Shown here: in pieces, positions 1 to 59,243 of the stretch
Position numbering within the stretch: position 1 is the first letter of the stretch
How the letters are laid out: every line of letters starts with the position of its first letter
DNA from: a virus
Virus record (IMG/VR): IMGVR_UViG_3300022690_001351
Coordinates: 1-59,243 of that record
DNA length: 59,243 nt
Direction: 5' to 3' (one strand)
Notes under the pieces: model-generated
Seen by the model: the letters and a program-made list of their open reading frames with translations, nothing else
The model's database searches: none
Told to the model about the DNA's origin: nothing
Translations under genes and position numbers: made by a program

Positions 1-23
1 AAAAGGGTATTATGGTTTTTATA

Positions 24-143
24 AGCAAGCAAAAGCGGATTCCGCCCCCGACAGTAGCGGTTTTTTTATGACTTCTGTTGGGTGACGATTATAACTTCTT
101 TTGCTTGCTGTAAATAAAGTTGTACAACTATTCAACAGAAGAC
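24..143. promoter_or_regulatory. Leader with interleaved inverted repeats
   Basis: Three symmetric elements lie before the first gene. AGCAAGCAAAAG (24-35) is exactly complementary to CTTTTGCTTGCT (98-109). CTTCTGTTG (72-80) is complementary to CAACAGAAG (133-141). AGTTGTACAACT (118-129) is a perfect 12-bp palindrome. CCGC at 42-45 can pair with GCGG at 35-38 or at 57-60; the second pairing is followed by seven T. The mutually exclusive pairings look like an attenuator, and the palindrome looks like an operator. Function is inferred only from symmetry. Confidence 0.4.
42..67 (+). terminator. Possible weak intrinsic terminator
   Basis: A short stem, CCGC (42-45) with GCGG (57-60), is followed by seven T (61-67). 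The stem is only 4 bp, so it may be an attenuator rather than a strong terminator. It would end transcription entering from the left of the window. Confidence 0.35.
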
Positions 144-156
144 TAAAAGGATCGTT

Positions 157-549
157 ATGATGGATATATTTATTTATTTGTTGCCATTATTAATGTTTGC
201 CGTGATCTTGGTTATGCTCTTTCGACCAAGAGGTATATTCAACCGAAGGACTAATATTAATTTAAGATGTGAAGAATTTAAATGGGCTTACGCATTTTTT
301 GTACCCTTTTCTTGCATAGACAAGCATGTAAAAACTTTGAAATCAAAAGAGGAAATAGAGCAATACGCTCAAGATATAGCACATGATAATCCTAAATATC
401 TTTCTCTTCATGATATGGATGATATTAGACAACTAGTTGGGCTAGAGCGATTAACGCCTCTCACATTTGAACCTTTTGATGATCCATCAAAGCCCCCACA
501 AGTCGATGAGGAATTTTTGAACTCTTTCAATAAAGGATTTGGAAAATGA
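157..549 (+). CDS. Small membrane-anchored hypothetical protein
   Basis: 130 residues. Residues 4-22 form one hydrophobic segment, followed at once by an Arg-rich stretch (RPRGIFNRR), so the rest probably lies in the cytoplasm. The C-terminal motif PPQVDEEFLNSF recurs as PAPQVDEEMMQSF in the protein at 1357-2025, which suggests a shared binding partner. AAAGGAT precedes ATG 157; ATG 160 is an alternative start. The stop overlaps the next start (ATGA), so the two are translationally coupled. No family recognised. Confidence 0.7.
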   Translation: MMDIFIYLLPLLMFAVILVMLFRPRGIFNRRTNINLRCEEFKWAYAFFVPFSCIDKHVKTLKSKEEIEQYAQDIAHDNPKYLSLHDMDDIRQLVGLERLTPLTFEPFDDPSKPPQVDEEFLNSFNKGFGK

Positions 550-758
550 CTAAAGAACAAATATTAGCGAAGCTTCAAAAAGATGCTGATGCTGCTGCTG
601 TCAAGGCTGATGTTACTGCTAAAGCCTTTGCTGCTACTGATGCTCATGGTGCTGTTTCTTATGATCCTGTTGCTTTTGCTAAGGCTTTTGCTGCCGCTAA
701 TGACAAAGTTGCTGCTGATACAGCTATTGCTGAAATAAAAGAGGCTGATGATGACTAA
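546..758 (+). CDS. Small Ala-rich helical protein
   Basis: 70 residues, dominated by Ala, Asp and Lys and predicted to be a helical hairpin. The N-terminal pattern MTKEQILAKLQKDADA resembles the starts of the proteins at 35490 (RKQMIAKLEKNAEA) and 35752 (KKQALINLQKIVKDAD), so these look like one small family with divergent bodies. The gene overlaps its left neighbour by 4 bases. Its last codons (GAT GAT GAC TAA) also supply the ATGATGAC start of the next gene. Function unknown. Confidence 0.65.
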   Translation: MTKEQILAKLQKDADAAAVKADVTAKAFAATDAHGAVSYDPVAFAKAFAAANDKVAADTAIAEIKEADDD

Positions 759-1326
759 AGTAACCAAAGAGCAAATAACTGAAATATTCTTACAACCTCT
801 TACGAGTATATTTTACTTTAACCAAAAGCCTGATTTTTCTGTTGAAATGTATCTTGATGCCATAGACCGAATGGGATTTAAGGATGATAAGGAGTTAAGG
901 CGTGTGCATAATGAGATTGTCAGCACCTGTGACCGCATGCCAAAGCCTGTAAAGATTGAGGAGATTTTAAAGCAGAACAGAAAAGAAAAAGAAGAGGAAA
1001 TAAAGAAAAAAATTAACCAACCTGCAATCTACAGCATGACGGATACACCGCAATGGCAAAAAGTAAAATCAATATTATATGAAAAACATAGTGATCCTAT
1101 TTTTGCATCATACAATCAGGATTTAAAATTTCTGGGAGTAAAAACAAAAACAGGAACAGTATGCATGTGCCTGCCAAATGATAAAATACAAAGGGAGGTT
1201 AAACCTCTTGCCCATAGTATATTAAAGGCTTGGAAGGATATAAATCCTAGCATTAAGGATATGCGATGGGGCGCAATTTTTAATAACATTCCAAGTGATT
1301 ATTTTTACGAGATGGTATATTTATAA
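748..1326 (+). CDS. Replication-type protein with possible DnaA-N-like C-terminal domain
   Basis: 192 residues. Residues about 30-75 (Y-L-D-A-I-D-R-M-G-F-K-D-D-K-E-L then M-P-K-P-V-K-I-E-E-I-L) form a helical module repeated in the next gene (K-A-M-E-K-M-D-F-K-D-D-E-E-I then M-P-M-P-C-E-I-R-E-A-L). This type of module occurs in phage helicase-loader or replisome-organiser proteins. The C-terminal part (DLKFLGVKTKTGTVCMCLPN, then QREVKPLAHSILKAW) resembles the DnaA N-terminal fold seen in phage initiators. Replication initiation is inferred from motif shape, not from a search. ATG 748 or 751 is the start. Confidence 0.5.
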   Translation: MMTKVTKEQITEIFLQPLTSIFYFNQKPDFSVEMYLDAIDRMGFKDDKELRRVHNEIVSTCDRMPKPVKIEEILKQNRKEKEEEIKKKINQPAIYSMTDTPQWQKVKSILYEKHSDPIFASYNQDLKFLGVKTKTGTVCMCLPNDKIQREVKPLAHSILKAWKDINPSIKDMRWGAIFNNIPSDYFYEMVYL

Positions 1327-1356
1327 ACAAGGTTAGCACATTGTATGGAGGGCGGT

Positions 1357-2025
1357 ATGGGTAAGAGAAATGAAATTCAAGAGCAACTTATTGAGGCCAT
1401 AAAACAAAACGATTTAATGAAAGTCTCACGTTTATTTGAAGACGAACTCCCTAAAATTAATTGGGATCAGTTGTGTGATGAATCTCTTACGATTGCTCAT
1501 GAAAATAATTATCCAACACTATTGAAATTTTTACAGGATCAATTCACCTCATATCCTCCTGGACGCCCACCAGCACCACAAGTGGATGAAGAAATGATGC
1601 AAAGTTTTATAGACCAGAAAATGAAAGAGCTAGGAGAGGCAGAGGAAAAAGAACGTGATGATGCTAAGAGCAAAAAAGTAATACACATTGAGGATGATTG
1701 TACGCTTTGGAATTTATATAGAGCTATGGAGTTTTTCAGTGACAAAAGAGCGACAGGGTATGTGATTCCAACATATGAAAAAGCTATGGAGAAAATGGAT
1801 TTTAAAGACGATGAGGAGATAGAAAAGACTTTTGAGTACATAATAGACAACTACAAGTCAATGCCCATGCCATGTGAGATTAGGGAGGCTTTGGAGAAAG
1901 TGAGGGAGTCAACAAAAGAAGTTGAAGCTTTTTTAAAGATGATGGTTGATGATAAAGAAATAGAAAAGGATATTAAGATAATTCAAGAAGACATGGAAAA
2001 GAGAATTATAGAGATTGAGGGTTAA
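1357..2025 (+). CDS. Acidic protein sharing the FKDD module with its neighbour
   Basis: 222 residues from ATG 1357. I chose this start because GGAGG sits 5 bases upstream; ATG 1345 itself overlaps that ribosome site. The N-terminal 70 residues look helical with weak ankyrin-like spacing. The middle carries PAPQVDEEMMQSF, shared with the first protein. Residues about 125-185 repeat the helicase-loader-like module of the preceding gene. The C-terminus is a charged helix. Probably a partner or paralogue in replication. The stop TAA abuts the next ATG. Confidence 0.55.
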   Translation: MGKRNEIQEQLIEAIKQNDLMKVSRLFEDELPKINWDQLCDESLTIAHENNYPTLLKFLQDQFTSYPPGRPPAPQVDEEMMQSFIDQKMKELGEAEEKERDDAKSKKVIHIEDDCTLWNLYRAMEFFSDKRATGYVIPTYEKAMEKMDFKDDEEIEKTFEYIIDNYKSMPMPCEIREALEKVRESTKEVEAFLKMMVDDKEIEKDIKIIQEDMEKRIIEIEG

Positions 2026-2328
2026 ATGAAAACTATATTAACAATTATTATTATCCTGTTGGCTGGTTATGCGAATGCTAAAGATGCTGAAATTAAATGT
2101 TATAACGGTGGTAAGTTAATTTATCACAATAATCTATATAAAACAATTGAGTTTCCAACAGGTACTATACAATTTAAAGATAATAATGATAATTTTATAG
2201 CGATTACTAATAATTGTGTAGTCATTATGCCTAAGACCTGGAGTAACACAACTGAAAAGAAAGATGAGGAACATAAAGCAATGATCCTAAAAAAAATAGA
2301 GGAAATGAACAGAAAAGTTGAGAAATAA
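2026..2328 (+). CDS. Small secreted or periplasmic hypothetical protein
   Basis: 100 residues with a clear N-terminal signal peptide: MK, a hydrophobic core (ILTIIIILLAGY), then an Ala-rich cleavage site (ANAKDA). The mature part is small, with Cys residues at about 25 and 65 that could form a disulphide, and a Lys/Glu-rich C-terminal helix. It starts directly after the preceding stop. The first bases (TTAAATGAAAACTATATTA) are nearly identical to those of the gene at 2417. Function unknown. Confidence 0.6.
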   Translation: MKTILTIIIILLAGYANAKDAEIKCYNGGKLIYHNNLYKTIEFPTGTIQFKDNNDNFIAITNNCVVIMPKTWSNTTEKKDEEHKAMILKKIEEMNRKVEK

Positions 2329-2347
2329 ATATAAACATATTATTAAT

Positions 2348-2416
2348 ATGGAAAATATTTCAACTGAAAAAGAACTACATTATGCTTTAGTAAAATTAGG
2401 GAAATGGGAAAGTTAA
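2348..2416 (+). CDS. Possible 22-residue leader peptide
   Basis: A short reading frame (MENISTEKELHY, then ALVKLGKWES) ends at the base before ATG 2417. It has no clear ribosome site. It may be a leader peptide coupled to the next gene, or chance. Confidence 0.2.
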   Translation: MENISTEKELHYALVKLGKWES

Positions 2417-2842
2417 ATGAGAACTATATTAGAGAGATTATATAACCATTCTATAAAATATTGCAGTAATGGACTAGATCCAATTGTTATGCAGTCTTTT
2501 AGATGGAAAGAAGAAAAATTAATATTATTTGAAAATGATGACAAAATAGATTTAAATATAGATAATTATATTATTAGTATAGTTAAAAGATCTAATAAAA
2601 ATATAGATAGTTATTTAGGTGATATGATTGAATCTGCAAGATTAATATTATCTAAAACAAAAACTAAAAGATTACACGGCTATATAATAGGTGCAAATGA
2701 AAATCCAAATAGACTTATGGGATTTATTAAAAATGATAATAGTTGGTTTAAGACTCTACAAATCAGCGATTATTCAACAGATACATTAAATGGGATGTTA
2801 TTAGGAGAGATTACCATTGATATTTTAATTTCAGAAAATTAG
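2417..2842 (+). CDS. Hypothetical protein
   Basis: 141 residues, very AT-rich codons and many Asn and Ile. No signal peptide, membrane segment or known motif seen; mixed alpha/beta composition. Its start context copies that of the gene at 2026 (TTAAATGARAACTATATTA), although the encoded proteins are unrelated. This is one of several cases here of shared 5' ends on different genes. Confidence 0.55.
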   Translation: MRTILERLYNHSIKYCSNGLDPIVMQSFRWKEEKLILFENDDKIDLNIDNYIISIVKRSNKNIDSYLGDMIESARLILSKTKTKRLHGYIIGANENPNRLMGFIKNDNSWFKTLQISDYSTDTLNGMLLGEITIDILISEN

Positions 2843-2853
2843 TAATATGCAAA

Positions 2854-2952
2854 ATGACTTATGAAATTAAATCTACTTATGATTTTATTAGAAGTGCGAA
2901 AATGACACACTGTCTTTTGAATGTATCAATTAAAGAGGTTGATGATGATTAA
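2854..2952 (+). CDS. Possible 32-residue protein
   Basis: The frame MTYEIKSTYDFIRSAK continues to ...IKEVDDD and stops. It begins with the MT start common in this genome and ends with the same GATGATGAT run seen at other gene junctions. Ribosome site weak. It could be the remnant of a longer gene. Confidence 0.25.
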   Translation: MTYEIKSTYDFIRSAKMTHCLLNVSIKEVDDD

Positions 2953-3017
2953 AATAAATAACGTAAAACTAATGATAATTTGTAACAACTCGGTTTAAAC
3001 TCGGTAATATATACAAA

Positions 3018-3485
3018 ATGACACAAGAAGATACGCAATTTAAAAAAGGTAACACTAAATCCGTTGGCAATAAGGGCGGCAGACCTAAAGGCAAAAGCAT
3101 GCAAAAGATATTAAAGCATATGCTTAAAGGCACTATGTTTGTTCAAGATGATGTAGTTGTTAATAAAAAAGGGGAGGTCACAAGGGAGCTTACGACCAAA
3201 GAAGTCCTAGCCTTAAAATTGGTAACAATAGGTCTTGAAGGTGAAGACGCCGATGCCATGCGTTCTATCCTTGCTATAATTGATAGAGTAGATGGAAAGG
3301 TTACTGATAAGGTAGAGCAGAAGAATATCGATCCATATACAGAAGCTGACTACAAAAGATTAGAAGAACACGACCAACGTCAAAAAGAAGCATACCACAA
3401 GCAACAAATGAAAAACATGTCTGCGGAAGAGGTGCAAGCAATCATAAAAGAAAGGGAGGACAAAGAAAATGACAGAACTGATTAG
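3018..3485 (+). CDS. DUF5681-like protein, candidate terminase small subunit
   Basis: 155 residues. The N-terminus QFKKGNTKSVGNKGGRPKGK matches the Lys/Gly/Arg-rich DUF5681 signature (FKKGxSGNxxGRPKG), common in phage packaging regions. A helical region and a charged coiled-coil tail (KEREDKENDRTD) follow. No other terminase small subunit is evident in the window, so this is the best candidate, but it lies about 12 kb from the large subunit and on the other strand. Its 3' end overlaps the kinase gene by 17 bases. Confidence 0.5.
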   Translation: MTQEDTQFKKGNTKSVGNKGGRPKGKSMQKILKHMLKGTMFVQDDVVVNKKGEVTRELTTKEVLALKLVTIGLEGEDADAMRSILAIIDRVDGKVTDKVEQKNIDPYTEADYKRLEEHDQRQKEAYHKQQMKNMSAEEVQAIIKEREDKENDRTD

Positions 3486-3942
3486 TGGCTTTCCAGGTGT
3501 TGGCAAGAGTTTTTTTGTTTGGCATTATAAAGGTCGTTTGAGATTACCAACTGATCCAAAGATAAATATTATGGATAGTGACAGTAGCAGGTTTAGTTTG
3601 GATGAGGATGGGGCTTTGTTTCCACAAAACTATATTGATTATATTTTAGATTCCGCAGACGAGTTTGATATAGTCATGATAAGTACACATGATGTTGTAA
3701 GAGATGCGTTAGTTAAACAGGATATTGATTTTACTTTGGTATATCCAAACATAGATTTAAAAAGTGAATATATGGAAAGATATAACCAGAGAGGGGATAA
3801 TAAAAGTTTTATCAAATTGATTAATACCAACTGGGATAAATGGATAACAGAGTTACAAAGCCAAGAGGGTTGCAAAAAGATTGAATTAAGCACAGGACAA
3901 TATTTAAGTGATGTTATAAGTGATATTCTAATAGAGCTATAA
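3469..3942 (+). CDS. P-loop kinase (nucleotide or nucleoside kinase-like)
   Basis: 157 residues. Walker A motif GFPGVGKSF at residues 7-15. DSDSS near residue 37 fits the acceptor or Walker B region. RYNQRGDNKSF near residue 105 fits a LID-like Arg-containing segment of adenylate-kinase-type folds. The size suits a small NMP or polynucleotide kinase. Substrate cannot be told from sequence; a role in nucleotide supply or RNA end repair is possible. The ribosome site GGGAGG lies inside the upstream gene, with which it overlaps. Confidence 0.7.
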   Translation: MTELISGFPGVGKSFFVWHYKGRLRLPTDPKINIMDSDSSRFSLDEDGALFPQNYIDYILDSADEFDIVMISTHDVVRDALVKQDIDFTLVYPNIDLKSEYMERYNQRGDNKSFIKLINTNWDKWITELQSQEGCKKIELSTGQYLSDVISDILIEL

Positions 3943-4002
3943 ATGAATAATAAAATGCGAGATAGGATTGATAGACTGCTTTTATATTAAATAACACCCC
4001 CC

Positions 4003-4031
4003 TTGACAAGTCGCCGCCCATCGTGTATAAT
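4003..4031 (+). promoter_or_regulatory. Conserved-spacer promoter, copy 1
   Basis: TTGACA (4003-4008), a 17-bp spacer AGTCGCCGCCCATCGTG and a consensus TATAAT (4026-4031). The predicted start of transcription is only 1-3 bases before ATG 4040, so the first message is probably leaderless. It heads the 4040-7102 cassette. Confidence 0.85.
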
Positions 4032-4039
4032 AAATCATT

Positions 4040-4255
4040 ATGAAATTTATAGAAAGAAAAACAGTTATTAAATACCATGGACTATTTAAAATACATCATA
4101 GATATTATGTGTATTATATTTTCGGCATTCCTGTTAGAAGGAAATTTATAAATACTGTTTGCAATGACGATGTTAAAGTTTTCAACACATCCGAAGACGC
4201 AGCCCAGTACTTATTCGATAACTTTGGTATTGAACATGAGTTTGAAAATGAATAA
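4040..4255 (+). CDS. Small basic hypothetical protein, probably from a leaderless message
   Basis: 71 residues: a basic, Tyr-rich N-terminal half (HHRYYVYYIF) and an acidic C-terminus. There is no ribosome site. The ATG lies 9 bases after the last base of the promoter -10 box, which points to leaderless translation. No family recognised. Its end overlaps the next gene by 8 bases. Confidence 0.6.
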   Translation: MKFIERKTVIKYHGLFKIHHRYYVYYIFGIPVRRKFINTVCNDDVKVFNTSEDAAQYLFDNFGIEHEFENE

Positions 4256-4706
4256 CAAAGAAATTAAAGAGGCTTTAAAAACCGCACGTAAGCAAGAAGC
4301 TATATATTATAGACTTTATCATAATAGTGAAGGTATATCTTATGCTGACAAACAAATATTGGGAGATAAAAAAGGACAGCAATTTGATTTAACAGAGAAA
4401 TATAAAGGAATGCTTTTAGAAAATTGCATAACCGATACCACGACTGCGTCAAAAGACAAAGAAATGCTCTTTGATGCTCATTGCGCGATAGGTGAGGGGG
4501 TAGTTTACTTTCATGACCTTGGTCACGGTGAAAGTGAGTGGATATTTGAAGAGTATCTTTTAACACAAATAACAGAAAGAGTTATTAAAAAATATGGAAT
4601 CCCTGTAATAGACGGTGATGCAAGTTCTGATTATGATGTATTTCTTAAAACAAAAATAGATTTAAAAGCCATGTACCAATTACTTGATGATAAAATAAAG
4701 GAATAG
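4248..4706 (+). CDS. Hypothetical protein
   Basis: 152 residues from ATG 4248 (MNNKEIKEALKTARKQ). ATG 4236 is an alternative; the frame stays open further upstream, but that part overlaps the previous gene. The start overlaps the previous stop, suggesting coupling. Helical N-terminus; the centre (GEGVVYFHDLGHGESEW) has clustered His, Asp and Glu that could bind metal. No family recognised. Confidence 0.55.
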   Translation: MNNKEIKEALKTARKQEAIYYRLYHNSEGISYADKQILGDKKGQQFDLTEKYKGMLLENCITDTTTASKDKEMLFDAHCAIGEGVVYFHDLGHGESEWIFEEYLLTQITERVIKKYGIPVIDGDASSDYDVFLKTKIDLKAMYQLLDDKIKE

Positions 4707-4717
4707 TAGGAATAATT

Positions 4718-4942
4718 ATGCTAACAGGATTATTGATAACAACATTGATAGTGTTATTGTGTGCAGGAGGTTGCAGTTACAAAAGTGTTGTAAGTAAGGA
4801 TTATGATGTAGGAAAAATTTGGGGTGTATTCTCAATCATCATACTAATTATATTCGCTTTTTTATTCCTCGCAAGCTACTTTCACGTCAACACAATAATC
4901 TCAAATCAACTTGACTTGGCAATTTTAACACAAGGGATATAA
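4718..4942 (+). CDS. Small two-span membrane protein
   Basis: 74 residues: a hydrophobic segment at 4-18 ending in CAGGCS, which weakly resembles a lipobox, and a second span at about 33-54. AGGAATAATT precedes the ATG. The next gene also encodes a two-span protein of 75 residues, so the pair may act together in the membrane. A lysis or superinfection role is possible but unsupported. Confidence 0.55.
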   Translation: MLTGLLITTLIVLLCAGGCSYKSVVSKDYDVGKIWGVFSIIILIIFAFLFLASYFHVNTIISNQLDLAILTQGI

Positions 4943-4943
4943 G

Positions 4944-5171
4944 ATGATATTAGCGATATTATGGTTTGTAGTTATTATGTTATTTGTATTTAGCTGCCTA
5001 ATGTATCAAGGGTATGTGATTAATGCAGATTCTCAGTTAAATGAGAAAACTGAAGCTACAACTATTTCTTATAGAACAATCACAGCAATATTCATAATCA
5101 TTACTACATGCTTTGCATTGCCAACGTTTTATTATACATTTCAAGCTATAACTATGGAGTTTATAAGATGA
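4944..5171 (+). CDS. Small two-span membrane protein
   Basis: 75 residues with spans at about 3-24 and 48-70, joined by a polar loop. It follows the previous gene by one base and its stop overlaps ATG 5168. Same size and topology as its neighbour, although sequence similarity is slight. Function unknown. Confidence 0.55.
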   Translation: MILAILWFVVIMLFVFSCLMYQGYVINADSQLNEKTEATTISYRTITAIFIIITTCFALPTFYYTFQAITMEFIR

Positions 5172-5491
5172 TAAAAGTAAATAACCAAATTGCATGGGAA
5201 GATTATAAAAAGTCCGTTAAATTTGATTCCTATGAGATAGTACCTTTTAAAAACTCAGAGTGCATGAATCATAGAGTCAAGGACATTTGCACAATAGAAG
5301 AGGCAGAGGTGTGGATATTATATGGTTTATATCAGCAAGATAAATTATACAGCAGTCAAAGAAGACGCATATTATCTAAAAGACCAACTAAAGAGGAATG
5401 TGAGCAGGTGCTATTTGAGGTCTTTAACACTAAAGAATATAATTTAATTCATGCAGGTATCAAGTGGCGAATTGCAGTAGGAGAAACATGA
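5168..5491 (+). CDS. Hypothetical protein with a paralogue at 47209
   Basis: 107 residues from ATG 5168, supported by GGAG upstream. YEIVPFKN, then EAEVWILYGLYQQDK, then FNTKEYNL align in order with YEIIALKD, EVEIWGLFGVLYEGK and HKDYYL in the protein at 47209-47469, so the two look paralogous across about 42 kb. Compact alpha/beta composition. Function unknown. Confidence 0.55.
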   Translation: MIKVNNQIAWEDYKKSVKFDSYEIVPFKNSECMNHRVKDICTIEEAEVWILYGLYQQDKLYSSQRRRILSKRPTKEECEQVLFEVFNTKEYNLIHAGIKWRIAVGET

Positions 5492-5805
5492 AAATAACCG
5501 ATGTAATATATGAAGAAGAGGGTGATATGGACATAGGACAAAATAATAGTAAGAAAAAGAGGCTATGGCATTGTATATGTGGTTTAGTAGGACTAGTGCT
5601 TATAGCGTGGTTCTTTCTGTTTTTCGGATTTTTTTGTATATCCTTAATTGCTTTAGGTTTGCCTTACATAGCGGCTTTTGGTTACTGTTTTTTATATGGT
5701 ATGGAGTTGGTAGCAGAACATGGGTGGGTCAGTTGGTATGCATTAGGTTGGGTCTTTGTTACGTTATCTTTTATTATAGTTCCACCAATAGGTTGCAGGA
5801 TATAA
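5488..5805 (+). CDS. Membrane protein with the MKITDVIYEEE leader
   Basis: 105 residues from ATG 5488 (GTAGGAGAAAC precedes it). The first 11 residues, MKITDVIYEEE, are identical to those of the gene at 5845; the bodies differ. This one has a Lys-rich stretch and then two or three hydrophobic spans (about 28-55 and 78-102). The shared head suggests a duplicated 5' module or a common targeting tag. Confidence 0.6.
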   Translation: MKITDVIYEEEGDMDIGQNNSKKKRLWHCICGLVGLVLIAWFFLFFGFFCISLIALGLPYIAAFGYCFLYGMELVAEHGWVSWYALGWVFVTLSFIIVPPIGCRI

Positions 5806-5844
5806 AATGATTATAGATATATTCCATTATAAAAGGGGAGAGAT

Positions 5845-6219
5845 ATGAAAATAACAGATGTAATATACGAAGAAGAAGATAAGAGGGATTATCTAGATTA
5901 CTCCACAGGTAGAGCCCTCTTTGATCTCAATGATGGTAGTAAAGCTGTGACACGTTTTAAAACACGTATAGATAGAAGTCATTGTGACTGGTGGGATGTC
6001 GTTATTGAGCAACCAAAAGTACCTATGTTATTTATATCAAACAAAAAGAGGCAATGGTATAAAAGGGTGTATAAAAAACTTGTAGATATGACAGTCAACC
6101 GTGTCTATGCTGATTATGTGAAGGAATTTAACAAGGAACAAAAATGCAAGAATAAGAAAGACAAAATCCCACCTTCACGACCAAGGGCAGGCAAGCCTAT
6201 TAAGACGAACGGAATATAA
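5845..6219 (+). CDS. Basic protein with the MKITDVIYEEE leader
   Basis: 124 residues. MKITDVIYEEE is followed by an unrelated soluble body with paired Trp (HCDWWDVVIEQP) and a strongly basic, Pro-rich C-terminus (PPSRPRAGKP), which could bind nucleic acid. GGGGAGAGAT precedes the ATG. Family not recognised. Confidence 0.6.
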   Translation: MKITDVIYEEEDKRDYLDYSTGRALFDLNDGSKAVTRFKTRIDRSHCDWWDVVIEQPKVPMLFISNKKRQWYKRVYKKLVDMTVNRVYADYVKEFNKEQKCKNKKDKIPPSRPRAGKPIKTNGI

Positions 6220-6221
6220 TC

Positions 6222-6332
6222 ATGATATATTACCTTTGGAACATATACCGCATGGCTCTTAACAACTGGGTCGATGCTGTGTTGAAAATTACAGTGCCTG
6301 TTAAAGAGAAAGGATCTGATAATGACGAATAA
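6222..6332 (+). CDS. Possible 36-residue protein
   Basis: A short frame (MIYYLWNIYRMALNNWVD to VKEKGSDNDE) with GGAATAT upstream. It overlaps the next ATG (6322) by 11 bases, the usual spacing style in this cassette. Amphipathic Trp- and Tyr-rich head. Confidence 0.4.
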   Translation: MIYYLWNIYRMALNNWVDAVLKITVPVKEKGSDNDE

Positions 6333-6816
6333 AATCATAGAGTTAAAAGAATACTTTGCAGATGAAGTACGTTGGACCAATCTTGATGATATCTATTATG
6401 CTGCTGTAAACTTATATAAAGCAAAACAAAGTATGGGTATAGCTGATGAAGCCTACCATATAGTTGAGCCTATTAAAAAAGATAAAACAAAATGGCAAAT
6501 AGTCTCTTTCAAAATAAAATGTGCAAATACAGGTAATGAACATACTTTTGAAAAGTTGACTATAAACACTCTTAGATCTTTATCTCACTTTCTTACTAGG
6601 CTTTTAGTGGATGATTTTGTAATTAATATCCAAAGTATTTTTGTAGATTTTTCCCATGATAAAACTAGAAACTCTATAGATTTGTATAATGAAAATCTTA
6701 CTTTTGATTTGTATATTTATAACCAATCTTTTAAAGGATTGTCACGAGATACTTTACAAGTAATACGCTTAAAAGTTGAACAGCTAATAGAGGAATATGA
6801 GCATGATAATAACTGA
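6322..6816 (+). CDS. Hypothetical protein
   Basis: 164 residues, mixed alpha/beta, with GGATCTGATA before the ATG. No motif or membrane segment seen. It overlaps both neighbours, so it belongs to the 4040-7102 operon. Confidence 0.6.
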   Translation: MTNKIIELKEYFADEVRWTNLDDIYYAAVNLYKAKQSMGIADEAYHIVEPIKKDKTKWQIVSFKIKCANTGNEHTFEKLTINTLRSLSHFLTRLLVDDFVINIQSIFVDFSHDKTRNSIDLYNENLTFDLYIYNQSFKGLSRDTLQVIRLKVEQLIEEYEHDNN

Positions 6817-7102
6817 AATACATTATAATGCCGCTGGCAATCCTATTAGATATCAAGTTGAGGATTTACCGCATGAATCTGGTTACAAAGTTACAGTAGC
6901 TGACCCAAAATCTACTCAAACCGCTCCCACGGACGGCTTGAATATCTCAATACAGCATCATGAATGGATAGAATATTCATACTGGACATATGAGGACATG
7001 CTCAAGATACAAGAGCTATTACCAGTAGCTATTGAAAGAATACGTAAATATGACGATGCCCACCAGCGATTAAGTGCTAATGTTAATTGGGATACTAAAT
7101 AA
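6797..7102 (+). CDS. Hypothetical protein
   Basis: 101 residues starting at ATG 6797 or 6803, preceded by AGAGGAAT. Beta-rich first half (IITEIHYNAAGNPIRYQVE) and a helical end. It overlaps the previous gene by 20 bases and ends the cassette before the capsid promoter. Confidence 0.55.
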   Translation: MSMIITEIHYNAAGNPIRYQVEDLPHESGYKVTVADPKSTQTAPTDGLNISIQHHEWIEYSYWTYEDMLKIQELLPVAIERIRKYDDAHQRLSANVNWDTK

Positions 7103-7130
7103 GACATATCCCTTTAAATCAATTTCCTGC

Positions 7131-7159
7131 TTGACACCCCCTCATAAGTAATGTTATTA
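7131..7159 (+). promoter_or_regulatory. Promoter of the capsid operon
   Basis: TTGACA (7131-7136), a 17-bp spacer ending in ATG, then TTATTA (7154-7159). It is a loose member of the conserved-spacer family: -35 box, spacing and the TG before the -10 are kept, but the spacer core differs. It lies about 90 bases before the protease gene. Confidence 0.55.
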
Positions 7160-7245
7160 GTTATATAATTGATAAGATATCAAATTTTAGATAAACCACG
7201 TTGAATAGATGATTGCGTCTAATGACTTGTACGGTGGTTTTCTAT

Positions 7246-8079
7246 ATGAAAAATTACGTTGATCTTATCAATTGTCAAACTAATGATTTGGACGCAGTCG
7301 CCCATACCGAAAAGCAATACCTAAATTTTGAAATCAAACAAATCACCGATCAGGGTGAATTTTCTGGACATGCAGCAGTATTTGATAATATTGACTTTCA
7401 AGGTGATATTATAGTACGTGGTGCATTCGCAAAATCTCTACAAGAAAATAATCAGTTTGTACTTTTATCGCAACACAATCCTACAAAGCCCATTGGCATT
7501 GTTAAAGGGCGTGAAGATGCTACAGGACTTTTTGTTGAAGGCAAGCTTGCACTGGGTGTGCAGGAAGCCAAAGAATTAAGGGAATTAGCACTTATCAAAG
7601 CAGTCAATAGCTTCTCAATTGGATTTGCAATTAAAGACAGTGAATTTGATGAGGAACGAAATGTACGTATTATAAAAGAGATAGAACTCTTTGAGGTATC
7701 AATCGTTACATTTCCAGCAAATCCAAGAGCTAATATTATAAGCATGAAAGGTGACAAGAAAAATGAAGTTGTTTCCAAAAAGGAAATAACTGACCTAGAT
7801 AATATTGAGACATTAAAAGATGCAGAGGCATATCTTAGAGCAGAAGGTTTATCTAAGAACAAAGCAACTGCAATCGTTTCAATCATTAAAAGACAGCTTT
7901 TGAGTGAATCAGAAGCCCCCCCTATAACCAATCAGAATCTGAGCGAATCAGATCAAGCTAAAAGCAATCAGAGTGAGTCTGACAAGAAATATCTAAACAT
8001 GTTTAATCAATATGTATCTGAATTTGTAGATACGCAAAATACAATTAATCAAATAAAGGAATTTAACAATGTCTATTGA
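7246..8079 (+). CDS. Prohead protease, HK97 family (peptidase U35)
   Basis: 277 residues from ATG 7246, which has GGTGG upstream; TTG 7213 and ATG 7222 are also in frame. Signature order: GHAAVFDNIDFQGDIIVRGAF, the catalytic His segment LLSQHNPTKPIG, then FVEGKL and the catalytic Ser segment AVNSFSIGF, and EVSIVTFPANPRA. It should cleave the capsid delta region during head maturation. The protease domain ends near residue 165; the rest is a Ser/Asn/Gln-rich tail, perhaps scaffolding. Ends 11 bases inside the capsid gene. Confidence 0.92.
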   Translation: MKNYVDLINCQTNDLDAVAHTEKQYLNFEIKQITDQGEFSGHAAVFDNIDFQGDIIVRGAFAKSLQENNQFVLLSQHNPTKPIGIVKGREDATGLFVEGKLALGVQEAKELRELALIKAVNSFSIGFAIKDSEFDEERNVRIIKEIELFEVSIVTFPANPRANIISMKGDKKNEVVSKKEITDLDNIETLKDAEAYLRAEGLSKNKATAIVSIIKRQLLSESEAPPITNQNLSESDQAKSNQSESDKKYLNMFNQYVSEFVDTQNTINQIKEFNNVY

Positions 8080-9562
8080 ACAAAATCAAAAACAACAACA
8101 AGTTGTTCCATATAATTCTCAAGCAGAGGTGAAGGCTGGGCTTGATGAATTAAAAAGTACAATACATGCTGCTAATGAAGTGGCTTCACGACAAATCAAA
8201 GGAGAGCTCGAAGATCATTTAGATCAATTACATCATAAAAGAATAACTGATGAAGAAGTTAAATTGATTGAAAAGGATAATCTTTACAAGGCAGCCAAAG
8301 AAGAATCTGATAAAATCATTGAAAAGATGCAAGAGGACATGGATAAATTAAAAGCCGCTATCAATCGTGGCGATATGGGTGCTGGTGCTACTTCTGGTGA
8401 TAGCGAAGGTATCACTGTGTTTAAAGAACATCATCGACAACTTGGTAATTTTTTTAGAAAAGGAAAAGCAAATCCTCATTTTCTTGCCAATTTACCAAAT
8501 ATAGAAAAGACGAATAATAAAATGGCTAAGATTCTTGCGGATAAATATGTTCAGGATAAAGATTCAAGCAATGCTAATATTCAATTAAATTCTTTTTTAG
8601 CGAAAGATTTTGAATATAATGGCGATGGAATGATGACATTTAGTCCACATGATCTAAAAACTTTTGGTCAGGTCGGTAGTCAGCCAGATGGCGGATACTG
8701 GGCATTGGTTGAAAGGATTCAGCAAACAATTGGTCGTAATTTTCTGACCTCGCCACTGCGTCAAGTTGTTACGCTTTTATCAACTGCTAACGAATCAATT
8801 GAAATGATTATTGATGACAATGAAAGCGAATTTGGTGGCTGGGTTGCTGAGGTTGATAATAGAGATGAAAGCGATACCGCTCAAATTGGCAAGAAAGTTA
8901 TCACAGCTCATGAATTGTTTGCTCAACCAAAAGTAACGCAAAAGTTTATTGATGATGCTAGTATTGATGTTGTTGGATGGGTATTGTTTAAAACTGATGA
9001 CATTCTAACTCGAAGAGAAAATACTGCATTTGTTCAAGGCAACGATTCTAATAAACCTGAAGGCTTTATGAATTTAGGGAAGTGGACAACTAGTACAACT
9101 GTAGATTCAAGGGGTGTATATGAGCGTGATAAATTAGATCACATCCTTGATGGCACTGCCATTACTAAGCAGGGATTGTTTACATTGCAAACAGCACAAT
9201 TGGAAGATGATAGACAAAATTCTCGCTTTGGTATGAATAGTCTTACTTGGAATAAAATTCGTTTATTAGATGATAATGAAAATCGTTCATTACTTCAATT
9301 TGATATTGTGAAAACTGATACTAGCCGAATCTTACTAGGTGATCCTATCATTTTCCTTGAAGATTTAGACGATGCAACCACAGGATTGCGTCCAATTGTA
9401 TACGGAGATTTTAGAAAATCTTACGCAATAGTTGATCGTATTGGTATGAGAACTCAACGTGATGATGTCACACAAAAAGGTTTTGTTAAATTCTACACTA
9501 CAAAACGTGTTGGTGGTGGAGTTACCAGTTTTCAAGCATTAAAAGTTTTAGAATTAGCTTAA
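8069..9562 (+). CDS. Major capsid protein, HK97 fold
   Basis: 497 residues. Residues 1-105 are a charged coiled coil (delta-domain scaffold), then a Gly/Ala linker (GDMGAGATSG), then the HK97-like shell domain with features such as GGYWALVERIQQTIG, GWVAEVDNRDESD, FVQGNDSNKPEGF and YGDFRKSYAIVDR. The cut by the upstream protease probably falls after the coiled coil. GGAATTTAACA precedes the ATG. Placement after the protease and before a decoration gene is standard. Confidence 0.92.
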   Translation: MSIEQNQKQQQVVPYNSQAEVKAGLDELKSTIHAANEVASRQIKGELEDHLDQLHHKRITDEEVKLIEKDNLYKAAKEESDKIIEKMQEDMDKLKAAINRGDMGAGATSGDSEGITVFKEHHRQLGNFFRKGKANPHFLANLPNIEKTNNKMAKILADKYVQDKDSSNANIQLNSFLAKDFEYNGDGMMTFSPHDLKTFGQVGSQPDGGYWALVERIQQTIGRNFLTSPLRQVVTLLSTANESIEMIIDDNESEFGGWVAEVDNRDESDTAQIGKKVITAHELFAQPKVTQKFIDDASIDVVGWVLFKTDDILTRRENTAFVQGNDSNKPEGFMNLGKWTTSTTVDSRGVYERDKLDHILDGTAITKQGLFTLQTAQLEDDRQNSRFGMNSLTWNKIRLLDDNENRSLLQFDIVKTDTSRILLGDPIIFLEDLDDATTGLRPIVYGDFRKSYAIVDRIGMRTQRDDVTQKGFVKFYTTKRVGGGVTSFQALKVLELA

Positions 9563-9585
9563 TTAATTAAAAAAAGGATATTATT

Positions 9586-10005
9586 ATGGCTAGAGATCAT
9601 AGAAACGAGTTTTTGCCTATATCAGCGGCTAATGTTGCTATTACAGGTAACGGCGTTAGTAATGGTGCAATTATTGATACCGAAGGCACTGTCAGCAATA
9701 CATTTATAGTTGATGTTGCAAATTATACGGATGGCACGTATGTATTTGAATTTTTTGATAGTGAGGATTCAGGTATGTCAGGTGAAACTGCTATAATTGA
9801 TGATAAGCTACGAGGGACTGAAGCTGGGCTTACTATCGCAGGTGCAATCGTTCAAGGTAATAACTTGGGATCAATTGGAGTTGTTGGAACAAAACGATTT
9901 GTACGAGTTAAAATAACTGCTTCAAGTGTAACAACTGGTGCAGATGTGTCTGTTACCGTCGTGCAAGAAACAAGGGTAACACCTTCTGATGGAATATCTG
10001 TATAA
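9586..10005 (+). CDS. Candidate capsid decoration or stabilisation protein
   Basis: 139 residues, beta-rich and Gly/Thr/Val-rich, directly after the capsid gene with an AAAAGGA ribosome site. The segments SNTFIVDVANYTDGTYVFEF and VRVKITASSVTTGADVSVTV have the look of a small beta-sandwich. Decoration is inferred from position and composition. Confidence 0.6.
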   Translation: MARDHRNEFLPISAANVAITGNGVSNGAIIDTEGTVSNTFIVDVANYTDGTYVFEFFDSEDSGMSGETAIIDDKLRGTEAGLTIAGAIVQGNNLGSIGVVGTKRFVRVKITASSVTTGADVSVTVVQETRVTPSDGISV

Positions 10006-10016
10006 TGCAATTTATA

Positions 10017-10042
10017 GGGGAGGGATACCTCCCCTTATTTAA
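10017..10042 (+). terminator. Hairpin after the capsid and decoration genes
   Basis: Perfect 7-bp stem GGGGAGG / CCTCCCC with a GATA loop (10017-10034), followed by the T-rich TTATTTAAT. It probably attenuates transcription so that capsid genes are expressed more than the downstream connector gene. Confidence 0.7.
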
Positions 10043-10057
10043 TAAAGGAATATAGCT

Positions 10058-10294
10058 ATGTCATATAAAATATTAATTGACAATACAAGACTATGCTTGG
10101 ATGGTAAAAAGTGGTCATTCTTCAAAAAAGGTGATGTCATAAATACTTTACCAAAAGCAGTGGTAAAAGAGCTTTTAAAGCGTGGCACTATTGAAGAGAC
10201 ACCTAAGCCTGAGCCTAAAAATAAATCAGGTAAAAAGTCTTTAAAGCCTGCTACAGAAAACAAGGCAATTAATCCTGTTGCAGAAGATAAATAA
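10058..10294 (+). CDS. Small head-region protein with Lys/Pro tail
   Basis: 78 residues. The N-terminal 48 form a compact alpha/beta unit (FKKGDVINTLPKAVVKELLK) and the tail is low-complexity Lys, Pro and Glu. It sits between capsid decoration and connector genes, so it is probably a minor head protein. Ribosome site AAAGGAAT. Confidence 0.5.
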   Translation: MSYKILIDNTRLCLDGKKWSFFKKGDVINTLPKAVVKELLKRGTIEETPKPEPKNKSGKKSLKPATENKAINPVAEDK

Positions 10295-10304
10295 CAGGTG
10301 ATAA

Positions 10305-10982
10305 ATGCCTCATTTCGATAGCCCAATTTGTAATTATGAGTATAAGCTTATAACGCCTCCAACAGAGACGCCTGTTACTGTGGAGCAGTTCAAGGATAAG
10401 CTTAACATTGCTGCAAGTGATACAAGCAAAGACGACCTGATAGATAGGTTAATTAAAGCTGCTACTAAGATTGCCGAGCAGTTTTTAAATAGACAATTGG
10501 TTACTCAATCATGGGCATTATTCCTTGATAGGTTTGGTATACATAATCATCACCACCATAGCGACCACGGATTCCATGACTCTTTTTTTCATGAAGGAAT
10601 CACATTAAAAAAGCGCCCATTTGATTCTCTTACTAAGGTTGAATTCTATCCTGTGGATTGGAATAAAACTGATGCTCGTGATGATTTTGATATTAACAAG
10701 TTTTTTCAGACAGAGGCGACACAAGGTAGAGATGGAGAGATTATTTTATTTGATGATGAGACGTTCCCTGATACTTTCAATATTCGTCAAGCTATCCGTA
10801 TAGAATTCATAGCAGGGCAGGTGGTTGCTGATATATGCCCAGATATTGCAGAAGCTATTCTTGTCATTGCAGTTTTTATGTTTGAACATCCTGGGGATTG
10901 CAGTTGTGATGGTGGGACAGGTATTCCAGCCGAAGCAAAAGTATTACTACACCAGCATAGAGTTTATCCAAATTGTACTTGA
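10305..10982 (+). CDS. Head-tail connector (gp6 / phiE125 gp8-like) with a His-rich loop
   Basis: 225 residues. ETPVTVEQFKDKLNI, then LIDRLIKAATKIAEQFLNRQL and TQSWALFLDRF, matches the helical core of phage connector proteins that sit below the portal. A His-rich insertion at about residues 80-97 (HNHHHHSDHGFHDSFFH) is unusual for the family and could bind metal. The C-terminal CSCDGG is also notable. It follows the preceding gene by 10 bases. Confidence 0.75.
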   Translation: MPHFDSPICNYEYKLITPPTETPVTVEQFKDKLNIAASDTSKDDLIDRLIKAATKIAEQFLNRQLVTQSWALFLDRFGIHNHHHHSDHGFHDSFFHEGITLKKRPFDSLTKVEFYPVDWNKTDARDDFDINKFFQTEATQGRDGEIILFDDETFPDTFNIRQAIRIEFIAGQVVADICPDIAEAILVIAVFMFEHPGDCSCDGGTGIPAEAKVLLHQHRVYPNCT

Positions 10983-11129
10983 CATGGTGGGTTTTTTTGT
11001 ATCTCGTTGACTTTCCTAGTAAAAACCATTTTGCCCACGTGGCGTATATGGTCGTGCTTTCGGACGCATGGCATATTATCTTTCGCTAATCCATCAATCA
11101 CTTTTCTAAAAACGAAAGGCATTTTATGC

Positions 11130-11158
11130 TTGACAAGTCGCCGCCCATCGTGTAGCAT
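11130..11158 (+). promoter_or_regulatory. Conserved-spacer promoter, copy 2
   Basis: TTGACA (11130-11135), the same 17-bp spacer as copy 1 (AGTCGCCGCCCATCGTG) and TAGCAT (11153-11158). The 10983-11129 stretch before it holds no gene I can support. It drives the single gene at 11192. Confidence 0.85.
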
Positions 11159-11191
11159 ATAGCATATCTTAATTTAAGACAGGAAGTCAAA

Positions 11192-11665
11192 ATGACAGAA
11201 GAAGAAGAAGAAATCGAATTTACATTTACAACAAAAGAGGAACATTTAATTAAATTATTACGTGATGTTTTTCAATTTAAAGACAGTTGCACAATTGATT
11301 TAGATGATGATTTAGGTGATATATTAGATGTTTTACTGCAATTCAAAGATTACATACAAGAAAGTTTATTTACACCTGACCGTCTTGATGTATTAACTTT
11401 AAAATCTAAAGATTGTACTAAGATAAAATGTGAACATAAGGCTATCGGACTAAATCTTGATTTTGATTTAAAACGCACGATAGAAGAGTATGTAGCAAAA
11501 GCTATACTAAGAATAATTGAGCAATTTGGTTATACTAAAGAACTACAAATACCAGAAGAAATGAAGGAAGCACTTGAAAAAATAAATATACTGAGTGTAG
11601 CAGAAATAGATAGAAGGTTAGCCAAGTTCGGACTTATACAAATTAAAAATGATTTAAATGAATAA
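11192..11665 (+). CDS. Acidic hypothetical protein
   Basis: 157 residues starting MTEEEEEIEF, acidic at the front and helical throughout, ending in a charged helix. AGGAAG precedes the ATG. It is the only gene between its own promoter and the convergent MuF gene. No family recognised; the acidity could suit an anti-defence or DNA-mimic role, but nothing shows that. Confidence 0.6.
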   Translation: MTEEEEEIEFTFTTKEEHLIKLLRDVFQFKDSCTIDLDDDLGDILDVLLQFKDYIQESLFTPDRLDVLTLKSKDCTKIKCEHKAIGLNLDFDLKRTIEEYVAKAILRIIEQFGYTKELQIPEEMKEALEKINILSVAEIDRRLAKFGLIQIKNDLNE

Positions 11666-11722
11666 AAAGCTAGAAAAAAAAGAACTGCTGGATTAATGAG
11701 TTTCGTCGAGGCATACAATGGC

Positions 11723-12694
11723 TTATAATAATCCCTCAGCCCCCAGACCTCCTATAATAGCCTCAATTAATATAATAATAACAAAGCATCTACAGTTTGT
11801 GGTTTCTTTTGCTGGAGCACCTAAGCTATTATCACCGGGATGCTTCAATAAAGAACCTCCTACCCTAAAGGGCGCACCTATTCGGACTCTTTGACGATCT
11901 GCTGCTACATGGGTTGCACGCACTACATTATCACGCTGCGTTGACCATACTTGCCATAGCAACGCCACTGCAATACCTGCTGCTATAGCCTCATCTCTAT
12001 TTTGAGGTGCTACGATAACCTCAGCCTCGGTTTGTATAGCAAAATTACTGCTATTAGTCGTTTCTGTGATCGCTATGACCTGTGACCTACCCTCTGATGA
12101 CTGTGCAAAGGCTATATCCATTTGCTTAGAAAACTCACGTGCCTTAGTTACATCGGATGCAAGGCTTTGATCAATCAGAAATTGAAACTGAGCGGTCTGT
12201 ACTGACTGTGGTAGTTGTTTTATAAATGCAACTTGTTGTGATATAATTTGTTCTTGCTCTGGTGATACATTGCCAGCAAGGAGAATAGCGAGTGCGGCTA
12301 GAGCCTTATTAGTATTCCTCTCAACTACAGCTTGCTGTGTGCCCATTATGACTACAGCTTGCTCTTCACTGTGATTATTAATATATAACGTCTTTTCCCT
12401 GTTGAAATCACTGTTGATGTCTTTTCTGATAGGGATATTAAACTGTTCTCTTATTCCAAAGCCGAATTTATTTATAGTCTTTCCATAGTGACCACGTAGA
12501 ATTGTAGTCATATTTGATTCATAGTTATCGGTATTTATAATAATGCGGTCGCTGATATAAAGAGCCGTGGCATCTTTACCTATAGTACGCAATAGTGTTT
12601 TAATGATAGGCTGGACTTGTTTTTCAAGCTTGATTTGTCTCCTGACGAGCTGGTCTCTTAGCTGCGGTATTTGGTTGGCATTTGTAACTATCAT
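11723..12694 (-). CDS. Phage head morphogenesis protein (Mu gpF / SPP1 gp7 family)
   Basis: 323 residues. The C-terminal MuF signature is clear: ALLWQVWSTQRDNVVRATHV, then GAPFRVGGSLLKHPGD and an NCRC motif near the end. The N-terminal 220 residues are helical. Proteins of this family bind the portal and are packed in the prohead. It lies near the portal gene on the same strand, separated by four small genes. Confidence 0.85.
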   Translation of the reverse strand: MIVTNANQIPQLRDQLVRRQIKLEKQVQPIIKTLLRTIGKDATALYISDRIIINTDNYESNMTTILRGHYGKTINKFGFGIREQFNIPIRKDINSDFNREKTLYINNHSEEQAVVIMGTQQAVVERNTNKALAALAILLAGNVSPEQEQIISQQVAFIKQLPQSVQTAQFQFLIDQSLASDVTKAREFSKQMDIAFAQSSEGRSQVIAITETTNSSNFAIQTEAEVIVAPQNRDEAIAAGIAVALLWQVWSTQRDNVVRATHVAADRQRVRIGAPFRVGGSLLKHPGDNSLGAPAKETTNCRCFVIIILIEAIIGGLGAEGLL

Positions 12695-12999
12695 ACATTA
12701 TACAATCCCATGATAACTAAACAGATTGTTACTACTATTGATATTACTACAAGACAAAATAAAAAGTCTCTTATCCAACTACTACCTGACCGTCCAGCAC
12801 GTATTGGCTCTTCATGCGATGGCTCAGGAGGCGGTATATCTAACATCTCAAAAGTAAAATCACCTTCCCCTGTTGGAATCCATGTTGTGCGTACAGTGTA
12901 ACTACTACCTGTTGACATGTCCCAAGATTGTATCAGAGTAGTATCTGCCTCATCAGCATCATGCAATCTACTTGGTAATATTATTTTTTCAGTCATCAC
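12691..12999 (-). CDS. Small membrane protein with a terminase-nuclease-like segment
   Basis: 102 residues. The N-terminal part (TLIQSWDMSTGSSYTVRTTW, then IPTGEGDF) aligns with the start of the terminase nuclease domain at 15784-17178 (MVIQSWDTAM, then GSDYSVCTTWLQTAKGHYW), including the Asp that would be a metal ligand. A Pro/Glu linker and one C-terminal membrane span (about 78-98) follow. It looks like a duplicated nuclease fragment joined to an anchor. Overlaps the MuF gene by 4 bases. Confidence 0.65.
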   Translation of the reverse strand: MMTEKIILPSRLHDADEADTTLIQSWDMSTGSSYTVRTTWIPTGEGDFTFEMLDIPPPEPSHEEPIRAGRSGSSWIRDFLFCLVVISIVVTICLVIMGLYNV

Positions 13000-13199
13000 T
13001 TAATCCCTATATGTTTTAATGCTGCACTCCAATAATCAAGTCGTACCCTGTCCAATCTCATAGATTCGTCGTATAACTCCTCAGCATTATCATCATTGTT
13101 TCTGACAGCATTATGATAGTTATTTTTTGCTATGCAATAATTAGTTGTAGCTTGGTTAGCTTTTTCAGTTAGATTTTTTAAATCGTTACTGTCAGTCAT
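12996..13199 (-). CDS. Small helical protein
   Basis: 67 residues, MT start, a helix-turn-helix-like hairpin rich in Asn, Asp and Tyr (ANQATTNYCIAKNNYHNAVR). It resembles in composition the many small helical proteins of the plus-strand cassettes. Overlaps both neighbours by 4-8 bases. Function unknown. Confidence 0.55.
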   Translation of the reverse strand: MTDSNDLKNLTEKANQATTNYCIAKNNYHNAVRNNDDNAEELYDESMRLDRVRLDYWSAALKHIGIK

Positions 13200-13365
13200 T
13201 GGTAAGTTCCTTTTTAAAATATTCTGGATGCTCTATTACCAACCGATACGTAAGCATTAACATTATAAATGAGACTAGAGGGGCTGATTCATGTAATTTC
13301 TGTGCTAGGAAAGCTAATCCACCCAATACGAACCAAAATAAAGAACATAAAATATACTTTTTCAT
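13192..13365 (-). CDS. Small membrane protein
   Basis: 57 residues from MKKYILCSLFWFVLGG. The frame is open further upstream, but this ATG has GGGGTGTG just before it. Two hydrophobic segments (3-18 and 28-41). Located between portal and MuF genes among other small membrane proteins; possible lysis or accessory role. Confidence 0.5.
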   Translation of the reverse strand: MKKYILCSLFWFVLGGLAFLAQKLHESAPLVSFIMLMLTYRLVIEHPEYFKKELTND

Positions 13366-13499
13366 CACACACCCCAAAGAACTACATAAATAAAAAATCC
13401 TACTATTGCTAATATCACAGTCCATAGTGTAGCATCAAACCAAAAATTTGATTTGGATTTTATTGATCGGTTAAATTTTGGTTTATGTCTTTTATTCAT
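13365..13499 (-). CDS. Small single-span membrane protein
   Basis: 44 residues from MNKRHKPKFNRSIKSK, a basic head followed by a span (about 24-42). The start overlaps the portal stop by 8 bases and the end touches the next ATG, typical of coupled phage genes. No family recognised. Confidence 0.5.
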   Translation of the reverse strand: MNKRHKPKFNRSIKSKSNFWFDATLWTVILAIVGFFIYVVLWGV

Positions 13500-14847
13500 C
13501 CTCATCCTCTTCATCATTAATTGGGATCTCATCTTCTTCAGCAAGACCATTCCCTGCAATTGCAACACCTCCAGCAGTAAACACGACATCCCCGCCTTTG
13601 ATTTTCTTTTGATTTTGTAGTTCCCTTTTCTCATCTAAGGTCAACGATGTATTTTCATTTATGGCTTTATCACGCACGGCTCGTTTTATAGCCAAGGCAT
13701 CAACATTAACCATATCAACCACATATCGAAGATTATTCTCTCCAAATCTATTAACTAAAAGAAAGTCAGTTAATGCACTTAAAATATCATTTGTAAAAGG
13801 TATTACTCTGTTTTCGTAAAACTCAAGACGTGCCTCTGCTTTATTGTTAAATGTTGCACTTGTGCTAAACTTCATTTGTTCAGGTATTCCTAAACCTATA
13901 ATGATTCTTTTGCTAGCTTCCATTTGTAGATTAAAGAAGTCCATATCACGCAAATTCATACCCATTTGTTGCCACTCTAACCCGCCCTCAAGCAACATAG
14001 GTCTGCCAGTATTATTTGAGCCTGTATGACATTCATCAATTTGTCTTTTCGTGCGATTATATTGCTCTTCTGTCAATGTATTTGGTGCATCTGGGTTTCT
14101 GGGCTTTAATACCATTGCCCCCGTTGGCTTTGCTCCATTCATAAGCAAAGACAAATTATGATTATTACTTTCAAGATATGACTTCACCTCAAAAAGTATT
14201 GCCATAACCTCACTCATTCCAGTAGGATTATGTGCTGTGGAATCAGGATTGAAGTTTTTATCGTGTAATAATTCTGATGAATCAGGGTCTTTTGTATTAA
14301 AAATCCTGCCATTAACCACATCCTTTTTAAACATTATATTTTGTGATTGTGCAGAATTAAACTCGAACAAATCAGGAAATCCAGTTTTTTGGCTAATTTG
14401 AATTGTCATAAATTGAGGCTTAAGCAAAAACATTTCTCTTGGCGGCTGCTTAATATTACCCAATGCATTTAAATATATATCGCCTTCTAGCAACTTCCAA
14501 AGTGTCATTTGAAAAAACAATGCTTCTTTAGTTTTTTGTTCCTCAAAATTGGGGGTATTAAGTATATCAAGTGCAGCATGATCACGTATAATCTCTTTGG
14601 TCTTTTTGTCCTCAAGTGCTATAGGCAGCCCTGCAACGGCTTGACTAATAGTATCTATAGCATCATTGAGTGGGGCTATTGTTTGATATAAATGGATAAG
14701 CTCATTAGTAGTTGCCCCATGTGCAAATCTATTGCCATGGTGTACATTATGGTCAATTAAAAATGCCAGATCACGAGAGTTTGTAATACTCTTTTGCTCA
14801 GGTATTGCTATATTTTTTCTAGTAAAACTAGGTATTATTGAAAACAT
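13492..14847 (-). CDS. Portal protein, HK97 type
   Basis: 451 residues, a normal length for the family. Typical features: a central helical core with LLEGDIYLNALGN, then LLMNGAKPTGAMVL, then GLEWQQMGMNLRDMDFFNLQ and AEARLEFYENRVIPFTNDIL. It forms the dodecameric DNA gate at the capsid vertex. The C-terminus is a run of Asp and Glu. It starts at the base where the preceding small gene ends. Confidence 0.9.
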   Translation of the reverse strand: MFSIIPSFTRKNIAIPEQKSITNSRDLAFLIDHNVHHGNRFAHGATTNELIHLYQTIAPLNDAIDTISQAVAGLPIALEDKKTKEIIRDHAALDILNTPNFEEQKTKEALFFQMTLWKLLEGDIYLNALGNIKQPPREMFLLKPQFMTIQISQKTGFPDLFEFNSAQSQNIMFKKDVVNGRIFNTKDPDSSELLHDKNFNPDSTAHNPTGMSEVMAILFEVKSYLESNNHNLSLLMNGAKPTGAMVLKPRNPDAPNTLTEEQYNRTKRQIDECHTGSNNTGRPMLLEGGLEWQQMGMNLRDMDFFNLQMEASKRIIIGLGIPEQMKFSTSATFNNKAEARLEFYENRVIPFTNDILSALTDFLLVNRFGENNLRYVVDMVNVDALAIKRAVRDKAINENTSLTLDEKRELQNQKKIKGGDVVFTAGGVAIAGNGLAEEDEIPINDEEDEDE

Positions 14848-15059
14848 TATTTTTCTTTATTTTTATTCTCTATATGTTCACGTATCCCAGTTAACATAAA
14901 AGCTGACAAAACAATGGCTAACAAATATTTTCCTAAACTAAATAAATCTGTAGAATAAAATAAATGATAACCAGAAATAAAAATTACGCATAGTAATCCT
15001 AGACCATAAATTGTTATAATCGTCTCGGGTGAAAATATCTTTTTTAAGAATTTTAACAT
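14847..15059 (-). CDS. Small two-span membrane protein (holin-like size)
   Basis: 70 residues: basic head, spans at about 13-31 and 42-58, and a charged tail (ENKNKEK). Topology and size would suit a class II holin, but the better lysis cassette lies at 32698-33901. Its start lies 23 bases after the upstream gene. Confidence 0.5.
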   Translation of the reverse strand: MLKFLKKIFSPETIITIYGLGLLCVIFISGYHLFYSTDLFSLGKYLLAIVLSAFMLTGIREHIENKNKEK

Positions 15060-15082
15060 AATTGATCCTATAATTATATGAT

Positions 15083-15283
15083 TTAATCTTTTTGTTTGTT
15101 TGATTCTAAAATTCTTAATTGCAAAAGAAAGCTTCGGATATCTTTGTGCATCTCTATTAACATTAGCTCAGATTGAGTGGTATTATTAATATCTCTTGGT
15201 ATAGTATTATATATTTGACTTAGATGCTCCTGCACTTCTTTAAGCTGTGTTTTTAAGATATCCATTTCACTTGGTAACGGCAT
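15083..15283 (-). CDS. Small coiled-coil protein
   Basis: 66 residues, two amphipathic helices with Leu repeats (LKTQLKEVQEHLSQIY and LLQLRILE). GGAGAT precedes the ATG. Pairs in size and style with the next gene upstream (15308). Function unknown. Confidence 0.5.
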   Translation of the reverse strand: MPLPSEMDILKTQLKEVQEHLSQIYNTIPRDINNTTQSELMLIEMHKDIRSFLLQLRILESNKQKD

Positions 15284-15307
15284 AATAATCTCCTTATAAT
15301 TATATGA

Positions 15308-15517
15308 TTAATTAATTTCTTTATCGAGAGCGTCTATATCAGCGATGGAGGTAGCCATCCCCAAATATAGGTTACCTAATATTTTAAATGCATTAACTTC
15401 ACTCATATTAAAACATTCAAGACTTGTGTCAATACTGTGCTGCATCGTTTTTAAAATTTTTTGTAACTCCTTAATCTTTACTCTTAACTCCATTATTTCA
15501 TCTCTTGATAATGCCAT
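15308..15517 (-). CDS. Small coiled-coil protein
   Basis: 69 residues, helical hairpin (LRVKIKELQKILKTMQ and a second helix ending in LDKEIN). GGAGAATTCAAA precedes the ATG. Located between portal and terminase genes. Function unknown. Confidence 0.5.
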   Translation of the reverse strand: MALSRDEIMELRVKIKELQKILKTMQHSIDTSLECFNMSEVNAFKILGNLYLGMATSIADIDALDKEIN

Positions 15518-15532
15518 TTTGAATTCTCCTTA

Positions 15533-15784
15533 TTAATAATCTTTAAATAATTTCTTTTTTGATATAAATTCCCATGACACATGTTCCCCATTTTTCTTAA
15601 TTTGAAGCATAGTGCTAATAAATATTTTTATTTTAAATAATCCATTAAAAACATAATATTTATTATACATGTTATAGGAGCCTATTCCCCCTCTATTACT
15701 TTTATAATAGGTTTCTTTAACTATAATTGGATTTTTATAATATTTGAGATATTTTAAATTTGAAAAATTAATAGTAATATGCAT
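15533..15784 (-). CDS. Hypothetical protein
   Basis: 83 residues, rich in Tyr, Lys and Asn, probably beta-rich. It begins at the last base of the terminase gene, which suggests coupled translation. No family recognised. Confidence 0.45.
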   Translation of the reverse strand: MHITINFSNLKYLKYYKNPIIVKETYYKSNRGGIGSYNMYNKYYVFNGLFKIKIFISTMLQIKKNGEHVSWEFISKKKLFKDY

Positions 15785-17178
15785 TATAACATCCTTATTT
15801 GCGGATTAGCTTCTTGTTTCAATCGTTGCCAGTTTAAATATTGAGACATAGAGTCTACAATATCATCATGCGAGCCGTTTGGAAACTGCATCATCTCATT
15901 AGTTGCATCAGGCAACCAAGGTGCTGATTCTGGTATATACGCATTGCCAGCCTCAATTACTGGTGATGCAAAACTCATTCTAGTAACCTTATCACGCTCA
16001 GGATTGATTTTCAAGATATTCATAGTTCGGTCACCTCTGAACTCTTGTATCAAAGACGTACCAGAGCCTTTGTCTTCAATTAATATGGCATGTGGTTTAT
16101 ATTTACTTGCTAATGATTTACACATTCGTTTTAACTCAGGAAACTCAAGTTTAGCTCGATAGGTGTCAATCCAATAATGCCCCTTAGCCGTCTGCAACCA
16201 CGTTGTACATACTGAATAGTCACTACCTGTATTGTCCTTCATAGCCGTATCCCATGACTGAATAACCATAGTAACAGCCTTATCATCTGGCTGTATATTA
16301 AATCGTTTAAACCAATCTATTTTTATCATGCCTCCACCTAATGGGGCAGGGCGTTGTTGATATTGACCAGCATATGCATATTCTCCTAATGCAATTCGTT
16401 CTTGTTTTAATTCGTTTTCTCCGTCACGTTCTGGATGTAATAAATCTCCCTCTTGGCGTGTTTGTTCAACTATACCAAAACATATAATTGTTTTTTTTTC
16501 AGCAGTCGCAGGTAAGCATACTAATTCATAACCTCCTTTTTCTTGTAGATGTCCTGTTAAATCTGACTCATGCATCCTTTGCATTATAACGATTTTGACT
16601 GCTTTTTTTTTATTATTTACCCTTGGACTTAAAGTCTGATCATACCAGTCAAGAGCAGTCTGTCTTTTTGTCTCGCTCTGAGCATCTAAGACATTATGTA
16701 AATCATCAGCAATAATATAATCACCCCCTTCGCCTGTTATCGCACCACCGACTGAGGTTGCATTTCTAAATCCATGCCTTGTCGTTGTAATCAATTCTTG
16801 AGTATTTTCAACTCTACTAAATTGTGTAGCAGGAAATAGTCGTCTATACCAATCTGATTCCATCGTTAATCTTGTTTGATTTGTTAATTTTTTAACTAAC
16901 TTATAACCATAACTAGCTACAATAATTTTAGTGCTGGGATTATGTCCAAGCAGAAAAGCTGGAAATGCTACGCTTACAGAAATTGATTTGAGACATCGAG
17001 GTGGTATATTAATTATCAGGCGTTTAATCTGACCTGCTTTACAAGCGTTAAGATACTCTGCTATTAAATCTATATGCCAATTGTGCAAATATTCAGTTAA
17101 AGGGTCTACCGTTGCAAAAGTCTGTTGAATAAAAAGGGATAAATTAGAACGCAATGTATCATTCATTCTCTTCTTCAT
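15784..17178 (-). CDS. terL: Terminase large subunit
   Basis: 464 residues. ATPase motif NIPPRCLKSISVSVAFPAFL (Walker A variant PPR-x-x-KS of this family), Walker B DYIIADDLHN, and coupling region VIMQRMHESDLTGHL. The nuclease domain begins VIQSWDTAM and includes AILIEDKGSG and a C-terminal HDDIVDSMSQ. It packages DNA by cutting and translocating it through the portal. The nuclease start is copied in the small protein at 12691. Confidence 0.92.
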   Translation of the reverse strand: MKKRMNDTLRSNLSLFIQQTFATVDPLTEYLHNWHIDLIAEYLNACKAGQIKRLIINIPPRCLKSISVSVAFPAFLLGHNPSTKIIVASYGYKLVKKLTNQTRLTMESDWYRRLFPATQFSRVENTQELITTTRHGFRNATSVGGAITGEGGDYIIADDLHNVLDAQSETKRQTALDWYDQTLSPRVNNKKKAVKIVIMQRMHESDLTGHLQEKGGYELVCLPATAEKKTIICFGIVEQTRQEGDLLHPERDGENELKQERIALGEYAYAGQYQQRPAPLGGGMIKIDWFKRFNIQPDDKAVTMVIQSWDTAMKDNTGSDYSVCTTWLQTAKGHYWIDTYRAKLEFPELKRMCKSLASKYKPHAILIEDKGSGTSLIQEFRGDRTMNILKINPERDKVTRMSFASPVIEAGNAYIPESAPWLPDATNEMMQFPNGSHDDIVDSMSQYLNWQRLKQEANPQIRML

Positions 17179-17180
17179 GC

Positions 17181-17996
17181 CTACACCGTTCTGAATTCAG
17201 TATATCCCATTGTTACAATTCTGATGCCAGCGGTTGAATTTGTATCTCTGCTTCTGATTTGAGAGGACGCATCTGTAAGAACTTGCATAGGCAACATACG
17301 AGCCTCTGATGCACCACCACCTGCTACATTACCTGATAGCGAACCCAAAGGTGAAGTAGTTATGGAAGGAGCCAAATCTGGTATATTAGGTGAAGACAGG
17401 AAATGTACACCATCATCTACTGTAGCAAAATTATAAGCATTAATTTGAGCTAATGTTTTTTTGCCTAACGGGGTACTAACAGGTCTAAGTACCGCTGCTG
17501 CTGTACCAATATTTCCAACATCTACATCAAGAGGAGGTGCATTCCACTGTATAAAAAGACCACCACCATTAGTTTCTATTGATACAAACCCTATTATATT
17601 AGCAGAACTGTCAGTTAAAACTGATCCAACATTTCTGAATGTACTAAAACCAGTTGCATCATTCAATAAGTTGATTGCTGATAGATTAGAATCAAATCCA
17701 GCATCAACAACTGCATCACTAGTACGACCGATAATAAATTTATGATACCAAGTATTAGCCGCGAGAGATAACGCACTTGGAAAGCCGCCTTGATTATCTC
17801 CTTCTGCAAAATCAACATCTATTTTTTTTGTGATTGGTGACGCTCTCTCCAGAGATGCCGTGCCGTCACTACTCCTTGCTCCACCTGCGGATATAGTTAT
17901 ATCATGATCAGGATCACCTCCTGCAACTGATGGTACGAAGCCGCTTAAAGCTCCTCTTAGTGATCGACCGCCTGTTCTAAATGCTGATGCTGACAT
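17181..17996 (-). CDS. Tail-fibre or appendage protein
   Basis: 271 residues from ATG 17996 (GGGGGGT just upstream; the frame is open beyond it). Low-complexity Gly/Ser/Ala regions, GGARSSDGTASLERASPI, NTWYHKFIIG, and a C-terminal segment TAGIRIVTMGYTEFRT. Composition and position after the fibre gene suggest a distal tail-fibre subunit. Confidence 0.6.
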   Translation of the reverse strand: MSASAFRTGGRSLRGALSGFVPSVAGGDPDHDITISAGGARSSDGTASLERASPITKKIDVDFAEGDNQGGFPSALSLAANTWYHKFIIGRTSDAVVDAGFDSNLSAINLLNDATGFSTFRNVGSVLTDSSANIIGFVSIETNGGGLFIQWNAPPLDVDVGNIGTAAAVLRPVSTPLGKKTLAQINAYNFATVDDGVHFLSSPNIPDLAPSITTSPLGSLSGNVAGGGASEARMLPMQVLTDASSQIRSRDTNSTAGIRIVTMGYTEFRTV

Positions 17997-17997
17997 A

Positions 17998-18516
17998 TTA
18001 TACCCCCCAAGAAAAATTATCTGAATCACCCGTAACATCGTAAGCATCAATTGAAGTAACGTCTGTAAGCACCTCAATTGCTTGTTGATGTTCGTGTTTA
18101 ATATCACGTAGTAATTGGTCTTTATTGGCAATCTTTTTTTGTAAGGCTTTTAAATTGGTTAAAGTCAAACTAGTTACATTCCCATCATCAAAATACCAAA
18201 TTACATCACTAAGATTACTATCATTTGTAACTAAAGTAATTTTATTTTGAATTCCATTTAATGAAGCGTCATTTACAATCACATTGTTTTCATTATAAAC
18301 AACTGTGCGTACCGTCTTATCATTATATTGTTTTTCTAACTCAGACAGTTTATTTGCTTTAGTTTCTTCTAAATCACACACGGGACCGGGTGTATTACCT
18401 GCGTCAATCCAGTCTAATATTGCCTGATGATTTTCCTCCTCATTATTTGGAACAGTCATATTGCCATTAACAAAATAAGAGCCGTTTTCTAATAATTTTA
18501 CTGATGTTATGTCCAT
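17998..18516 (-). CDS. Tail-fibre assembly-type protein (DUF4376-like)
   Basis: 172 residues. The N-terminal part (AILDWIDAGNTPGP) is typical of fibre-assembly proteins. The C-terminal part (INDASL-like VNDASLNGIQNKITLV, IWYFDDGNVTSLTLTNLKAL) matches DUF4376. It lies between two fibre genes and overlaps neither. Probably a chaperone or fibre-tip component. Confidence 0.65.
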   Translation of the reverse strand: MDITSVKLLENGSYFVNGNMTVPNNEEENHQAILDWIDAGNTPGPVCDLEETKANKLSELEKQYNDKTVRTVVYNENNVIVNDASLNGIQNKITLVTNDSNLSDVIWYFDDGNVTSLTLTNLKALQKKIANKDQLLRDIKHEHQQAIEVLTDVTSIDAYDVTGDSDNFSWGV

Positions 18517-18523
18517 AATCTTA

Positions 18524-20290
18524 CTATAATGTTATTGCGTATCTGCTGCTTGCAGTATAAGTAAATTGAATAAAATCGTCAGCCGCTCCAGTAAATGCCT
18601 GTAAAAATGCCTCATCATTTTGTTGTGCAATGCCTGCAATCAAGGCAACCCCAGCGGTTTTGGTTGTAACGATTGTAGGCGAAGAACGCATAAATGTTGG
18701 ATATTTTACATTTTGTCGTTGTATTTGTGTAGCTGATGCAACAGGAAGTATATAAAATTGATCAACACCTACACGCTCGTGATAAAATCTTTGAGCCAAA
18801 TCCAACTCAGTACCTTTTTGTCTTCGCTCAAATTCTGTTACAACACTGTTTATCTCAAATTGTGCTTTTGAAAAATGATATATAAATGTTATTCCTGTGG
18901 GTAATACTAAAAAGAATTCCAATCGATCATTTCCAGCTGAGCCTAATGTCTTTCCTGAGATGCTTGGTATAGTAACTGTTGCAGTAAATAATTGTTCTGC
19001 GGTTGTAATATTTAAAGTTGTACCATCGGTATCTACGCTGGTACTAGGTGAACCACCAGTGCCAAAGTTCTGTCTGAATCTTGGTATAACATTAATTGCG
19101 GTATTTGCTAATGCAAAAAATGAAACAGTTACCTGCTGATTACCAGCCGCAGTGCGGACGCTCTCAATTCCTTGAGCGACAAAAGGACTGACAGATGTTG
19201 CTGCTCCAGATTGATCATGCTGATAAAAGAACTCAGGCTCGCCAGGTACATCGGTCTGTCCTAAAGTAAACGGCTGTTGTGATTGTGTATAACTACCATC
19301 ACCACCTGATCCAATCCACTGATCCATCACATAGACATTATTAGTAGTTGATGACGTACCAACGGCTGATTCTTGTATTATATCAAACTCAGGATTTATA
19401 AATAGATTTTTTCTAGCTTTAGTCTGTTCTTGGTCAAGGATTTCCTGCCCCCTCATATTAAAGAAATAGCCTGATGATGTGCTATCGCCATATAGAATAG
19501 GCTTGCTTATTTGTGTAACGCCTGTAGGCTCTGAACTTGTTAATACACCTGCTGATGTAGCAGATAAAAAGAAAAAAGTGCCAGCCGCCAGTCCTGATAA
19601 TCCTTCTATAAATCCACCAACAGTTAGTATCAAAGCATTCGCATCTGGAACGCCACTTATTATTCCTACAACTTCCGCATTAGTTGTGGTGTCCGCCTGA
19701 GCTAATACGTAATCTCCTGCCAAGTTTTGACGAACAACATTGCCAGCTACAAGTCCATGCCCTGGTTGAATTATTGATCTTCTAAGAGTTCCACCAGTGC
19801 CACCATTGACTCTTATTACTCGAATTACATCATTAGGCTCGTCAAATTTGCATTCAATATGTCTGTTAGCAGGGATAGCCCCAGCAACAAGATTTGTAAC
19901 TCCATCCGCTGCTTTTGCCTGTTTCGCAGCAAGAGTACCAACTTTTATAGTAACAGCCGAAGATGTATTGGCATTAGGGGTTAGAAATTCGATTTTCATA
20001 TCGTCCAAATATTTGAACGGAACTTTGTTCGTCCCATTACTACCAAGAGGATCGTTATTTATAGGATTCAAAACATAAGCATTTGCAATTCCACTATCAA
20101 CATAGGCCGTTGCATTTGCCGCCATACCAACCATAGCAATACTTCCTTGGTTATGATTACTTTTGTTTGGAGTTTGCCCTGAGTCAATTATAGGCTGATC
20201 TACTTCCTCTGTTATAGAATTTAGATAATCATCCTCAGCTTGTGGCTGCTCATTATTTTTAAATTTTGCTGCTGGCGAAGTTATTGACAT
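18524..20290 (-). CDS. Tail fibre protein
   Basis: 588 residues. Beta-rich repetitive body; GHGLVAGNVVRQNLAGDYVL is a common fibre or capsid-appendage segment. The C-terminal half resembles a carbohydrate-binding-like domain (QFEINSVVTEFERRQKGTEL, typical of phage fibre ends). The ATG has no ribosome site but an AT-rich leader. Likely receptor-binding. Its start is divergent from the tRNA-Glu promoter. Confidence 0.7.
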   Translation of the reverse strand: MSITSPAAKFKNNEQPQAEDDYLNSITEEVDQPIIDSGQTPNKSNHNQGSIAMVGMAANATAYVDSGIANAYVLNPINNDPLGSNGTNKVPFKYLDDMKIEFLTPNANTSSAVTIKVGTLAAKQAKAADGVTNLVAGAIPANRHIECKFDEPNDVIRVIRVNGGTGGTLRRSIIQPGHGLVAGNVVRQNLAGDYVLAQADTTTNAEVVGIISGVPDANALILTVGGFIEGLSGLAAGTFFFLSATSAGVLTSSEPTGVTQISKPILYGDSTSSGYFFNMRGQEILDQEQTKARKNLFINPEFDIIQESAVGTSSTTNNVYVMDQWIGSGGDGSYTQSQQPFTLGQTDVPGEPEFFYQHDQSGAATSVSPFVAQGIESVRTAAGNQQVTVSFFALANTAINVIPRFRQNFGTGGSPSTSVDTDGTTLNITTAEQLFTATVTIPSISGKTLGSAGNDRLEFFLVLPTGITFIYHFSKAQFEINSVVTEFERRQKGTELDLAQRFYHERVGVDQFYILPVASATQIQRQNVKYPTFMRSSPTIVTTKTAGVALIAGIAQQNDEAFLQAFTGAADDFIQFTYTASSRYAITL

Positions 20291-20367
20291 AACAAGATAT
20301 AATTATATTGACTAATTACATTTTATAAGTAAAAAAAAATAATGCAAGGTTTTTTTGTAATTAACAC

Positions 20368-20396
20368 TTGACAAGTCGCCGCCCATGGTGTAGAAA
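20368..20396 (+). promoter_or_regulatory. Conserved-spacer promoter, copy 3
   Basis: TTGACA (20368-20373), spacer AGTCGCCGCCCATGGTG (17 bp, one difference from copy 1) and TAGAAA (20391-20396). Transcription would start about 4-6 bases before the tRNA-Glu gene. Confidence 0.8.
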
Positions 20397-20406
20397 TAAA
20401 ATTTAT

Positions 20407-20478
20407 GCCCCCTTCGTCTATCGGTTAGGACATCAGGTTTTCAATCTGAGTAGGCAAGTTCGATTCTTGCAGGGGGTA
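20407..20478 (+). tRNA. tRNA-Glu (anticodon TTC)
   Basis: 72 bases folding as a standard cloverleaf. Acceptor GCCCCCT with AGGGGGT, D stem GTCT/GGAC, anticodon stem TCAGG/TCTGA with loop TTTTCAA (anticodon TTC), T stem GCAAG/CTTGC with loop TTCGATT. No CCA is encoded. It lies 10 bases after its promoter and 3 bases before the convergent DUF2313 gene. Confidence 0.93.
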
Positions 20479-20481
20479 CAT

Positions 20482-21084
20482 TTAAGTATTAAAAAACAAG
20501 ATACCAACATTAGCAGGCTTTAATATCCCGAATATGCACTGTAATATACTCTGTTGACCAATTGCAGCAGGTGTAAAAGGTACATCATAAGGTGGTACTT
20601 CTGGTATAATGCCATCCCCTCTAACTACCATAATAAACCTTGATGCAGGTGATTTTGTAGGAATAAAAGGTACACAATAAGGAGGAAATGCCTCATCTTG
20701 AAGTGGAGTCACGGTTACAACAAATCCGAGTAACAAGGCTATCTCTTCAAATTGTTCTTGTGTTGATACTCCGCTAGCACGTAATTTAATTATAATATTG
20801 GCACGTCGCTCTTCTATGGTTGGTGCGATTGTAAAACACGCATCAGGAATACCAACAGCAGACTCCCATTCTTCTATAAATAACGTTGTATTAAATATAT
20901 TATGCTCTTCAGCAACAGTTGCAATTTTATTCTCATCTCTTACAAATTCTTTAGAAAAAGCGGTGAATAAATTGTGTATATTACTATCAGGAATGTTTTT
21001 TTGATCAAATAATTTACCTAGTGGTAAAAAACTTACAGAAATCTGTGTATGATCTACTAATGTATTTCTATTAAATTTTACCAT
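20482..21084 (-). CDS. Tail protein, DUF2313 (Mu gp48 / YmfQ-like)
   Basis: 200 residues. KLFDQKNIPDSNIHNLFTAF, FIEEWESAVGIPDACF, then ERRANIIIKLRASGVSTQEQ and a beta-rich end (YDVPFTPAAIGQQ) match the DUF2313 baseplate protein that follows baseplate J in Mu-like phages. Here it is 15 kb from the baseplate J gene (36122-37669), so the tail operon has been split. The start has no clear ribosome site. Confidence 0.8.
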   Translation of the reverse strand: MVKFNRNTLVDHTQISVSFLPLGKLFDQKNIPDSNIHNLFTAFSKEFVRDENKIATVAEEHNIFNTTLFIEEWESAVGIPDACFTIAPTIEERRANIIIKLRASGVSTQEQFEEIALLLGFVVTVTPLQDEAFPPYCVPFIPTKSPASRFIMVVRGDGIIPEVPPYDVPFTPAAIGQQSILQCIFGILKPANVGILFFNT

Positions 21085-21101
21085 AAATATAATTTATTGT
21101 A

Positions 21102-21131
21102 TTGACACGCTCGGCGATGACATGGTACTAT
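21102..21131 (+). promoter_or_regulatory. Loose member of the conserved-spacer promoter family
   Basis: TTGACA (21102-21107) and TACTAT (21126-21131) with an 18-bp spacer that ends in CATGG. The spacer differs from the main family except for its TG near the -10. It precedes the gene at 21171, so a start codon placed at the -35 TTG would be wrong. Confidence 0.6.
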
Positions 21132-21170
21132 ATATTGTACTACAATCTCAATAAAAATCAAGATGTACAA

Positions 21171-21680
21171 ATGGTTACTGCAAGATATACAAAAAATAAG
21201 ACAGCAAAAGGGTATACGAGAATATCGTTATGGATTCCAACATCAGAAAAAGATGAAATTAATTCATATATTGAATTTAAAAGGGATCGTTGGGAATGCG
21301 AGACTGGCACAGGATTTAATAGTAACAAAAAAAAAGAATTAATGAATGCTATTGAGGAACTGTATCATGACGGTTCTGACTTAGAATCTATTGCTAGACA
21401 ACTTAATGATCGTGGTTTTACAGGAATGTATGGGGGCATCTTGTATGCTAGACAAATAAAAAGGCTGTGGAGAAGTGAAACAGGAATAGAAATTGATTCT
21501 GATAGAAAAAATGAGTTGATAAATATAGTAAAAAAATTACACAAAGACGGTTGTGACTTTGAATCTATCGCTTCTCAACTTCGCAAGCTTGGTTTTAAAG
21601 GTCATAATTTACATAGAAAACAAATCCAAAGATATTTAGATATGAAACAATCCCTTGACAAGTCACCACCCATCATGTAG
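21171..21680 (+). CDS. Putative DNA-binding regulator with two recombinase-like helical repeats
   Basis: 169 residues from ATG 21171. The front part (GYTRISLWIPTSEKDEINSY) resembles a ribbon-helix-helix strand and helix. Two repeats follow: ELMNAIEELYHDGSDLESIA, then RQLNDRGFTG, and ELINIVKKLHKDGCDFESIA, then SQLRKLGFKG. They resemble the helical region of serine recombinases (IA-x-x-LN-x-x-G), but no catalytic domain is present. The last codons overlap the promoter of the next tRNA (21655-21683), so the -35 and spacer are coding. Possible regulator of the promoter family. Confidence 0.55.
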   Translation: MVTARYTKNKTAKGYTRISLWIPTSEKDEINSYIEFKRDRWECETGTGFNSNKKKELMNAIEELYHDGSDLESIARQLNDRGFTGMYGGILYARQIKRLWRSETGIEIDSDRKNELINIVKKLHKDGCDFESIASQLRKLGFKGHNLHRKQIQRYLDMKQSLDKSPPIM

Positions 21681-21683
21681 TGT
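21655..21683 (+). promoter_or_regulatory. Conserved-spacer promoter, copy 4 (inside the end of a gene)
   Basis: TTGACA (21655-21660), spacer AGTCACCACCCATCATG and TAGTGT (21678-21683). It encodes the last residues (LDKSPPIM) and stop of the upstream gene, so it has been fitted into coding sequence. It drives the tRNA-Met-like gene and, probably, the RNA ligase. Confidence 0.85.
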
Positions 21684-21689
21684 ATACAA

Positions 21690-21788
21690 GTCGGAGTAGC
21701 TCAGTTGGTTAGAGCGGCGGTTCATAATATTTAGACCCATGGATCGATTATGAGGTGTAGGTCGGGGGTTCGAGTCCTCCTTCCGACA
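21690..21788 (+). tRNA. tRNA-Met(CAU)-like gene with about 25 extra bases in the anticodon arm
   Basis: The acceptor stem (GTCGGAG / TTCCGAC), D arm (GCTC/GAGC, loop AGTTGGTTA), variable part AGGTC and T arm (GGGGG/CCTCC, loop TTCGAGT) are standard. Between them lie 43 bases where 18 are usual. GCGGT (21717-21721) pairs weakly with GGTGT (21754-21758). Next, TCATAAT (21722-21728), which holds the CAT anticodon, is complementary to ATTATGA (21747-21753), leaving an 18-base loop. The anticodon would be buried in a long stem unless the insert is removed. It may be an intron-like insert, a decoy or a decayed tRNA. The RNA ligase gene lies just downstream. Confidence 0.6.
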
Positions 21789-21808
21789 TTAACATTTAGG
21801 AGGTTACA

Positions 21809-22996
21809 ATACAGACATTTCCATCAATTTCACAATTTCATTCCGTTAGAAAGTATTTAAAAAAGAATGCTTTAGATTTTGACATTCAATATCGAGCAAA
21901 GATTAAACTACATGGTTGTAATGTTGGTGTGCAATATGCTAATGATGGTCGTATTTATGCTCAATCTCGCAATGGCATCATTACACCTAAAGATGATCTT
22001 TTTGGTTTTGCAGCTTGGATTGGAGAAAACATTGATTGGTTTAGATTGCAATTTAAGTATATAGATAAATCTGTTCGTCCTATAACTATCTTTGGTGAGT
22101 GGTGCGGTAAAGGGATTCAAAAAAATACAGCCATAAATAAAATTGATCGAAAGATTTTTGCCATTTTTGCTATTCAATTTGAAGACTCTATTATGGTAGA
22201 ACCCAAAGCTATTGACGCACATTTAAACAAGGATTTAGCAGTATGGGAGTCTTCTCTACAGCCAGATAATCTATATATTTTACCATGGTTTGAAGAACGC
22301 TTACCATTGTTTACAAGTCTCTTAGGCGTATCAAATCTTAATATTATGTATAATAATGATTGTTCTATAAAAGAGGCTGTAGATTATCTTAATGATTGTG
22401 TAACTAAGATTGAAAAATGCGATCCTTGGGTTAAAAAAGTTTTTGATATTGAGGGAATTGGAGAGGGATTAGTTTGGTATCCATGTCTTGAAAAATCTCT
22501 TTGGGATGTCGACTTCGAAAAAACTAGTCAAGATATGTCCAAAAGTTTTGTTCAATATGATTCTTGGTCTAAAGATGTATTCGGCTGCATATCAAAAATT
22601 GGGAAAGGGACGGTTTTAGAATCCTATGTAAAAGACGGCTTTATAGAGTCAGGTGAATTTTCTAAATATGTCTTTAAAGTCAAAGGTAAAGCACATAAAG
22701 TAAATACCTCAAAAACTGCCGTGCAACTTGATCCTGATGTTTTAAAAAATATTAATGAATTTGTAGACAAGTTTGCAACTGAAAATCGTTTCATGCAAGG
22801 TGTTTGTGAAATCAATAATGGCAATCCTATATTTGAACAAAAATTAATTGGCAAGTTTATTGGTTGGGTGTCTAAAGATATTAAGAAGGAATCCGCCGCA
22901 GAGCTAGAAGTTAGCGGGTTAATCTGGCAACAAATAAATAATAAAATTACACAGCGTAGCCGTGAGTGGTATATCAAAAAATTAGAGGAGGTTTAA
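21809..22996 (+). CDS. RNA ligase (Rnl2-type nucleotidyltransferase) with a non-standard start
   Basis: 395 residues if it begins at ATA 21809, which is 5 bases after AGGAGG; the frame is open from 21800 and has no ATG, GTG or TTG until GTG 21929. Motif I IKLHGCNVG with the catalytic Lys lies at about residue 33, so a start at 21929 would lose it. Motif III IFGEWCGKGIQ, motif IV EGLVWYP and motif V FKVKGKAH follow in order. It seals RNA ends using ATP. It begins 20 bases after the odd tRNA and probably shares its transcript. The last 15 bases overlap the convergent gene. Confidence 0.85.
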   Translation: MQTFPSISQFHSVRKYLKKNALDFDIQYRAKIKLHGCNVGVQYANDGRIYAQSRNGIITPKDDLFGFAAWIGENIDWFRLQFKYIDKSVRPITIFGEWCGKGIQKNTAINKIDRKIFAIFAIQFEDSIMVEPKAIDAHLNKDLAVWESSLQPDNLYILPWFEERLPLFTSLLGVSNLNIMYNNDCSIKEAVDYLNDCVTKIEKCDPWVKKVFDIEGIGEGLVWYPCLEKSLWDVDFEKTSQDMSKSFVQYDSWSKDVFGCISKIGKGTVLESYVKDGFIESGEFSKYVFKVKGKAHKVNTSKTAVQLDPDVLKNINEFVDKFATENRFMQGVCEINNGNPIFEQKLIGKFIGWVSKDIKKESAAELEVSGLIWQQINNKITQRSREWYIKKLEEV

Positions 22997-23227
22997 ATGA
23001 GTGGTTTTTTTAAGGCATGGAATGTGAGCTTCTTTAAAAGCTTCAGCATGTCCCTGAGCAAAGGCTTCGGCTAAAATTACTATATTCCGATTATCAGTCG
23101 GTGTGGCTGTGGCTGCACAGGGTTCAGCAAGCATACAAGCCGAATAGGCTTCATTAAAAGTTGCACTTTGACAAACAGCATCATAAGCTGCATTATACCG
23201 ATCGCCAGCTTTTTTTGTCATACTCAT
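22982..23227 (-). CDS. Small Ala-rich helical protein
   Basis: 81 residues from ATG 23227, which overlaps the preceding stop as ATGA. Rich in Ala, Cys and Tyr (AYDAVCQSATFNEAYSACML), ending in a helix with His and Glu. It overlaps the end of the RNA ligase gene on the other strand. Function unknown. Confidence 0.5.
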   Translation of the reverse strand: MSMTKKAGDRYNAAYDAVCQSATFNEAYSACMLAEPCAATATPTDNRNIVILAEAFAQGHAEAFKEAHIPCLKKTTHLNLL

Positions 23228-23784
23228 TTCAATACATCCATAAAAGAAGCACAAGTTTTAGTTGCCTTTTGAAAACCATCAAAAGCAATGTCGATATCTT
23301 TGTTGTTTTGAGCAATTGCAGTCACCATAGTTCTATGAGAGGATTCATAGGATTTATAGTCTTCTGAGGTAAAATAGGCTTCATAGCTTTTGTCAGCAAT
23401 AGATGCCTGCTTTGTATGGAGCCGTGCCATTATTTCACTTGCATCCATTATAGTTTTTCCTGCCGCAATAAGTTTATCATATTTATCATCATGAAGAACT
23501 GCCCTAAAAGATATCCAAGCCGCCACAGTTGCGGTGTAATAATCCGCATTAGCAGATGCAGCCTTACTCGCCGCCTTTAACTTATCTGGCATATCAACCT
23601 TTTTAGCTACATTCTCAGCGGCGTCAGCCTCTTCACGTTTCTCGACAAGCATCATCATAGCATCGGTCATAATGAACATAAGATCAGCGTCAGCAACATC
23701 ATAATTGCCAGCCTTAACGTCAGCCCTGTAACCAATCTCAGCCTCATTAAGTGTTTTAAGTGCTTCTGTTATAACTTTATCCAT
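23224..23784 (-). CDS. Ala-rich helical protein
   Basis: 186 residues, almost wholly helical with heptad-like Ala/Leu patterns (KLKAASKAASANADYYTATV). AAAGGAAAT precedes the ATG. It resembles in style, not clearly in sequence, the Ala-rich proteins at 546 and 35752. Function unknown. Confidence 0.55.
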   Translation of the reverse strand: MDKVITEALKTLNEAEIGYRADVKAGNYDVADADLMFIMTDAMMMLVEKREEADAAENVAKKVDMPDKLKAASKAASANADYYTATVAAWISFRAVLHDDKYDKLIAAGKTIMDASEIMARLHTKQASIADKSYEAYFTSEDYKSYESSHRTMVTAIAQNNKDIDIAFDGFQKATKTCASFMDVLK

Positions 23785-23805
23785 GGCATTTCCTTTATTA
23801 AATTA

Positions 23806-24129
23806 TTATCTCCAAATCTCCACATCAACACCATAAATTGCCTTAACCATTTTACGTTTTAACATAGATACTACAGTATCAACGCCCTTGCTGTCAATGA
23901 CTCTTTCTCTATTTTCTTTTATATCAAAAAATCTAAAGTCTGCTTTATAAAAACCAATCTTTACATCATTAATAATCAAGTCATATCTCGGCTGCAACTC
24001 AAGGTCTTTAATTGCACCTGCTCGCACAAGCAATTTCAAGTCACTGTAATGTTTACCTTCTAGTTTACTGTCAAAAGTAATATTGTCTATTTTTATTTTG
24101 ATATTTTTGTACTTTGATTTATGGGGCAT
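23806..24129 (-). CDS. DUF1064 nuclease-like protein
   Basis: 107 residues. FDSKLEGKHYSDLKLLVRAG, then LELQPRYDLI, then KADFRFFD and VIDSKGVDT match DUF1064. That family has the fold of restriction-type endonucleases and Holliday-junction resolvases, with Glu/Asp/Lys catalytic residues (E of KLEG, D of ADF, D and K of DSKG). Likely role in recombination intermediates or DNA processing. Its start is divergent from the cassette at 24320. Confidence 0.75.
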   Translation of the reverse strand: MPHKSKYKNIKIKIDNITFDSKLEGKHYSDLKLLVRAGAIKDLELQPRYDLIINDVKIGFYKADFRFFDIKENRERVIDSKGVDTVVSMLKRKMVKAIYGVDVEIWR

Positions 24130-24184
24130 AACTCTATATAATCAGATAAAAAAGATAAAACAATAAATATTTTTTAATTACTGC

Positions 24185-24213
24185 TTGACAAGTCACCACA
24201 TAACATGTAGTAT
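24185..24213 (+). promoter_or_regulatory. Conserved-spacer promoter, copy 5 (second spacer type)
   Basis: TTGACA (24185-24190), spacer AGTCACCACATAACATG and TAGTAT (24208-24213). This spacer type is also found at 34422 and 45330. It opens the 24320-26246 cassette. Confidence 0.88.
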
Positions 24214-24291
24214 ATAGTTATTATCAACAGACGCAATCGCAGTTACAGGTTTAATCCGCTCAACTGATGCTTTGCTAAGTGATATAAATTA
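24185..24291 (+). repeat. 107-bp promoter-leader repeat, copy A
   Basis: From the -35 box to ATAAATTA this stretch matches 45330-45436 with one mismatch. It includes the promoter and a 78-base leader in which GCAA (24231) can pair with TTGC (24272) and CAGTT with AACTG, forming a stem-loop. Its tail (GCTAAGTGATATAA, then TTTAATTTTAATAGGA) occurs again, slightly changed, at 24539-24575 before the next gene. A structured regulatory leader is likely. Confidence 0.85.
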
Positions 24292-24319
24292 CAACTTTAA
24301 TTTTAATAGGAGAAAAACA

Positions 24320-24544
24320 ATGTCTAATTTAAAAACAAAAAACACTAAAATGGATCGTTTTGATAAACTAGAAAACGATGCTGATAATAAATATAATGAA
24401 TATCAATTGAATAAAGGCAGCGATAAGCATCGCATGGCTTATGAAAAAGCCCAAAGTGCTTTTGTCGAATTTCAACATGAAATCGATCCTGAGGACGAAT
24501 ATATAAGCGATATGTCTTTTGAAGAGTATACAGATTATTGCTAA
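24320..24544 (+). CDS. Small helical acidic protein
   Basis: 74 residues from ATG 24320, preceded by ATAGGAGAAAAACA. The frame is open upstream into the repeated leader, but the ribosome site marks this start. Charged helices (MDRFDKLENDADNKYNEYQL). First gene after the repeat leader. Function unknown. Confidence 0.6.
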   Translation: MSNLKTKNTKMDRFDKLENDADNKYNEYQLNKGSDKHRMAYEKAQSAFVEFQHEIDPEDEYISDMSFEEYTDYC

Positions 24545-24582
24545 GTGATATAACTACAACTTAATTTTAATAGGAAAAGACG

Positions 24583-24771
24583 GTGAGCATAATAAAAACT
24601 AAAATTGAAAAAATGTCCACAAAGAGGATAAAAACAGAACTCAAATATTATAAACAGGTTAGGGATAAGTGGGATAGTATACCTGATAACCCTAAAAGTG
24701 TAGCTTCTACAGTAATAAAAATATTTGAACGGGTGCTTAAAGAAAGGGAGAAAGACAATGACTGCAAATAG
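24583..24771 (+). CDS. Small helical protein, MSII family
   Basis: 62 residues from GTG 24583 (TAGGAAAAGACG upstream). MSIIKTKIEKMSTKRIKTEL and the end FERVLKERE align with MSIISKEKIEKLSIEEIEAC and EEVLKEK of the protein at 46472. In that paralogue the next gene's start (MTA) has been joined in frame, whereas here it is a separate gene. Function unknown. Confidence 0.6.
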   Translation: MSIIKTKIEKMSTKRIKTELKYYKQVRDKWDSIPDNPKSVASTVIKIFERVLKEREKDNDCK

Positions 24772-25204
24772 TCCTGAAGAATTTATAAATAAATTTATAC
24801 ATGATTGTGTTTATCAAAATAAGAAAGAGTATCCTGAAAAATATAAAGCAAGTTATCTTAAAGAATTTCTGGAAAATTGCACTGAAGAATTTTTAGGACA
24901 TTATACTACTAAAGAATATCTGGAAAATCATCTAAGAAGTGTACTTTCAATGAATGGTTACATCCCTATTTGGCGTGATATTAAAACCTTATCTAAAGCA
25001 ATTGATGACTTTCTTAGTGTGAGAGGGGAAATGTATAGCCTTAATACATTAGAACGAGAAATTGCTAAAAGATGGAGAATTGATCCTAAAAAATACAGCC
25101 ATATGTATCTACTTAATGAATTAATTAAAATACGAAATGGTGACTCAAAAGCTGATGATGAATATTGTAATAATTTTGGTTTTTCCTATTACACTCTTTT
25201 TTAA
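24758..25204 (+). CDS. Hypothetical protein
   Basis: 148 residues from ATG 24758 (GGAGAAAGACA upstream), overlapping the previous gene by 14 bases. Helical; DDFLSVRGEMYSLNTLEREI, then AKRWRIDPKKY, could form a helix-turn-helix, but no firm family is seen. Confidence 0.55.
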   Translation: MTANSPEEFINKFIHDCVYQNKKEYPEKYKASYLKEFLENCTEEFLGHYTTKEYLENHLRSVLSMNGYIPIWRDIKTLSKAIDDFLSVRGEMYSLNTLEREIAKRWRIDPKKYSHMYLLNELIKIRNGDSKADDEYCNNFGFSYYTLF

Positions 25205-25221
25205 CTAAGGATATTAATAAA

Positions 25222-25467
25222 ATGATAACTAAAGTATTAATACTTCAATCATGCATAGTATGTGACGATGGTTTTAAGATAATACGGCTTGAGGCGGGCA
25301 AGACATATGATGTGAGACGCACCGTACTGGACGACCTCAGGGGTAAAAGAATCCTTGGTAAAAAGGTATACAGGATTGTAAAAATGCCACTAGCATGCTC
25401 TAAAGTCAATACCCCTGAAACCAGAGCATGTGCAAATATACAAATTGATAGGTTTAATTATGGCTGA
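25222..25467 (+). CDS. Small hypothetical protein
   Basis: 81 residues; AAGGATATTAATAAA precedes the ATG. Beta-rich core (IIRLEAGKTYDVRR) and C-terminal Cys residues. It overlaps the next gene by 8 bases. Function unknown. Confidence 0.55.
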   Translation: MITKVLILQSCIVCDDGFKIIRLEAGKTYDVRRTVLDDLRGKRILGKKVYRIVKMPLACSKVNTPETRACANIQIDRFNYG

Positions 25468-25840
25468 TGTAATAAACATGCACGAGTTCAAGCGTAGGCA
25501 GAATAGTAACTCGATAGTGCGAGAGTCAAATGCTAATAAATTAAGTCAATCAGAAAAAGATTTACTACAAGGAAAACTTGATTGGTTAAATATAGTTTAT
25601 GAAGCTGAACTTGGTATATTAACACAAAGAAAAAGGACTTTAAAATTTGTTGAAAGACAAATCTTAATTGTTACAAAACAATTATCAATGCAATTAATTT
25701 CTGAAAATTGTAGAAACGATTTACAAGAGATGAAAGATCATAAAGAAGAGCTTAAATATGATATTAATTATATTAATAACAGCAGGCAAAAAATAGATCA
25801 AGAGGCTATGGAAATTCACCATCAATTAAACTCTAATTAG
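25460..25840 (+). CDS. Coiled-coil protein
   Basis: 126 residues from ATG 25460. After a basic head (MHEFKRRQNSN) the whole protein is a long charged coiled coil. It overlaps the previous gene by 8 bases and is followed by another coiled-coil gene. Function unknown. Confidence 0.55.
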   Translation: MADVINMHEFKRRQNSNSIVRESNANKLSQSEKDLLQGKLDWLNIVYEAELGILTQRKRTLKFVERQILIVTKQLSMQLISENCRNDLQEMKDHKEELKYDINYINNSRQKIDQEAMEIHHQLNSN

Positions 25841-25849
25841 GAGATTGTT

Positions 25850-26167
25850 ATGATTAATCAAGACAAATTATATAATGAATTCTTGGCACGACAAAAAATC
25901 TATGAGAATTTACATAGAAAACAACGAAAGGCTAAGAAAATCTTTGATGAGCTTGAGTTAAAATTAGAACAAATAAAAGAAGAGCATGAAAAGGCTGAAG
26001 AAATTTTTGATGACCTGTACTGCGATGCATTGTGTGCTGAAGAAGAGATGAGAAATGCTGAAGATAGATTCGATGAGTATAATAAAGAGGGTTGTATTTC
26101 AGATAACATATACCCTTATATACATAATCCTATAGGAGATTGTCATGTACAAGAACCCAATAATTAG
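25850..26167 (+). CDS. Coiled-coil protein
   Basis: 105 residues; AGGAGATTGTT precedes the ATG. Residues 5-80 are a Lys/Glu-rich coiled coil (KKIFDELELKLEQIKEEHEK). The end overlaps the start of a small membrane gene. Function unknown; the neighbour suggests assembly with it. Confidence 0.55.
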   Translation: MINQDKLYNEFLARQKIYENLHRKQRKAKKIFDELELKLEQIKEEHEKAEEIFDDLYCDALCAEEEMRNAEDRFDEYNKEGCISDNIYPYIHNPIGDCHVQEPNN

Positions 26168-26246
26168 AACTACCTTAGACTGCGTTGGAATAACAATTTT
26201 TATTTCATCATGGGTATTAATAATTGCAATTACACCAATAGGATAA
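26145..26246 (+). CDS. 33-residue membrane peptide
   Basis: A small frame, MYKNPIIRTTLDC followed by a hydrophobic span (VGITIFISSWVLIIAITPIG). AATAGGAGATTGTC precedes the ATG, which is a strong ribosome site. It overlaps the coiled-coil gene by 23 bases and ends the cassette. Confidence 0.5.
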   Translation: MYKNPIIRTTLDCVGITIFISSWVLIIAITPIG

Positions 26247-26272
26247 AATACAGAAAGCGGAGAAAGAATAGC

Positions 26273-26301
26273 TTGACAAATCGCCGCCGATCGTGTAGTA
26301 T
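26273..26301 (+). promoter_or_regulatory. Conserved-spacer promoter, copy 6
   Basis: TTGACA (26273-26278), spacer AATCGCCGCCGATCGTG and TAGTAT (26296-26301). It drives the 26327-30690 block with the recombination genes. Confidence 0.85.
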
Positions 26302-26326
26302 ATAATGAAATTAACAGGAGTTTAAA

Positions 26327-26629
26327 ATGAAAACTAAAGATATAAAAAGAACAAATGAGCTTTTAACCAGAATACAAGCAGACATTAAATTTTACCGCAG
26401 TGGTGGTAAACAACCCCTAGTTTCTGTTTTTGTTCCTGAATATAATAAATGCAATCTTGAATTAGCAGACAATTATGAAATAATGTTAAATGATACACGA
26501 GAGGCAATCGATATTTTTAATCGTACGATTAAACAAATAAGGCATGTTGTTCACCATATGGAAAACCAATGCGGTATCGTTTATGAGCCTGAAGTTACAT
26601 CCCATAAACATAAACATAGAGAAAAATAG
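26327..26629 (+). CDS. Hypothetical helical protein
   Basis: 100 residues; AACAGGAGTTTAAA precedes the ATG. Two helices separated by a Pro/Val strand (PLVSVFVPEYNKC), and a His/Lys-rich end (SHKHKHREK). Function unknown. Confidence 0.55.
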   Translation: MKTKDIKRTNELLTRIQADIKFYRSGGKQPLVSVFVPEYNKCNLELADNYEIMLNDTREAIDIFNRTIKQIRHVVHHMENQCGIVYEPEVTSHKHKHREK

Positions 26630-26664
26630 TGTAGTATGCAAGTTATTAACTTAGGATTTTAATT

Positions 26665-27084
26665 ATGGGACATAGAACTGATCAAGAACTGATAGATTTA
26701 ATAAAAATTACCATTAAGCAATCCAATAAAGAAAAATATTCTTTTTCAAAGGCTTTAAAACAAATCTGTTATAAATTTAAAAAATTATTAAGAATTTATA
26801 GCATGCAGCGCATAACAAGAACTACTACTAGAGAAGATATATTTAATTCGTATGAAGTTTTTAAAATTTTATGGATTACACATAAAGAGTTGTTTACACA
26901 TTCTTTTAGAAAAGGTGACTGTCCAGGATATGGCGACTTAATAAAAATACAAGAACTGAAGAATCCTATAAAACGCAACGTTGCTAATACAACTCGTTAT
27001 ATGGAAAGAAAAGAATATAGAGAAAGAATATATGCCAATAAAAATAGATATAAGTTATATGTAAGAGAGCAAAATAATGTATGA
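26665..27084 (+). CDS. Basic hypothetical protein
   Basis: 139 residues, strongly basic (many Lys and Arg), helical. TAGGATTTTAATT precedes the ATG. Overlaps the exonuclease gene by 8 bases. It could bind nucleic acid. No family recognised. Confidence 0.55.
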   Translation: MGHRTDQELIDLIKITIKQSNKEKYSFSKALKQICYKFKKLLRIYSMQRITRTTTREDIFNSYEVFKILWITHKELFTHSFRKGDCPGYGDLIKIQELKNPIKRNVANTTRYMERKEYRERIYANKNRYKLYVREQNNV

Positions 27085-28033
27085 AATAATCAAATACAAC
27101 ACAGAAGAAGAATGGCTAAAGATACGCCAGCAGGGAATAGGTGGAAGCGACTTGGCTATACTGCTGGGGGCTTCTACGTATATGTCACCTTTGGAGTTGT
27201 GGGAGGACAAGAGGGTAGGATTAGGACTTTCAGATAATCAGCTAATCTTTAAGCCAAGCGTACCCACTATTTGTGCAGAGCGGGGCGAAGCTTTAGAATC
27301 CGTAACATTGAAAGCATATCAACGAGAAGAAAAGTGTACTGTAAGTAATATAGAAGGTGTACTTAGAAGCAAAGAATATCCATTTATGCAAGCTAGTCTT
27401 GATGGCTATGTAATATATGAAAATAAACTTGTAGAAATTAAAACTGTGAGCATTTTTCAAGAAAAAGAATGGGGCGATCCTGATGATGAGCAAATTCCCC
27501 CAAACTATTACTTGCAGGTGCAGCATTATATGATCGTAACAGGGTTTAAGGCATGTGATGTAGCAGTTCTTTTTATGAGCAAAGATGATTTAAAAATCTA
27601 TCGAATACAAGCTGATCCAAAAACTCAAAAAATGATTATAGAACGTGAAAAGGAATTCTGGGACATGGTGACAAATGGCATAGAGCCACCAACTGAGTCC
27701 AGGGACATATCAATTAAGTATGCAAAATCCAATGGCAAGTCGATTGAAATTAGCCCAGTTATAAAATGTAAATATCAGCAACTATTAATCGTTGAGGCTG
27801 AGAGAAAAGAATTAGAAAAAGAGGAAAAGGAATTAAAAGATGAGATGAAATTATACCTTGAAAATAATGACACATTAACTGATGACGGAAAAATATTACT
27901 CACTTGGAAATCGTCCAAGTCAACAAATAAGCTGGATACCAACGCACTAAAAGAAGCCCATCCTGATATTTATAAAAAGTTTACAAAGGAAGTAGAAGGC
28001 AGCAGGAGATTCTTAATAAAGAAGGAGAAATAA
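27077..28033 (+). CDS. YqaJ-type viral exonuclease (lambda Exo superfamily)
   Basis: 318 residues. RQQGIGGSDLAILLGAS, the acidic ERGEALE, then QASLDGYV and LVEIKTV with catalytic Asp, Glu and Lys, then IPPNYYLQVQHYMIVTG match the YqaJ family. These make 3' overhangs for strand annealing. A basic tail follows. The RecT-block protein at 31025 is the likely partner. Its stop overlaps the next start by one base. Confidence 0.9.
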   Translation: MYEIIKYNTEEEWLKIRQQGIGGSDLAILLGASTYMSPLELWEDKRVGLGLSDNQLIFKPSVPTICAERGEALESVTLKAYQREEKCTVSNIEGVLRSKEYPFMQASLDGYVIYENKLVEIKTVSIFQEKEWGDPDDEQIPPNYYLQVQHYMIVTGFKACDVAVLFMSKDDLKIYRIQADPKTQKMIIEREKEFWDMVTNGIEPPTESRDISIKYAKSNGKSIEISPVIKCKYQQLLIVEAERKELEKEEKELKDEMKLYLENNDTLTDDGKILLTWKSSKSTNKLDTNALKEAHPDIYKKFTKEVEGSRRFLIKKEK

Positions 28034-28200
28034 TGAATAAAATAACAATTCGGCTATTAGATGATCTCGATAAACAGGTAGAGGAATATTCAAAAAAAAT
28101 AGGCTGTAGCAGCGTTGAGGTGTTTGTAATTGCTGCTATAAGATCATTTATAGAGGTTATTGAAGAAGCTGATTACAACAAAAAACATGGAGTAAAATAA
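28033..28200 (+). CDS. Ribbon-helix-helix protein (55 residues)
   Basis: MNKITIRLLDDLDKQVEEYS, then KKIGCSSVEVFVIAAIRSFI, shows the strand-helix-helix pattern of Arc/CopG-type repressors. It overlaps the exonuclease and ATPase genes by one base on each side, so it is a coupled member of the block. It may autoregulate this operon. Confidence 0.75.
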   Translation: MNKITIRLLDDLDKQVEEYSKKIGCSSVEVFVIAAIRSFIEVIEEADYNKKHGVK

Positions 28201-29924
28201 TGACTATAAAAATAAAAATTGATAATTTTCGTAAAATCCAACAAGCTGATTTTGAAATCTCACCAATCACATTGTTGGTGGGAGAAAATGAAAATGGGAA
28301 GTCAAGTATTGCTATGGCAGTCTCTATGGTGGCAACTGGGAATATCTTGCCAAAAGGCATGTACAAGAAAGACGTCAATCAACTTATACATGACGGGGCA
28401 AGAGAAAGTAAAATCTCAATTTGTCGTAATGGACTCGCAACCGAGGTGATTTATCCAGCATGCGAGCATAATCAACACGCAGAAGGTAAGGATGCAACGT
28501 TAGAAGATGTTATTGCTGGACAAGCTGAACTTCAATCGTTTCATGTCTCAGATTTTGCGGCAGGACTTGGAGATATTTTTGAATTAAATAATTCTGAAAA
28601 AACAGCATATTTGATCAATCTTTTAAAGGCTGCACCAACTGAAAGTGATCTAAAGACCGCATTGAGTGCAGATACACACTTCTTAATTCCTGAAATATGG
28701 ACTCAAATTACACAATCTGGCTGGGATGCTACGTATGATATCGTTAAGAAAGAGGAAATTGAATTTATTGGTAGATGGAAACAAATCACTGGAGAGCTTA
28801 AATGGAATATCGATACAGCAAATAAATGGCGTCCTGCTGAATGGGAACAAAGTTTAGAACAAGGCAACCTAGAAGATTTGCAATCTGATTTTAATAATTC
28901 TGAAAAAGTGATTGAGGAAGCCTTGAAATCTGAAGGTGCAGCGGATTTTGATAAATCAAGGTTAGAAGATATTATTGCTGGAAAAACTGAACTGCAAGAG
29001 GAGCTTACAAAAAAAGAAACAGAAGTGCGTAATATACGGATAGAAATAGATGCTGTAATTAATCGATGTGATAATTTACCAAGTCCTGATGATATAGGAA
29101 TCCCATGCCCTGTATGTGACGCAGCCCTGATAATTGTCTCTAAAGAAGAAGGATATGTCTGTACTGAATATCTTGAAGATGCGACCGAAGAAAAGGAAAA
29201 TCGCGAGCAAGACAAGGATATTTTGTATATAGAAATTAATAGACTTAAGAATAAAGATCATGACATAAATAAACAAATATATAATATAAAGGAAAACTTA
29301 ACAAAGATAGAAAATGCAGAAATTGAACTGCAGAAAGCTAATGAAGCTAAAAATGTTAATAACATTACAACTGAGGAAGCAAAGACTCAGAGTATTAATA
29401 TAAAACTTCAACTTGATAATTTCATTAAGGTGCAACAAGCCTCTGATCTATATAAAAAGGTTATTATAAAAAGAGAATTATCATCAGCACTAAGTCAAAA
29501 TGGCGTTAGAAAAACTAAGCTTCAAGATGAAATTACAAAATTCAATAATGATATATTAAAGCCTCTATGTGATAAATTAAATTGGGAAGCTGTGATCATT
29601 GATAACGATTTAAATATATGGCGTGGCAGACGTGCATATAAATTATTGTCACGTTCGGCTAGGTATATCACTCGTGTTATTTTACAGGTTGGTCTTGCGA
29701 TGACTGATAAGTCTGAGTTGTTAATAATTGATGATTTAGATATAATAACCAATGATCAGAATAAGACTTGGTTGCTTGAGATGATTGCCTCGTCAAATAT
29801 CCCAGCACTTATTTGTATGGCAATCCGTCCTAATGAAAATGCACCGTCAATTCAAGGCACGACCTATTTAGTCAAGAATGGTACTATGGAATTAGTAGAA
29901 GAATACGGAGCAAAAAATGATTGA
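28200..29924 (+). CDS. SbcC/Rad50/RecF-like ATPase
   Basis: 574 residues. Walker A GENENGKSSIA at residue 28, long coiled coils with a central Cys pair (PCPVCDAALI), as in zinc-hook proteins, ABC-like region LLSRSARYITRVI and Walker B ELLIIDDLDII. These ATPases guide nuclease action on DNA ends. Coupled to the exonuclease and RHH genes, so a phage recombination machine is likely. Its stop overlaps the ankyrin gene start. Confidence 0.82.
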   Translation: MTIKIKIDNFRKIQQADFEISPITLLVGENENGKSSIAMAVSMVATGNILPKGMYKKDVNQLIHDGARESKISICRNGLATEVIYPACEHNQHAEGKDATLEDVIAGQAELQSFHVSDFAAGLGDIFELNNSEKTAYLINLLKAAPTESDLKTALSADTHFLIPEIWTQITQSGWDATYDIVKKEEIEFIGRWKQITGELKWNIDTANKWRPAEWEQSLEQGNLEDLQSDFNNSEKVIEEALKSEGAADFDKSRLEDIIAGKTELQEELTKKETEVRNIRIEIDAVINRCDNLPSPDDIGIPCPVCDAALIIVSKEEGYVCTEYLEDATEEKENREQDKDILYIEINRLKNKDHDINKQIYNIKENLTKIENAEIELQKANEAKNVNNITTEEAKTQSINIKLQLDNFIKVQQASDLYKKVIIKRELSSALSQNGVRKTKLQDEITKFNNDILKPLCDKLNWEAVIIDNDLNIWRGRRAYKLLSRSARYITRVILQVGLAMTDKSELLIIDDLDIITNDQNKTWLLEMIASSNIPALICMAIRPNENAPSIQGTTYLVKNGTMELVEEYGAKND

Positions 29925-30690
29925 AGATGTTTTAAACAGAGAGATTAATTGGGCTAAAGATAACGCCTCTATTGTGTACATTAAGACTCAGGATAACCAA
30001 AGCGGATTAACTGTACTGCACAAAGCATGTATGTACTGTAACCTAGAAGCTGTAAAAGCTTTTTTAGAAAAAGGAGCAGATGTTAATGTTAAGGATGCAC
30101 AGGGGAGAACCCCGCTTAATTGCATAGGTCAAAATTATATTCATGATTTTTATAAAATATTAAATTTAATGCTTGAATATGGTTCTGACATTAATTCTCA
30201 AGATAGTAGCGGTAAAACTCTTTTGCATAAAGCATGTGACGGTAGTAATAAACATCACATAAGCGTGTTATTGCATAAAGGAGCAGATATTGAAATTCAA
30301 GATGGATTTAATAGCAAGCCTTTTTACTATGCCTGTTGTCATAATGCGCCTTTTATTGTTGCATTTTTGATTGAACAAGGATGTAAAGTTGATTCTGAGG
30401 ATGATATTGACAGCGTTTTATATAACGCATGCGCATGGGATGATATAAAATCTATCAAGGTATTATTAAATAATGGGGCTAATATTAATGCTAAGCATGA
30501 CGATAATTCTACTTGTTTGCATTCTGCTTGTAAGGTGGGAAATATAGAGATTATACAATTGTTGTTAGATAGGGGGGCAAATATAGATGCTGAAGATGAT
30601 AGCGAATGGATTCCTCATGATTGTGCAAAATATAATTTCCACAAAGAAGTCATGAGGTTAATAGAATCTCATTGGAGTAACGTCATTTAA
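29917..30690 (+). CDS. Ankyrin-repeat protein
   Basis: 257 residues, about six ankyrin repeats (GLTVLHKACMYCNLEAVKAF, then LEKGADVNVKD; later LLDRGANIDAED). No signal peptide, membrane span or extra domain seen. GGAG lies before the ATG, inside the ATPase gene. Ankyrin proteins bind other proteins and are common in phages of eukaryote-associated bacteria. The target is unknown. Confidence 0.85.
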   Translation: MIEDVLNREINWAKDNASIVYIKTQDNQSGLTVLHKACMYCNLEAVKAFLEKGADVNVKDAQGRTPLNCIGQNYIHDFYKILNLMLEYGSDINSQDSSGKTLLHKACDGSNKHHISVLLHKGADIEIQDGFNSKPFYYACCHNAPFIVAFLIEQGCKVDSEDDIDSVLYNACAWDDIKSIKVLLNNGANINAKHDDNSTCLHSACKVGNIEIIQLLLDRGANIDAEDDSEWIPHDCAKYNFHKEVMRLIESHWSNVI

Positions 30691-30715
30691 AGATAAATAA
30701 TATTTCAATCAACAC

Positions 30716-30744
30716 TTGACAACTCGCCGCTGATGGTGTAGTAT
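30716..30744 (+). promoter_or_regulatory. Conserved-spacer promoter, copy 7
   Basis: TTGACA (30716-30721), spacer ACTCGCCGCTGATGGTG and TAGTAT (30739-30744). It drives 30763-32586. Confidence 0.85.
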
Positions 30745-30762
30745 AATCAACTAAAGGTAAAA

Positions 30763-31023
30763 ATGATAAATAAACAATCATCTAAAATACGAGATTTAAA
30801 TATATATAATAATACTTGGGATACTCTAAACACAATTAATAGAGGAATTAAATTGATATTGGATGAAAAAATGCCATTACCTGATAGTATTATTATAGAA
30901 CGATGCAATGCATATGATAGATTTAGTAAAATAGATAAAGCGAGTAAAAAGAAATATAAACTTAGTTCACACCTAGAATTTAATGAGGTGTGCGCAATAC
31001 TTGAAAACAATAAAGGAGAATAA
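30763..31023 (+). CDS. Hypothetical helical protein
   Basis: 86 residues; AAAGGTAAAA precedes the ATG. Helical with a basic middle (IDKASKKKYKLS). It directly precedes the RecT-block gene. Function unknown. Confidence 0.55.
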   Translation: MINKQSSKIRDLNIYNNTWDTLNTINRGIKLILDEKMPLPDSIIIERCNAYDRFSKIDKASKKKYKLSSHLEFNEVCAILENNKGE

Positions 31024-31024
31024 A

Positions 31025-32125
31025 ATGAATAATGTCCATGATTTAAGCAATGCTAATAAATTGCCTGCTAACTATAGTAGTAGCAATACAACGATTGAAG
31101 CACAGCGTGCAATATCAGAAACCCAAGCCGCTATGGTAATCGCTAAGCAATTTCCAAGAAATGAAAAGGAAGCGTTGGAAAAAATAAAGAATGCTTGTAG
31201 AAGGCAAAAAGTAGCGGAGTCGGCTATATATACATATCCAAAAGGTCAAGGTAATAACGCAACAATAATTGAGGGTGTAAGCATTAGGCTAGCCGAGGTT
31301 ATTGCTCAAAATTGGGGCAATATTAAATTTGGTTGGACAGAATTATCTAGAGATAACAATGAATCTGAAATTAAGGTCTTTGCGTGGGATATAGAAAACA
31401 ATATTGATTCCTCTCGTACCGTACGTATTAAACATGTTCGACATGCTTATGGTAAAATCACTCCATTAAAAAACCCTAGGGATATTTACGAAGTAGTAGC
31501 TGCTGATGCATCAAAGCGATTGCGGGCATGCCTTCTGGCAATAATTCCTGCCGATATAGTTGAAGAGGCTCTGATTGAATGTACTAAAACCTTAAAGGCT
31601 ACTGGAAACGTAACGCCCGATAAGATTAAGAAATTGAAGGAAGAATTTGCAAAATATGATATAACTCTGAAAATGCTGGAAAACAGAACAGGTCGTAAAT
31701 TAGAAGTAATACAGCCTGCACAAATGCTGAATTTATATAAAATTTATACCAGCCTTAAAGATGGCGCGAGTATTGCCTCAGATTGGTTTGCTGTTGATGA
31801 GCCACAATCAGCAAAGGAAGCTGTCAAAGATTTACTAACAAAAGAAACTACCAAAGAACCTTTGGAAGTTCAGCAAGAAGAATTGGAGTTGGAAATTCCA
31901 GTAAAATTCTCTGATGGCAAAACTCTAATATTTCCGCTGCAAGTGAATGCAGAGGCATTGATAGATTTAATTCAAATATATAAAGATAGTGAGCATGATG
32001 ATTCTGCTCTCACAGACTTCTTTAAAAATAATAAAGACAATATGCCGAAACTTATGGAAGAAATGCAAAAAGTAAACCAACCTTGGACAGAACAGTTACG
32101 AAGGTTATTTGACAATTTAAATTAA
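31025..32125 (+). CDS. Conserved phage recombination-block protein
   Basis: 366 residues from ATG 31025. TQAAMVIAKQFPRNEKEALE, then KNACRRQKVAESAIYTYPKG, GVSIRLAEVIAQNWGNIKFG, then RDIYEVVAADASKRLRACLL and IPADIVEEAL match a widespread but weakly annotated phage family usually near RecT or exonuclease genes. It is the best candidate for a strand-annealing partner of the YqaJ exonuclease. GGAG precedes the ATG, one base after the previous stop. Confidence 0.65.
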   Translation: MNNVHDLSNANKLPANYSSSNTTIEAQRAISETQAAMVIAKQFPRNEKEALEKIKNACRRQKVAESAIYTYPKGQGNNATIIEGVSIRLAEVIAQNWGNIKFGWTELSRDNNESEIKVFAWDIENNIDSSRTVRIKHVRHAYGKITPLKNPRDIYEVVAADASKRLRACLLAIIPADIVEEALIECTKTLKATGNVTPDKIKKLKEEFAKYDITLKMLENRTGRKLEVIQPAQMLNLYKIYTSLKDGASIASDWFAVDEPQSAKEAVKDLLTKETTKEPLEVQQEELELEIPVKFSDGKTLIFPLQVNAEALIDLIQIYKDSEHDDSALTDFFKNNKDNMPKLMEEMQKVNQPWTEQLRRLFDNLN

Positions 32126-32136
32126 AGGAAAAGATC

Positions 32137-32514
32137 ATGCCTAGACAATCAGACTCTATACAAAAAATTGATAAGCTAATTGGTAAGCGAATACAAGAGT
32201 TACGCATTGCTATGGGATTATCACGACAAGAGTTAGTAAAAAAGGTCGGTGTAACACATCAACAATTGCAAAAATATGAAAATGGTACTAATCGTATATC
32301 TATAGGCAGATTATTTTATATAGCTAAAGCATTAAAAAAGCCTATGTCGTATTTTTTAGACAACCTCGATGAAGATTCTGAAAATATAATATTGCCTGAT
32401 GCGCATCAACGAATGGCGATTGAAGTATCACGTAACTTTATGTGTATCAGTAATGTAGCACATCAAGATGCAGTGAATTTATTAGTTAGAACTCTGGCAG
32501 ATAAAAAGGAATAA
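32137..32514 (+). CDS. Cro/C1-type repressor-like regulator
   Basis: 125 residues. IGKRIQELRIAMGLSRQELV, then KKVGVTHQQLQKYENGTNRI and SIGRLFYIAKALKKPMSYFL form a complete HTH_3 domain. A helical C-terminus follows without a LexA-like peptidase motif. AAAGGAAAAGATC precedes the ATG. It may control the shared promoter family; that is inference. Confidence 0.85.
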   Translation: MPRQSDSIQKIDKLIGKRIQELRIAMGLSRQELVKKVGVTHQQLQKYENGTNRISIGRLFYIAKALKKPMSYFLDNLDEDSENIILPDAHQRMAIEVSRNFMCISNVAHQDAVNLLVRTLADKKE

Positions 32515-32517
32515 AAG

Positions 32518-32586
32518 ATGATAACTAGAGAAAATATAAATTACGTATTATTCATGGCTATGTGCTTATTTATGATGTTTGGGTGA
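32518..32586 (+). CDS. Possible 22-residue hydrophobic peptide
   Basis: MITRENINYVLFMAMCLFMM then FG, a single hydrophobic stretch with AAGGAATAAAAG upstream. It ends just before a structured element (32585-32692). Confidence 0.35.
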   Translation: MITRENINYVLFMAMCLFMMFG

Positions 32587-32692
32587 TTGCTTCCATAAGG
32601 GAATTGAACACCTCATTCAACTCCACTAGGGAGAGGTATTCCTCGGTCACGCCACTAGGGCGAGCCATCTCATTAGATGAATGGAAGCAACC
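32585..32692. other. Multi-hairpin structured element between convergent genes
   Basis: TTGCTTCCAT (32587-32596) pairs exactly with ATGGAAGCAA (32681-32690). Inside are four hairpins: GGAATTGAA with TTCAACTCC, GAGG with CCTC, CGCC with GGCG and ATCT with AGAT. CCACTAGGG occurs twice. This could be a structured RNA, a two-way terminator or a recombination site. No gene is supported in 32587-32697. Confidence 0.5.
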
Positions 32693-32697
32693 ATAAA

Positions 32698-33135
32698 CTA
32701 CAACTTATCTTTTTTGCTCCGTCCTCTATCAGCAAACCACCATGTAATAGTCATAGTAAGCATTTCAAGAGTAGTGGTAATTATTAAATTGCGTGCAACA
32801 AAAAAATCAGGTGGTAGTGTAAACCATAATATCGTTACCAGCAGTAAGGCATAGAGAGTAATACTAGGACGCATCAATTGTTTTAGGTTTATTACCCATT
32901 TACTTGGTTTACCCATGCTAGCATCATGCACATAGGATGCTGCTAGCGAATCCGCAGCGGATTTAATTTCTGCAATACTTATATCTTTCTTTGCTGTAAT
33001 ATTTGCGATAGATAATTCATGGTCACGGCGTTTTTCCTCAATAGTCATTTCCTGTTTTTTCTCATAATAGGACACGCCCCTATTGATCAAACTGCCTGCT
33101 AATCCAAATACCGCACCTAATGCACCTACTACCAT
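32698..33135 (-). CDS. 3TM holin-like protein
   Basis: 145 residues. N-terminal hydrophobic segment (VVGALGAVFGLAGSLI), a charged helix (EKRRDHELSIANITAKKDIS), then two spans after LMRPSITLYALLLV. This is the arrangement of GTA-type 3TM holins. It would form membrane holes for lysis. Last gene of the minus-strand cassette 32698-33901. Confidence 0.65.
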   Translation of the reverse strand: MVVGALGAVFGLAGSLINRGVSYYEKKQEMTIEEKRRDHELSIANITAKKDISIAEIKSAADSLAASYVHDASMGKPSKWVINLKQLMRPSITLYALLLVTILWFTLPPDFFVARNLIITTTLEMLTMTITWWFADRGRSKKDKL

Positions 33136-33137
33136 GA

Positions 33138-33554
33138 CTATTCCCCTATGTGATATTGATATGATATATTGAGTAAAAAAGTCTCGTAATTTAATAAGTC
33201 TTTAAATTTATTTAATGTAAGTGCTGAATATGGCACCATATATTCAGCACCATCTAAAATAACACCTCTTCCCACTAGAATGCATCCTTGAGTATCTTTT
33301 TGCCAATTGCCTACATGAATTAATATATAGCCTCTATCTTTAACATTACAGATTTGATAGCAATTTTTATGTTGCATTCCTGAAAATGCTTCACATTCAT
33401 ATTGTCCCGCTGGTATACAAGATATATTTCGTACATTATCACGCCACGGATTTTCTAATGTGTAGATAGGCTTATGCTTAATGCCTTCTATATATAGAAT
33501 ACCCAAGGTTACGTCATCATCACCATAATATCTAATCAAATGTACTTTTTTCAT
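33138..33554 (-). CDS. DUF5675 protein (lysis-associated)
   Basis: 138 residues. TLGILYIEG, YTLENPWRDNV, CIPAGQYECE, then ILIHVGNWQKDTQGCILVGR match DUF5675, a family found in phage lysis regions. The conserved His and Cys look like an L,D-transpeptidase-like active site. Between holin-like and coiled-coil membrane genes, so a cell-wall role is likely. Confidence 0.75.
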   Translation of the reverse strand: MKKVHLIRYYGDDDVTLGILYIEGIKHKPIYTLENPWRDNVRNISCIPAGQYECEAFSGMQHKNCYQICNVKDRGYILIHVGNWQKDTQGCILVGRGVILDGAEYMVPYSALTLNKFKDLLNYETFLLNISYQYHIGE

Positions 33555-33901
33555 TTACGAACCTCGATTAAAAGTATTTGTAATAAATCTTGCATTTTAC
33601 CAAAATCTTTTTTCATATCACGAGCTTGGCGTTTAATATCACCTTTCATTTCACGGGTTTGTTGTTGCTGGTGTCCAGATTCTACACTTAATTTAGCTAG
33701 ATCAATGGCAATTTGATTTGTTATCTTAGCTTGAGATTCAATATGACCTTCGAGTTTATATACCCTTGAATCAATATCTTCTATTTCAGAATTGGCTTTT
33801 GATGCAGTCCACACCCAGCCGCCAGTAGTCATAGCTATTATCAGAAATATTTGGATGGTACTTCTTAAATCAAGACTCCAAAATTTATTTTCTTCAGGCA
33901 T
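33551..33901 (-). CDS. Membrane-anchored coiled-coil protein (spanin-like)
   Basis: 116 residues: a short cytoplasmic head, one span at about 15-32 (IFLIIAMTTGGWVWT), then a long coiled coil. The topology suits an inner-membrane spanin, but there is no partner lipoprotein gene evident. Overlaps the DUF5675 gene by 4 bases. Confidence 0.55.
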   Translation of the reverse strand: MPEENKFWSLDLRSTIQIFLIIAMTTGGWVWTASKANSEIEDIDSRVYKLEGHIESQAKITNQIAIDLAKLSVESGHQQQQTREMKGDIKRQARDMKKDFGKMQDLLQILLIEVRK

Positions 33902-33961
33902 AAAAATATTTATTTTATTATCCGCAATTACTCTACCTGAAATTGCATCTTAAAACAAGCA

Positions 33962-33990
33962 TTGATATTATGCCACAAACCAATTATAAT
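33962..33990 (+). promoter_or_regulatory. Promoter of the head-tail joining gene
   Basis: TTGATA (33962-33967), 17 bp and a perfect TATAAT (33985-33990). The spacer is unlike the conserved family. It lies 27 bases before ATG 34017. Confidence 0.65.
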
Positions 33991-34016
33991 TCTATGTGTA
34001 ATATAAGAGGTTTACC

Positions 34017-34415
34017 ATGGCAAGCTGTCAAAAAATCAGGCGTAAAAAAATAACTCATTGTGCGGCTTCGTTCAATAAAACGATAAGCATATTGACTCGT
34101 GAACAATTAGCCTCAGTTACTGGCAGTATTGATTCTACAATAGATTTACCTGCATTTGCTACTGTTAGAGCAAAGTTAGAAACTACGAGACCAGTTGAAA
34201 TTTTTGCTGGCACTAATGTAAAACAGATAGAAACCCACCTATTTACAATTAGATTTGCATTAGCCGTAGCAACCATAAATAAAAATCATACCATTGATTT
34301 TAATAGTAAATTTTTCCGTATTGATCGTATTGAAAATGTGGATGAGGAAAATAGATTCTTTAATCTGTTCTGCTCCATACGGGGCGATATTACCAAAGAT
34401 GCAAATAGAGCATAA
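34017..34415 (+). CDS. Head-tail joining protein
   Basis: 132 residues. FNKTISILTREQ, then TVRAKLETTRPVEI, FTIRFALAVATI and FRIDRIENVDEENRFFNLFC match the phage head-tail adaptor fold (beta barrel, gpFII/gp16 type). It closes the head below the connector. Plus strand, far from the other head genes. AGAGGTTTACC precedes the ATG. Confidence 0.75.
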   Translation: MASCQKIRRKKITHCAASFNKTISILTREQLASVTGSIDSTIDLPAFATVRAKLETTRPVEIFAGTNVKQIETHLFTIRFALAVATINKNHTIDFNSKFFRIDRIENVDEENRFFNLFCSIRGDITKDANRA

Positions 34416-34421
34416 CAACAC

Positions 34422-34450
34422 TTGACAAGTCACCACATAACATGTAGTAT
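34422..34450 (+). promoter_or_regulatory. Conserved-spacer promoter, copy 8 (second spacer type)
   Basis: TTGACA (34422-34427), spacer AGTCACCACATAACATG and TAGTAT (34445-34450). Identical to copy 10 for 42 bases (34422-34463), after which the long leader found at 45330 is missing. Confidence 0.88.
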
Positions 34451-34490
34451 CTAGTTATTATCATTTAACAACTTAATTTGGAGAAAGACA

Positions 34491-34661
34491 ATGACTAATT
34501 TAAATGCAAACCTAGAAAGATTTATCAAGGTATATAATGCCTTGAATAGAGCTAACAACGCAGAAGAAGTTAATGAAATATTGACTGAAAATTCAGACTT
34601 GAAAACAATCAATATAGCGATTGAAAATACATTAATTAGAAAGCTTTACGATAGGAGATAA
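34491..34661 (+). CDS. Small helical protein (56 residues)
   Basis: MTNLNANLERFIKVYNALNR, then ANNAEEVNEI and LIRKLYDRR, all helical. TTTGGAGAAAGACA is a strong ribosome site. One base before the next ATG. No family recognised. Confidence 0.6.
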   Translation: MTNLNANLERFIKVYNALNRANNAEEVNEILTENSDLKTINIAIENTLIRKLYDRR

Positions 34662-34662
34662 A

Positions 34663-35133
34663 ATGACTTTTTCATTTAAGGCAGATAGTAACAACAGAAA
34701 AGTTACATTGCAAATTAAGAATCTTAACAAGATAACTAGAGAAGGTATGTCAAAGGCTTTTTTTGCAATTGGCAAAGATTATGTTACTACAGCCAAAAAT
34801 AGGATTTTAAATCCACCTAAAACAGGTGTGGTATATCGCATACGATCAAGAAAGGGAGTAGTTATATTGCATCAAGCGTCTGCTCCAGGCGAATCTCCCG
34901 CAAATCGAACAGGGGCATTAAAAGATACAATTGAATCTTTATACTCGGCTGGACAAGATAGCATGAGACTTAAGGCGGGTGATGGCGATAGAGTGCCTTA
35001 CGCAGGCTTTTTAGAAGAAGGAACAAAAAAAATAAAGCCACGTCCTTATTTAATACCTGCTATTGAGACAAACGAGCGTAATGCGATAGAGCATTTTGAG
35101 CGTGAGATTAAAAAAGCTGCAACTAAAAAGTGA
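34663..35133 (+). CDS. HK97 gp10-like tail component
   Basis: 156 residues. KAFFAIGKDYVTTAKNRIL, then SAPGESPANRTGALKDTIES, VPYAGFLEEGTKKIKPRPYL and IPAIETNERN match the HK97-gp10 family of neck or tail-completion proteins. AGGAGATAAA precedes the ATG. Shares its operon with a small gene driven by the cassette promoter. Confidence 0.85.
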   Translation: MTFSFKADSNNRKVTLQIKNLNKITREGMSKAFFAIGKDYVTTAKNRILNPPKTGVVYRIRSRKGVVILHQASAPGESPANRTGALKDTIESLYSAGQDSMRLKAGDGDRVPYAGFLEEGTKKIKPRPYLIPAIETNERNAIEHFEREIKKAATKK

Positions 35134-35139
35134 GGAATC

Positions 35140-35493
35140 ATGAAACGCAGAAACAGACGGAAAAGATTTATTAATTTATATGGGGTTGTGCCTGTATATT
35201 TTATAACGAGGTATTGGTTTTTTATTCTACCTGTGATTGTAGCAATTACTGTGTTTCTCATAGTATCCTGTGCAGCACAGGCAGCTGATAAATATCCTTT
35301 GTATGTTAAGAAAACTGCGTTGGAGAAAATGCTAGAAGATCCTGTATATAGGCATAAACAGCTTATGGAGCAGTTAATAAATATTGAGTGTGCAATTTAT
35401 GGCACTAAGCATCATGACGCAACGGGTGTCTTGGGTTCTAGGGGTTATGGAGAAAAATATAAGAAGGCATGTAAAATAATGAGGTTGAAATGA
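35140..35493 (+). CDS. Membrane or exported protein
   Basis: 117 residues: a basic head (MKRRNRRKRF), a hydrophobic span (about 26-46) ending VSCAAQAADKY, which resembles a signal cleavage site, then a soluble helical part with two Cys. Probably exported. GAGGAATC precedes the ATG. Function unknown. Confidence 0.55.
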   Translation: MKRRNRRKRFINLYGVVPVYFITRYWFFILPVIVAITVFLIVSCAAQAADKYPLYVKKTALEKMLEDPVYRHKQLMEQLINIECAIYGTKHHDATGVLGSRGYGEKYKKACKIMRLK

Positions 35494-35759
35494 CTGATTT
35501 TATAATAACAGATGAAGACATAGACGGAGTTTCCCGAATGACTGATAAAAAACTGACTAGAAAACAAATGATAGCGAAACTTGAAAAAAATGCTGAGGCT
35601 GTGTATGAAACCTATAAGATTATATCTGCTACTCACTGTCATTATAATCGTGTCACTGGTATTTATGAAAATCACCAGTCTGCTTGGGATTGTTTGGAGG
35701 CTCACGATCTTTGTCGTAGAGAAATAAGTAGGTTAAAAAGAGAGGCTGCAAATGACTGA
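35490..35759 (+). CDS. Small helical protein of the KKQxxxxL family
   Basis: 89 residues. After an acidic head comes MTDKKLTRKQMIAKLEKNAE, close to the start of the proteins at 35752 and 546. The rest is helical with Cys and His. GAGGTTGAA precedes the ATG. Overlaps both neighbours. Function unknown. Confidence 0.6.
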   Translation: MTDFIITDEDIDGVSRMTDKKLTRKQMIAKLEKNAEAVYETYKIISATHCHYNRVTGIYENHQSAWDCLEAHDLCRREISRLKREAAND

Positions 35760-36135
35760 TAAAGAAATAACCAAAAAGCAAGCCCTTATCAATCTTCAAA
35801 AGATTGTTAAAGATGCTGATGTTAAGGCTACCCTAGCAGTGGAAGCCCATAAATCTATGAAGCATGCTGCTTCTGAAATAGAGGATGCAGTTTTTGCCGC
35901 TGAAGATGCTGGTGTAAGTGCTGTAGTAGATGCTGTAAGAGAGGTTTATGATGCTACTGGACATGCTATTAAAGTTGCTCATAAGTTTGCTTATATTGCT
36001 GCTAGTTCAGCTCATAATGCCACTGATGCTTATAATAAATTATTAAAAACAAGTGAGACTGAATACAATATTGAAAGCGAACAGAAAGCTGAAATGTTGA
36101 AAAAGGAGAAGGGTGGGAGTATTAAGGAAAAGTAA
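35752..36135 (+). CDS. Ala-rich helical protein of the KKQxxxxL family
   Basis: 127 residues, MTDKEITKKQALINLQKIVK then a long Ala-rich helical region (AAEDAGVSAVVDAVREVY). Related in its head to the proteins at 35490 and 546. Its last 14 bases overlap the convergent baseplate J gene. Function unknown. Confidence 0.6.
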   Translation: MTDKEITKKQALINLQKIVKDADVKATLAVEAHKSMKHAASEIEDAVFAAEDAGVSAVVDAVREVYDATGHAIKVAHKFAYIAASSAHNATDAYNKLLKTSETEYNIESEQKAEMLKKEKGGSIKEK

Positions 36136-37669
36136 TATTCCCCAGCGTTGGAATCTCCGTACTATTTACAGGAATATCACCGACAGGAGTATCAAGCGTG
36201 AAGGTTTGTACAGTTTGACCAGAAGTATCAGTTGTAGTTCTTATGGTTGAACGATATGTATCTTCAGTTAAACTCTGTCCAGGGGCTGTTTGCTCTCTAA
36301 ACAGTGCTTCCAAGTTAGCAGTTATAGCCGTCCTCATATCTGTAGTATTTGGTGTTAATTCTGTAAATTTAAAGTCTGTTGGAATAGGAGTTGCTGCTAA
36401 TATAATTACATCCACATCTGAAGTATGTGCAGGTTTAATTTTTAATATCTCATCTTTAACATCATTAATTTCACTAGCAGTTGGGATAATAGGTTCGTCA
36501 TTATCCCTGAGCGGCAATCCTATAAACTGCCCAGGTCGTACGCTATCTGTATAGGTAATAGTTCCTGTAGCTGGTGACGTTGCTGAACCAGCAAAGACAC
36601 AAGCAAAGTTAAAATCATCTATTTTTAATATTTGCTTGTCAATTACATTATATACTATTGGAACTGCATCTAATATTCTGATAAGCATACCGTCCTCTAA
36701 AAAATGAGGTGTCACAGTATTGACAAATAATATAGAACCAACACTTGTAAGTCCGCCTGCACTTATTGCAACAGGATCAAGGGATTCTCCAGCTTCAATA
36801 ATAAACATTCTTGTAACCCCAGGTACTTTTCTGGCTTGGTTTATAATATTTGCTTCATTAAAAGGGGTAACTGGATTCTGCCAACGGAATAAAATACGAC
36901 TTCTTAAATCCTCATCATTTTCAATATCAGTACCGCCGCCAATCTCACCAAATTGTACAAATGCAGTAGAATCAATTCCTGCGGGAGCTGAGGAAAATGT
37001 AAGTGGCGCACCACTTTCAGCATTAGCAATCTGTCCAAAATCTTGAGATGTTACGGGAATATCAGCGGTATCAAATGAAACTATGCCCTGCGTTGTAGCT
37101 GGCGTTGCTGGCGTTGTAGCTATTTCATATGTAAATTCATCTAAGGCAGTAACATTTATTGATGTAGCTACATTATATTCAGCGGGTATTATTAATGTTG
37201 TAGTAATAGGAACATTGCTTGCCAAACCATGATTACCATTTGTTTGTACAAATACGGTATTTCCGATTCTTGTTACGGATATAGTTGCAATACTATTAGC
37301 TATTATAGTTCTTTCCGCGTCTGTAACATATGTGACTCCGTCTGTGGACTGCAATAATGTTGCGGCGGGAATAACCGAACTGACAACTCCTGTAGCTGTA
37401 ATATTGCCCGTAGCTTGTGTAGCAGGATTCCTTGAGATATTTACTAAATTACCCCATCGTTCTAAAAATTCCTGAGTGGCAGTGTCTTGAAACATTTCTA
37501 GTTGCAAAGAGTCGTTTACTAACAAAAACTCATTTACTCTGCCTGCAAGTGCTACAATTATTGCGTCAATAGCTGATGGAATTGTGGGATCAAGACCTAT
37601 CAATAGTGCTTGTACATCTGTACGTATATTAGCTACTAATTCTGGCAATGTAGGCGATGGTAAAACCAT
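36122..37669 (-). CDS. Baseplate J-like protein (Mu gp47)
   Basis: 515 residues. The front (LPELVANIRTDVQALLIGLD, then FQDTATQEFLERWGN) and centre (ENDEDLRSRILFRWQNP, then ARKVPGVTRMFI) are typical of baseplate J. Two inserted beta modules (VTRIGNTVFVQTNGNHGLAS and a similar one near residue 310) resemble those in the tail protein at 57976. It forms the baseplate wedge. Confidence 0.88.
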   Translation of the reverse strand: MVLPSPTLPELVANIRTDVQALLIGLDPTIPSAIDAIIVALAGRVNEFLLVNDSLQLEMFQDTATQEFLERWGNLVNISRNPATQATGNITATGVVSSVIPAATLLQSTDGVTYVTDAERTIIANSIATISVTRIGNTVFVQTNGNHGLASNVPITTTLIIPAEYNVATSINVTALDEFTYEIATTPATPATTQGIVSFDTADIPVTSQDFGQIANAESGAPLTFSSAPAGIDSTAFVQFGEIGGGTDIENDEDLRSRILFRWQNPVTPFNEANIINQARKVPGVTRMFIIEAGESLDPVAISAGGLTSVGSILFVNTVTPHFLEDGMLIRILDAVPIVYNVIDKQILKIDDFNFACVFAGSATSPATGTITYTDSVRPGQFIGLPLRDNDEPIIPTASEINDVKDEILKIKPAHTSDVDVIILAATPIPTDFKFTELTPNTTDMRTAITANLEALFREQTAPGQSLTEDTYRSTIRTTTDTSGQTVQTFTLDTPVGDIPVNSTEIPTLGNITFP

Positions 37670-37671
37670 AA

Positions 37672-38124
37672 TTATACTTGTTTTGTGTTAAGCCAAAGAG
37701 TGAATGTCTGTTCTATTATCACATCCTGATTTGTAAATATTTTTATATTAATTTCTACTCTATTTTCAAATAACTCACCAACAACCTCTATTTTTGTTGC
37801 ATGTTGGCTATCAACAAGCTGCTGGAAGCCTTGTTTGACAAATTGCTCTGCCTTAAGTCTTGTTTCTTCAATCGCTCTTGCTTGAAATAATAGCCATAGT
37901 TTATTACCTAATTCTGTATTGGGAATTTGATTAAACACATTGCCCCACCAACCACGTCTATTTTGAGCGATAGGCACTTCAGAAGGTTCAGCTCTAGCAT
38001 CTAAGAAAAATAACAATTGTATAGCAGTCTCAAAGCTTTCTGTAGTTTTAAATAGTCCGTCAACAATTACAAGATCGTAATTGCCTTGCGCGTCCTTTTC
38101 CATTGCTAAATCTGTATGTGCCAT
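37672..38124 (-). CDS. Baseplate wedge protein, GP46 family
   Basis: 150 residues from ATG 38124. DLAMEKDAQGNYDLVIVDGL, then FETAIQLLFFLDAR and NRRGWWGNVFNQ match Mu gp46. It lies between the spike and baseplate J genes as in Mu. The frame is open upstream, but MAHTDLAM is the family's usual start. Confidence 0.85.
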   Translation of the reverse strand: MAHTDLAMEKDAQGNYDLVIVDGLFKTTESFETAIQLLFFLDARAEPSEVPIAQNRRGWWGNVFNQIPNTELGNKLWLLFQARAIEETRLKAEQFVKQGFQQLVDSQHATKIEVVGELFENRVEINIKIFTNQDVIIEQTFTLWLNTKQV

Positions 38125-38131
38125 AATTTTA

Positions 38132-38785
38132 TTATATTTGTGGTATAGGTGGCTGTGTTGTGCCGCCGCCACTTTCAATATGAGTATGCGGATTATAAAC
38201 ATCCCGCATATTACCAACAGTCTTACTTTGTGTTTGGAAATTATCTGTAATATCTCCATCTACTTCCAAATCACCTGTCATTTTTACCGTTGGTGCAACT
38301 ATAGTTGTATCACCTGATGTAGTTATCGTTGCTGTGGCTGCGGTTATATTAGCCGCCCCTGTTACATTTATAGTTAATGCCCCTCCAACAGTAAGATTAC
38401 CATCTCCTATAACTGTAATCTTTTGATCTTTACTGACCTTAATAATAATATTGCCGTCACTATCAAAATAAGAAAAAGTGCCTGTCAATTGATTTTGCAT
38501 AAGTACTTCCCCAGGTACTGTCTCTCCAACATCATCAGGCGTGCTTTGTTTTAAATCTCTTGTATTGCTACAAAATCCCGCTTTATTTTCTGCCTCCGCC
38601 CCAACACTTATAACTAAAACTCTATTGCCTATAGGTGGATTTGACAAAAATCCATATTGCGATTGAACATAAGCATCTTTAATTTTCCCCTTATGCTTAT
38701 ACTGCACCCTAAGATGCTGTTGATCATCTTTAAAAACATTTGTGATAACTCCTTGCGTTACCATGTTGGATATAGAATCTGGCAT
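38132..38785 (-). CDS. Baseplate spike protein, gpV/gp45 family
   Basis: 217 residues. An OB-fold front (VQSQYGFLSNPPIGNRVLVI) and a beta-helix tail (TVGGALTINVTGAANITAAT, then VKMTGDLEVDGDI) ending in PHTHIESGGGTTQPP. It punctures the outer membrane. The start lacks a ribosome site; a TACAAT box lies only 6 bases upstream. Confidence 0.87.
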   Translation of the reverse strand: MPDSISNMVTQGVITNVFKDDQQHLRVQYKHKGKIKDAYVQSQYGFLSNPPIGNRVLVISVGAEAENKAGFCSNTRDLKQSTPDDVGETVPGEVLMQNQLTGTFSYFDSDGNIIIKVSKDQKITVIGDGNLTVGGALTINVTGAANITAATATITTSGDTTIVAPTVKMTGDLEVDGDITDNFQTQSKTVGNMRDVYNPHTHIESGGGTTQPPIPQI

Positions 38786-38830
38786 ATAAGCATTGTACAG
38801 ATAAAAAATGAGAAATAAAGATTTTTGTAC

Positions 38831-38859
38831 TTGACAAATCGCCGCCGAGCGTGTAGTGT
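38831..38859 (+). promoter_or_regulatory. Conserved-spacer promoter, copy 9
   Basis: TTGACA (38831-38836), spacer AATCGCCGCCGAGCGTG and TAGTGT (38854-38859). It heads the 38889-41117 cassette. Confidence 0.85.
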
Positions 38860-38888
38860 GGATTTATTAATTTTAAATAGAAATTTAT

Positions 38889-39521
38889 ATGTTTGATATA
38901 TTCAACCTTTTTTCTGAGCCTAGAAACGATATATTGGAATATACATCTAAGAAAGAAGATATTGAATTTCTTACAAAAAGATTAAAGCAATTTTATAATT
39001 TTGATGATGATAAAAAAGATTCGCATGCTTGTATGTTTTCTGTATATTTGCATAGTATAGCAAAAAAATATAAAGGTATTGTTCCTTTAGAAGATTCAGA
39101 TAAATGTAGCATAGCTATAACGCAGGAAGTTGTGCAAAAATTATCAAATATAACACCTTTTATAAATTTTCCTCAGATTGAGGATATGCAGACAATAGAT
39201 AAAATATATCCATTTAGGCATTATATATTAAATGAAAACCATGAAGTAAAAGAAAGCTCTTTAATGGAATGGGGGGCTTTTTTTAAAGATCCAAATCCAT
39301 TAAGACGTGTAAAAAGAACGCCACGATTACTATATAATCAGATATCTGTTTACACATCTTTTTTAGGCATGGAGCATGAAGGAGGTATGTTTGAAACAAT
39401 GGCTTTTTCAGATTACTATCTATGTTTTAATGAAATATGCACAAGATGCAATACATACGATGAAGCAATTAAACAGCATGATAAAGTGTGCAATGATATA
39501 TTAAGGAGTTTTAGAAATTGA
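38889..39521 (+). CDS. Hypothetical protein
   Basis: 210 residues, mixed helical, with Cys near the end (FNEICTRCNTYDEA). No ribosome site is evident in an AT-rich leader. No family recognised. First gene of a cassette that also carries a phosphoesterase fragment and a Hint-HNH gene. Confidence 0.55.
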   Translation: MFDIFNLFSEPRNDILEYTSKKEDIEFLTKRLKQFYNFDDDKKDSHACMFSVYLHSIAKKYKGIVPLEDSDKCSIAITQEVVQKLSNITPFINFPQIEDMQTIDKIYPFRHYILNENHEVKESSLMEWGAFFKDPNPLRRVKRTPRLLYNQISVYTSFLGMEHEGGMFETMAFSDYYLCFNEICTRCNTYDEAIKQHDKVCNDILRSFRN

Positions 39522-39586
39522 ATTATTTTTACTTTTAGTTTGGATGTGGATGCACAGATTAGCATCATTATAAAAAAGGAAATATT

Positions 39587-39880
39587 ATGACGGGTAATCA
39601 TGATATATTGCCTATGGAAAACTATCTGAAATATTTTAGCAAAGTGTATGGCTGCATCAAATGGAAAAACTGTGTCTTGACCCATATGCCTGTGGTTTTT
39701 ACTGGAGTCGATGCCTTGAATAGATTTGATTATAATATACATGGTCATTTGCATAATGAAATTTTGATGTCCCCTAGAAACTTTGTCAGCACACAACATA
39801 AATGCGTATCCTGCGAGCAGGTTAACTACACACCAATAACTTATGAGGAATTGTTTAACGGAGCTTCTCATGATAAGTAG
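39587..39880 (+). pseudogene. Metallophosphoesterase fragment (C-terminal half)
   Basis: 97 residues that begin right at the GNHD motif (MTGNHDILPMENY), followed by CVLTHMPVVF and NIHGHLHN. These are the second half of a calcineurin-like phosphoesterase; the first metal motifs (D-x-H and GD) are absent and not found upstream. AAAAAGGAAATATT is a good ribosome site, so it may still be translated, perhaps with a new role. Confidence 0.65.
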
Positions 39881-40115
39881 CGCCATGACTTTGATAGTTT
39901 TAAATAATTCAGGACATAACTTTGATTGGAGGATAAGCCTTTTTTTATTAATAATTTCAAGCTCATTTCTTTTATATGCTATATGGCATTGTTGGGGTAG
40001 CTATGTAACAATTATAGTTTTCTTAACATGTATGATTATTACTATGCTATATGGAATAGATTCTCATAATACCGCTATCGAGGAGTATGTTTATGCCCTT
40101 CAGCAAAGAAACTAA
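39870..40115 (+). CDS. Small membrane protein
   Basis: 81 residues from ATG 39870, inside the end of the previous gene (GGAG upstream). Three hydrophobic stretches (about 4-12, 20-38 and 44-62). It overlaps the Hint-HNH gene. Function unknown. Confidence 0.5.
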   Translation: MISSAMTLIVLNNSGHNFDWRISLFLLIISSSFLLYAIWHCWGSYVTIIVFLTCMIITMLYGIDSHNTAIEEYVYALQQRN

Positions 40116-40908
40116 AATCCCGCTATTAGATGGTCAACAGCGTTCATTAGAAGAGTTGTCAAAAAGAGATAAACCGTTTTGTGTATATACCTGCAAGCAA
40201 AATGGAGATATAACTTGTGCATATGCAACGGCAAAGTTGGTCAAAGAAAATGCTGAATTAATAAAAGTGACTTTAGATAATAACAAAGAAATAACTTGCA
40301 CGCCAGACATCAGGTTTGTATTAACTGATGGTACTCATTTAAATGCAAAGGATATATGTTCATGTATTTTTTATGATCAGTATTTACGGCAATTTACATT
40401 AAAAAGTCTCCACAAATATTTTGCTATACAACAATGGAAATTCAGTTCTCTCATGAAGATCCATCATCTTGTTGAGGAATCAGGATTATTAGGGGAAAGA
40501 CCGATCTTTGACAATCAAATAACAGAAATTCACCATAAAGATTTTAATAGGTATAATAACGACCCAAGCAATTTACAGTTTATAGGCGATAAAGACCATC
40601 GCTTATTACATAAAGATCGTTATCCACGAATTTATTCAGTCTTTGAAATTAACATGCATAGAATAATAATTGCGGGAAATGCAATTGAATCTATAGAAAA
40701 ACCAGAAACAAAATTAAAAAAAGTTGCCAAGATGGGGGTAAGACATTTATCTGCTTTATATATAAATAGACAGCACGAATTGCGCATGAAAATGAATAGT
40801 AACAAGGATAATGATGGCAACAAGGATGTGTACACTTTAATCGTTGAAGGCTATGACACCTTTGCTATAAGTGCAGGTGTATTTGTTAAAACCCAACCAA
40901 AGGATTGA
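40093..40908 (+). CDS. Free-standing Hint-HNH protein (intein-like homing endonuclease)
   Basis: 271 residues from ATG 40093 (GAGGAG 7 bases before). The N-terminus PFSKETKIPLLDGQQRSLEE matches intein block A, but with Pro where Cys1 should be. VTLDNNKEITCTPDIRFVLT matches block B without its His. An HNH nuclease lies in the middle (EIHHKDFNRYNNDPSNLQFI, then HRLLH). The end VYTLIVEGYDTFAISAGVFV matches blocks F and G without the final Asn. Splicing is probably dead; homing may remain. Confidence 0.75.
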   Translation: MPFSKETKIPLLDGQQRSLEELSKRDKPFCVYTCKQNGDITCAYATAKLVKENAELIKVTLDNNKEITCTPDIRFVLTDGTHLNAKDICSCIFYDQYLRQFTLKSLHKYFAIQQWKFSSLMKIHHLVEESGLLGERPIFDNQITEIHHKDFNRYNNDPSNLQFIGDKDHRLLHKDRYPRIYSVFEINMHRIIIAGNAIESIEKPETKLKKVAKMGVRHLSALYINRQHELRMKMNSNKDNDGNKDVYTLIVEGYDTFAISAGVFVKTQPKD

Positions 40909-40910
40909 TT

Positions 40911-41117
40911 ATGACTGAAATTGCTTACCTACTATTTATACTACAAGCTGCTAATGAGAAGCGTAAGGCTACTTATAAGGCTGCTTGTAATGAATATGGT
41001 TCGGAGTATAGAGATTTGTTTAATGAATATGTAGTTGCCGAAAATGAATATCAGGATGTTTATGAGAAATACGAGGAATGTAGAAAACGATTATCTAAAA
41101 CCCACCAATCTGATTAG
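40911..41117 (+). CDS. Small coiled-coil protein
   Basis: 68 residues from ATG 40911; AAAGGATTGATT precedes it. Helical hairpin with Tyr/Glu/Asn repeats (NEYVVAENEYQDVYEKYEEC). Its last 23 bases overlap the convergent gp44 gene. Function unknown. Confidence 0.55.
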   Translation: MTEIAYLLFILQAANEKRKATYKAACNEYGSEYRDLFNEYVVAENEYQDVYEKYEECRKRLSKTHQSD

Positions 41118-42219
41118 CATTAGCATCTCTGGCGTCCTGCTCGGCTTGTAGGCTATATGCATCCTTGACTACAAACTCAAGAGTTGTGGTTGCTCCGTTC
41201 TGATTAGACAGATTGTAGGTTACTGATTTAATAAGCATTTGTGCACGTATTCCATCTTCCTCTACAACATCATCATTGATATTTACCAAGAAATTTGGCT
41301 CCCATACGAAGCCGTCCTTTTCAGCTAGGAATCCGACTACGGTTGCCGCGTAGGTTCGGCTCTTGGCTCTTTCAAAGTTTTGCTTCCAGACGGCACGCTG
41401 TGTAGATGTTTGATCGTCTGAGGCGGACTCAGCATTGATTACAAGCGTTCTTGATCTACGAATTGCATTATCAGTTGATACACCTTTTCTATTTGTTGCA
41501 ACCTCACCATCTGTTACGCTTCCTGTAGGATTAGCACTATAATTATCAGCAGATTTTACTATATATTTATGGAATATATTTGAATGGTCATCATCAAGTT
41601 CTGAGGCTAACACATTGTTATTAGTACCATTCTCTACATGGATTAAATGAGTTTTGATAGTTCGTCCTAAGCCTCTTGTTATAACTATATTACCTAATCC
41701 ATTTGTAGTTATCAAAACCTGTCTTTTTTTAGCAAGCTTTTCAATAAAGGCAAATGCCTTGGTATCAGTCTCAGTTGCCTCAATCTCCTGTCCGTTAAAA
41801 TCAACAATGCCACCACTGGCATCTATAACCTGTATTCTCTCGGATGGCTCTAAATCAGCCTGTACATCCTCAATGACTCGTTCTATAATTGTTTTTAAAC
41901 TAACAGTACCTGTAAATGACAAATCGCCTTGTAAACTAGAATCAATAAAGTCTGCTATTTTACCACGTCCGCTTAAAGTGATAACATTTGAATCAGCCGT
42001 AACTCTGGCTCGACGCTTCTCTACAAAGCCAGTTAAGACAGTTTTACTTTCAAGTTTTACTGCAACCCTATCGCCGACTCTGATAGGAAATTTCTGTCCT
42101 TGTTTTTTTGTTGCAGAAAATTGAAACACGCCTGATCCAGTATCAATTGACCTCGTGACTGAGATTCCATCGAACCCTGTAAACGGAATTGAATTAACTT
42201 CTAAAATAACTTTTGACAT
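41095..42219 (-). CDS. Baseplate hub protein, Mu gp44 / P2 gpD type
   Basis: 374 residues. GDRVAVKLESKTVLTGFVEK, LSGRGKIADFIDSSLQ, then TDTKAFAFIEKLAKKRQVLI and NDDVVEEDGIRAQMLIKSVT fit the hub family. It lies between DNA-circularisation and spike genes as in Mu. No clear ribosome site. Confidence 0.83.
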   Translation of the reverse strand: MSKVILEVNSIPFTGFDGISVTRSIDTGSGVFQFSATKKQGQKFPIRVGDRVAVKLESKTVLTGFVEKRRARVTADSNVITLSGRGKIADFIDSSLQGDLSFTGTVSLKTIIERVIEDVQADLEPSERIQVIDASGGIVDFNGQEIEATETDTKAFAFIEKLAKKRQVLITTNGLGNIVITRGLGRTIKTHLIHVENGTNNNVLASELDDDHSNIFHKYIVKSADNYSANPTGSVTDGEVATNRKGVSTDNAIRRSRTLVINAESASDDQTSTQRAVWKQNFERAKSRTYAATVVGFLAEKDGFVWEPNFLVNINDDVVEEDGIRAQMLIKSVTYNLSNQNGATTTLEFVVKDAYSLQAEQDARDANANQIGGF

Positions 42220-42245
42220 AGAGATAATTTAATATACTATAAAAA

Positions 42246-42272
42246 AATCCTCCGCTGTTTATTTAGGGGATT
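42246..42272 (-). terminator. Possible terminator on the minus strand
   Basis: On the minus strand AATCC and GGATT pair over a 17-base loop and are followed by seven T (down to 42239). It would stop transcription from the RHH gene at 42325 before the gp44 gene. Confidence 0.4.
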
Positions 42273-42286
42273 ATTAGTATAAAGAG

Positions 42287-42320
42287 AACCCAGCGCGGCT
42301 AATGGTCTGTTGGGTTTTTT
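42287..42320 (+). terminator. Terminator on the plus strand
   Basis: AACCCA (42287-42292) pairs with TGGGTT (42311-42316), followed by T. It lies antisense beyond gp44 and could stop read-through from the 38889-41117 cassette. Confidence 0.55.
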
Positions 42321-42324
42321 ATAT

Positions 42325-42519
42325 CTAACTATTATCTTTTAAATCATTTTGTTTTTCAAGTATACGTTCTTCCTTTTCCAGAGCTTTGTCAATTAAATCT
42401 CTGACCCAAGTTGACATGGTATAGTTTTTAGTGAATACAATCTTTTTAATCCTATCACGCACACCAGCACGGGCATTGATTAAGATTGTATCTGGAAATT
42501 GAATAGGTTTTATTGACAT
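42325..42519 (-). CDS. Small ribbon-helix-helix-like protein
   Basis: 64 residues. IQFPDTILINARAGVRDRIK then MSTWVRDLIDKALEKEERIL fits a strand-helix-helix DNA-binding pattern. AAGGATATAAT precedes the ATG. Possible regulator. Confidence 0.55.
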   Translation of the reverse strand: MSIKPIQFPDTILINARAGVRDRIKKIVFTKNYTMSTWVRDLIDKALEKEERILEKQNDLKDNS

Positions 42520-42546
42520 ATTATATCCTTATAAATTATAAGATAA

Positions 42547-43296
42547 TTAAGCGGCATATTGTCGCGCACGTTTGAAAAAGTTACGCTGTGTCATTTTTGA
42601 AGAGGTATCAATCATTGATGTATCTGTTGCATCAACAATATCAAACTTAATCCAATCACCTTTTGCTGTAACCTTGGCAAGTAAATATTCACTGTGCGAA
42701 TATTTATATTCCTGACTGAAAGTCAAGTCGCTTGCTCCTTCCACCCCTGATCGTTTATCATAAATTGGTTTATCTAAAATTACAACTTCATCAACTGCTA
42801 CATCTGCAATGTCAGAGGCAATGGAGTGTTCCGCAGATAGAATTGAGTCACGTGACCGCAACGCTTCTTTAAGTTGCAATTCCTTTTTTTCACTTTTATC
42901 TAAAATTCTTGCCCCGTGTTTTTTCAGTAAATCTTGAACTTCTTTTGATTTGTTTTTTCCTGTTTCTGCTACTGTTATTCCAGCATTAGTTGCGACTGTT
43001 ACTGACGCACCCTTTTTAATTAATAACTCAACCAGCTCTATATTGTCTTTAATTACAGCATAAAGAAGCGGGGAATGGCCGTGGCTAGTTTGAATATTAA
43101 CGTCTGCTCCATGTTGAACCAGTAATCTTGCTACTTCAAATTGTCCCTTTGAACACATTAATAGAAGCGGCGAATCGCCAAGTTCGTCTATATTATTAAT
43201 ATCACTTAGACTTGCGGTTTTTAGCCATTCTTCTACTTTAACAAGTTGTTTTTTTTCGCCACGTAAAGTATTAAATAATTGTTTTAAATTAGGCAT
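42547..43296 (-). CDS. Ankyrin-repeat protein
   Basis: 249 residues. Residues about 35-135 hold three ankyrin repeats (GDSPLLLMCSKGQFEVARLL, then VQHGADVNIQT; LIKKGASVTVAT). The C-terminal 110 residues are a separate domain with no recognised family. Its promoter, leader and first codons are copied, inverted, in front of the gene at 43491. Confidence 0.82.
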   Translation of the reverse strand: MPNLKQLFNTLRGEKKQLVKVEEWLKTASLSDINNIDELGDSPLLLMCSKGQFEVARLLVQHGADVNIQTSHGHSPLLYAVIKDNIELVELLIKKGASVTVATNAGITVAETGKNKSKEVQDLLKKHGARILDKSEKKELQLKEALRSRDSILSAEHSIASDIADVAVDEVVILDKPIYDKRSGVEGASDLTFSQEYKYSHSEYLLAKVTAKGDWIKFDIVDATDTSMIDTSSKMTQRNFFKRARQYAA

Positions 43297-43326
43297 TGTA
43301 GTTCTCCGTTAAATTAAAAATTGTTG
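43279..43326 (-). repeat. 48-bp leader and start module, left copy
   Basis: Leader and first codons of the ankyrin gene. It matches 43461-43508 in inverted orientation with one difference in 48 bases. It includes ACGGAGAACTACA and the codons for M-P-N-L-K-Q. Confidence 0.9.
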
Positions 43327-43341
43327 TGCGCTATATTCATT

Positions 43342-43369
43342 ATAATAGCAGAATAAAAACCTACGTCAA
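43342..43369 (-). promoter_or_regulatory. Promoter of the ankyrin gene
   Basis: On the minus strand TTGACG (43369-43364), 16 bp and TATTAT (43347-43342). It shares TTTTTATT and CTGCTATTATA with the divergent promoter at 43422. Confidence 0.65.
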
Positions 43370-43380
43370 CACTTATTTAA

Positions 43381-43413
43381 AAAAAATATAAAAAAAATAT
43401 AAAAAAAATATAA
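43381..43413. repeat. A-tract tandem repeat
   Basis: Three near-identical AAAAAAATAT units between two divergent promoters. A-tracts bend DNA and could help a regulator control both genes. Confidence 0.6.
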
Positions 43414-43421
43414 GTTACTAG

Positions 43422-43449
43422 TTGACTTTTTATTTAACCCTGCTATTAT
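43422..43449 (+). promoter_or_regulatory. Promoter of the gene at 43491
   Basis: TTGACT (43422-43427), 16 bp and TATTAT (43444-43449). It mirrors the divergent promoter at 43342. Confidence 0.65.
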
Positions 43450-43460
43450 ATAATTATAAC

Positions 43461-43508
43461 CAACAATTTTTAATTTAACGGAGAACTACAATGCCTTATT
43501 TAAAACAA
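43461..43508 (+). repeat. 48-bp leader and start module, right copy
   Basis: Leader and first codons (M-P-Y-L-K-Q) of the gene at 43491, 47 of 48 bases identical to the inverted copy at 43279-43326. Confidence 0.9.
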
Positions 43509-43910
43509 AAGGATAAAGGTGCGCCGTTCGCATATCAAAGATGGTTGGATTCTGCATTCAAGCCTTTATATCTAGCACATGAATGGGAGAATTCACCTAG
43601 CAGTAACTGGGAGGCAGATGATATATTCATTTATACAGATGATAATGACTGGGCAAAGATGGATTGCATGCAACACTTTTATTACGAGAACGATATAAAC
43701 ATTGAAAATCCCCCGACGAGCGAGGATGATTTTATAAATTGGTTTAGCGTACCCGAACCATTATATTTGCATCTCAAACAATGTGGTGCAGTCGTGGGGT
43801 GGTGCAATGAATTATATTTATTTGGTTGGGTAAATAATGATTACATCACACCATATTTAAAATGTACGGATGAAATTCCGCATTTAAAAAATGCGTTCCA
43901 AGCAACATAA
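43491..43910 (+). CDS. Hypothetical protein sharing its start with the ankyrin gene
   Basis: 139 residues, Trp- and acid-rich (HEWENSPSSNWEADDIF, then FGWVNNDYITPYL). Only the first six residues match the divergent ankyrin protein. ACGGAGAACTACA precedes the ATG. Function unknown; co-regulation with the ankyrin gene is likely. Confidence 0.6.
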   Translation: MPYLKQKDKGAPFAYQRWLDSAFKPLYLAHEWENSPSSNWEADDIFIYTDDNDWAKMDCMQHFYYENDINIENPPTSEDDFINWFSVPEPLYLHLKQCGAVVGWCNELYLFGWVNNDYITPYLKCTDEIPHLKNAFQAT

Positions 43911-43918
43911 CATACGAA

Positions 43919-43937
43919 GGGGGTAACCCCCCCCCCT
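43919..43937. other. GC hairpin with poly-C tract
   Basis: GGGGG-TAA-CCCCC with five further C, between the convergent genes at 43491 and 43937. It may be a transcription block. A second run of seven C (43945-43951) lies in the last codons of the minus gene. No T-run follows, so terminator function is uncertain. Confidence 0.3.
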
Positions 43938-45274
43938 TACGATACCCCCCCAACATTAGTCAAGATATCAACATCACCTGTTATAAAGCTCAAATTATCA
44001 AAATCATTAAGATCGATTATAGCATCCAGTTGATCAAGATTACCATAAAACTCATGTGTAAATACCGTTGCAGGAATAAGATTAGTTTCTACTGTAGTTA
44101 TTTTAGGTGTGCTTACTGATTCTTGTTCAAAGAATTTCCGCATCTCATTTCTTAATGCTGACAATTGAATTCTAGGCTTTATAGTAATTTGTGAAGTATC
44201 CTCATTAATTTTCTGATATTGAGCCTCAAGACTATCTTGCACGTCCTGTAATTGCTTATCATTTTTATATTGTTTCTGTGACGCAAACTGATAGCTCTCT
44301 GCCAATGCTCCCATTTGCATATTATTATTAAGAACAATCCTGTTGTTTATTCTTTCTATTCTGTCCTGTGTTGTGGGCTGTATAGGCACGTCATCATCAC
44401 CAAAGGTAAGCATGGGCTTGTATAGATCAAGACCTGCTTCTGGCGAGCTAGCCGTCCTGCTCGCCGCATCAAATAAACCTATAAAATCATTACCCAAATC
44501 AAAAGCTTTTAAGATATTTGGATTAATCGCGATCACAAAACTCTCAAGAATTGATTGGAAGTCTGATGTTTCTGACAATTGATTAAGTACTTCAATGCCG
44601 CCGACTTGTTCTACTAAAGTCTCAAAAGTTGTTGTAATAGATAAATCTTCAATGCCAGGCAATGAGGCTAGTCCACCAATTCCTCTGATTAGCCCTTGAA
44701 TACCACCAGTTTGTATTGATTCAACTGATGTAACAAAAGTCTCTGCTACACTCAAAAGCTTTTGCTGGGCATCCGAAAAATTAACAACTTTACCATTAGG
44801 ATTGACCCATTCATTCGCAATGTTATTTGATATAGAGTTGAGTACATTTTGCCTACCTTGATTGATTTTAGGTAGATTGTCTGCACTTTCCTCTGGAAAT
44901 ATACTGAGATCAGCTTTTATAAATGTTACTGTAAAATCTGCTATGCCGCCCCTCGATGTTTCCTCTCTTAATGAGTAAGTGGAAACAAAAACATTATGGT
45001 CTCCAAGCTCATGATGTTCTAAAAGCCCTCTGCCCTTTGTATTTAATGCGGTTCTGAAGTCATCACGCTTTTGGATATAATCAGCTCCAGTCCCATGTAT
45101 TCTTAAGGTCAATGCAAATGTATCCTGTAACAGTCCCAAGTCTTGAGTATCACGTCGATCAGTATTTGGGTATTCATGCACAATTAATTTGCGTCCACTT
45201 GTTACGCTGCTGCTTACAGGCAAGCAAGGCACGCCTCTAAATTTACATTGTTGGAATTGTCTAAATATTGTCAT
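43937..45274 (-). CDS. DNA circularisation protein (Mu gp43/gpN-like)
   Basis: 445 residues. FRQFQQCKFRGVPCLPVSSS, HEYPNTDRRDTQDLG, then LRIHGTGADYIQKRDDFRTA and GRGLLEHHELGDHNVFV match the DNA_circ_N domain. It is a tail or baseplate protein between tape measure and hub genes. The start lacks a ribosome site. Confidence 0.87.
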   Translation of the reverse strand: MTIFRQFQQCKFRGVPCLPVSSSVTSGRKLIVHEYPNTDRRDTQDLGLLQDTFALTLRIHGTGADYIQKRDDFRTALNTKGRGLLEHHELGDHNVFVSTYSLREETSRGGIADFTVTFIKADLSIFPEESADNLPKINQGRQNVLNSISNNIANEWVNPNGKVVNFSDAQQKLLSVAETFVTSVESIQTGGIQGLIRGIGGLASLPGIEDLSITTTFETLVEQVGGIEVLNQLSETSDFQSILESFVIAINPNILKAFDLGNDFIGLFDAASRTASSPEAGLDLYKPMLTFGDDDVPIQPTTQDRIERINNRIVLNNNMQMGALAESYQFASQKQYKNDKQLQDVQDSLEAQYQKINEDTSQITIKPRIQLSALRNEMRKFFEQESVSTPKITTVETNLIPATVFTHEFYGNLDQLDAIIDLNDFDNLSFITGDVDILTNVGGVS

Positions 45275-45282
45275 AATAGGGG

Positions 45283-45311
45283 ATTGTAACCCAGTTTATA
45301 AGAAAAATCAA
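45283..45311 (-). promoter_or_regulatory. Promoter of the DNA circularisation gene
   Basis: On the minus strand TTGATT (45311-45306), 17 bp and TACAAT (45288-45283), only 8 bases before the ATG at 45274. A leaderless or nearly leaderless message is likely. Confidence 0.5.
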
Positions 45312-45329
45312 AATAATTATAATTTGTAG

Positions 45330-45358
45330 TTGACAAGTCACCACATAACATGTAGTAT
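45330..45358 (+). promoter_or_regulatory. Conserved-spacer promoter, copy 10 (second spacer type)
   Basis: TTGACA (45330-45335), spacer AGTCACCACATAACATG and TAGTAT (45353-45358). It heads the 45465-49568 cassette. Confidence 0.88.
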
Positions 45359-45436
45359 CTAGTTATTATCAACAGACGCAATCGCAGTTACAGGTTTAAT
45401 CCGCTCAACTGATGCTTTGCTAAGTGATATAAATTA
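45330..45436 (+). repeat. 107-bp promoter-leader repeat, copy B
   Basis: Matches 24185-24291 with one mismatch (just after the -10 box). Includes the promoter and the folded leader. The genes behind the two copies are different. Confidence 0.85.
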
Positions 45437-45464
45437 TTTAACTAACTTTAATTTGGAGACTATT

Positions 45465-45644
45465 ATGATACGTTATAGAAACAATTGCGAACACTGCAAT
45501 ACTGCTGAACATGAATATGCCATAGCTGATGAAATATACGAGTCTATATCTAGTATCAATGAAACGGATGCAGACAAAAAGAAAATTAGAGCAGCTTGCC
45601 TTGCTTACGAGGATGCTCTTAAAAATTGTAAGGAATGTTCTTAA
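45465..45644 (+). CDS. Small Cys-rich helical protein
   Basis: 59 residues from ATG 45465 (TTTGGAGACTATT upstream). Cys pairs at both ends (NNCEHCNTAE and NCKECS) could bind zinc or form disulphides. First gene after the repeat leader. The 109 bases to the next gene hold only its leader. Confidence 0.55.
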   Translation: MIRYRNNCEHCNTAEHEYAIADEIYESISSINETDADKKKIRAACLAYEDALKNCKECS

Positions 45645-45753
45645 ATTTATGGACTTGTTTAATCACATATTTAAGGGTCTGGGATATTCTCACAACCAAA
45701 CAATCTAGGCTTTAAAGCAAGTTCATTTAACTTTAATTAATAGGAGAACTACA

Positions 45754-46236
45754 ATGACTGATTATAATAAATATTTTTTTGATCTTTTAGTAAATGGATC
45801 AAAATATGATGACGAACAATATAATTATAAGCAGCCTACGCTTATGATGAGCAAAGCTACTAATATACCATCAGCACCTGTTAAAATGGAATGCGCGGTA
45901 CGTATTCATAATCAACTTAAGGACTTTTTAAATATCGCTGATTTTAAAGGATTTAAATTAGAGCATGCTCATTTGACTTTTATCCAAGATAGTAAGTTAG
46001 TTAAACTAGTAAATTGTATTATGATGTTACACGATAATATGCCAACAATCGAATTAATAACCAACTCAATAAATATGAATATGAGTATGAGTCACAACAT
46101 GACTGTTGAATGGCTTACTGAGTTTAGCGGTTATTTAAAAAGAGATTATTGTGAATTAGAAAAATATAAAATAGGAAGTCTTGAATATATTAAAATTATA
46201 AAAAAAGCTATTAATGATTTTGGAGAATTAAAATGA
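45754..46236 (+). CDS. Hypothetical protein
   Basis: 160 residues with MTD start; AATAGGAGAACTACA precedes it, close to the leader module of 43461. Helical C-terminal half. No family recognised. Overlaps the next gene by 4 bases. Confidence 0.55.
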   Translation: MTDYNKYFFDLLVNGSKYDDEQYNYKQPTLMMSKATNIPSAPVKMECAVRIHNQLKDFLNIADFKGFKLEHAHLTFIQDSKLVKLVNCIMMLHDNMPTIELITNSINMNMSMSHNMTVEWLTEFSGYLKRDYCELEKYKIGSLEYIKIIKKAINDFGELK

Positions 46237-46475
46237 CTGATTTAAAAACAATTAAAGAAATAAAAGATCAAATCCATGAAGCTATAGCTCGTTTACAAGA
46301 TTATTGTAAAGCTATAAATAATAGAGAGATTAAAGCGTCAGTAGATATGGTTGATGAAATACAATACTTTTTAGACTACATAGGTGTTGATGCAGTGACT
46401 TTAACAAAATGTATATCTGAAATATCTGATTTTCAGACGAAATGTCTTAAAGATAAGAATGAGAATGAAAAATGA
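46233..46475 (+). CDS. Small helical protein
   Basis: 80 residues, MTD start, four short helices (IKDQIHEAIARLQDYCKAI). GGAGAATTAAA precedes the ATG. Overlaps both neighbours by 4 bases. Function unknown. Confidence 0.55.
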   Translation: MTDLKTIKEIKDQIHEAIARLQDYCKAINNREIKASVDMVDEIQYFLDYIGVDAVTLTKCISEISDFQTKCLKDKNENEK

Positions 46476-46903
46476 GCATCATATCAAAAGAAAAAATTGA
46501 AAAGCTTTCGATAGAAGAGATTGAAGCATGTATCAAAGATACAAAAAAACAAATGGAATTTAGGAAGGGCGAGCCATACGTCCATATACATGGTCTTGGA
46601 GATGGTTTTAATTTGCTTGAAGAGGCATTAAAAATATGTGAAGAAGTTCTCAAAGAAAAACAGATGCCAATGACTGCTAGGACAAAATTTAATGACAGAA
46701 ATTTTTTACTCGCAATTGATCGCGTTGAAGATGATCTATTAAAATTAGTTTCATTTATGGTTAAAATAATTAACGGTCAGGTTGAGCCAACAAAAGCGAT
46801 AATTAAACCATTAAAAATCTTTACAAAAGAATTACAGTATTGTGCAAAGGAATTTCCGTCTCGAATAGAACAGATAAAACAGATAATCAAGAAATTGAAA
46901 TAG
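46472..46903 (+). CDS. MSII-family protein fused to a second helical module
   Basis: 143 residues. The front resembles the separate 62-residue protein at 24583. At residue 66-69 MTAR lies in frame where the other locus has the start of its next gene (MTAN), so this looks like two genes joined. The second module is helical. Function unknown. Confidence 0.55.
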   Translation: MSIISKEKIEKLSIEEIEACIKDTKKQMEFRKGEPYVHIHGLGDGFNLLEEALKICEEVLKEKQMPMTARTKFNDRNFLLAIDRVEDDLLKLVSFMVKIINGQVEPTKAIIKPLKIFTKELQYCAKEFPSRIEQIKQIIKKLK

Positions 46904-46916
46904 AAGGAGAAAGGCG

Positions 46917-47216
46917 ATGATACGGAACGGAGATGATAGTAGTTCTGTAGAGGGAGGGGGGGTAGCTCAAACTCTTACGCGTTCTACAGGTAATAATATA
47001 GCAGTTAATATCACTGTTAATATTAATGTAAAAGATACAGCAGAAACTAATATTTTTGATGGTTTAGTAAATAAAATATGTAATAAGATATTAAGAAATA
47101 AAGAAATAAAACAGTTATCAGAAAAAGAATCTTTATATTTAGAAACTGTAGTAAAAGATGCTTTGACAGGTACATATGCACAATTAACTGAAAATATTGA
47201 GGAAAACAATGACTAA
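46917..47216 (+). CDS. Hypothetical protein
   Basis: 99 residues; GAAGGAGAAAGGCG precedes the ATG. Gly/Ser-rich start, a repeated beta stretch (NIAVNITVNINVKD), then helices. No family recognised; similar short folds occur in small regulatory and immunity proteins, but this is not evidence of function. Confidence 0.5.
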   Translation: MIRNGDDSSSVEGGGVAQTLTRSTGNNIAVNITVNINVKDTAETNIFDGLVNKICNKILRNKEIKQLSEKESLYLETVVKDALTGTYAQLTENIEENND

Positions 47217-47469
47217 TAATAAAAATAAGTTTTTTGCTTATGAGATAATAGCTTTGAAAGATAAAGGAGACAGCTTTATACCTTGTAATGAAACGGAAGT
47301 AGAGATATGGGGTCTATTCGGCGTTCTTTATGAGGGCAAAAAGCATGTAACATTAGAGCGAATATATGCAAGTCCTGATCTAAAGGATTGCACAGCAACG
47401 CACTATCGCATTACTGGGCATAAGGACTATTATTTAAGTATGGTGGAGGAAGGCGACGATGATGACTAA
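47209..47469 (+). CDS. Hypothetical protein, paralogue of 5168
   Basis: 86 residues from ATG 47209 (GAGGAAAACA upstream). YEIIALKD, then EVEIWGLFGVLYEGK matches the protein at 5168-5491 in order. The acidic end (EEGDDDD) overlaps a small frame at 47459. Function unknown. Confidence 0.55.
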   Translation: MTNNKNKFFAYEIIALKDKGDSFIPCNETEVEIWGLFGVLYEGKKHVTLERIYASPDLKDCTATHYRITGHKDYYLSMVEEGDDDD

Positions 47470-47521
47470 GCTGTGGCGATATAAAAAAGAATTGAAGAAG
47501 TGGATAAATGCAAGGTACTAA
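47459..47521 (+). CDS. Possible 20-residue peptide
   Basis: MMTKLWRYKKELKKWINARY. GGAGGAAGG upstream and an ATGATGACTAA overlap, as at 748 where a real gene starts, make it plausible. Basic and amphipathic. Confidence 0.35.
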   Translation: MMTKLWRYKKELKKWINARY

Positions 47522-47532
47522 TTCAATTTAAT

Positions 47533-47784
47533 ATGGATATTAAGATGAATGAAAATGTTGTGAATTTATCGCACATGGATACTCTTATGGATGATATTGA
47601 TAAAATGTTTTGTCGGATACTATCGCAAGTAAAATCAAGAGAAGATGCTATTCTTGTTATAGATATGCTAGAAAACAATACTGTAACCTGTATAGAGGAA
47701 TGCCATTCTTTCTTGCCATATGGGAGGATAGTATCCTTTAAAAAGGCGATTAAAAAGGCGATTAAAAAGGAGAGGCTAAAATGA
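47533..47784 (+). CDS. Small helical protein
   Basis: 83 residues if it begins at ATG 47533; GTG 47500 and ATG 47545 are alternatives. No good ribosome site, so it may depend on translation of the upstream peptide. The end holds a 15-base tandem repeat (KKAIKKAIKK). Function unknown. Confidence 0.45.
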   Translation: MDIKMNENVVNLSHMDTLMDDIDKMFCRILSQVKSREDAILVIDMLENNTVTCIEECHSFLPYGRIVSFKKAIKKAIKKERLK

Positions 47785-47983
47785 GTAATTCGATTATAAT
47801 ATTTGGTCTATGTTGTGGAATATTTTTTTCATGACGGGCATAACAGCCACATTGATATCAAAGGCAAAAATAAAAAAAATCAAAGAAAAATATGAGAAAA
47901 AAATTACAGAAATAAAAAAAGAAATAAAAGAAGAAATTAAAAAGTTTAAAAAATAGAAAAGAGTTATTATGTCAAGTAAATTA
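47781..47983 (+). CDS. Membrane coiled-coil protein requiring a -1 frameshift
   Basis: The first frame (47781-47834, MSNSIIIFGLCCGIFFS) has AAGGAGAGG upstream and stops after a run of seven T. A -1 slip at T-TTT-TTC would continue into the second frame (from ATG 47831), giving one membrane span and a Lys/Glu coiled coil ending at 47983. The alternatives are two coupled small genes (17 and 50 residues) or a mutated gene. The size suits a small inner-membrane protein. Confidence 0.4.
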
Positions 47984-48475
47984 AGAATGGCTGCTCAATA
48001 TGGACATGTTGAAAAAGTTATAAAACTTTTAACTAAAGATATTGATATTAATGCTCGTGACTGCAATAATCGTACAGCTTTAAACTTTGCAGTTGCAAAC
48101 GGACATATACATACAACAAAGCTATTAATTGAAAAAGGTGCTGATATTCATACTGTATATGACGATCATTCTCCATTATTACACATAACCACTTTATCAA
48201 AAGATTTATTAATGGCAGAGTTGTTATTAAATGCAGGTGTAAATATTAATGATATATGTGGGGATCGTCGTAGTACAGCATTACATGGGGCTGCCATGAA
48301 TGGCAATGTAGATGTTGTAAAATTTTTGTTAAAAAATAATGCAAATAAATATCTAAAAAATAATAGAGGCGAGACAGCGTTGGATCATGCTAAACACAAT
48401 AAAAATTCTTATTATCGTCGTAAGCGTAAGCAATATGAAGAAATTATAAATCTATTAAAGGAGGGATCAGAGTGA
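47969..48475 (+). CDS. Ankyrin-repeat protein
   Basis: 168 residues with four to five ankyrin repeats (LRMAAQYGHVEKVIKLL; TKLLIEKGADIHTVYD; STALHGAAMNGNVDVVKFLL) and a short basic tail (YYRRKRKQYEEI). No further domain. Third ankyrin gene of the window. Confidence 0.85.
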   Translation: MSSKLRMAAQYGHVEKVIKLLTKDIDINARDCNNRTALNFAVANGHIHTTKLLIEKGADIHTVYDDHSPLLHITTLSKDLLMAELLLNAGVNINDICGDRRSTALHGAAMNGNVDVVKFLLKNNANKYLKNNRGETALDHAKHNKNSYYRRKRKQYEEIINLLKEGSE

Positions 48476-48801
48476 TGGTAATTAGGTGTGCATACAATAC
48501 AACGAGATACAGGCTAGCTATTTTGTGCGCATGCCATAAACATAAATAAGGTTTTACCACATCTTATGTTATATGGAGTTAATCTATGTTGGAGTCGTTA
48601 GTTAGGGTAGTGATTGCATAGGATTAACACTTGGTTACCATCATTTTGTTTTATGCTCGTGTCCAAAAACCAAAGTTCAGCTGACAACGGTTAGACGGTA
48701 AAAAGCAGGTCAGCGGATATGATTCTTCTAAGTCCGTCCACGAGCAACCTTAATTATTGCGGAGATACGATCTTTTAGAGAAAATTAAAAAAGATACTAC
48801 G
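48476..48801 (+). other. Intergenic region without a supported gene, with structured RNA candidate
   Basis: 326 bases without a convincing reading frame. ATAAG and CTTAT near 48545-48565 form a weak hairpin. The stretch 48655-48745 is described separately. The rest holds nothing I recognise. Confidence 0.6.
48655..48745 (+). ncRNA. Candidate structured RNA with pseudoknot
   Basis: GCTCGTG (48655-48661) pairs with CACGAGC (48739-48745). Inside, GCTGAC (48680-48685) pairs with GTCAGC (48709-48714), and GACGG in that loop (48694-48698) can pair with CCGTC (48734-48738) next to the outer stem, making a pseudoknot. TTAGA and TCTAA give another possible contact. It does not match tRNA, hammerhead or group I consensus that I know. 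Confidence 0.45.
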
Positions 48802-49068
48802 ATGACTGATAAATTTCCAAAATATATAAATGGTAGGATTACATTTCATGATCAACATAAGGTGCAATTTGTATACCTCGAGAAATTTAAAAATAATGAT
48901 GACAGCATTGAAATAGAATGTCCAATTATTAAGAATATTAATATTAGTAAAGAAGATAAACTAAGACTTATGGAACATAACAAAATATTTCATTTACACT
49001 GTGGAACTTTTTTTGATGTCAAAATGGAAGTAACAAAAGAAATTTATAAGATTATAGAAATTTACTAA
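48802..49068 (+). CDS. Hypothetical protein
   Basis: 88 residues from ATG 48802 (MTDKFPKYINGRITFHD), matching the MTD start common here; an in-frame TTG at 48757 is less likely. Weak ribosome site. Beta-rich. Function unknown. Confidence 0.5.
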   Translation: MTDKFPKYINGRITFHDQHKVQFVYLEKFKNNDDSIEIECPIIKNINISKEDKLRLMEHNKIFHLHCGTFFDVKMEVTKEIYKIIEIY

Positions 49069-49075
49069 TCAACTT

Positions 49076-49100
49076 TAACTTAACTTAACTTAACTTAACT
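49076..49100 (+). repeat. TAACT tandem repeat before a ribosome site
   Basis: Five tandem TAACT units end 2 bases before AAGGAG and ATG 49113. Copy number could vary by slippage and alter the leader, though the ribosome-site spacing itself would not change. Confidence 0.8.
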
Positions 49101-49112
49101 TAAGGAGACGCT

Positions 49113-49568
49113 ATGACTGATGAGAAAAAACCTAAATCTAACCCAAGACCTAAATCTAACAAAAAACCAGAAGAAATCTCAACGAAGACTGGATTCATAG
49201 TAGTGGCATTATTATTATGTTTTGGAACTTGTACAGTATTATTGCATGAGCCTATTACACCCCCCTCCCCCTCACCTGAACAACAGGCTACTAGGGATAG
49301 AGAACAGTCTGAAGCTGATAGTGAAAGAAAAGCAATATCACTATGTAAAAGGGCTGTTGAAAAAGCTGCCGAAGGTTCTGCGGTTGATTTTGCTTGGGGT
49401 ACTGCCTATGGCGTTGATATGGAAGATGGTGTTTGGTGGATTCATTTACCGAACACTAAAGTACAAAACGCTTTTGGAGTATGGATAACATATAAGGCTC
49501 TATGCACAGTATATCCAGATGATCACATAGAAAACTTTGCTATGAATCAGGGTGTAACACAGTATTAA
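49113..49568 (+). CDS. Single-span membrane protein with extracytoplasmic domain
   Basis: 151 residues: a basic, Pro-rich head, one span at about 27-44, a Pro/Glu linker, and a folded domain with two Cys (SLCKRAVEKAA and ALCTVYPDDH). AAGGAGACGCT precedes the ATG. It ends 4 bases into the tape-measure gene on the other strand. Function unknown. Confidence 0.6.
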   Translation: MTDEKKPKSNPRPKSNKKPEEISTKTGFIVVALLLCFGTCTVLLHEPITPPSPSPEQQATRDREQSEADSERKAISLCKRAVEKAAEGSAVDFAWGTAYGVDMEDGVWWIHLPNTKVQNAFGVWITYKALCTVYPDDHIENFAMNQGVTQY

Positions 49569-51481
49569 ATAGTATTCTGACCAACATTGAAGTTAGGCAT
49601 ATTCTTTGATTGCGTATTAACTTGAGTGCCTTGAGGTAGGTTATTAAAATTAACATCTACAATTGCACTTGATTCAGGGGATTTGCCTTGCTGTGATGCT
49701 GTGGTTTGTGTGGGAGATGGGGCTGCTGTGGGTATAGATGCAGTAGGTGCAGTGGGCCCAACAAAATTAGTTTTATCTAAAGCTGCCCTAAGTGCTAATT
49801 TTGTTTTGGCTATCTCCCCTGGTGTTACTGAGGCAAGCCTTTCTTTGATAGTCTGGATAGGCGTTCCTAATGCTTGAGCTGCAAATTTTTTAGCTACTTC
49901 TGCTCTTTTTATTTCTCTTTCTTTTTCAAGTTTTTCAAAAAATGGAATTCTTGCAGGCTTTGCAGCTAAACCTATAAGCTTCCCAAATCTACTTGTTAAC
50001 GTCTCAACTTGTTTTATTTCTTTAAAAAGACCAAATAATTGAAAAAATTTAAGACCAGCATTAAAAGTCTCTATAAATACATCACCTAAAATAGCAATTG
50101 CGAGACCTGCCGCCGCTATTCCAGCAGCAAAAACCAGAAATGTTACGGCTGCAGGTGTTAAAGCTAAACTTAATAAGCCAACTGCTATAGCTAATGGCCC
50201 TAATACAGCAGTCAATCCTAGTGCTAATAGAATCATCGATTTTGTTCGTGGACTTAATTTTTTAAATCCCTCTGCCATTTTTTGTATTGTAGCAGTAAGC
50301 CCTTTCATTTTGTTTTTTAAATCAGTAGTTTTAACTATAGAATCACCAAACACTGCAGATGCGAGAAAAACATTATCTTTTAATGTAGAAAATACACCTG
50401 CAAGTGATTGAGATTGTTTTTCCATGGCATTAAATGCTATGCCACCTTTTTTTGTCATATTCCTCATGACGCTTGTTATTAAGTCAAATTTTATCTTTCC
50501 TTTTTCTGCTAATTTAAATATTTGATCCTTGGTTAAGTTAAGTCTTTTTGCTAACCTATCTATGACTGGGATTCCTCTTTCACTAAGTTGTAATAACTCC
50601 TCCGTCATAGCCTTACCTTTATTTTTAATTTTAGCGAAGATGGCAGACATATCTGTCAAAGGCGTTTTAGTCACGGAGGCAATATCACCGAGCAACTTTA
50701 ATCTATCATTCAATTCACCTGTTGTTACGCCAGCGGCTAATAATTGAGTAGCTGCCTTTCCTATTCCCTCTAATTGGAAAGGCGTTTTTGCTGCAAAATC
50801 TGTTAAAGATTTTACGACTTGTTTTGCTTTTTCTGTACTGCCGGTTAATGAGTCAAAAGATATTTGCATTGTTTCTATTTTTGCAGATGCAACTAACGCA
50901 CCAATGCCTAAAAGAGCAATAGGAGCAGTAAGCCTTAAAGTTACTGCCCTTCCTGCATCTCTCATTGATCTACTTACTTTATTCATGCTCCTAGAAAGTG
51001 TAACGCTACTTACAGCAGCTTTTCTCATTGATGCAGCAGCTTTTCTCATTGATGTGGCTAATTTTATAGTGGCTACAGTAGCCTTTTTCGCCGCAGCTGC
51101 AGTTGTCGCAGTTGTCGCAGCAACCCTGGCTAGAGCAGTAGAATTTAACCTAGCAAAAGCGGTGTATTTTCTAACACTTGTAGCCACATTTCTCGTCGCA
51201 ACTGTAGTCTTTCTCGTCGCAGTGGTAACTTGAACCGTAGCCACCGTAGCCGCCTTCGTAGCCGCAGCCGCAGCCGCAGTAGCCGCAGTAACCTTACCTA
51301 TTGACGCAGAATTGATTGACGCACTTTGAGCCGCAGTTTTCATTGAATTAGACATCTTTTTAAATGATGCATTGCTTTTTAATGCACTTTTATTCATGGC
51401 GTCCATCGATACTTTAATCCTCTTCGCAACCGCTGAGAACTTATCTATTGCCTGTATAATAAATGAAATGTCTGTAGCCAT
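49565..51481 (-). CDS. Tape measure protein
   Basis: 638 residues. The first 170 are Ala/Thr/Lys/Arg repeats. Then the typical tape-measure domain (MQISFDSLTGSTEKAKQVV, LTDFAAKTPFQLEGIGKAAT, LAERG-like LQLSERGIPVIDRLAKRL). Hydrophobic spans at about 420-470. It sets tail length and is short for its class. AAAGGTTCAGT precedes the ATG. Confidence 0.88.
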   Translation of the reverse strand: MATDISFIIQAIDKFSAVAKRIKVSMDAMNKSALKSNASFKKMSNSMKTAAQSASINSASIGKVTAATAAAAAATKAATVATVQVTTATRKTTVATRNVATSVRKYTAFARLNSTALARVAATTATTAAAAKKATVATIKLATSMRKAAASMRKAAVSSVTLSRSMNKVSRSMRDAGRAVTLRLTAPIALLGIGALVASAKIETMQISFDSLTGSTEKAKQVVKSLTDFAAKTPFQLEGIGKAATQLLAAGVTTGELNDRLKLLGDIASVTKTPLTDMSAIFAKIKNKGKAMTEELLQLSERGIPVIDRLAKRLNLTKDQIFKLAEKGKIKFDLITSVMRNMTKKGGIAFNAMEKQSQSLAGVFSTLKDNVFLASAVFGDSIVKTTDLKNKMKGLTATIQKMAEGFKKLSPRTKSMILLALGLTAVLGPLAIAVGLLSLALTPAAVTFLVFAAGIAAAGLAIAILGDVFIETFNAGLKFFQLFGLFKEIKQVETLTSRFGKLIGLAAKPARIPFFEKLEKEREIKRAEVAKKFAAQALGTPIQTIKERLASVTPGEIAKTKLALRAALDKTNFVGPTAPTASIPTAAPSPTQTTASQQGKSPESSAIVDVNFNNLPQGTQVNTQSKNMPNFNVGQNTI

Positions 51482-51498
51482 ACTGAACCTTTAATACC

Positions 51499-51524
51499 GA
51501 CGGCTTGCTTATTAGTGAGCCGTC
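51499..51524 (-). promoter_or_regulatory. Hairpin in the tape-measure leader
   Basis: GACGGCT (51499-51505) pairs with AGCCGTC (51518-51524), a 7-bp stem about 20 bases before the tape-measure start. It may tune translation or be a late pause. Confidence 0.45.
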
Positions 51525-51572
51525 TATAACGATGAAATCTCGTATAGTGTATGAGGTTTAATCTGAATTGTA

Positions 51573-51611
51573 AATAAAAAACTCCGCACGCCTAGACAGT
51601 ATACGGAGTTT
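51573..51611 (-). terminator. Terminator after the Ntn-hydrolase gene
   Basis: AAACTCCG (51579-51586) pairs with CGGAGTTT (51604-51611), an 8-bp stem; on the minus strand a T-rich run follows. It separates the small-gene group at 51667-52836 from the tape measure. Confidence 0.75.
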
Positions 51612-51666
51612 AGAAAGACGCTATAAAGATGATTATATTATTATAAATTATGCAGTGTCAAGAGAT

Positions 51667-52218
51667 TTATAGGTTTTTTATATACATAGGACCGCGGACA
51701 TCAGAATTTATTGCTTCGGCGGATTCTAATGCAGCTAGTATCCTTTTTTCTGGGTCTTTATCATCTTTTGTAGTCCAAAGCGAACCTCGTGCTGGTGTAT
51801 TGCCATCACCAATAGCATGCCCGCATTTATGACAAATTAATACATCATAACTATATCTAATGCAATAAAGAACACCCTTGTAACCTATTAACATATCTCC
51901 TACAAAAGTATCTCTATTTTCTGAAATTACTGCATACCCTGCATCCTTAAATATTTTGCGGAGATTTTCAATAACTGTAGTTCTTATAAATTTCTCATCG
52001 GAATCATTTTGATCAAGACGAATAGGATTAAAATTATAAGTTACAATGTCTATCATTTTATTACGACCTGTAATGCCAATTAAGAATTGATCATATTCAG
52101 TTTTAATCTCAAAAATTTTATTTTGATGAGATGTTATATATGTATCTTCGTCATTTATACAGGAATCAGCCCCCATATAAACCTTGCCTTGATCTTCAAT
52201 TCCTACAATACACGTCAT
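51667..52218 (-). CDS. Ntn-hydrolase, proteasome/HslV-like
   Basis: 183 residues. MTCIVGIEDQGKVYMGADSC has the pattern of proteasome-beta and HslV proteins, in which removal of Met exposes the nucleophile Thr2; Asp and Ser/Cys follow as in AADS. HAIGDGNTPARGSLW and ALESAEAINSDVRGPMYIKN match the later conserved parts. No ATPase partner is nearby, so it may use a host ATPase or act alone. Located between tail chaperone and tape measure genes. Confidence 0.75.
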   Translation of the reverse strand: MTCIVGIEDQGKVYMGADSCINDEDTYITSHQNKIFEIKTEYDQFLIGITGRNKMIDIVTYNFNPIRLDQNDSDEKFIRTTVIENLRKIFKDAGYAVISENRDTFVGDMLIGYKGVLYCIRYSYDVLICHKCGHAIGDGNTPARGSLWTTKDDKDPEKRILAALESAEAINSDVRGPMYIKNL

Positions 52219-52247
52219 AGTTACTCCTTTTTAAAATTAAAAATAGA

Positions 52248-52445
52248 TTAAATTACTTCTTGCTCTATAGCATGGTCAATAGCTTTTCTTATCAGAGAAC
52301 TTTGATATACTACTGGGGTGCCATATTTCCTGTCTTTATTAGCTTCCATAGCTACTTTTTCTAAATATTTCTTTTGCCTGAAAGGAAGGTGTATTGAAAA
52401 TGTCACCGCCTTTTCATCATCATTCTTGTCTTTATCCTCAGTCAT
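52248..52445 (-). CDS. CopG-like ribbon-helix-helix protein
   Basis: 65 residues. AVTFSIHLPFRQKKYLEKVA, then VYQSSLIRKAIDHAIEQEVI, fits a strand-helix-helix repressor. Overlaps the upstream gene by 8 bases. Possible regulator of the 52808 promoter. Confidence 0.65.
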   Translation of the reverse strand: MTEDKDKNDDEKAVTFSIHLPFRQKKYLEKVAMEANKDRKYGTPVVYQSSLIRKAIDHAIEQEVI

Positions 52446-52776
52446 TTTCAGCCTCTTTTATTTTTAATAATCTATTATACTCTTTATCAGTAATACCAGC
52501 ATGACATTGGGCAACGTCAAGTTCTTCAACAGCCTCATCAACTCTTTCAACAGCCTCATCATACTCCCTTTTGGCATCCCTTATTGCACCTTCTTTTTTT
52601 AATGATAAAACCTTAATCCTAGCGGCTGTTAAGTCTATTTCACCTGTTAATATTTCATGTAAAAATGTAAATGATTCAAATACTGCATCAGGCACTGCTA
52701 ACTTTGAGTCACCACACCATGTTCTTACTTCTTCTCTGGTTATGGTTTTATATTTAAGTCTTTTTTCCTCAGTCAT
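52438..52776 (-). CDS. Helical hypothetical protein
   Basis: 112 residues from ATG 52776 (GGAGATAAAA before it; the frame is open upstream into the promoter). Charged helix pair at the end (KREYDEAVERVDEAVEELDV). Function unknown. Confidence 0.55.
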   Translation of the reverse strand: MTEEKRLKYKTITREEVRTWCGDSKLAVPDAVFESFTFLHEILTGEIDLTAARIKVLSLKKEGAIRDAKREYDEAVERVDEAVEELDVAQCHAGITDKEYNRLLKIKEAEND

Positions 52777-52807
52777 TTTTATCTCCATGTTAAACATATC
52801 ACAACAT

Positions 52808-52836
52808 AGCATATAATAACTAGTTGTGTATGTCAA
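52808..52836 (-). promoter_or_regulatory. Minus-strand promoter
   Basis: TTGACA (52836-52831), 17 bp and TATGCT (52813-52808). It lies 6 bases after the end of the tail chaperone extension and drives 52776-51667. Confidence 0.65.
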
Positions 52837-52842
52837 GACATT

Positions 52843-53034
52843 TTAATAGCCATCCCTTTTTTCTTTGGCGTTGTTCTCCCTGTTTTTTCTATGTGTGAAT
52901 TTAGCTGTTTGATATACTTGAGGAAGTGGCATGTTCTCAAAAGATTTTATATCCCCTAAATGACTATAGTTAGCAAGACTGAAAATGAGATAATCAAGTT
53001 CCTCAATCGCTCTATCTCCTAGAACGTGATAGGC
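52843..53034 (-). CDS. Frameshift extension of the tail assembly chaperone
   Basis: At T-TTT-TTG (53040-53034) a -1 slip joins the chaperone to 63 more residues (AYHVLGDRAIEELDYLIFSL to EKRDGY) ending at TAA 52843. The frame has no start of its own. This matches the G/GT frameshift of long-tailed phages. The full form would be about 226 residues. Confidence 0.75.
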   Translation of the reverse strand, partial: AYHVLGDRAIEELDYLIFSLANYSHLGDIKSFENMPLPQVYQTAKFTHRKNRENNAKEKRDGY

Positions 53035-53522
53035 AAAAAATTCTTTATATATGCTCCCAATACTCCCTCTTCATCAGCCGCCTCAAGCTCGCCATGTAAA
53101 TGGTCATTAAGTGGAATCTCACCATCAATCTTACAGCAATCCTCTAAAATTAAAATTTCTTTTAATGCTTTATAGCAATCTTCAATGTCAACTACCGTGG
53201 AACTTAATAATTGAAATGTGATTTGCCTAGGTGTTAAATCAGCTACTATATCTACAGATTCTTCTTCTTCTTCTTCGTTCTTTGATTTGGATAAAGTGTC
53301 TCTTGCTTTCTCAATTGCATCGTCTGATAGGTCTTTTGCTAAATCAGCGAAATTTTTACGAAATACTTGAGCAATAAGTCGTTTTAATTTTCTGCATGGC
53401 TTTTTTAAGACTTTATTTCTTGTAGGGGCTTTGATGACAAGATAAGTGCCTTCATGATCTGCAACGCCAGCTTTGGAATATTTTATTGGAGTAGTTAGTT
53501 GAAATGTAAAATCTTCTTTCAT
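53019..53522 (-). CDS. Tail assembly chaperone, short form
   Basis: 167 residues. FQLTTPIKYSKAG, then APTRNKVLKKPCRKLKRL, is usual for Mu gp41-type tail chaperones, followed by an acidic run (NEEEEEESVDIVADL). It sits between the tube and the tape measure. The last residues (NFLPITF) are replaced in the long frameshift form. Starts with an overlap of TAATG. Confidence 0.75.
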   Translation of the reverse strand: MKEDFTFQLTTPIKYSKAGVADHEGTYLVIKAPTRNKVLKKPCRKLKRLIAQVFRKNFADLAKDLSDDAIEKARDTLSKSKNEEEEEESVDIVADLTPRQITFQLLSSTVVDIEDCYKALKEILILEDCCKIDGEIPLNDHLHGELEAADEEGVLGAYIKNFLPITF

Positions 53523-53677
53523 TATTTTTCCTCTATTGGATTATTAATTTCAGGATTAAGCTCAACTTTAATTGTTCCTTGAATAGATTTGATTGGTCGA
53601 ACCATTTGTATTTTTACATCTATAGGCATACTATAATCAAATGTCTCATAAAAAAGAAACTCTGACAGTGTAACCAT
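53522..53677 (-). CDS. Small hypothetical protein (51 residues)
   Basis: MVTLSEFLFYETFDYSMPID, then VKIQMVRPIKSIQGTIKVEL. Its stop overlaps the chaperone start (TAATG), so both are coupled. Beta-rich. Possibly a small tail-assembly factor. Confidence 0.5.
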   Translation of the reverse strand: MVTLSEFLFYETFDYSMPIDVKIQMVRPIKSIQGTIKVELNPEINNPIEEK

Positions 53678-53707
53678 AATAATTTCCTATACATGTTATA
53701 TACATAA

Positions 53708-53736
53708 TATATAGAGAATATATATATGATTGTCAA
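53708..53736 (-). promoter_or_regulatory. Minus-strand promoter between tube and chaperone genes
   Basis: TTGACA (53736-53731), 17 bp and TATATA (53713-53708). It would drive the chaperone separately from sheath and tube. Confidence 0.6.
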
Positions 53737-53746
53737 GGGGAGGGGG

Positions 53747-54136
53747 CTATACCGCAGAAGCAGACATCCATTCAAGATCAATTGCACCATCAAAAGCAAG
53801 AGCTACAGTATAAATATTTGTTAATATAGCGTTATTAAAAGTTCTGGTAATACCTTCATTGACCCACTGTACAGAATGACCATTTGGGATATTGCTAACC
53901 TTTAATGCACGAGCAGATTCAATTAGTTCTGATGTGTTTTTAAAAGAAAATTTAAAGCTGCTGAAACGAGTTTCACCATTATCAGCAATCACAGCCTCAA
54001 ATGCACCGCCGCCAGCAGACAGAGTAGTTATAGATTGTTCTCCAAGACCCTCATCATACTCAAAAGAATTTGGTACGATCAAAAATCCAACGTTGTCTAT
54101 TATGACTTGTGGTAATGTAATAGCTAATTGTACCAT
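53747..54136 (-). CDS. Tail tube protein
   Basis: 129 residues. GFLIVPNSFEYDEGLGEQS, then KFSFKNTSELIESARAL and GAIDLEWMSASAV, with size and position right after the sheath, fit a Mu gpM-like tube. It forms the inner tail channel. Confidence 0.82.
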   Translation of the reverse strand: MVQLAITLPQVIIDNVGFLIVPNSFEYDEGLGEQSITTLSAGGGAFEAVIADNGETRFSSFKFSFKNTSELIESARALKVSNIPNGHSVQWVNEGITRTFNNAILTNIYTVALAFDGAIDLEWMSASAV

Positions 54137-54151
54137 TTCGAAATCCTTTTA

Positions 54152-55699
54152 TTATGCTGCTATATCGAACACAATTTGTGTTGTTCCACGAAATTCTCTA
54201 GCTTGGACAACAAGTGGTGTTTGCATGTCAATTCTCACAAAACCATCTATTAAGATTGTATTTACAACAAGATTTTGTTTAAAAAATTGTATATTTTCCT
54301 CGCCCGCCCTAGTAAGTACAAAATCGACCTTTGATAATATATCATATAATCCAGTCAAGAATCCTGCTATTTGATCCGCATCAGCAAAATTTCTCTGAGC
54401 AATAGACTGTCCAGGATCAGTAAGACGATGTTGTGGATATGCAACTCTTAAATTATTAACAAAGAATTCACGCACACCTCTGGAAGTTCTTACTACATTC
54501 TGGAATTTAAATGTCTTATCAGGTTGTCCAGCATTATTTGTTTTATACGTGGTAACAATTTCACCCATTAATACTTTACGATTATTTTGATCATTTTCAA
54601 TAACACTTATACCTACATCATTTAATGAATTAATTTCAAGTTGTGTCCAGTGAACATCCTGATCAATAACTGATAAATTATTCAGTGGAGTATTAAAATA
54701 TGGTAGGCTGGCAATAGCAGTGCCTCCTGTAGTGTCTCTAGCTCCATTCACTGAAGTGACAAGTCTAGAAAGATTTGAGCCATCTGTTAATCTAAGTGAA
54801 TCTATAGCTGCAAAAAGAGCGGCTATATTTGCATCAAGCTCGAACTCCATTGAGCCTTTATATAATGCCTTGTCTACTTTTTGATTACCAAGTACGATAA
54901 GATTTAATGTATCTTCTCCGTCTCCGATAGTATCCAATGCACTAAACGTATCAGTAATTGATACATATGCAGAACCATCAAGTATATTATTTTCAACGTT
55001 GCTTCTTGCATCAAGAAAATCTGTAAATTCAATACGATCATAAGTACTTGGAAATGCGATTGTTTGATAACGCAATTTATCAGAAATAACACCAAATAAA
55101 GTAGTCAGGCTAGGATTTGTAAGACCACCTGTCATTGCTGTTAGACTTGTTGTAATACCTGCAACGCTGCCTGTTACTTCCAAGCCTATTGTATTACCTT
55201 CTAAACCACCTTGAACTGCTGTTAAAGTCACAACACCCGCTGTATTTCCTGCTGTAGTTGGATTTGTTAAATCTGCTGTAATTGCTGTAACCAACTTTGC
55301 TGCTACAACGGCTTCAGTGTCCCCGCTTACAATATCAACATTAAGACTATTATTTTTTCTTGATCCTATATTAACAACGAGCGTACCATTTTCTGTGGCA
55401 GTACCTGCAAATGTAATAGTACCTGTAGCATCAACAGCCGAGCCGTCATCATCTAAGCCTATTGCATCAATTTGTGTTAATTGATTTATTCTTTTAAACA
55501 TCCGCACTTGTGAGGCAAGCATAGAATTTATGCCGAAGAATGTATCTTCAGATGAGTCATTTAATATATTTTCTATTAATGCACCGCTTGTAGCAGTGGC
55601 AGCTGAAGTTTGCTGACCAACCAACAAAACCTTTTGCGGCTCGTTTGAGATTATTTGAGTAGCTGGTAAAATAACTAAAGTAATATTAGGATTAGTCAT
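54152..55699 (-). CDS. Tail sheath protein
   Basis: 515 residues. PQKVLLVGQQTSAATATSGA, a variable middle with a beta insert, and the C-terminal segment LTDPGQSIAQRNFADADQIA, then GLYDILSKVDFVLT, match Mu gpL-like contractile sheaths. The start lacks a ribosome site; it has its own promoter at 55741. Confidence 0.88.
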   Translation of the reverse strand: MTNPNITLVILPATQIISNEPQKVLLVGQQTSAATATSGALIENILNDSSEDTFFGINSMLASQVRMFKRINQLTQIDAIGLDDDGSAVDATGTITFAGTATENGTLVVNIGSRKNNSLNVDIVSGDTEAVVAAKLVTAITADLTNPTTAGNTAGVVTLTAVQGGLEGNTIGLEVTGSVAGITTSLTAMTGGLTNPSLTTLFGVISDKLRYQTIAFPSTYDRIEFTDFLDARSNVENNILDGSAYVSITDTFSALDTIGDGEDTLNLIVLGNQKVDKALYKGSMEFELDANIAALFAAIDSLRLTDGSNLSRLVTSVNGARDTTGGTAIASLPYFNTPLNNLSVIDQDVHWTQLEINSLNDVGISVIENDQNNRKVLMGEIVTTYKTNNAGQPDKTFKFQNVVRTSRGVREFFVNNLRVAYPQHRLTDPGQSIAQRNFADADQIAGFLTGLYDILSKVDFVLTRAGEENIQFFKQNLVVNTILIDGFVRIDMQTPLVVQAREFRGTTQIVFDIAA

Positions 55700-55740
55700 A
55701 TAAATTTTTATTTTGCAACAAAAACCTTATCAATAATATT

Positions 55741-55769
55741 ATCTTATGCTTATAAAACAGCCCTGTCAA
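55741..55769 (-). promoter_or_regulatory. Promoter of the sheath gene
   Basis: TTGACA (55769-55764), 17 bp and TAAGAT (55746-55741), about 40 bases before the sheath start. Sheath and tube are needed in large amounts. Confidence 0.65.
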
Positions 55770-55782
55770 ACATTTTTTTTAA

Positions 55783-56025
55783 TTAATCTTTCTTTTTAGT
55801 GATAGATTTTTCAGCGGGCTTTTTGGTAGGCTTTTCACTGATAATTTCTATATCCTTATCTCGAAGGCGATTCCTCCAGAATTTATCTTTTATAATTTCT
55901 TTATCATCCGTATTAAGAATTATGATGTCATTTATTTTATATTTTTTTAATGTGCCACTGGACTTTCCATCAAATAAGACGCAGCCAGTAAAATTCTTTA
56001 TTATATTAAATTGTATTTTTTTCAT
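55783..56025 (-). CDS. DUF2635-like protein (Mu gp38 position)
   Basis: 80 residues. KDKFWRNRLRDKDIEII matches the W-R-x-R-L-x-D-x-D end of DUF2635, and it lies just before the sheath as in Mu. A Lys-rich tail follows (KPTKKPAEKSITKKKD). AAAGGAG is upstream. Function in tail assembly unknown. Confidence 0.65.
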   Translation of the reverse strand: MKKIQFNIIKNFTGCVLFDGKSSGTLKKYKINDIIILNTDDKEIIKDKFWRNRLRDKDIEIISEKPTKKPAEKSITKKKD

Positions 56026-56037
56026 TTTAAACTCCTT

Positions 56038-57555
56038 TTATGGTAGAGGTATACCCCATTTGTCAGATAAAAATTGTTCTACTATTTCCCTTTCCAATGT
56101 TGATAAGAATCTAGGATATATTAATATTTCAACAATAACACCTTTAAATTCTGAAATTGTACTTTCACTACCAATACTTAGAAAATCAGTTGGATCGCTG
56201 CTACTTAAAGTATCGGTTGCAGCCACACTGGAAACAACTGTCGATTGATTAATAAATATACTACTAACATCTACTCCTGGAACAATAATATGTATATATG
56301 TTGCAATATTTGCTTGTGATAAATCAATTGAATCATTACCACCATCTGCATCAATTGCCAAGGCACTGCCATTAACCACATTGACAAGGATTTTATTATT
56401 AACAGCTGAACCAGAACGGTCATCTATAGCCATAACTAAACCAATATCAGTAACAGTAGTTTTTGATGTAGAAATTATGCCTTGGAAATTATCAGGATTA
56501 CTTGATGCAGTTTTGCAAACTACAAATACGCTGCAGGGGCTGTTATGCAAGAATTTCCATGTAGATTTATCAGACGACACCAGCCTTGTAAATCCACCTG
56601 CTCCAAAGTCAATACCTGCCTTTCCATTTAAAGCATTTGGTAAACGTGTCAATGTACCAGAATCTCCAGCTTTGCTAAGATCGTTATTATTACTAGTTTT
56701 ATCATTCCAGCCAATAACGTTTGAACCTGTATCTGTAACTATTGTAGTCTCATTATAATTTGCAAATAAACCTTTTTCTACTACGCTGTATGAGGCAATC
56801 CCAAGTCCAAATTTATTATTAAGATATTTTTCAATTGCTATTACTTCTTGATCATTTAAACCTCTGTTATATATAATAATTTCTCCTATTTGCCCGAGCA
56901 TTTCAAATTGTGTCGTACCAAGTCTTTTTGTCGCACCTATGGTTATTGTATCAATATTTTCAAAAGTTAAACTTGATTGTATGCCCGATGATAGACAAAT
57001 TCCGTTTAATCTTTTTTGTGTACGTGGTATGCTATGATCAATTCGTATAGTTTGTAAGTCATATTCACCTGCAAATCCTATAAGTAAATTTGATGCACCA
57101 ACTATATTAGTATCTCGAGCAGACAAGGTGAATTGATTGCCTGTGCTGGATTTTCCCGCATGCAGAAAATTTTTATTTAAAACATCATTACCATCTGATA
57201 AAGAAAATGCAAAGTCGGTGGAGACAGTTTGTTCATGTTTTACAACAGAAAATACTGTTATTGATTGGTCAGTTCCATTTAGAATCCCTGATATACCTGT
57301 ATTTTGTAACCATTGGTTATTGCTAAAATCCAGTACTTTTTTATTGCCTAATATTTCAGTATTGATTAAAGGTTGATTAATTCCTGTTCCTTGTGTAATA
57401 TTAAATTGATTTGGACTTTTATCAGCAACCTGACTAACTAATCCACTACTTTCTGTTACTGTAGTCAAGTCTGATGGATCATACCACGCAAATAAATCAG
57501 GTATAGCTTGCGGAGATATATCAGTTTGTTTTAATGTTGTTAGTAAATCGCTCAT
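56038..57555 (-). CDS. Tail adhesin with two lectin-like domains
   Basis: 505 residues forming two tandem concanavalin/LamG-like domains: first about 17-255 (LFAWYDPSDLTTVTESSGLV, then WLQNTGI; ending IIIYNRGLNDQEVIAIEKYL), second about 256-505 (GWNDKTSNNNDLSKAG; ending ILIYPRFLSTLEREIVEQFL). Probably binds surface sugar. It lies inside the tail operon between terminator and sheath. Confidence 0.75.
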   Translation of the reverse strand: MSDLLTTLKQTDISPQAIPDLFAWYDPSDLTTVTESSGLVSQVADKSPNQFNITQGTGINQPLINTEILGNKKVLDFSNNQWLQNTGISGILNGTDQSITVFSVVKHEQTVSTDFAFSLSDGNDVLNKNFLHAGKSSTGNQFTLSARDTNIVGASNLLIGFAGEYDLQTIRIDHSIPRTQKRLNGICLSSGIQSSLTFENIDTITIGATKRLGTTQFEMLGQIGEIIIYNRGLNDQEVIAIEKYLNNKFGLGIASYSVVEKGLFANYNETTIVTDTGSNVIGWNDKTSNNNDLSKAGDSGTLTRLPNALNGKAGIDFGAGGFTRLVSSDKSTWKFLHNSPCSVFVVCKTASSNPDNFQGIISTSKTTVTDIGLVMAIDDRSGSAVNNKILVNVVNGSALAIDADGGNDSIDLSQANIATYIHIIVPGVDVSSIFINQSTVVSSVAATDTLSSSDPTDFLSIGSESTISEFKGVIVEILIYPRFLSTLEREIVEQFLSDKWGIPLP

Positions 57556-57557
57556 AA

Positions 57558-57932
57558 TTATAATGGTCTTGAAAGGATTTGTATAATTCTGTCTGCACCT
57601 TGAGCTACTGGCGTACTACTTGTTCCACTTCTGACTTTTAAGACTCTGACGCCTGCAAAAATTGAGGGGTCAAATAAAATATATCCAGTATCTACCACAT
57701 GCTGTATTTCATTACCAAAGTTATCAGATATATCAATAAAAGTAGAATCGTCGGTGCTTGCTTGGAAAGTAAGGTTAGCAGTAGTCCAACCAGCAGGAAT
57801 AATATAACCGACAAAAGTAGTTTGTTTAAATCTTACAAAATTTGATAAAGATTGAGTATTAACAATAGTTACAGATTGTACGACTATTATTTCTGAAGAA
57901 TTAGAATCTAGATTGGTTTTTACAGAACTCAT
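57558..57932 (-). CDS. Small tail-associated beta protein
   Basis: 124 residues from ATG 57932. FVGYIIPAGWTTANLTFQAS, then STFIDISDNFGNE, occurs in phage tail or fibre proteins. Located next to the lectin gene, so probably part of the same appendage. Confidence 0.6.
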   Translation of the reverse strand: MSSVKTNLDSNSSEIIVVQSVTIVNTQSLSNFVRFKQTTFVGYIIPAGWTTANLTFQASTDDSTFIDISDNFGNEIQHVVDTGYILFDPSIFAGVRVLKVRSGTSSTPVAQGADRIIQILSRPL

Positions 57933-57975
57933 CACGTATCTCAATTATGTTTTTAAATATGATATCAAATTTTAA

Positions 57976-59243
57976 TTAAGAATCAAGCTCAATTGTGTCT
58001 GTAGTTTTTATTGGTTTACTTCTATTTGATATATCCATGTCTATTGTACGGAAAGCCGTATTAAATTCTGGATCAATAAGATCACATTTTGTAATTTGTG
58101 AAGTGTTTTGAAAACTAAATTGATGCATATAAACAGCCGTGTTCGAATCAGGAAAGTCTGGAGTCTCAATAAATCCATTTCCGAGTGGGATTATTCCTAA
58201 TGGTTTTTCAGCAAAATCAGTAGGAAGTCGCACGCCTACAAGGGATTTGTATAAAAATCTTTCGATATCTGCCATTTCATCACGTGCCTCTCTACCCGTC
58301 AGCTTATTAACGATAGGGGATACAACTACGACATCAAAAGAGCGTATTGCAGTGTATATAGGCTCTTCACCAGGTGTTATGCTTGCAGTACCGTCATTTG
58401 TAGTGTTTCGATCTTTACTGATTGTCATGCTATTAAGTACAATATATGCCCATAATATATTAGGAGATTCGGTAGTATATAACTTCAATGCTCTTTCAAT
58501 TGTTTCTGCGCCCCCAATCCTTATACTCTTATGCAATTCCATAATGCCAAGTGCGGGGGTGGTTGGTGTAGTAGTTATTGTATAACTCAATTCCGTTGTT
58601 GATATAAATGTAAAGCTATATCGACCATCATAACCATTATTAGAGGATTGTCTTTCACCTAAAGTTGGCGAGCCAGTTGCAGGGGTTACAGGATCGTTTA
58701 ACACCTCAAAGAAGAACACATTGCGATTTTGCTGTGCGACTACCTTTGAAGGATTAACATCAGTCCCTATGATCCTTGCTGGCGTTTCTGGATTACTATG
58801 TACTGTATATGTAAATGTTTTGGGATCTATAATTGAATCAATATCTGTATTAAAACTTGGTTTACTATTATATTGCGGCGGCGATATATTGCTAATCTTG
58901 ACTTTAAAAGAAGGATCATCAATAAATCCATGGGCTGTTCTGGTTACCACGGTTGCTGTAGTACCGACTCTGGTTATAGATTCTATCAATATATCAGGTG
59001 CTTCAACAACATTCTTGACGCCGTTATAATCTCCTTGTGTAACTCCTGACATATTAACTGTTGGCTGAAAACCTTGCGTTAAGTCATGTGCGGTTGAAGT
59101 GATAGCCGTAGCCACATTACCGACTCTTGTCAGACTGATTATTACGGCTGGTGCTAACGCTCCAACAACGACTCCAACGTTACCGTCAGCCATGCCGTGC
59201 GGTATTGTAGTTGTAAGAGTTGCCGTACTTCCTGACCTTGTGC
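57976..59243 (-). CDS. Tail terminator-type protein with N-terminal beta repeats (partial)
   Basis: At least 420 residues; the frame continues past the window edge, so the start is missing (ATG 59193 lies inside a repeat). The front has three beta repeats (TRSGSTATLTTTIPHGMADG; TRVGNVATAITSTAHDLTQG; TRVGTTATVVTRTAHGFIDD). The C-terminal part (RALKLYTTESPNILWAYIVL, then EMADIERFLYKSLVGVRLP) resembles a Mu gp37-like tail terminator. The repeats resemble those inside baseplate J. Confidence 0.6.
   Translation of the reverse strand, partial: TRSGSTATLTTTIPHGMADGNVGVVVGALAPAVIISLTRVGNVATAITSTAHDLTQGFQPTVNMSGVTQGDYNGVKNVVEAPDILIESITRVGTTATVVTRTAHGFIDDPSFKVKISNISPPQYNSKPSFNTDIDSIIDPKTFTYTVHSNPETPARIIGTDVNPSKVVAQQNRNVFFFEVLNDPVTPATGSPTLGERQSSNNGYDGRYSFTFISTTELSYTITTTPTTPALGIMELHKSIRIGGAETIERALKLYTTESPNILWAYIVLNSMTISKDRNTTNDGTASITPGEEPIYTAIRSFDVVVVSPIVNKLTGREARDEMADIERFLYKSLVGVRLPTDFAEKPLGIIPLGNGFIETPDFPDSNTAVYMHQFSFQNTSQITKCDLIDPEFNTAFRTIDMDISNRSKPIKTTDTIELDS

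Follow-up and report, generated by a model that had tools for sequence, protein, structure and literature searches.

A tRNA-like gene whose former anticodon is sealed in a helix (21690-21788, plus strand) lies 20 nt upstream of an RNA ligase gene in the window, by which we mean the whole 59,243-base viral record, carrying Mu-like tail genes, a terminase and a capsid gene. We propose, at a probability of about 0.35, that the tRNA-like gene is a non-decoding mimic of tRNA-Met, perhaps resistant to nucleases, made together with an RNA-repair ligase. This mimic or decoy reading is in our view the likeliest, with that of an inactivated phage tRNA close behind: a captured tRNA-Met broken by one insertion and on its way out, beside a ligase that is an accidental neighbour.

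The plus-strand island comprises a 169-aa ORF (21171-21680), the tRNA-like gene and the ligase gene (21809-22996), separated by 10 and 20 nt and flanked by the tail gene gp48 (20482-21084, minus strand) and by further minus-strand genes from 23254 down. A promoter had been claimed at 21655; TTGACA is present there, but it has no good -10, and the weak site was absent from our promoter-scan list. The better candidate appears to be TTGACA-18-TACTAT at 21102-21131 (plus strand), ahead of the 169-aa ORF, a consensus match only (10/12 with TG) in a scan whose 22 promoter-like sites were no excess over the 17.9 expected from shuffles. The ORF, probably the first gene of the transcript, would encode a DNA-binding protein, with weak similarity to integrase phrog_95 (E 3e-4) and a low-confidence predicted structure of two helical repeats (pLDDT 49.7); no relatives were found in the sequence collections searched. 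The affinities of TerL and of the tRNA point to Alphaproteobacteria as hosts. Among the genomes and phages searched there was no close relative, the best TerL match (58%) being in a 12 kb contig (L001) that has no ligase. We also noted an ordinary tRNA-Glu(TTC) at 20407-20479 on the plus strand, between two minus-strand tail genes, and an ORF at 40087-40908, nearly all of which is covered by a weak Pfam match, below threshold, to the intein-splicing domain. Two ankyrin-repeat proteins (29917-30690 and 42547-43296) in this tailed phage of alphaproteobacterial affinities may point to an intracellular host.

The body of the tRNA-like gene derives from an alphaproteobacterial elongator tRNA-Met(CAT). 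Over its 5´ half (nt 3-39) the gene shares 92-95% identity with the elongator tRNA-Met of alphaproteobacterial genomes, and in full it reads GTCGGAG TAGCTCAGTTGGTTAGAGC G GCGG-T TCATAAT (ATTTAGACCCATGGATCGATTATGAG) GTGT AGGTC GGGGG TTCGAGT CCTCC TTCCGAC A, with the insert in brackets and no encoded CCA. The normal acceptor, D and T arms described in the earlier note were confirmed: the Rfam tRNA model (RF00005) matched exactly 21690-21788 with 43.8 bits (gathering score 29), and pairing is kept in the acceptor stem (7/7) and T stem (3/3 tested), with a D arm identical to that of tRNA-Met. Rfam reported only tRNA, and ARAGORN in its default mode missed the gene. ARAGORN's intron mode called Asn(att), having a long variable arm and an intron of 4 nt. 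We rejected this call, since the 5´ half is that of tRNA-Met and has its CAT loop in register; the alternative stem is also weaker. On alignment with 11 alphaproteobacterial tRNA-Met sequences, no pair was broken in any stem outside the anticodon arm. Acceptor pair 2-71 has changed on both sides (G-C to T-A, compensated), and pairs 1-72 and 50-64 have each gone from G.T to G-C. A compensated pair together with complete stems is not what free decay looks like, and the kept body argues for the mimic and against an inactivated tRNA, whose stems would have stayed fully paired despite several body differences. On the other side, all three pair changes may predate the insert, which takes weight from the compensated pair as a point for the mimic.

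The anticodon arm is where the gene departs from a decoding tRNA, as the 5-bp anticodon stem and exposed 7-nt loop are absent and the D stem lies 51 nt, rather than 26, from GGTTCGA. The roughly 25 extra bases noted before are real and can be given more exactly as the 26-nt insert ATTTAGACCCATGGATCGATTATGAG (21729-21754, plus strand) after position 39, to which is added the loss of one nucleotide 5´ of the anticodon (AA to T) relative to real tRNA-Met. The former anticodon CAT (21723-21725, plus strand), placed by alignment with tRNA-Met, lies in TCATAAT (21722-21728), which is complementary to ATTATGA (21747-21753) in the insert. The suggestion that CAT is paired with the insert in a 7-bp stem therefore stood, with a pairing probability of ~0.95 for C34-A35-U36 when the other arms were held in the fold. 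Positions 40-43, CCGC or CCGT in tRNA-Met, are replaced by GTGT (21755-21758, plus strand), which cannot reform the anticodon stem. In the predicted fold, the rebuilt hairpin starts with GCG/UGU; after a G.G mismatch, UUCAUAAU pairs with AUUAUGAG, and past a bulge of 2 nt AUUUA pairs with UGGAU to close the loop GACCCA. An anticodon sealed in this way, with no normal arm after excision, is as expected of a mimic, and the lost anticodon stem also fits an inactivated tRNA.

How the insert arose bears on both readings. Seven or more contiguous anticodon pairs were found in a 30-nt tail in 1.1% of shuffles and in 0.76% of window 30-mers; the TCATAAT/ATTATGA pairing is probably modestly beyond chance. 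It could have arisen by fold-back copying and not by selection. An inverted copy of the anticodon loop is the expected trace of hairpin-templated mutation, and in an inactivated tRNA fold-back (quasi-palindromic) copying perhaps wrote ATTATGA opposite TCATAAT; that the insert could be a recent mutation of this type counts against the mimic. The whole-RNA fold is unexceptional (z -1.37, with 19 of 200 shuffles as good), another point for inactivation, and no second copy of the insert was found within the window.

The downstream ORF (21809-22996, plus strand, 395 aa) is predicted from its sequence to be an intact Rnl2-family ligase and a sealer of nicks. It matches phrog_548 (E 3.6e-44) over residues 2-392, including the C-terminal domain, as well as PF09414 (E 9.5e-12); in the PDB, sequence comparison retrieves T4 Rnl2 and nothing else. 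For the predicted structure (pLDDT 82.5), the top Foldseek matches are likewise T4 Rnl2 (E 9e-11), with a low whole-chain TM (0.36-0.38) that perhaps reflects domain orientation. Motifs I-V are present (K33, G36, N38, E97, G218-G220, K290 and K292), the KxHGxN, GEW, EGxV and KxK positions invariant across 28 aligned sequences being kept, and the stretch from motif IV to motif V carries ~50 additional residues that are missing from the aligned relatives and modelled with low confidence. This intact frame and active site supports a mimic made with a repair enzyme and speaks against an island in decay. The ligase gene is indeed found across a 20-nt gap, as the earlier note had it, but without a standard start. 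From the preceding stop (21797) to the catalytic lysine the frame contains no ATG, GTG or TTG, and the sole plausible start is an ATA at 21809-21811, 5 nt after AGGAGG; thus either translation begins at ATA or a sequencing error or a mutation has altered the base. This suggests weak ligase expression or a damaged or misread start, which detracts from the mimic and, as a second degenerate element, favours inactivation.

As a mimic, the gene could act as follows. The DNA-binding ORF, tRNA-like gene and ligase would be carried on one transcript, from which host RNase P and RNase Z would free the RNA, leaving a ligase mRNA that starts just before its Shine-Dalgarno sequence. The RNA would fold as an L that could neither be cut in a normal anticodon loop nor decode, and it would compete for a host enzyme recognising the tRNA body, most probably an anticodon nuclease that the host deploys against infection. 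The ligase would reseal tRNAs cut with 5´-phosphate and 3´-hydroxyl ends. The target enzyme and the stability of the RNA are the least certain of these steps. A nuclease leaving 5´-phosphate/3´-hydroxyl ends would suit a ligase that has no healing enzymes beside it. VapC, as a metal-dependent nuclease, leaves such ends, and we envisage metal-dependent PIN-domain nucleases of this kind as the target. In Shigella and Salmonella, VapC cleaves the anticodon stem-loop of tRNA-fMet (PMC5408214). Ligases of the Rnl2 kind join 5´-phosphate to 3´-hydroxyl, and phage ligases are generally taken to be repairers of cut tRNAs (PMC7824862).

Among known systems, the nearest precedent appears to be the rsr-yrlBA-rtcBA operon, which co-expresses a tRNA-like RNA with a ligase and whose authors raise the possibility that the RNA, YrlA, competitively inhibits an anticodon nuclease (PMC7790460). 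Both that operon and, by prediction, the window bring together in one transcription unit a non-working tRNA-like RNA (there the Y RNA YrlA) and an adjoining RNA ligase (there RtcB), with a regulator gene beside them. The window differs in having Rnl2 rather than RtcB, in an RNA that comes straight from tRNA-Met with a complete acceptor stem, and in being phage-borne; no Ro60 protein or TROVE domain was found among the scanned window ORFs, and Rfam, giving only tRNA, found no Y RNA. The evasion of PrrC by T4, with a polynucleotide kinase/phosphatase and Rnl1, likewise involves a phage ligase, whose presumed role is to reseal tRNAs of the host or the phage (PMC10264068, PMC3400036), whereas the window ligase is of the Rnl2 family with no end-healing enzyme seen, and the T4 system has no mimic RNA. 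Phage tRNAs evade tRNA-targeting defences through changes in the anticodon loop (PMC10264068) or by replacing cleaved tRNAs (PMC11555353). Like these, the window gene is phage-encoded and altered at the anticodon arm; they still decode, whereas the window gene, with its anticodon buried and its stem lost, is predicted not to. The known phage answers to tRNA cleavage are replacement tRNAs, resistant anticodon loops and ligases, and a selected tRNA body with a sealed anticodon would, if the mimic reading is true, be a fourth, the decoy.

An unlikely alternative is that the cloverleaf is kept only as a cutting site for RNase P and RNase Z or as a leader controlling ligase translation, for which the short distances of 10 and 20 nt to the flanking ORFs speak. 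In the control version, CCTCCT in the T stem/acceptor (21776-21781) might pair with the ligase Shine-Dalgarno AGGAGG (21798-21803, plus strand) when the cloverleaf is unformed, and this misfold was predicted to be 3.4 kcal/mol better than the cloverleaf in a longer transcript. However, such a match is often expected, given that ordinary tRNA-Met contains CCTCC and that AGGAGG is the consensus, and the Shine-Dalgarno sequence sits in a weak local hairpin in every version. Riboswitch-like control through this pairing is possible, but we set it aside as the pairing is not specific. Neither version explains the insert.

Very improbable is a tRNA whose short intron is spliced by proteins, its own ligase among them: a nuclease would cut out the ~26 nt and the Rnl2 ligase would join the halves. 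The ligase next door and an insert near the usual intron site, paired to the anticodon, recommend this reading; such pairing over the anticodon is common in eukaryotic and archaeal pre-tRNAs. The insert is at 39/40 rather than 37/38, however, and its removal would leave GCGG opposite GUGU (G.U, C-G, G.U and a mismatch), and the resulting 73-mer is predicted to fold with no anticodon stem and an energy of -23.2 kcal/mol, compared with -29.9 for an ordinary alphaproteobacterial tRNA-Met. The window gene resembles archaeal intron-containing tRNAs in its short anticodon-arm insert pairing over the anticodon, but it has no bulge-helix-bulge in the predicted fold and its exons form no stem. No splicing endonuclease and no end-healing kinase or phosphatase was found among the scanned window ORFs, a set that included only part of the smallest. 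The ends would also be wrong: archaeal and eukaryal splicing leaves 2´,3´-cyclic phosphate and 5´-OH (PMC3400036), which phage ligases of the Rnl1/Rnl2 type, needing 5´-phosphate and 3´-hydroxyl, cannot use directly (PMC7824862). Bacterial tRNA introns have so far been self-splicing group I introns, and archaeal introns are 16-44 nt with a bulge-helix-bulge (PMC3400036). A 26-nt insert is far too short for group I, of which Rfam found no match. The removable intron raised as a possibility in the earlier note is thus unlikely. Of the other two readings offered there, a decoy is compatible with what we observed, and a decayed tRNA is partly countered by the compensated acceptor pair and the complete D and T arms.

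The window gene is a single instance, with one copy known. Searches of 2.9 million viral contigs and 85,000 genomes, from which records very close to the window may be missing, gave no relative of the 26-nt insert. In pattern searches, TCATAA with a long arm retrieved only an ordinary tRNA followed downstream by another T-arm-like stretch, the common D arm combined with any anticodon gave no relative of the insert, and the four matches to TCATAA..TTATGA were all unrelated to it. One of the four (L324) was rejected as a different tRNA with a 45-nt hairpin in its loop and no PF09414 ligase in the record. This record is of a 79.6-kb phage with a tRNA array (3414-3496, 3891-4012) in which one tRNA has a 15-nt anticodon loop and another the 45-nt loop hairpin. 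An alignment-based search found relatives of the ligase at 430 IMG/VR loci; a single-sequence search found none, and there were none in plasmids. The same tRNA-ligase pair, a proposed check on related phages, was not seen in the best 80 of the 430, where no tRNA lies within 100 nt and the nearest tRNA genes, at least 108 nt away, are of ordinary length. That the gene is a singleton, with neither its insert nor the DNA-binding ORF having relatives, and that ligase relatives come without an adjacent tRNA, are points against the mimic; a singleton is compatible with an inactivated tRNA.

Rebuilt anticodon arms nevertheless recur in phages, as the mimic would have it and as inactivation would not. 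With a pattern requiring 10-40 extra bases between a D arm and a T arm of the common type-I form, we found 69 viral matches besides the window that pair properly in the acceptor and T stem; 59 of these lack an ordinary anticodon arm and represent 45 distinct phage tRNA-like sequences, under a rough criterion that may have let in a few type II tRNAs or chance combinations. In one family (L147, L157, L160, L163, L167, L171 and L185) a second hairpin replaces the anticodon loop; every cell is paired (100%), both partners have changed in 10 cells, and covariation scores 0.452 compared with 0.169 in shuffles. A PF09414 ligase was present in 5 of the 50 viral records with rebuilt genes, and only three of these ligases could be recognised by the window ligase protein. 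This rarity weighs against the mimic and indicates that tRNA-ligase adjacency is not a general rule, the link being particular to the window. With 45 distinct rebuilt genes and one covarying family, the question can be tested beyond a single contig. A broader proposal, which we hold to be rather unlikely, is that unrelated phages repeatedly rebuild captured tRNAs into non-decoding decoys, here paired with a ligase as a shield-and-repair cassette on one transcript. A decoy role, if true, would explain why phages have tRNA-like genes that escape tRNA finders.

The covarying family (L147:3685-3778) has a conserved ACGT.CTG, and one partly similar phage record carries no annotated feature there. 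Phage tRNA-like genes with rebuilt anticodon arms form two further sets, alike within each set, one of +24 nt (L137, L141, L156, L158 and L175) and one of +34 nt (L145 and L199). In genomes, the same pattern matched mostly archaeal introns and a Chryseobacterium family (L221, L226, L233, L236, L238, L240, L252, L259, L261 and L287), whose chromosomal tRNA-like genes have 25-40 extra bases in the anticodon region (GGGGCAG...CTGCTCC).
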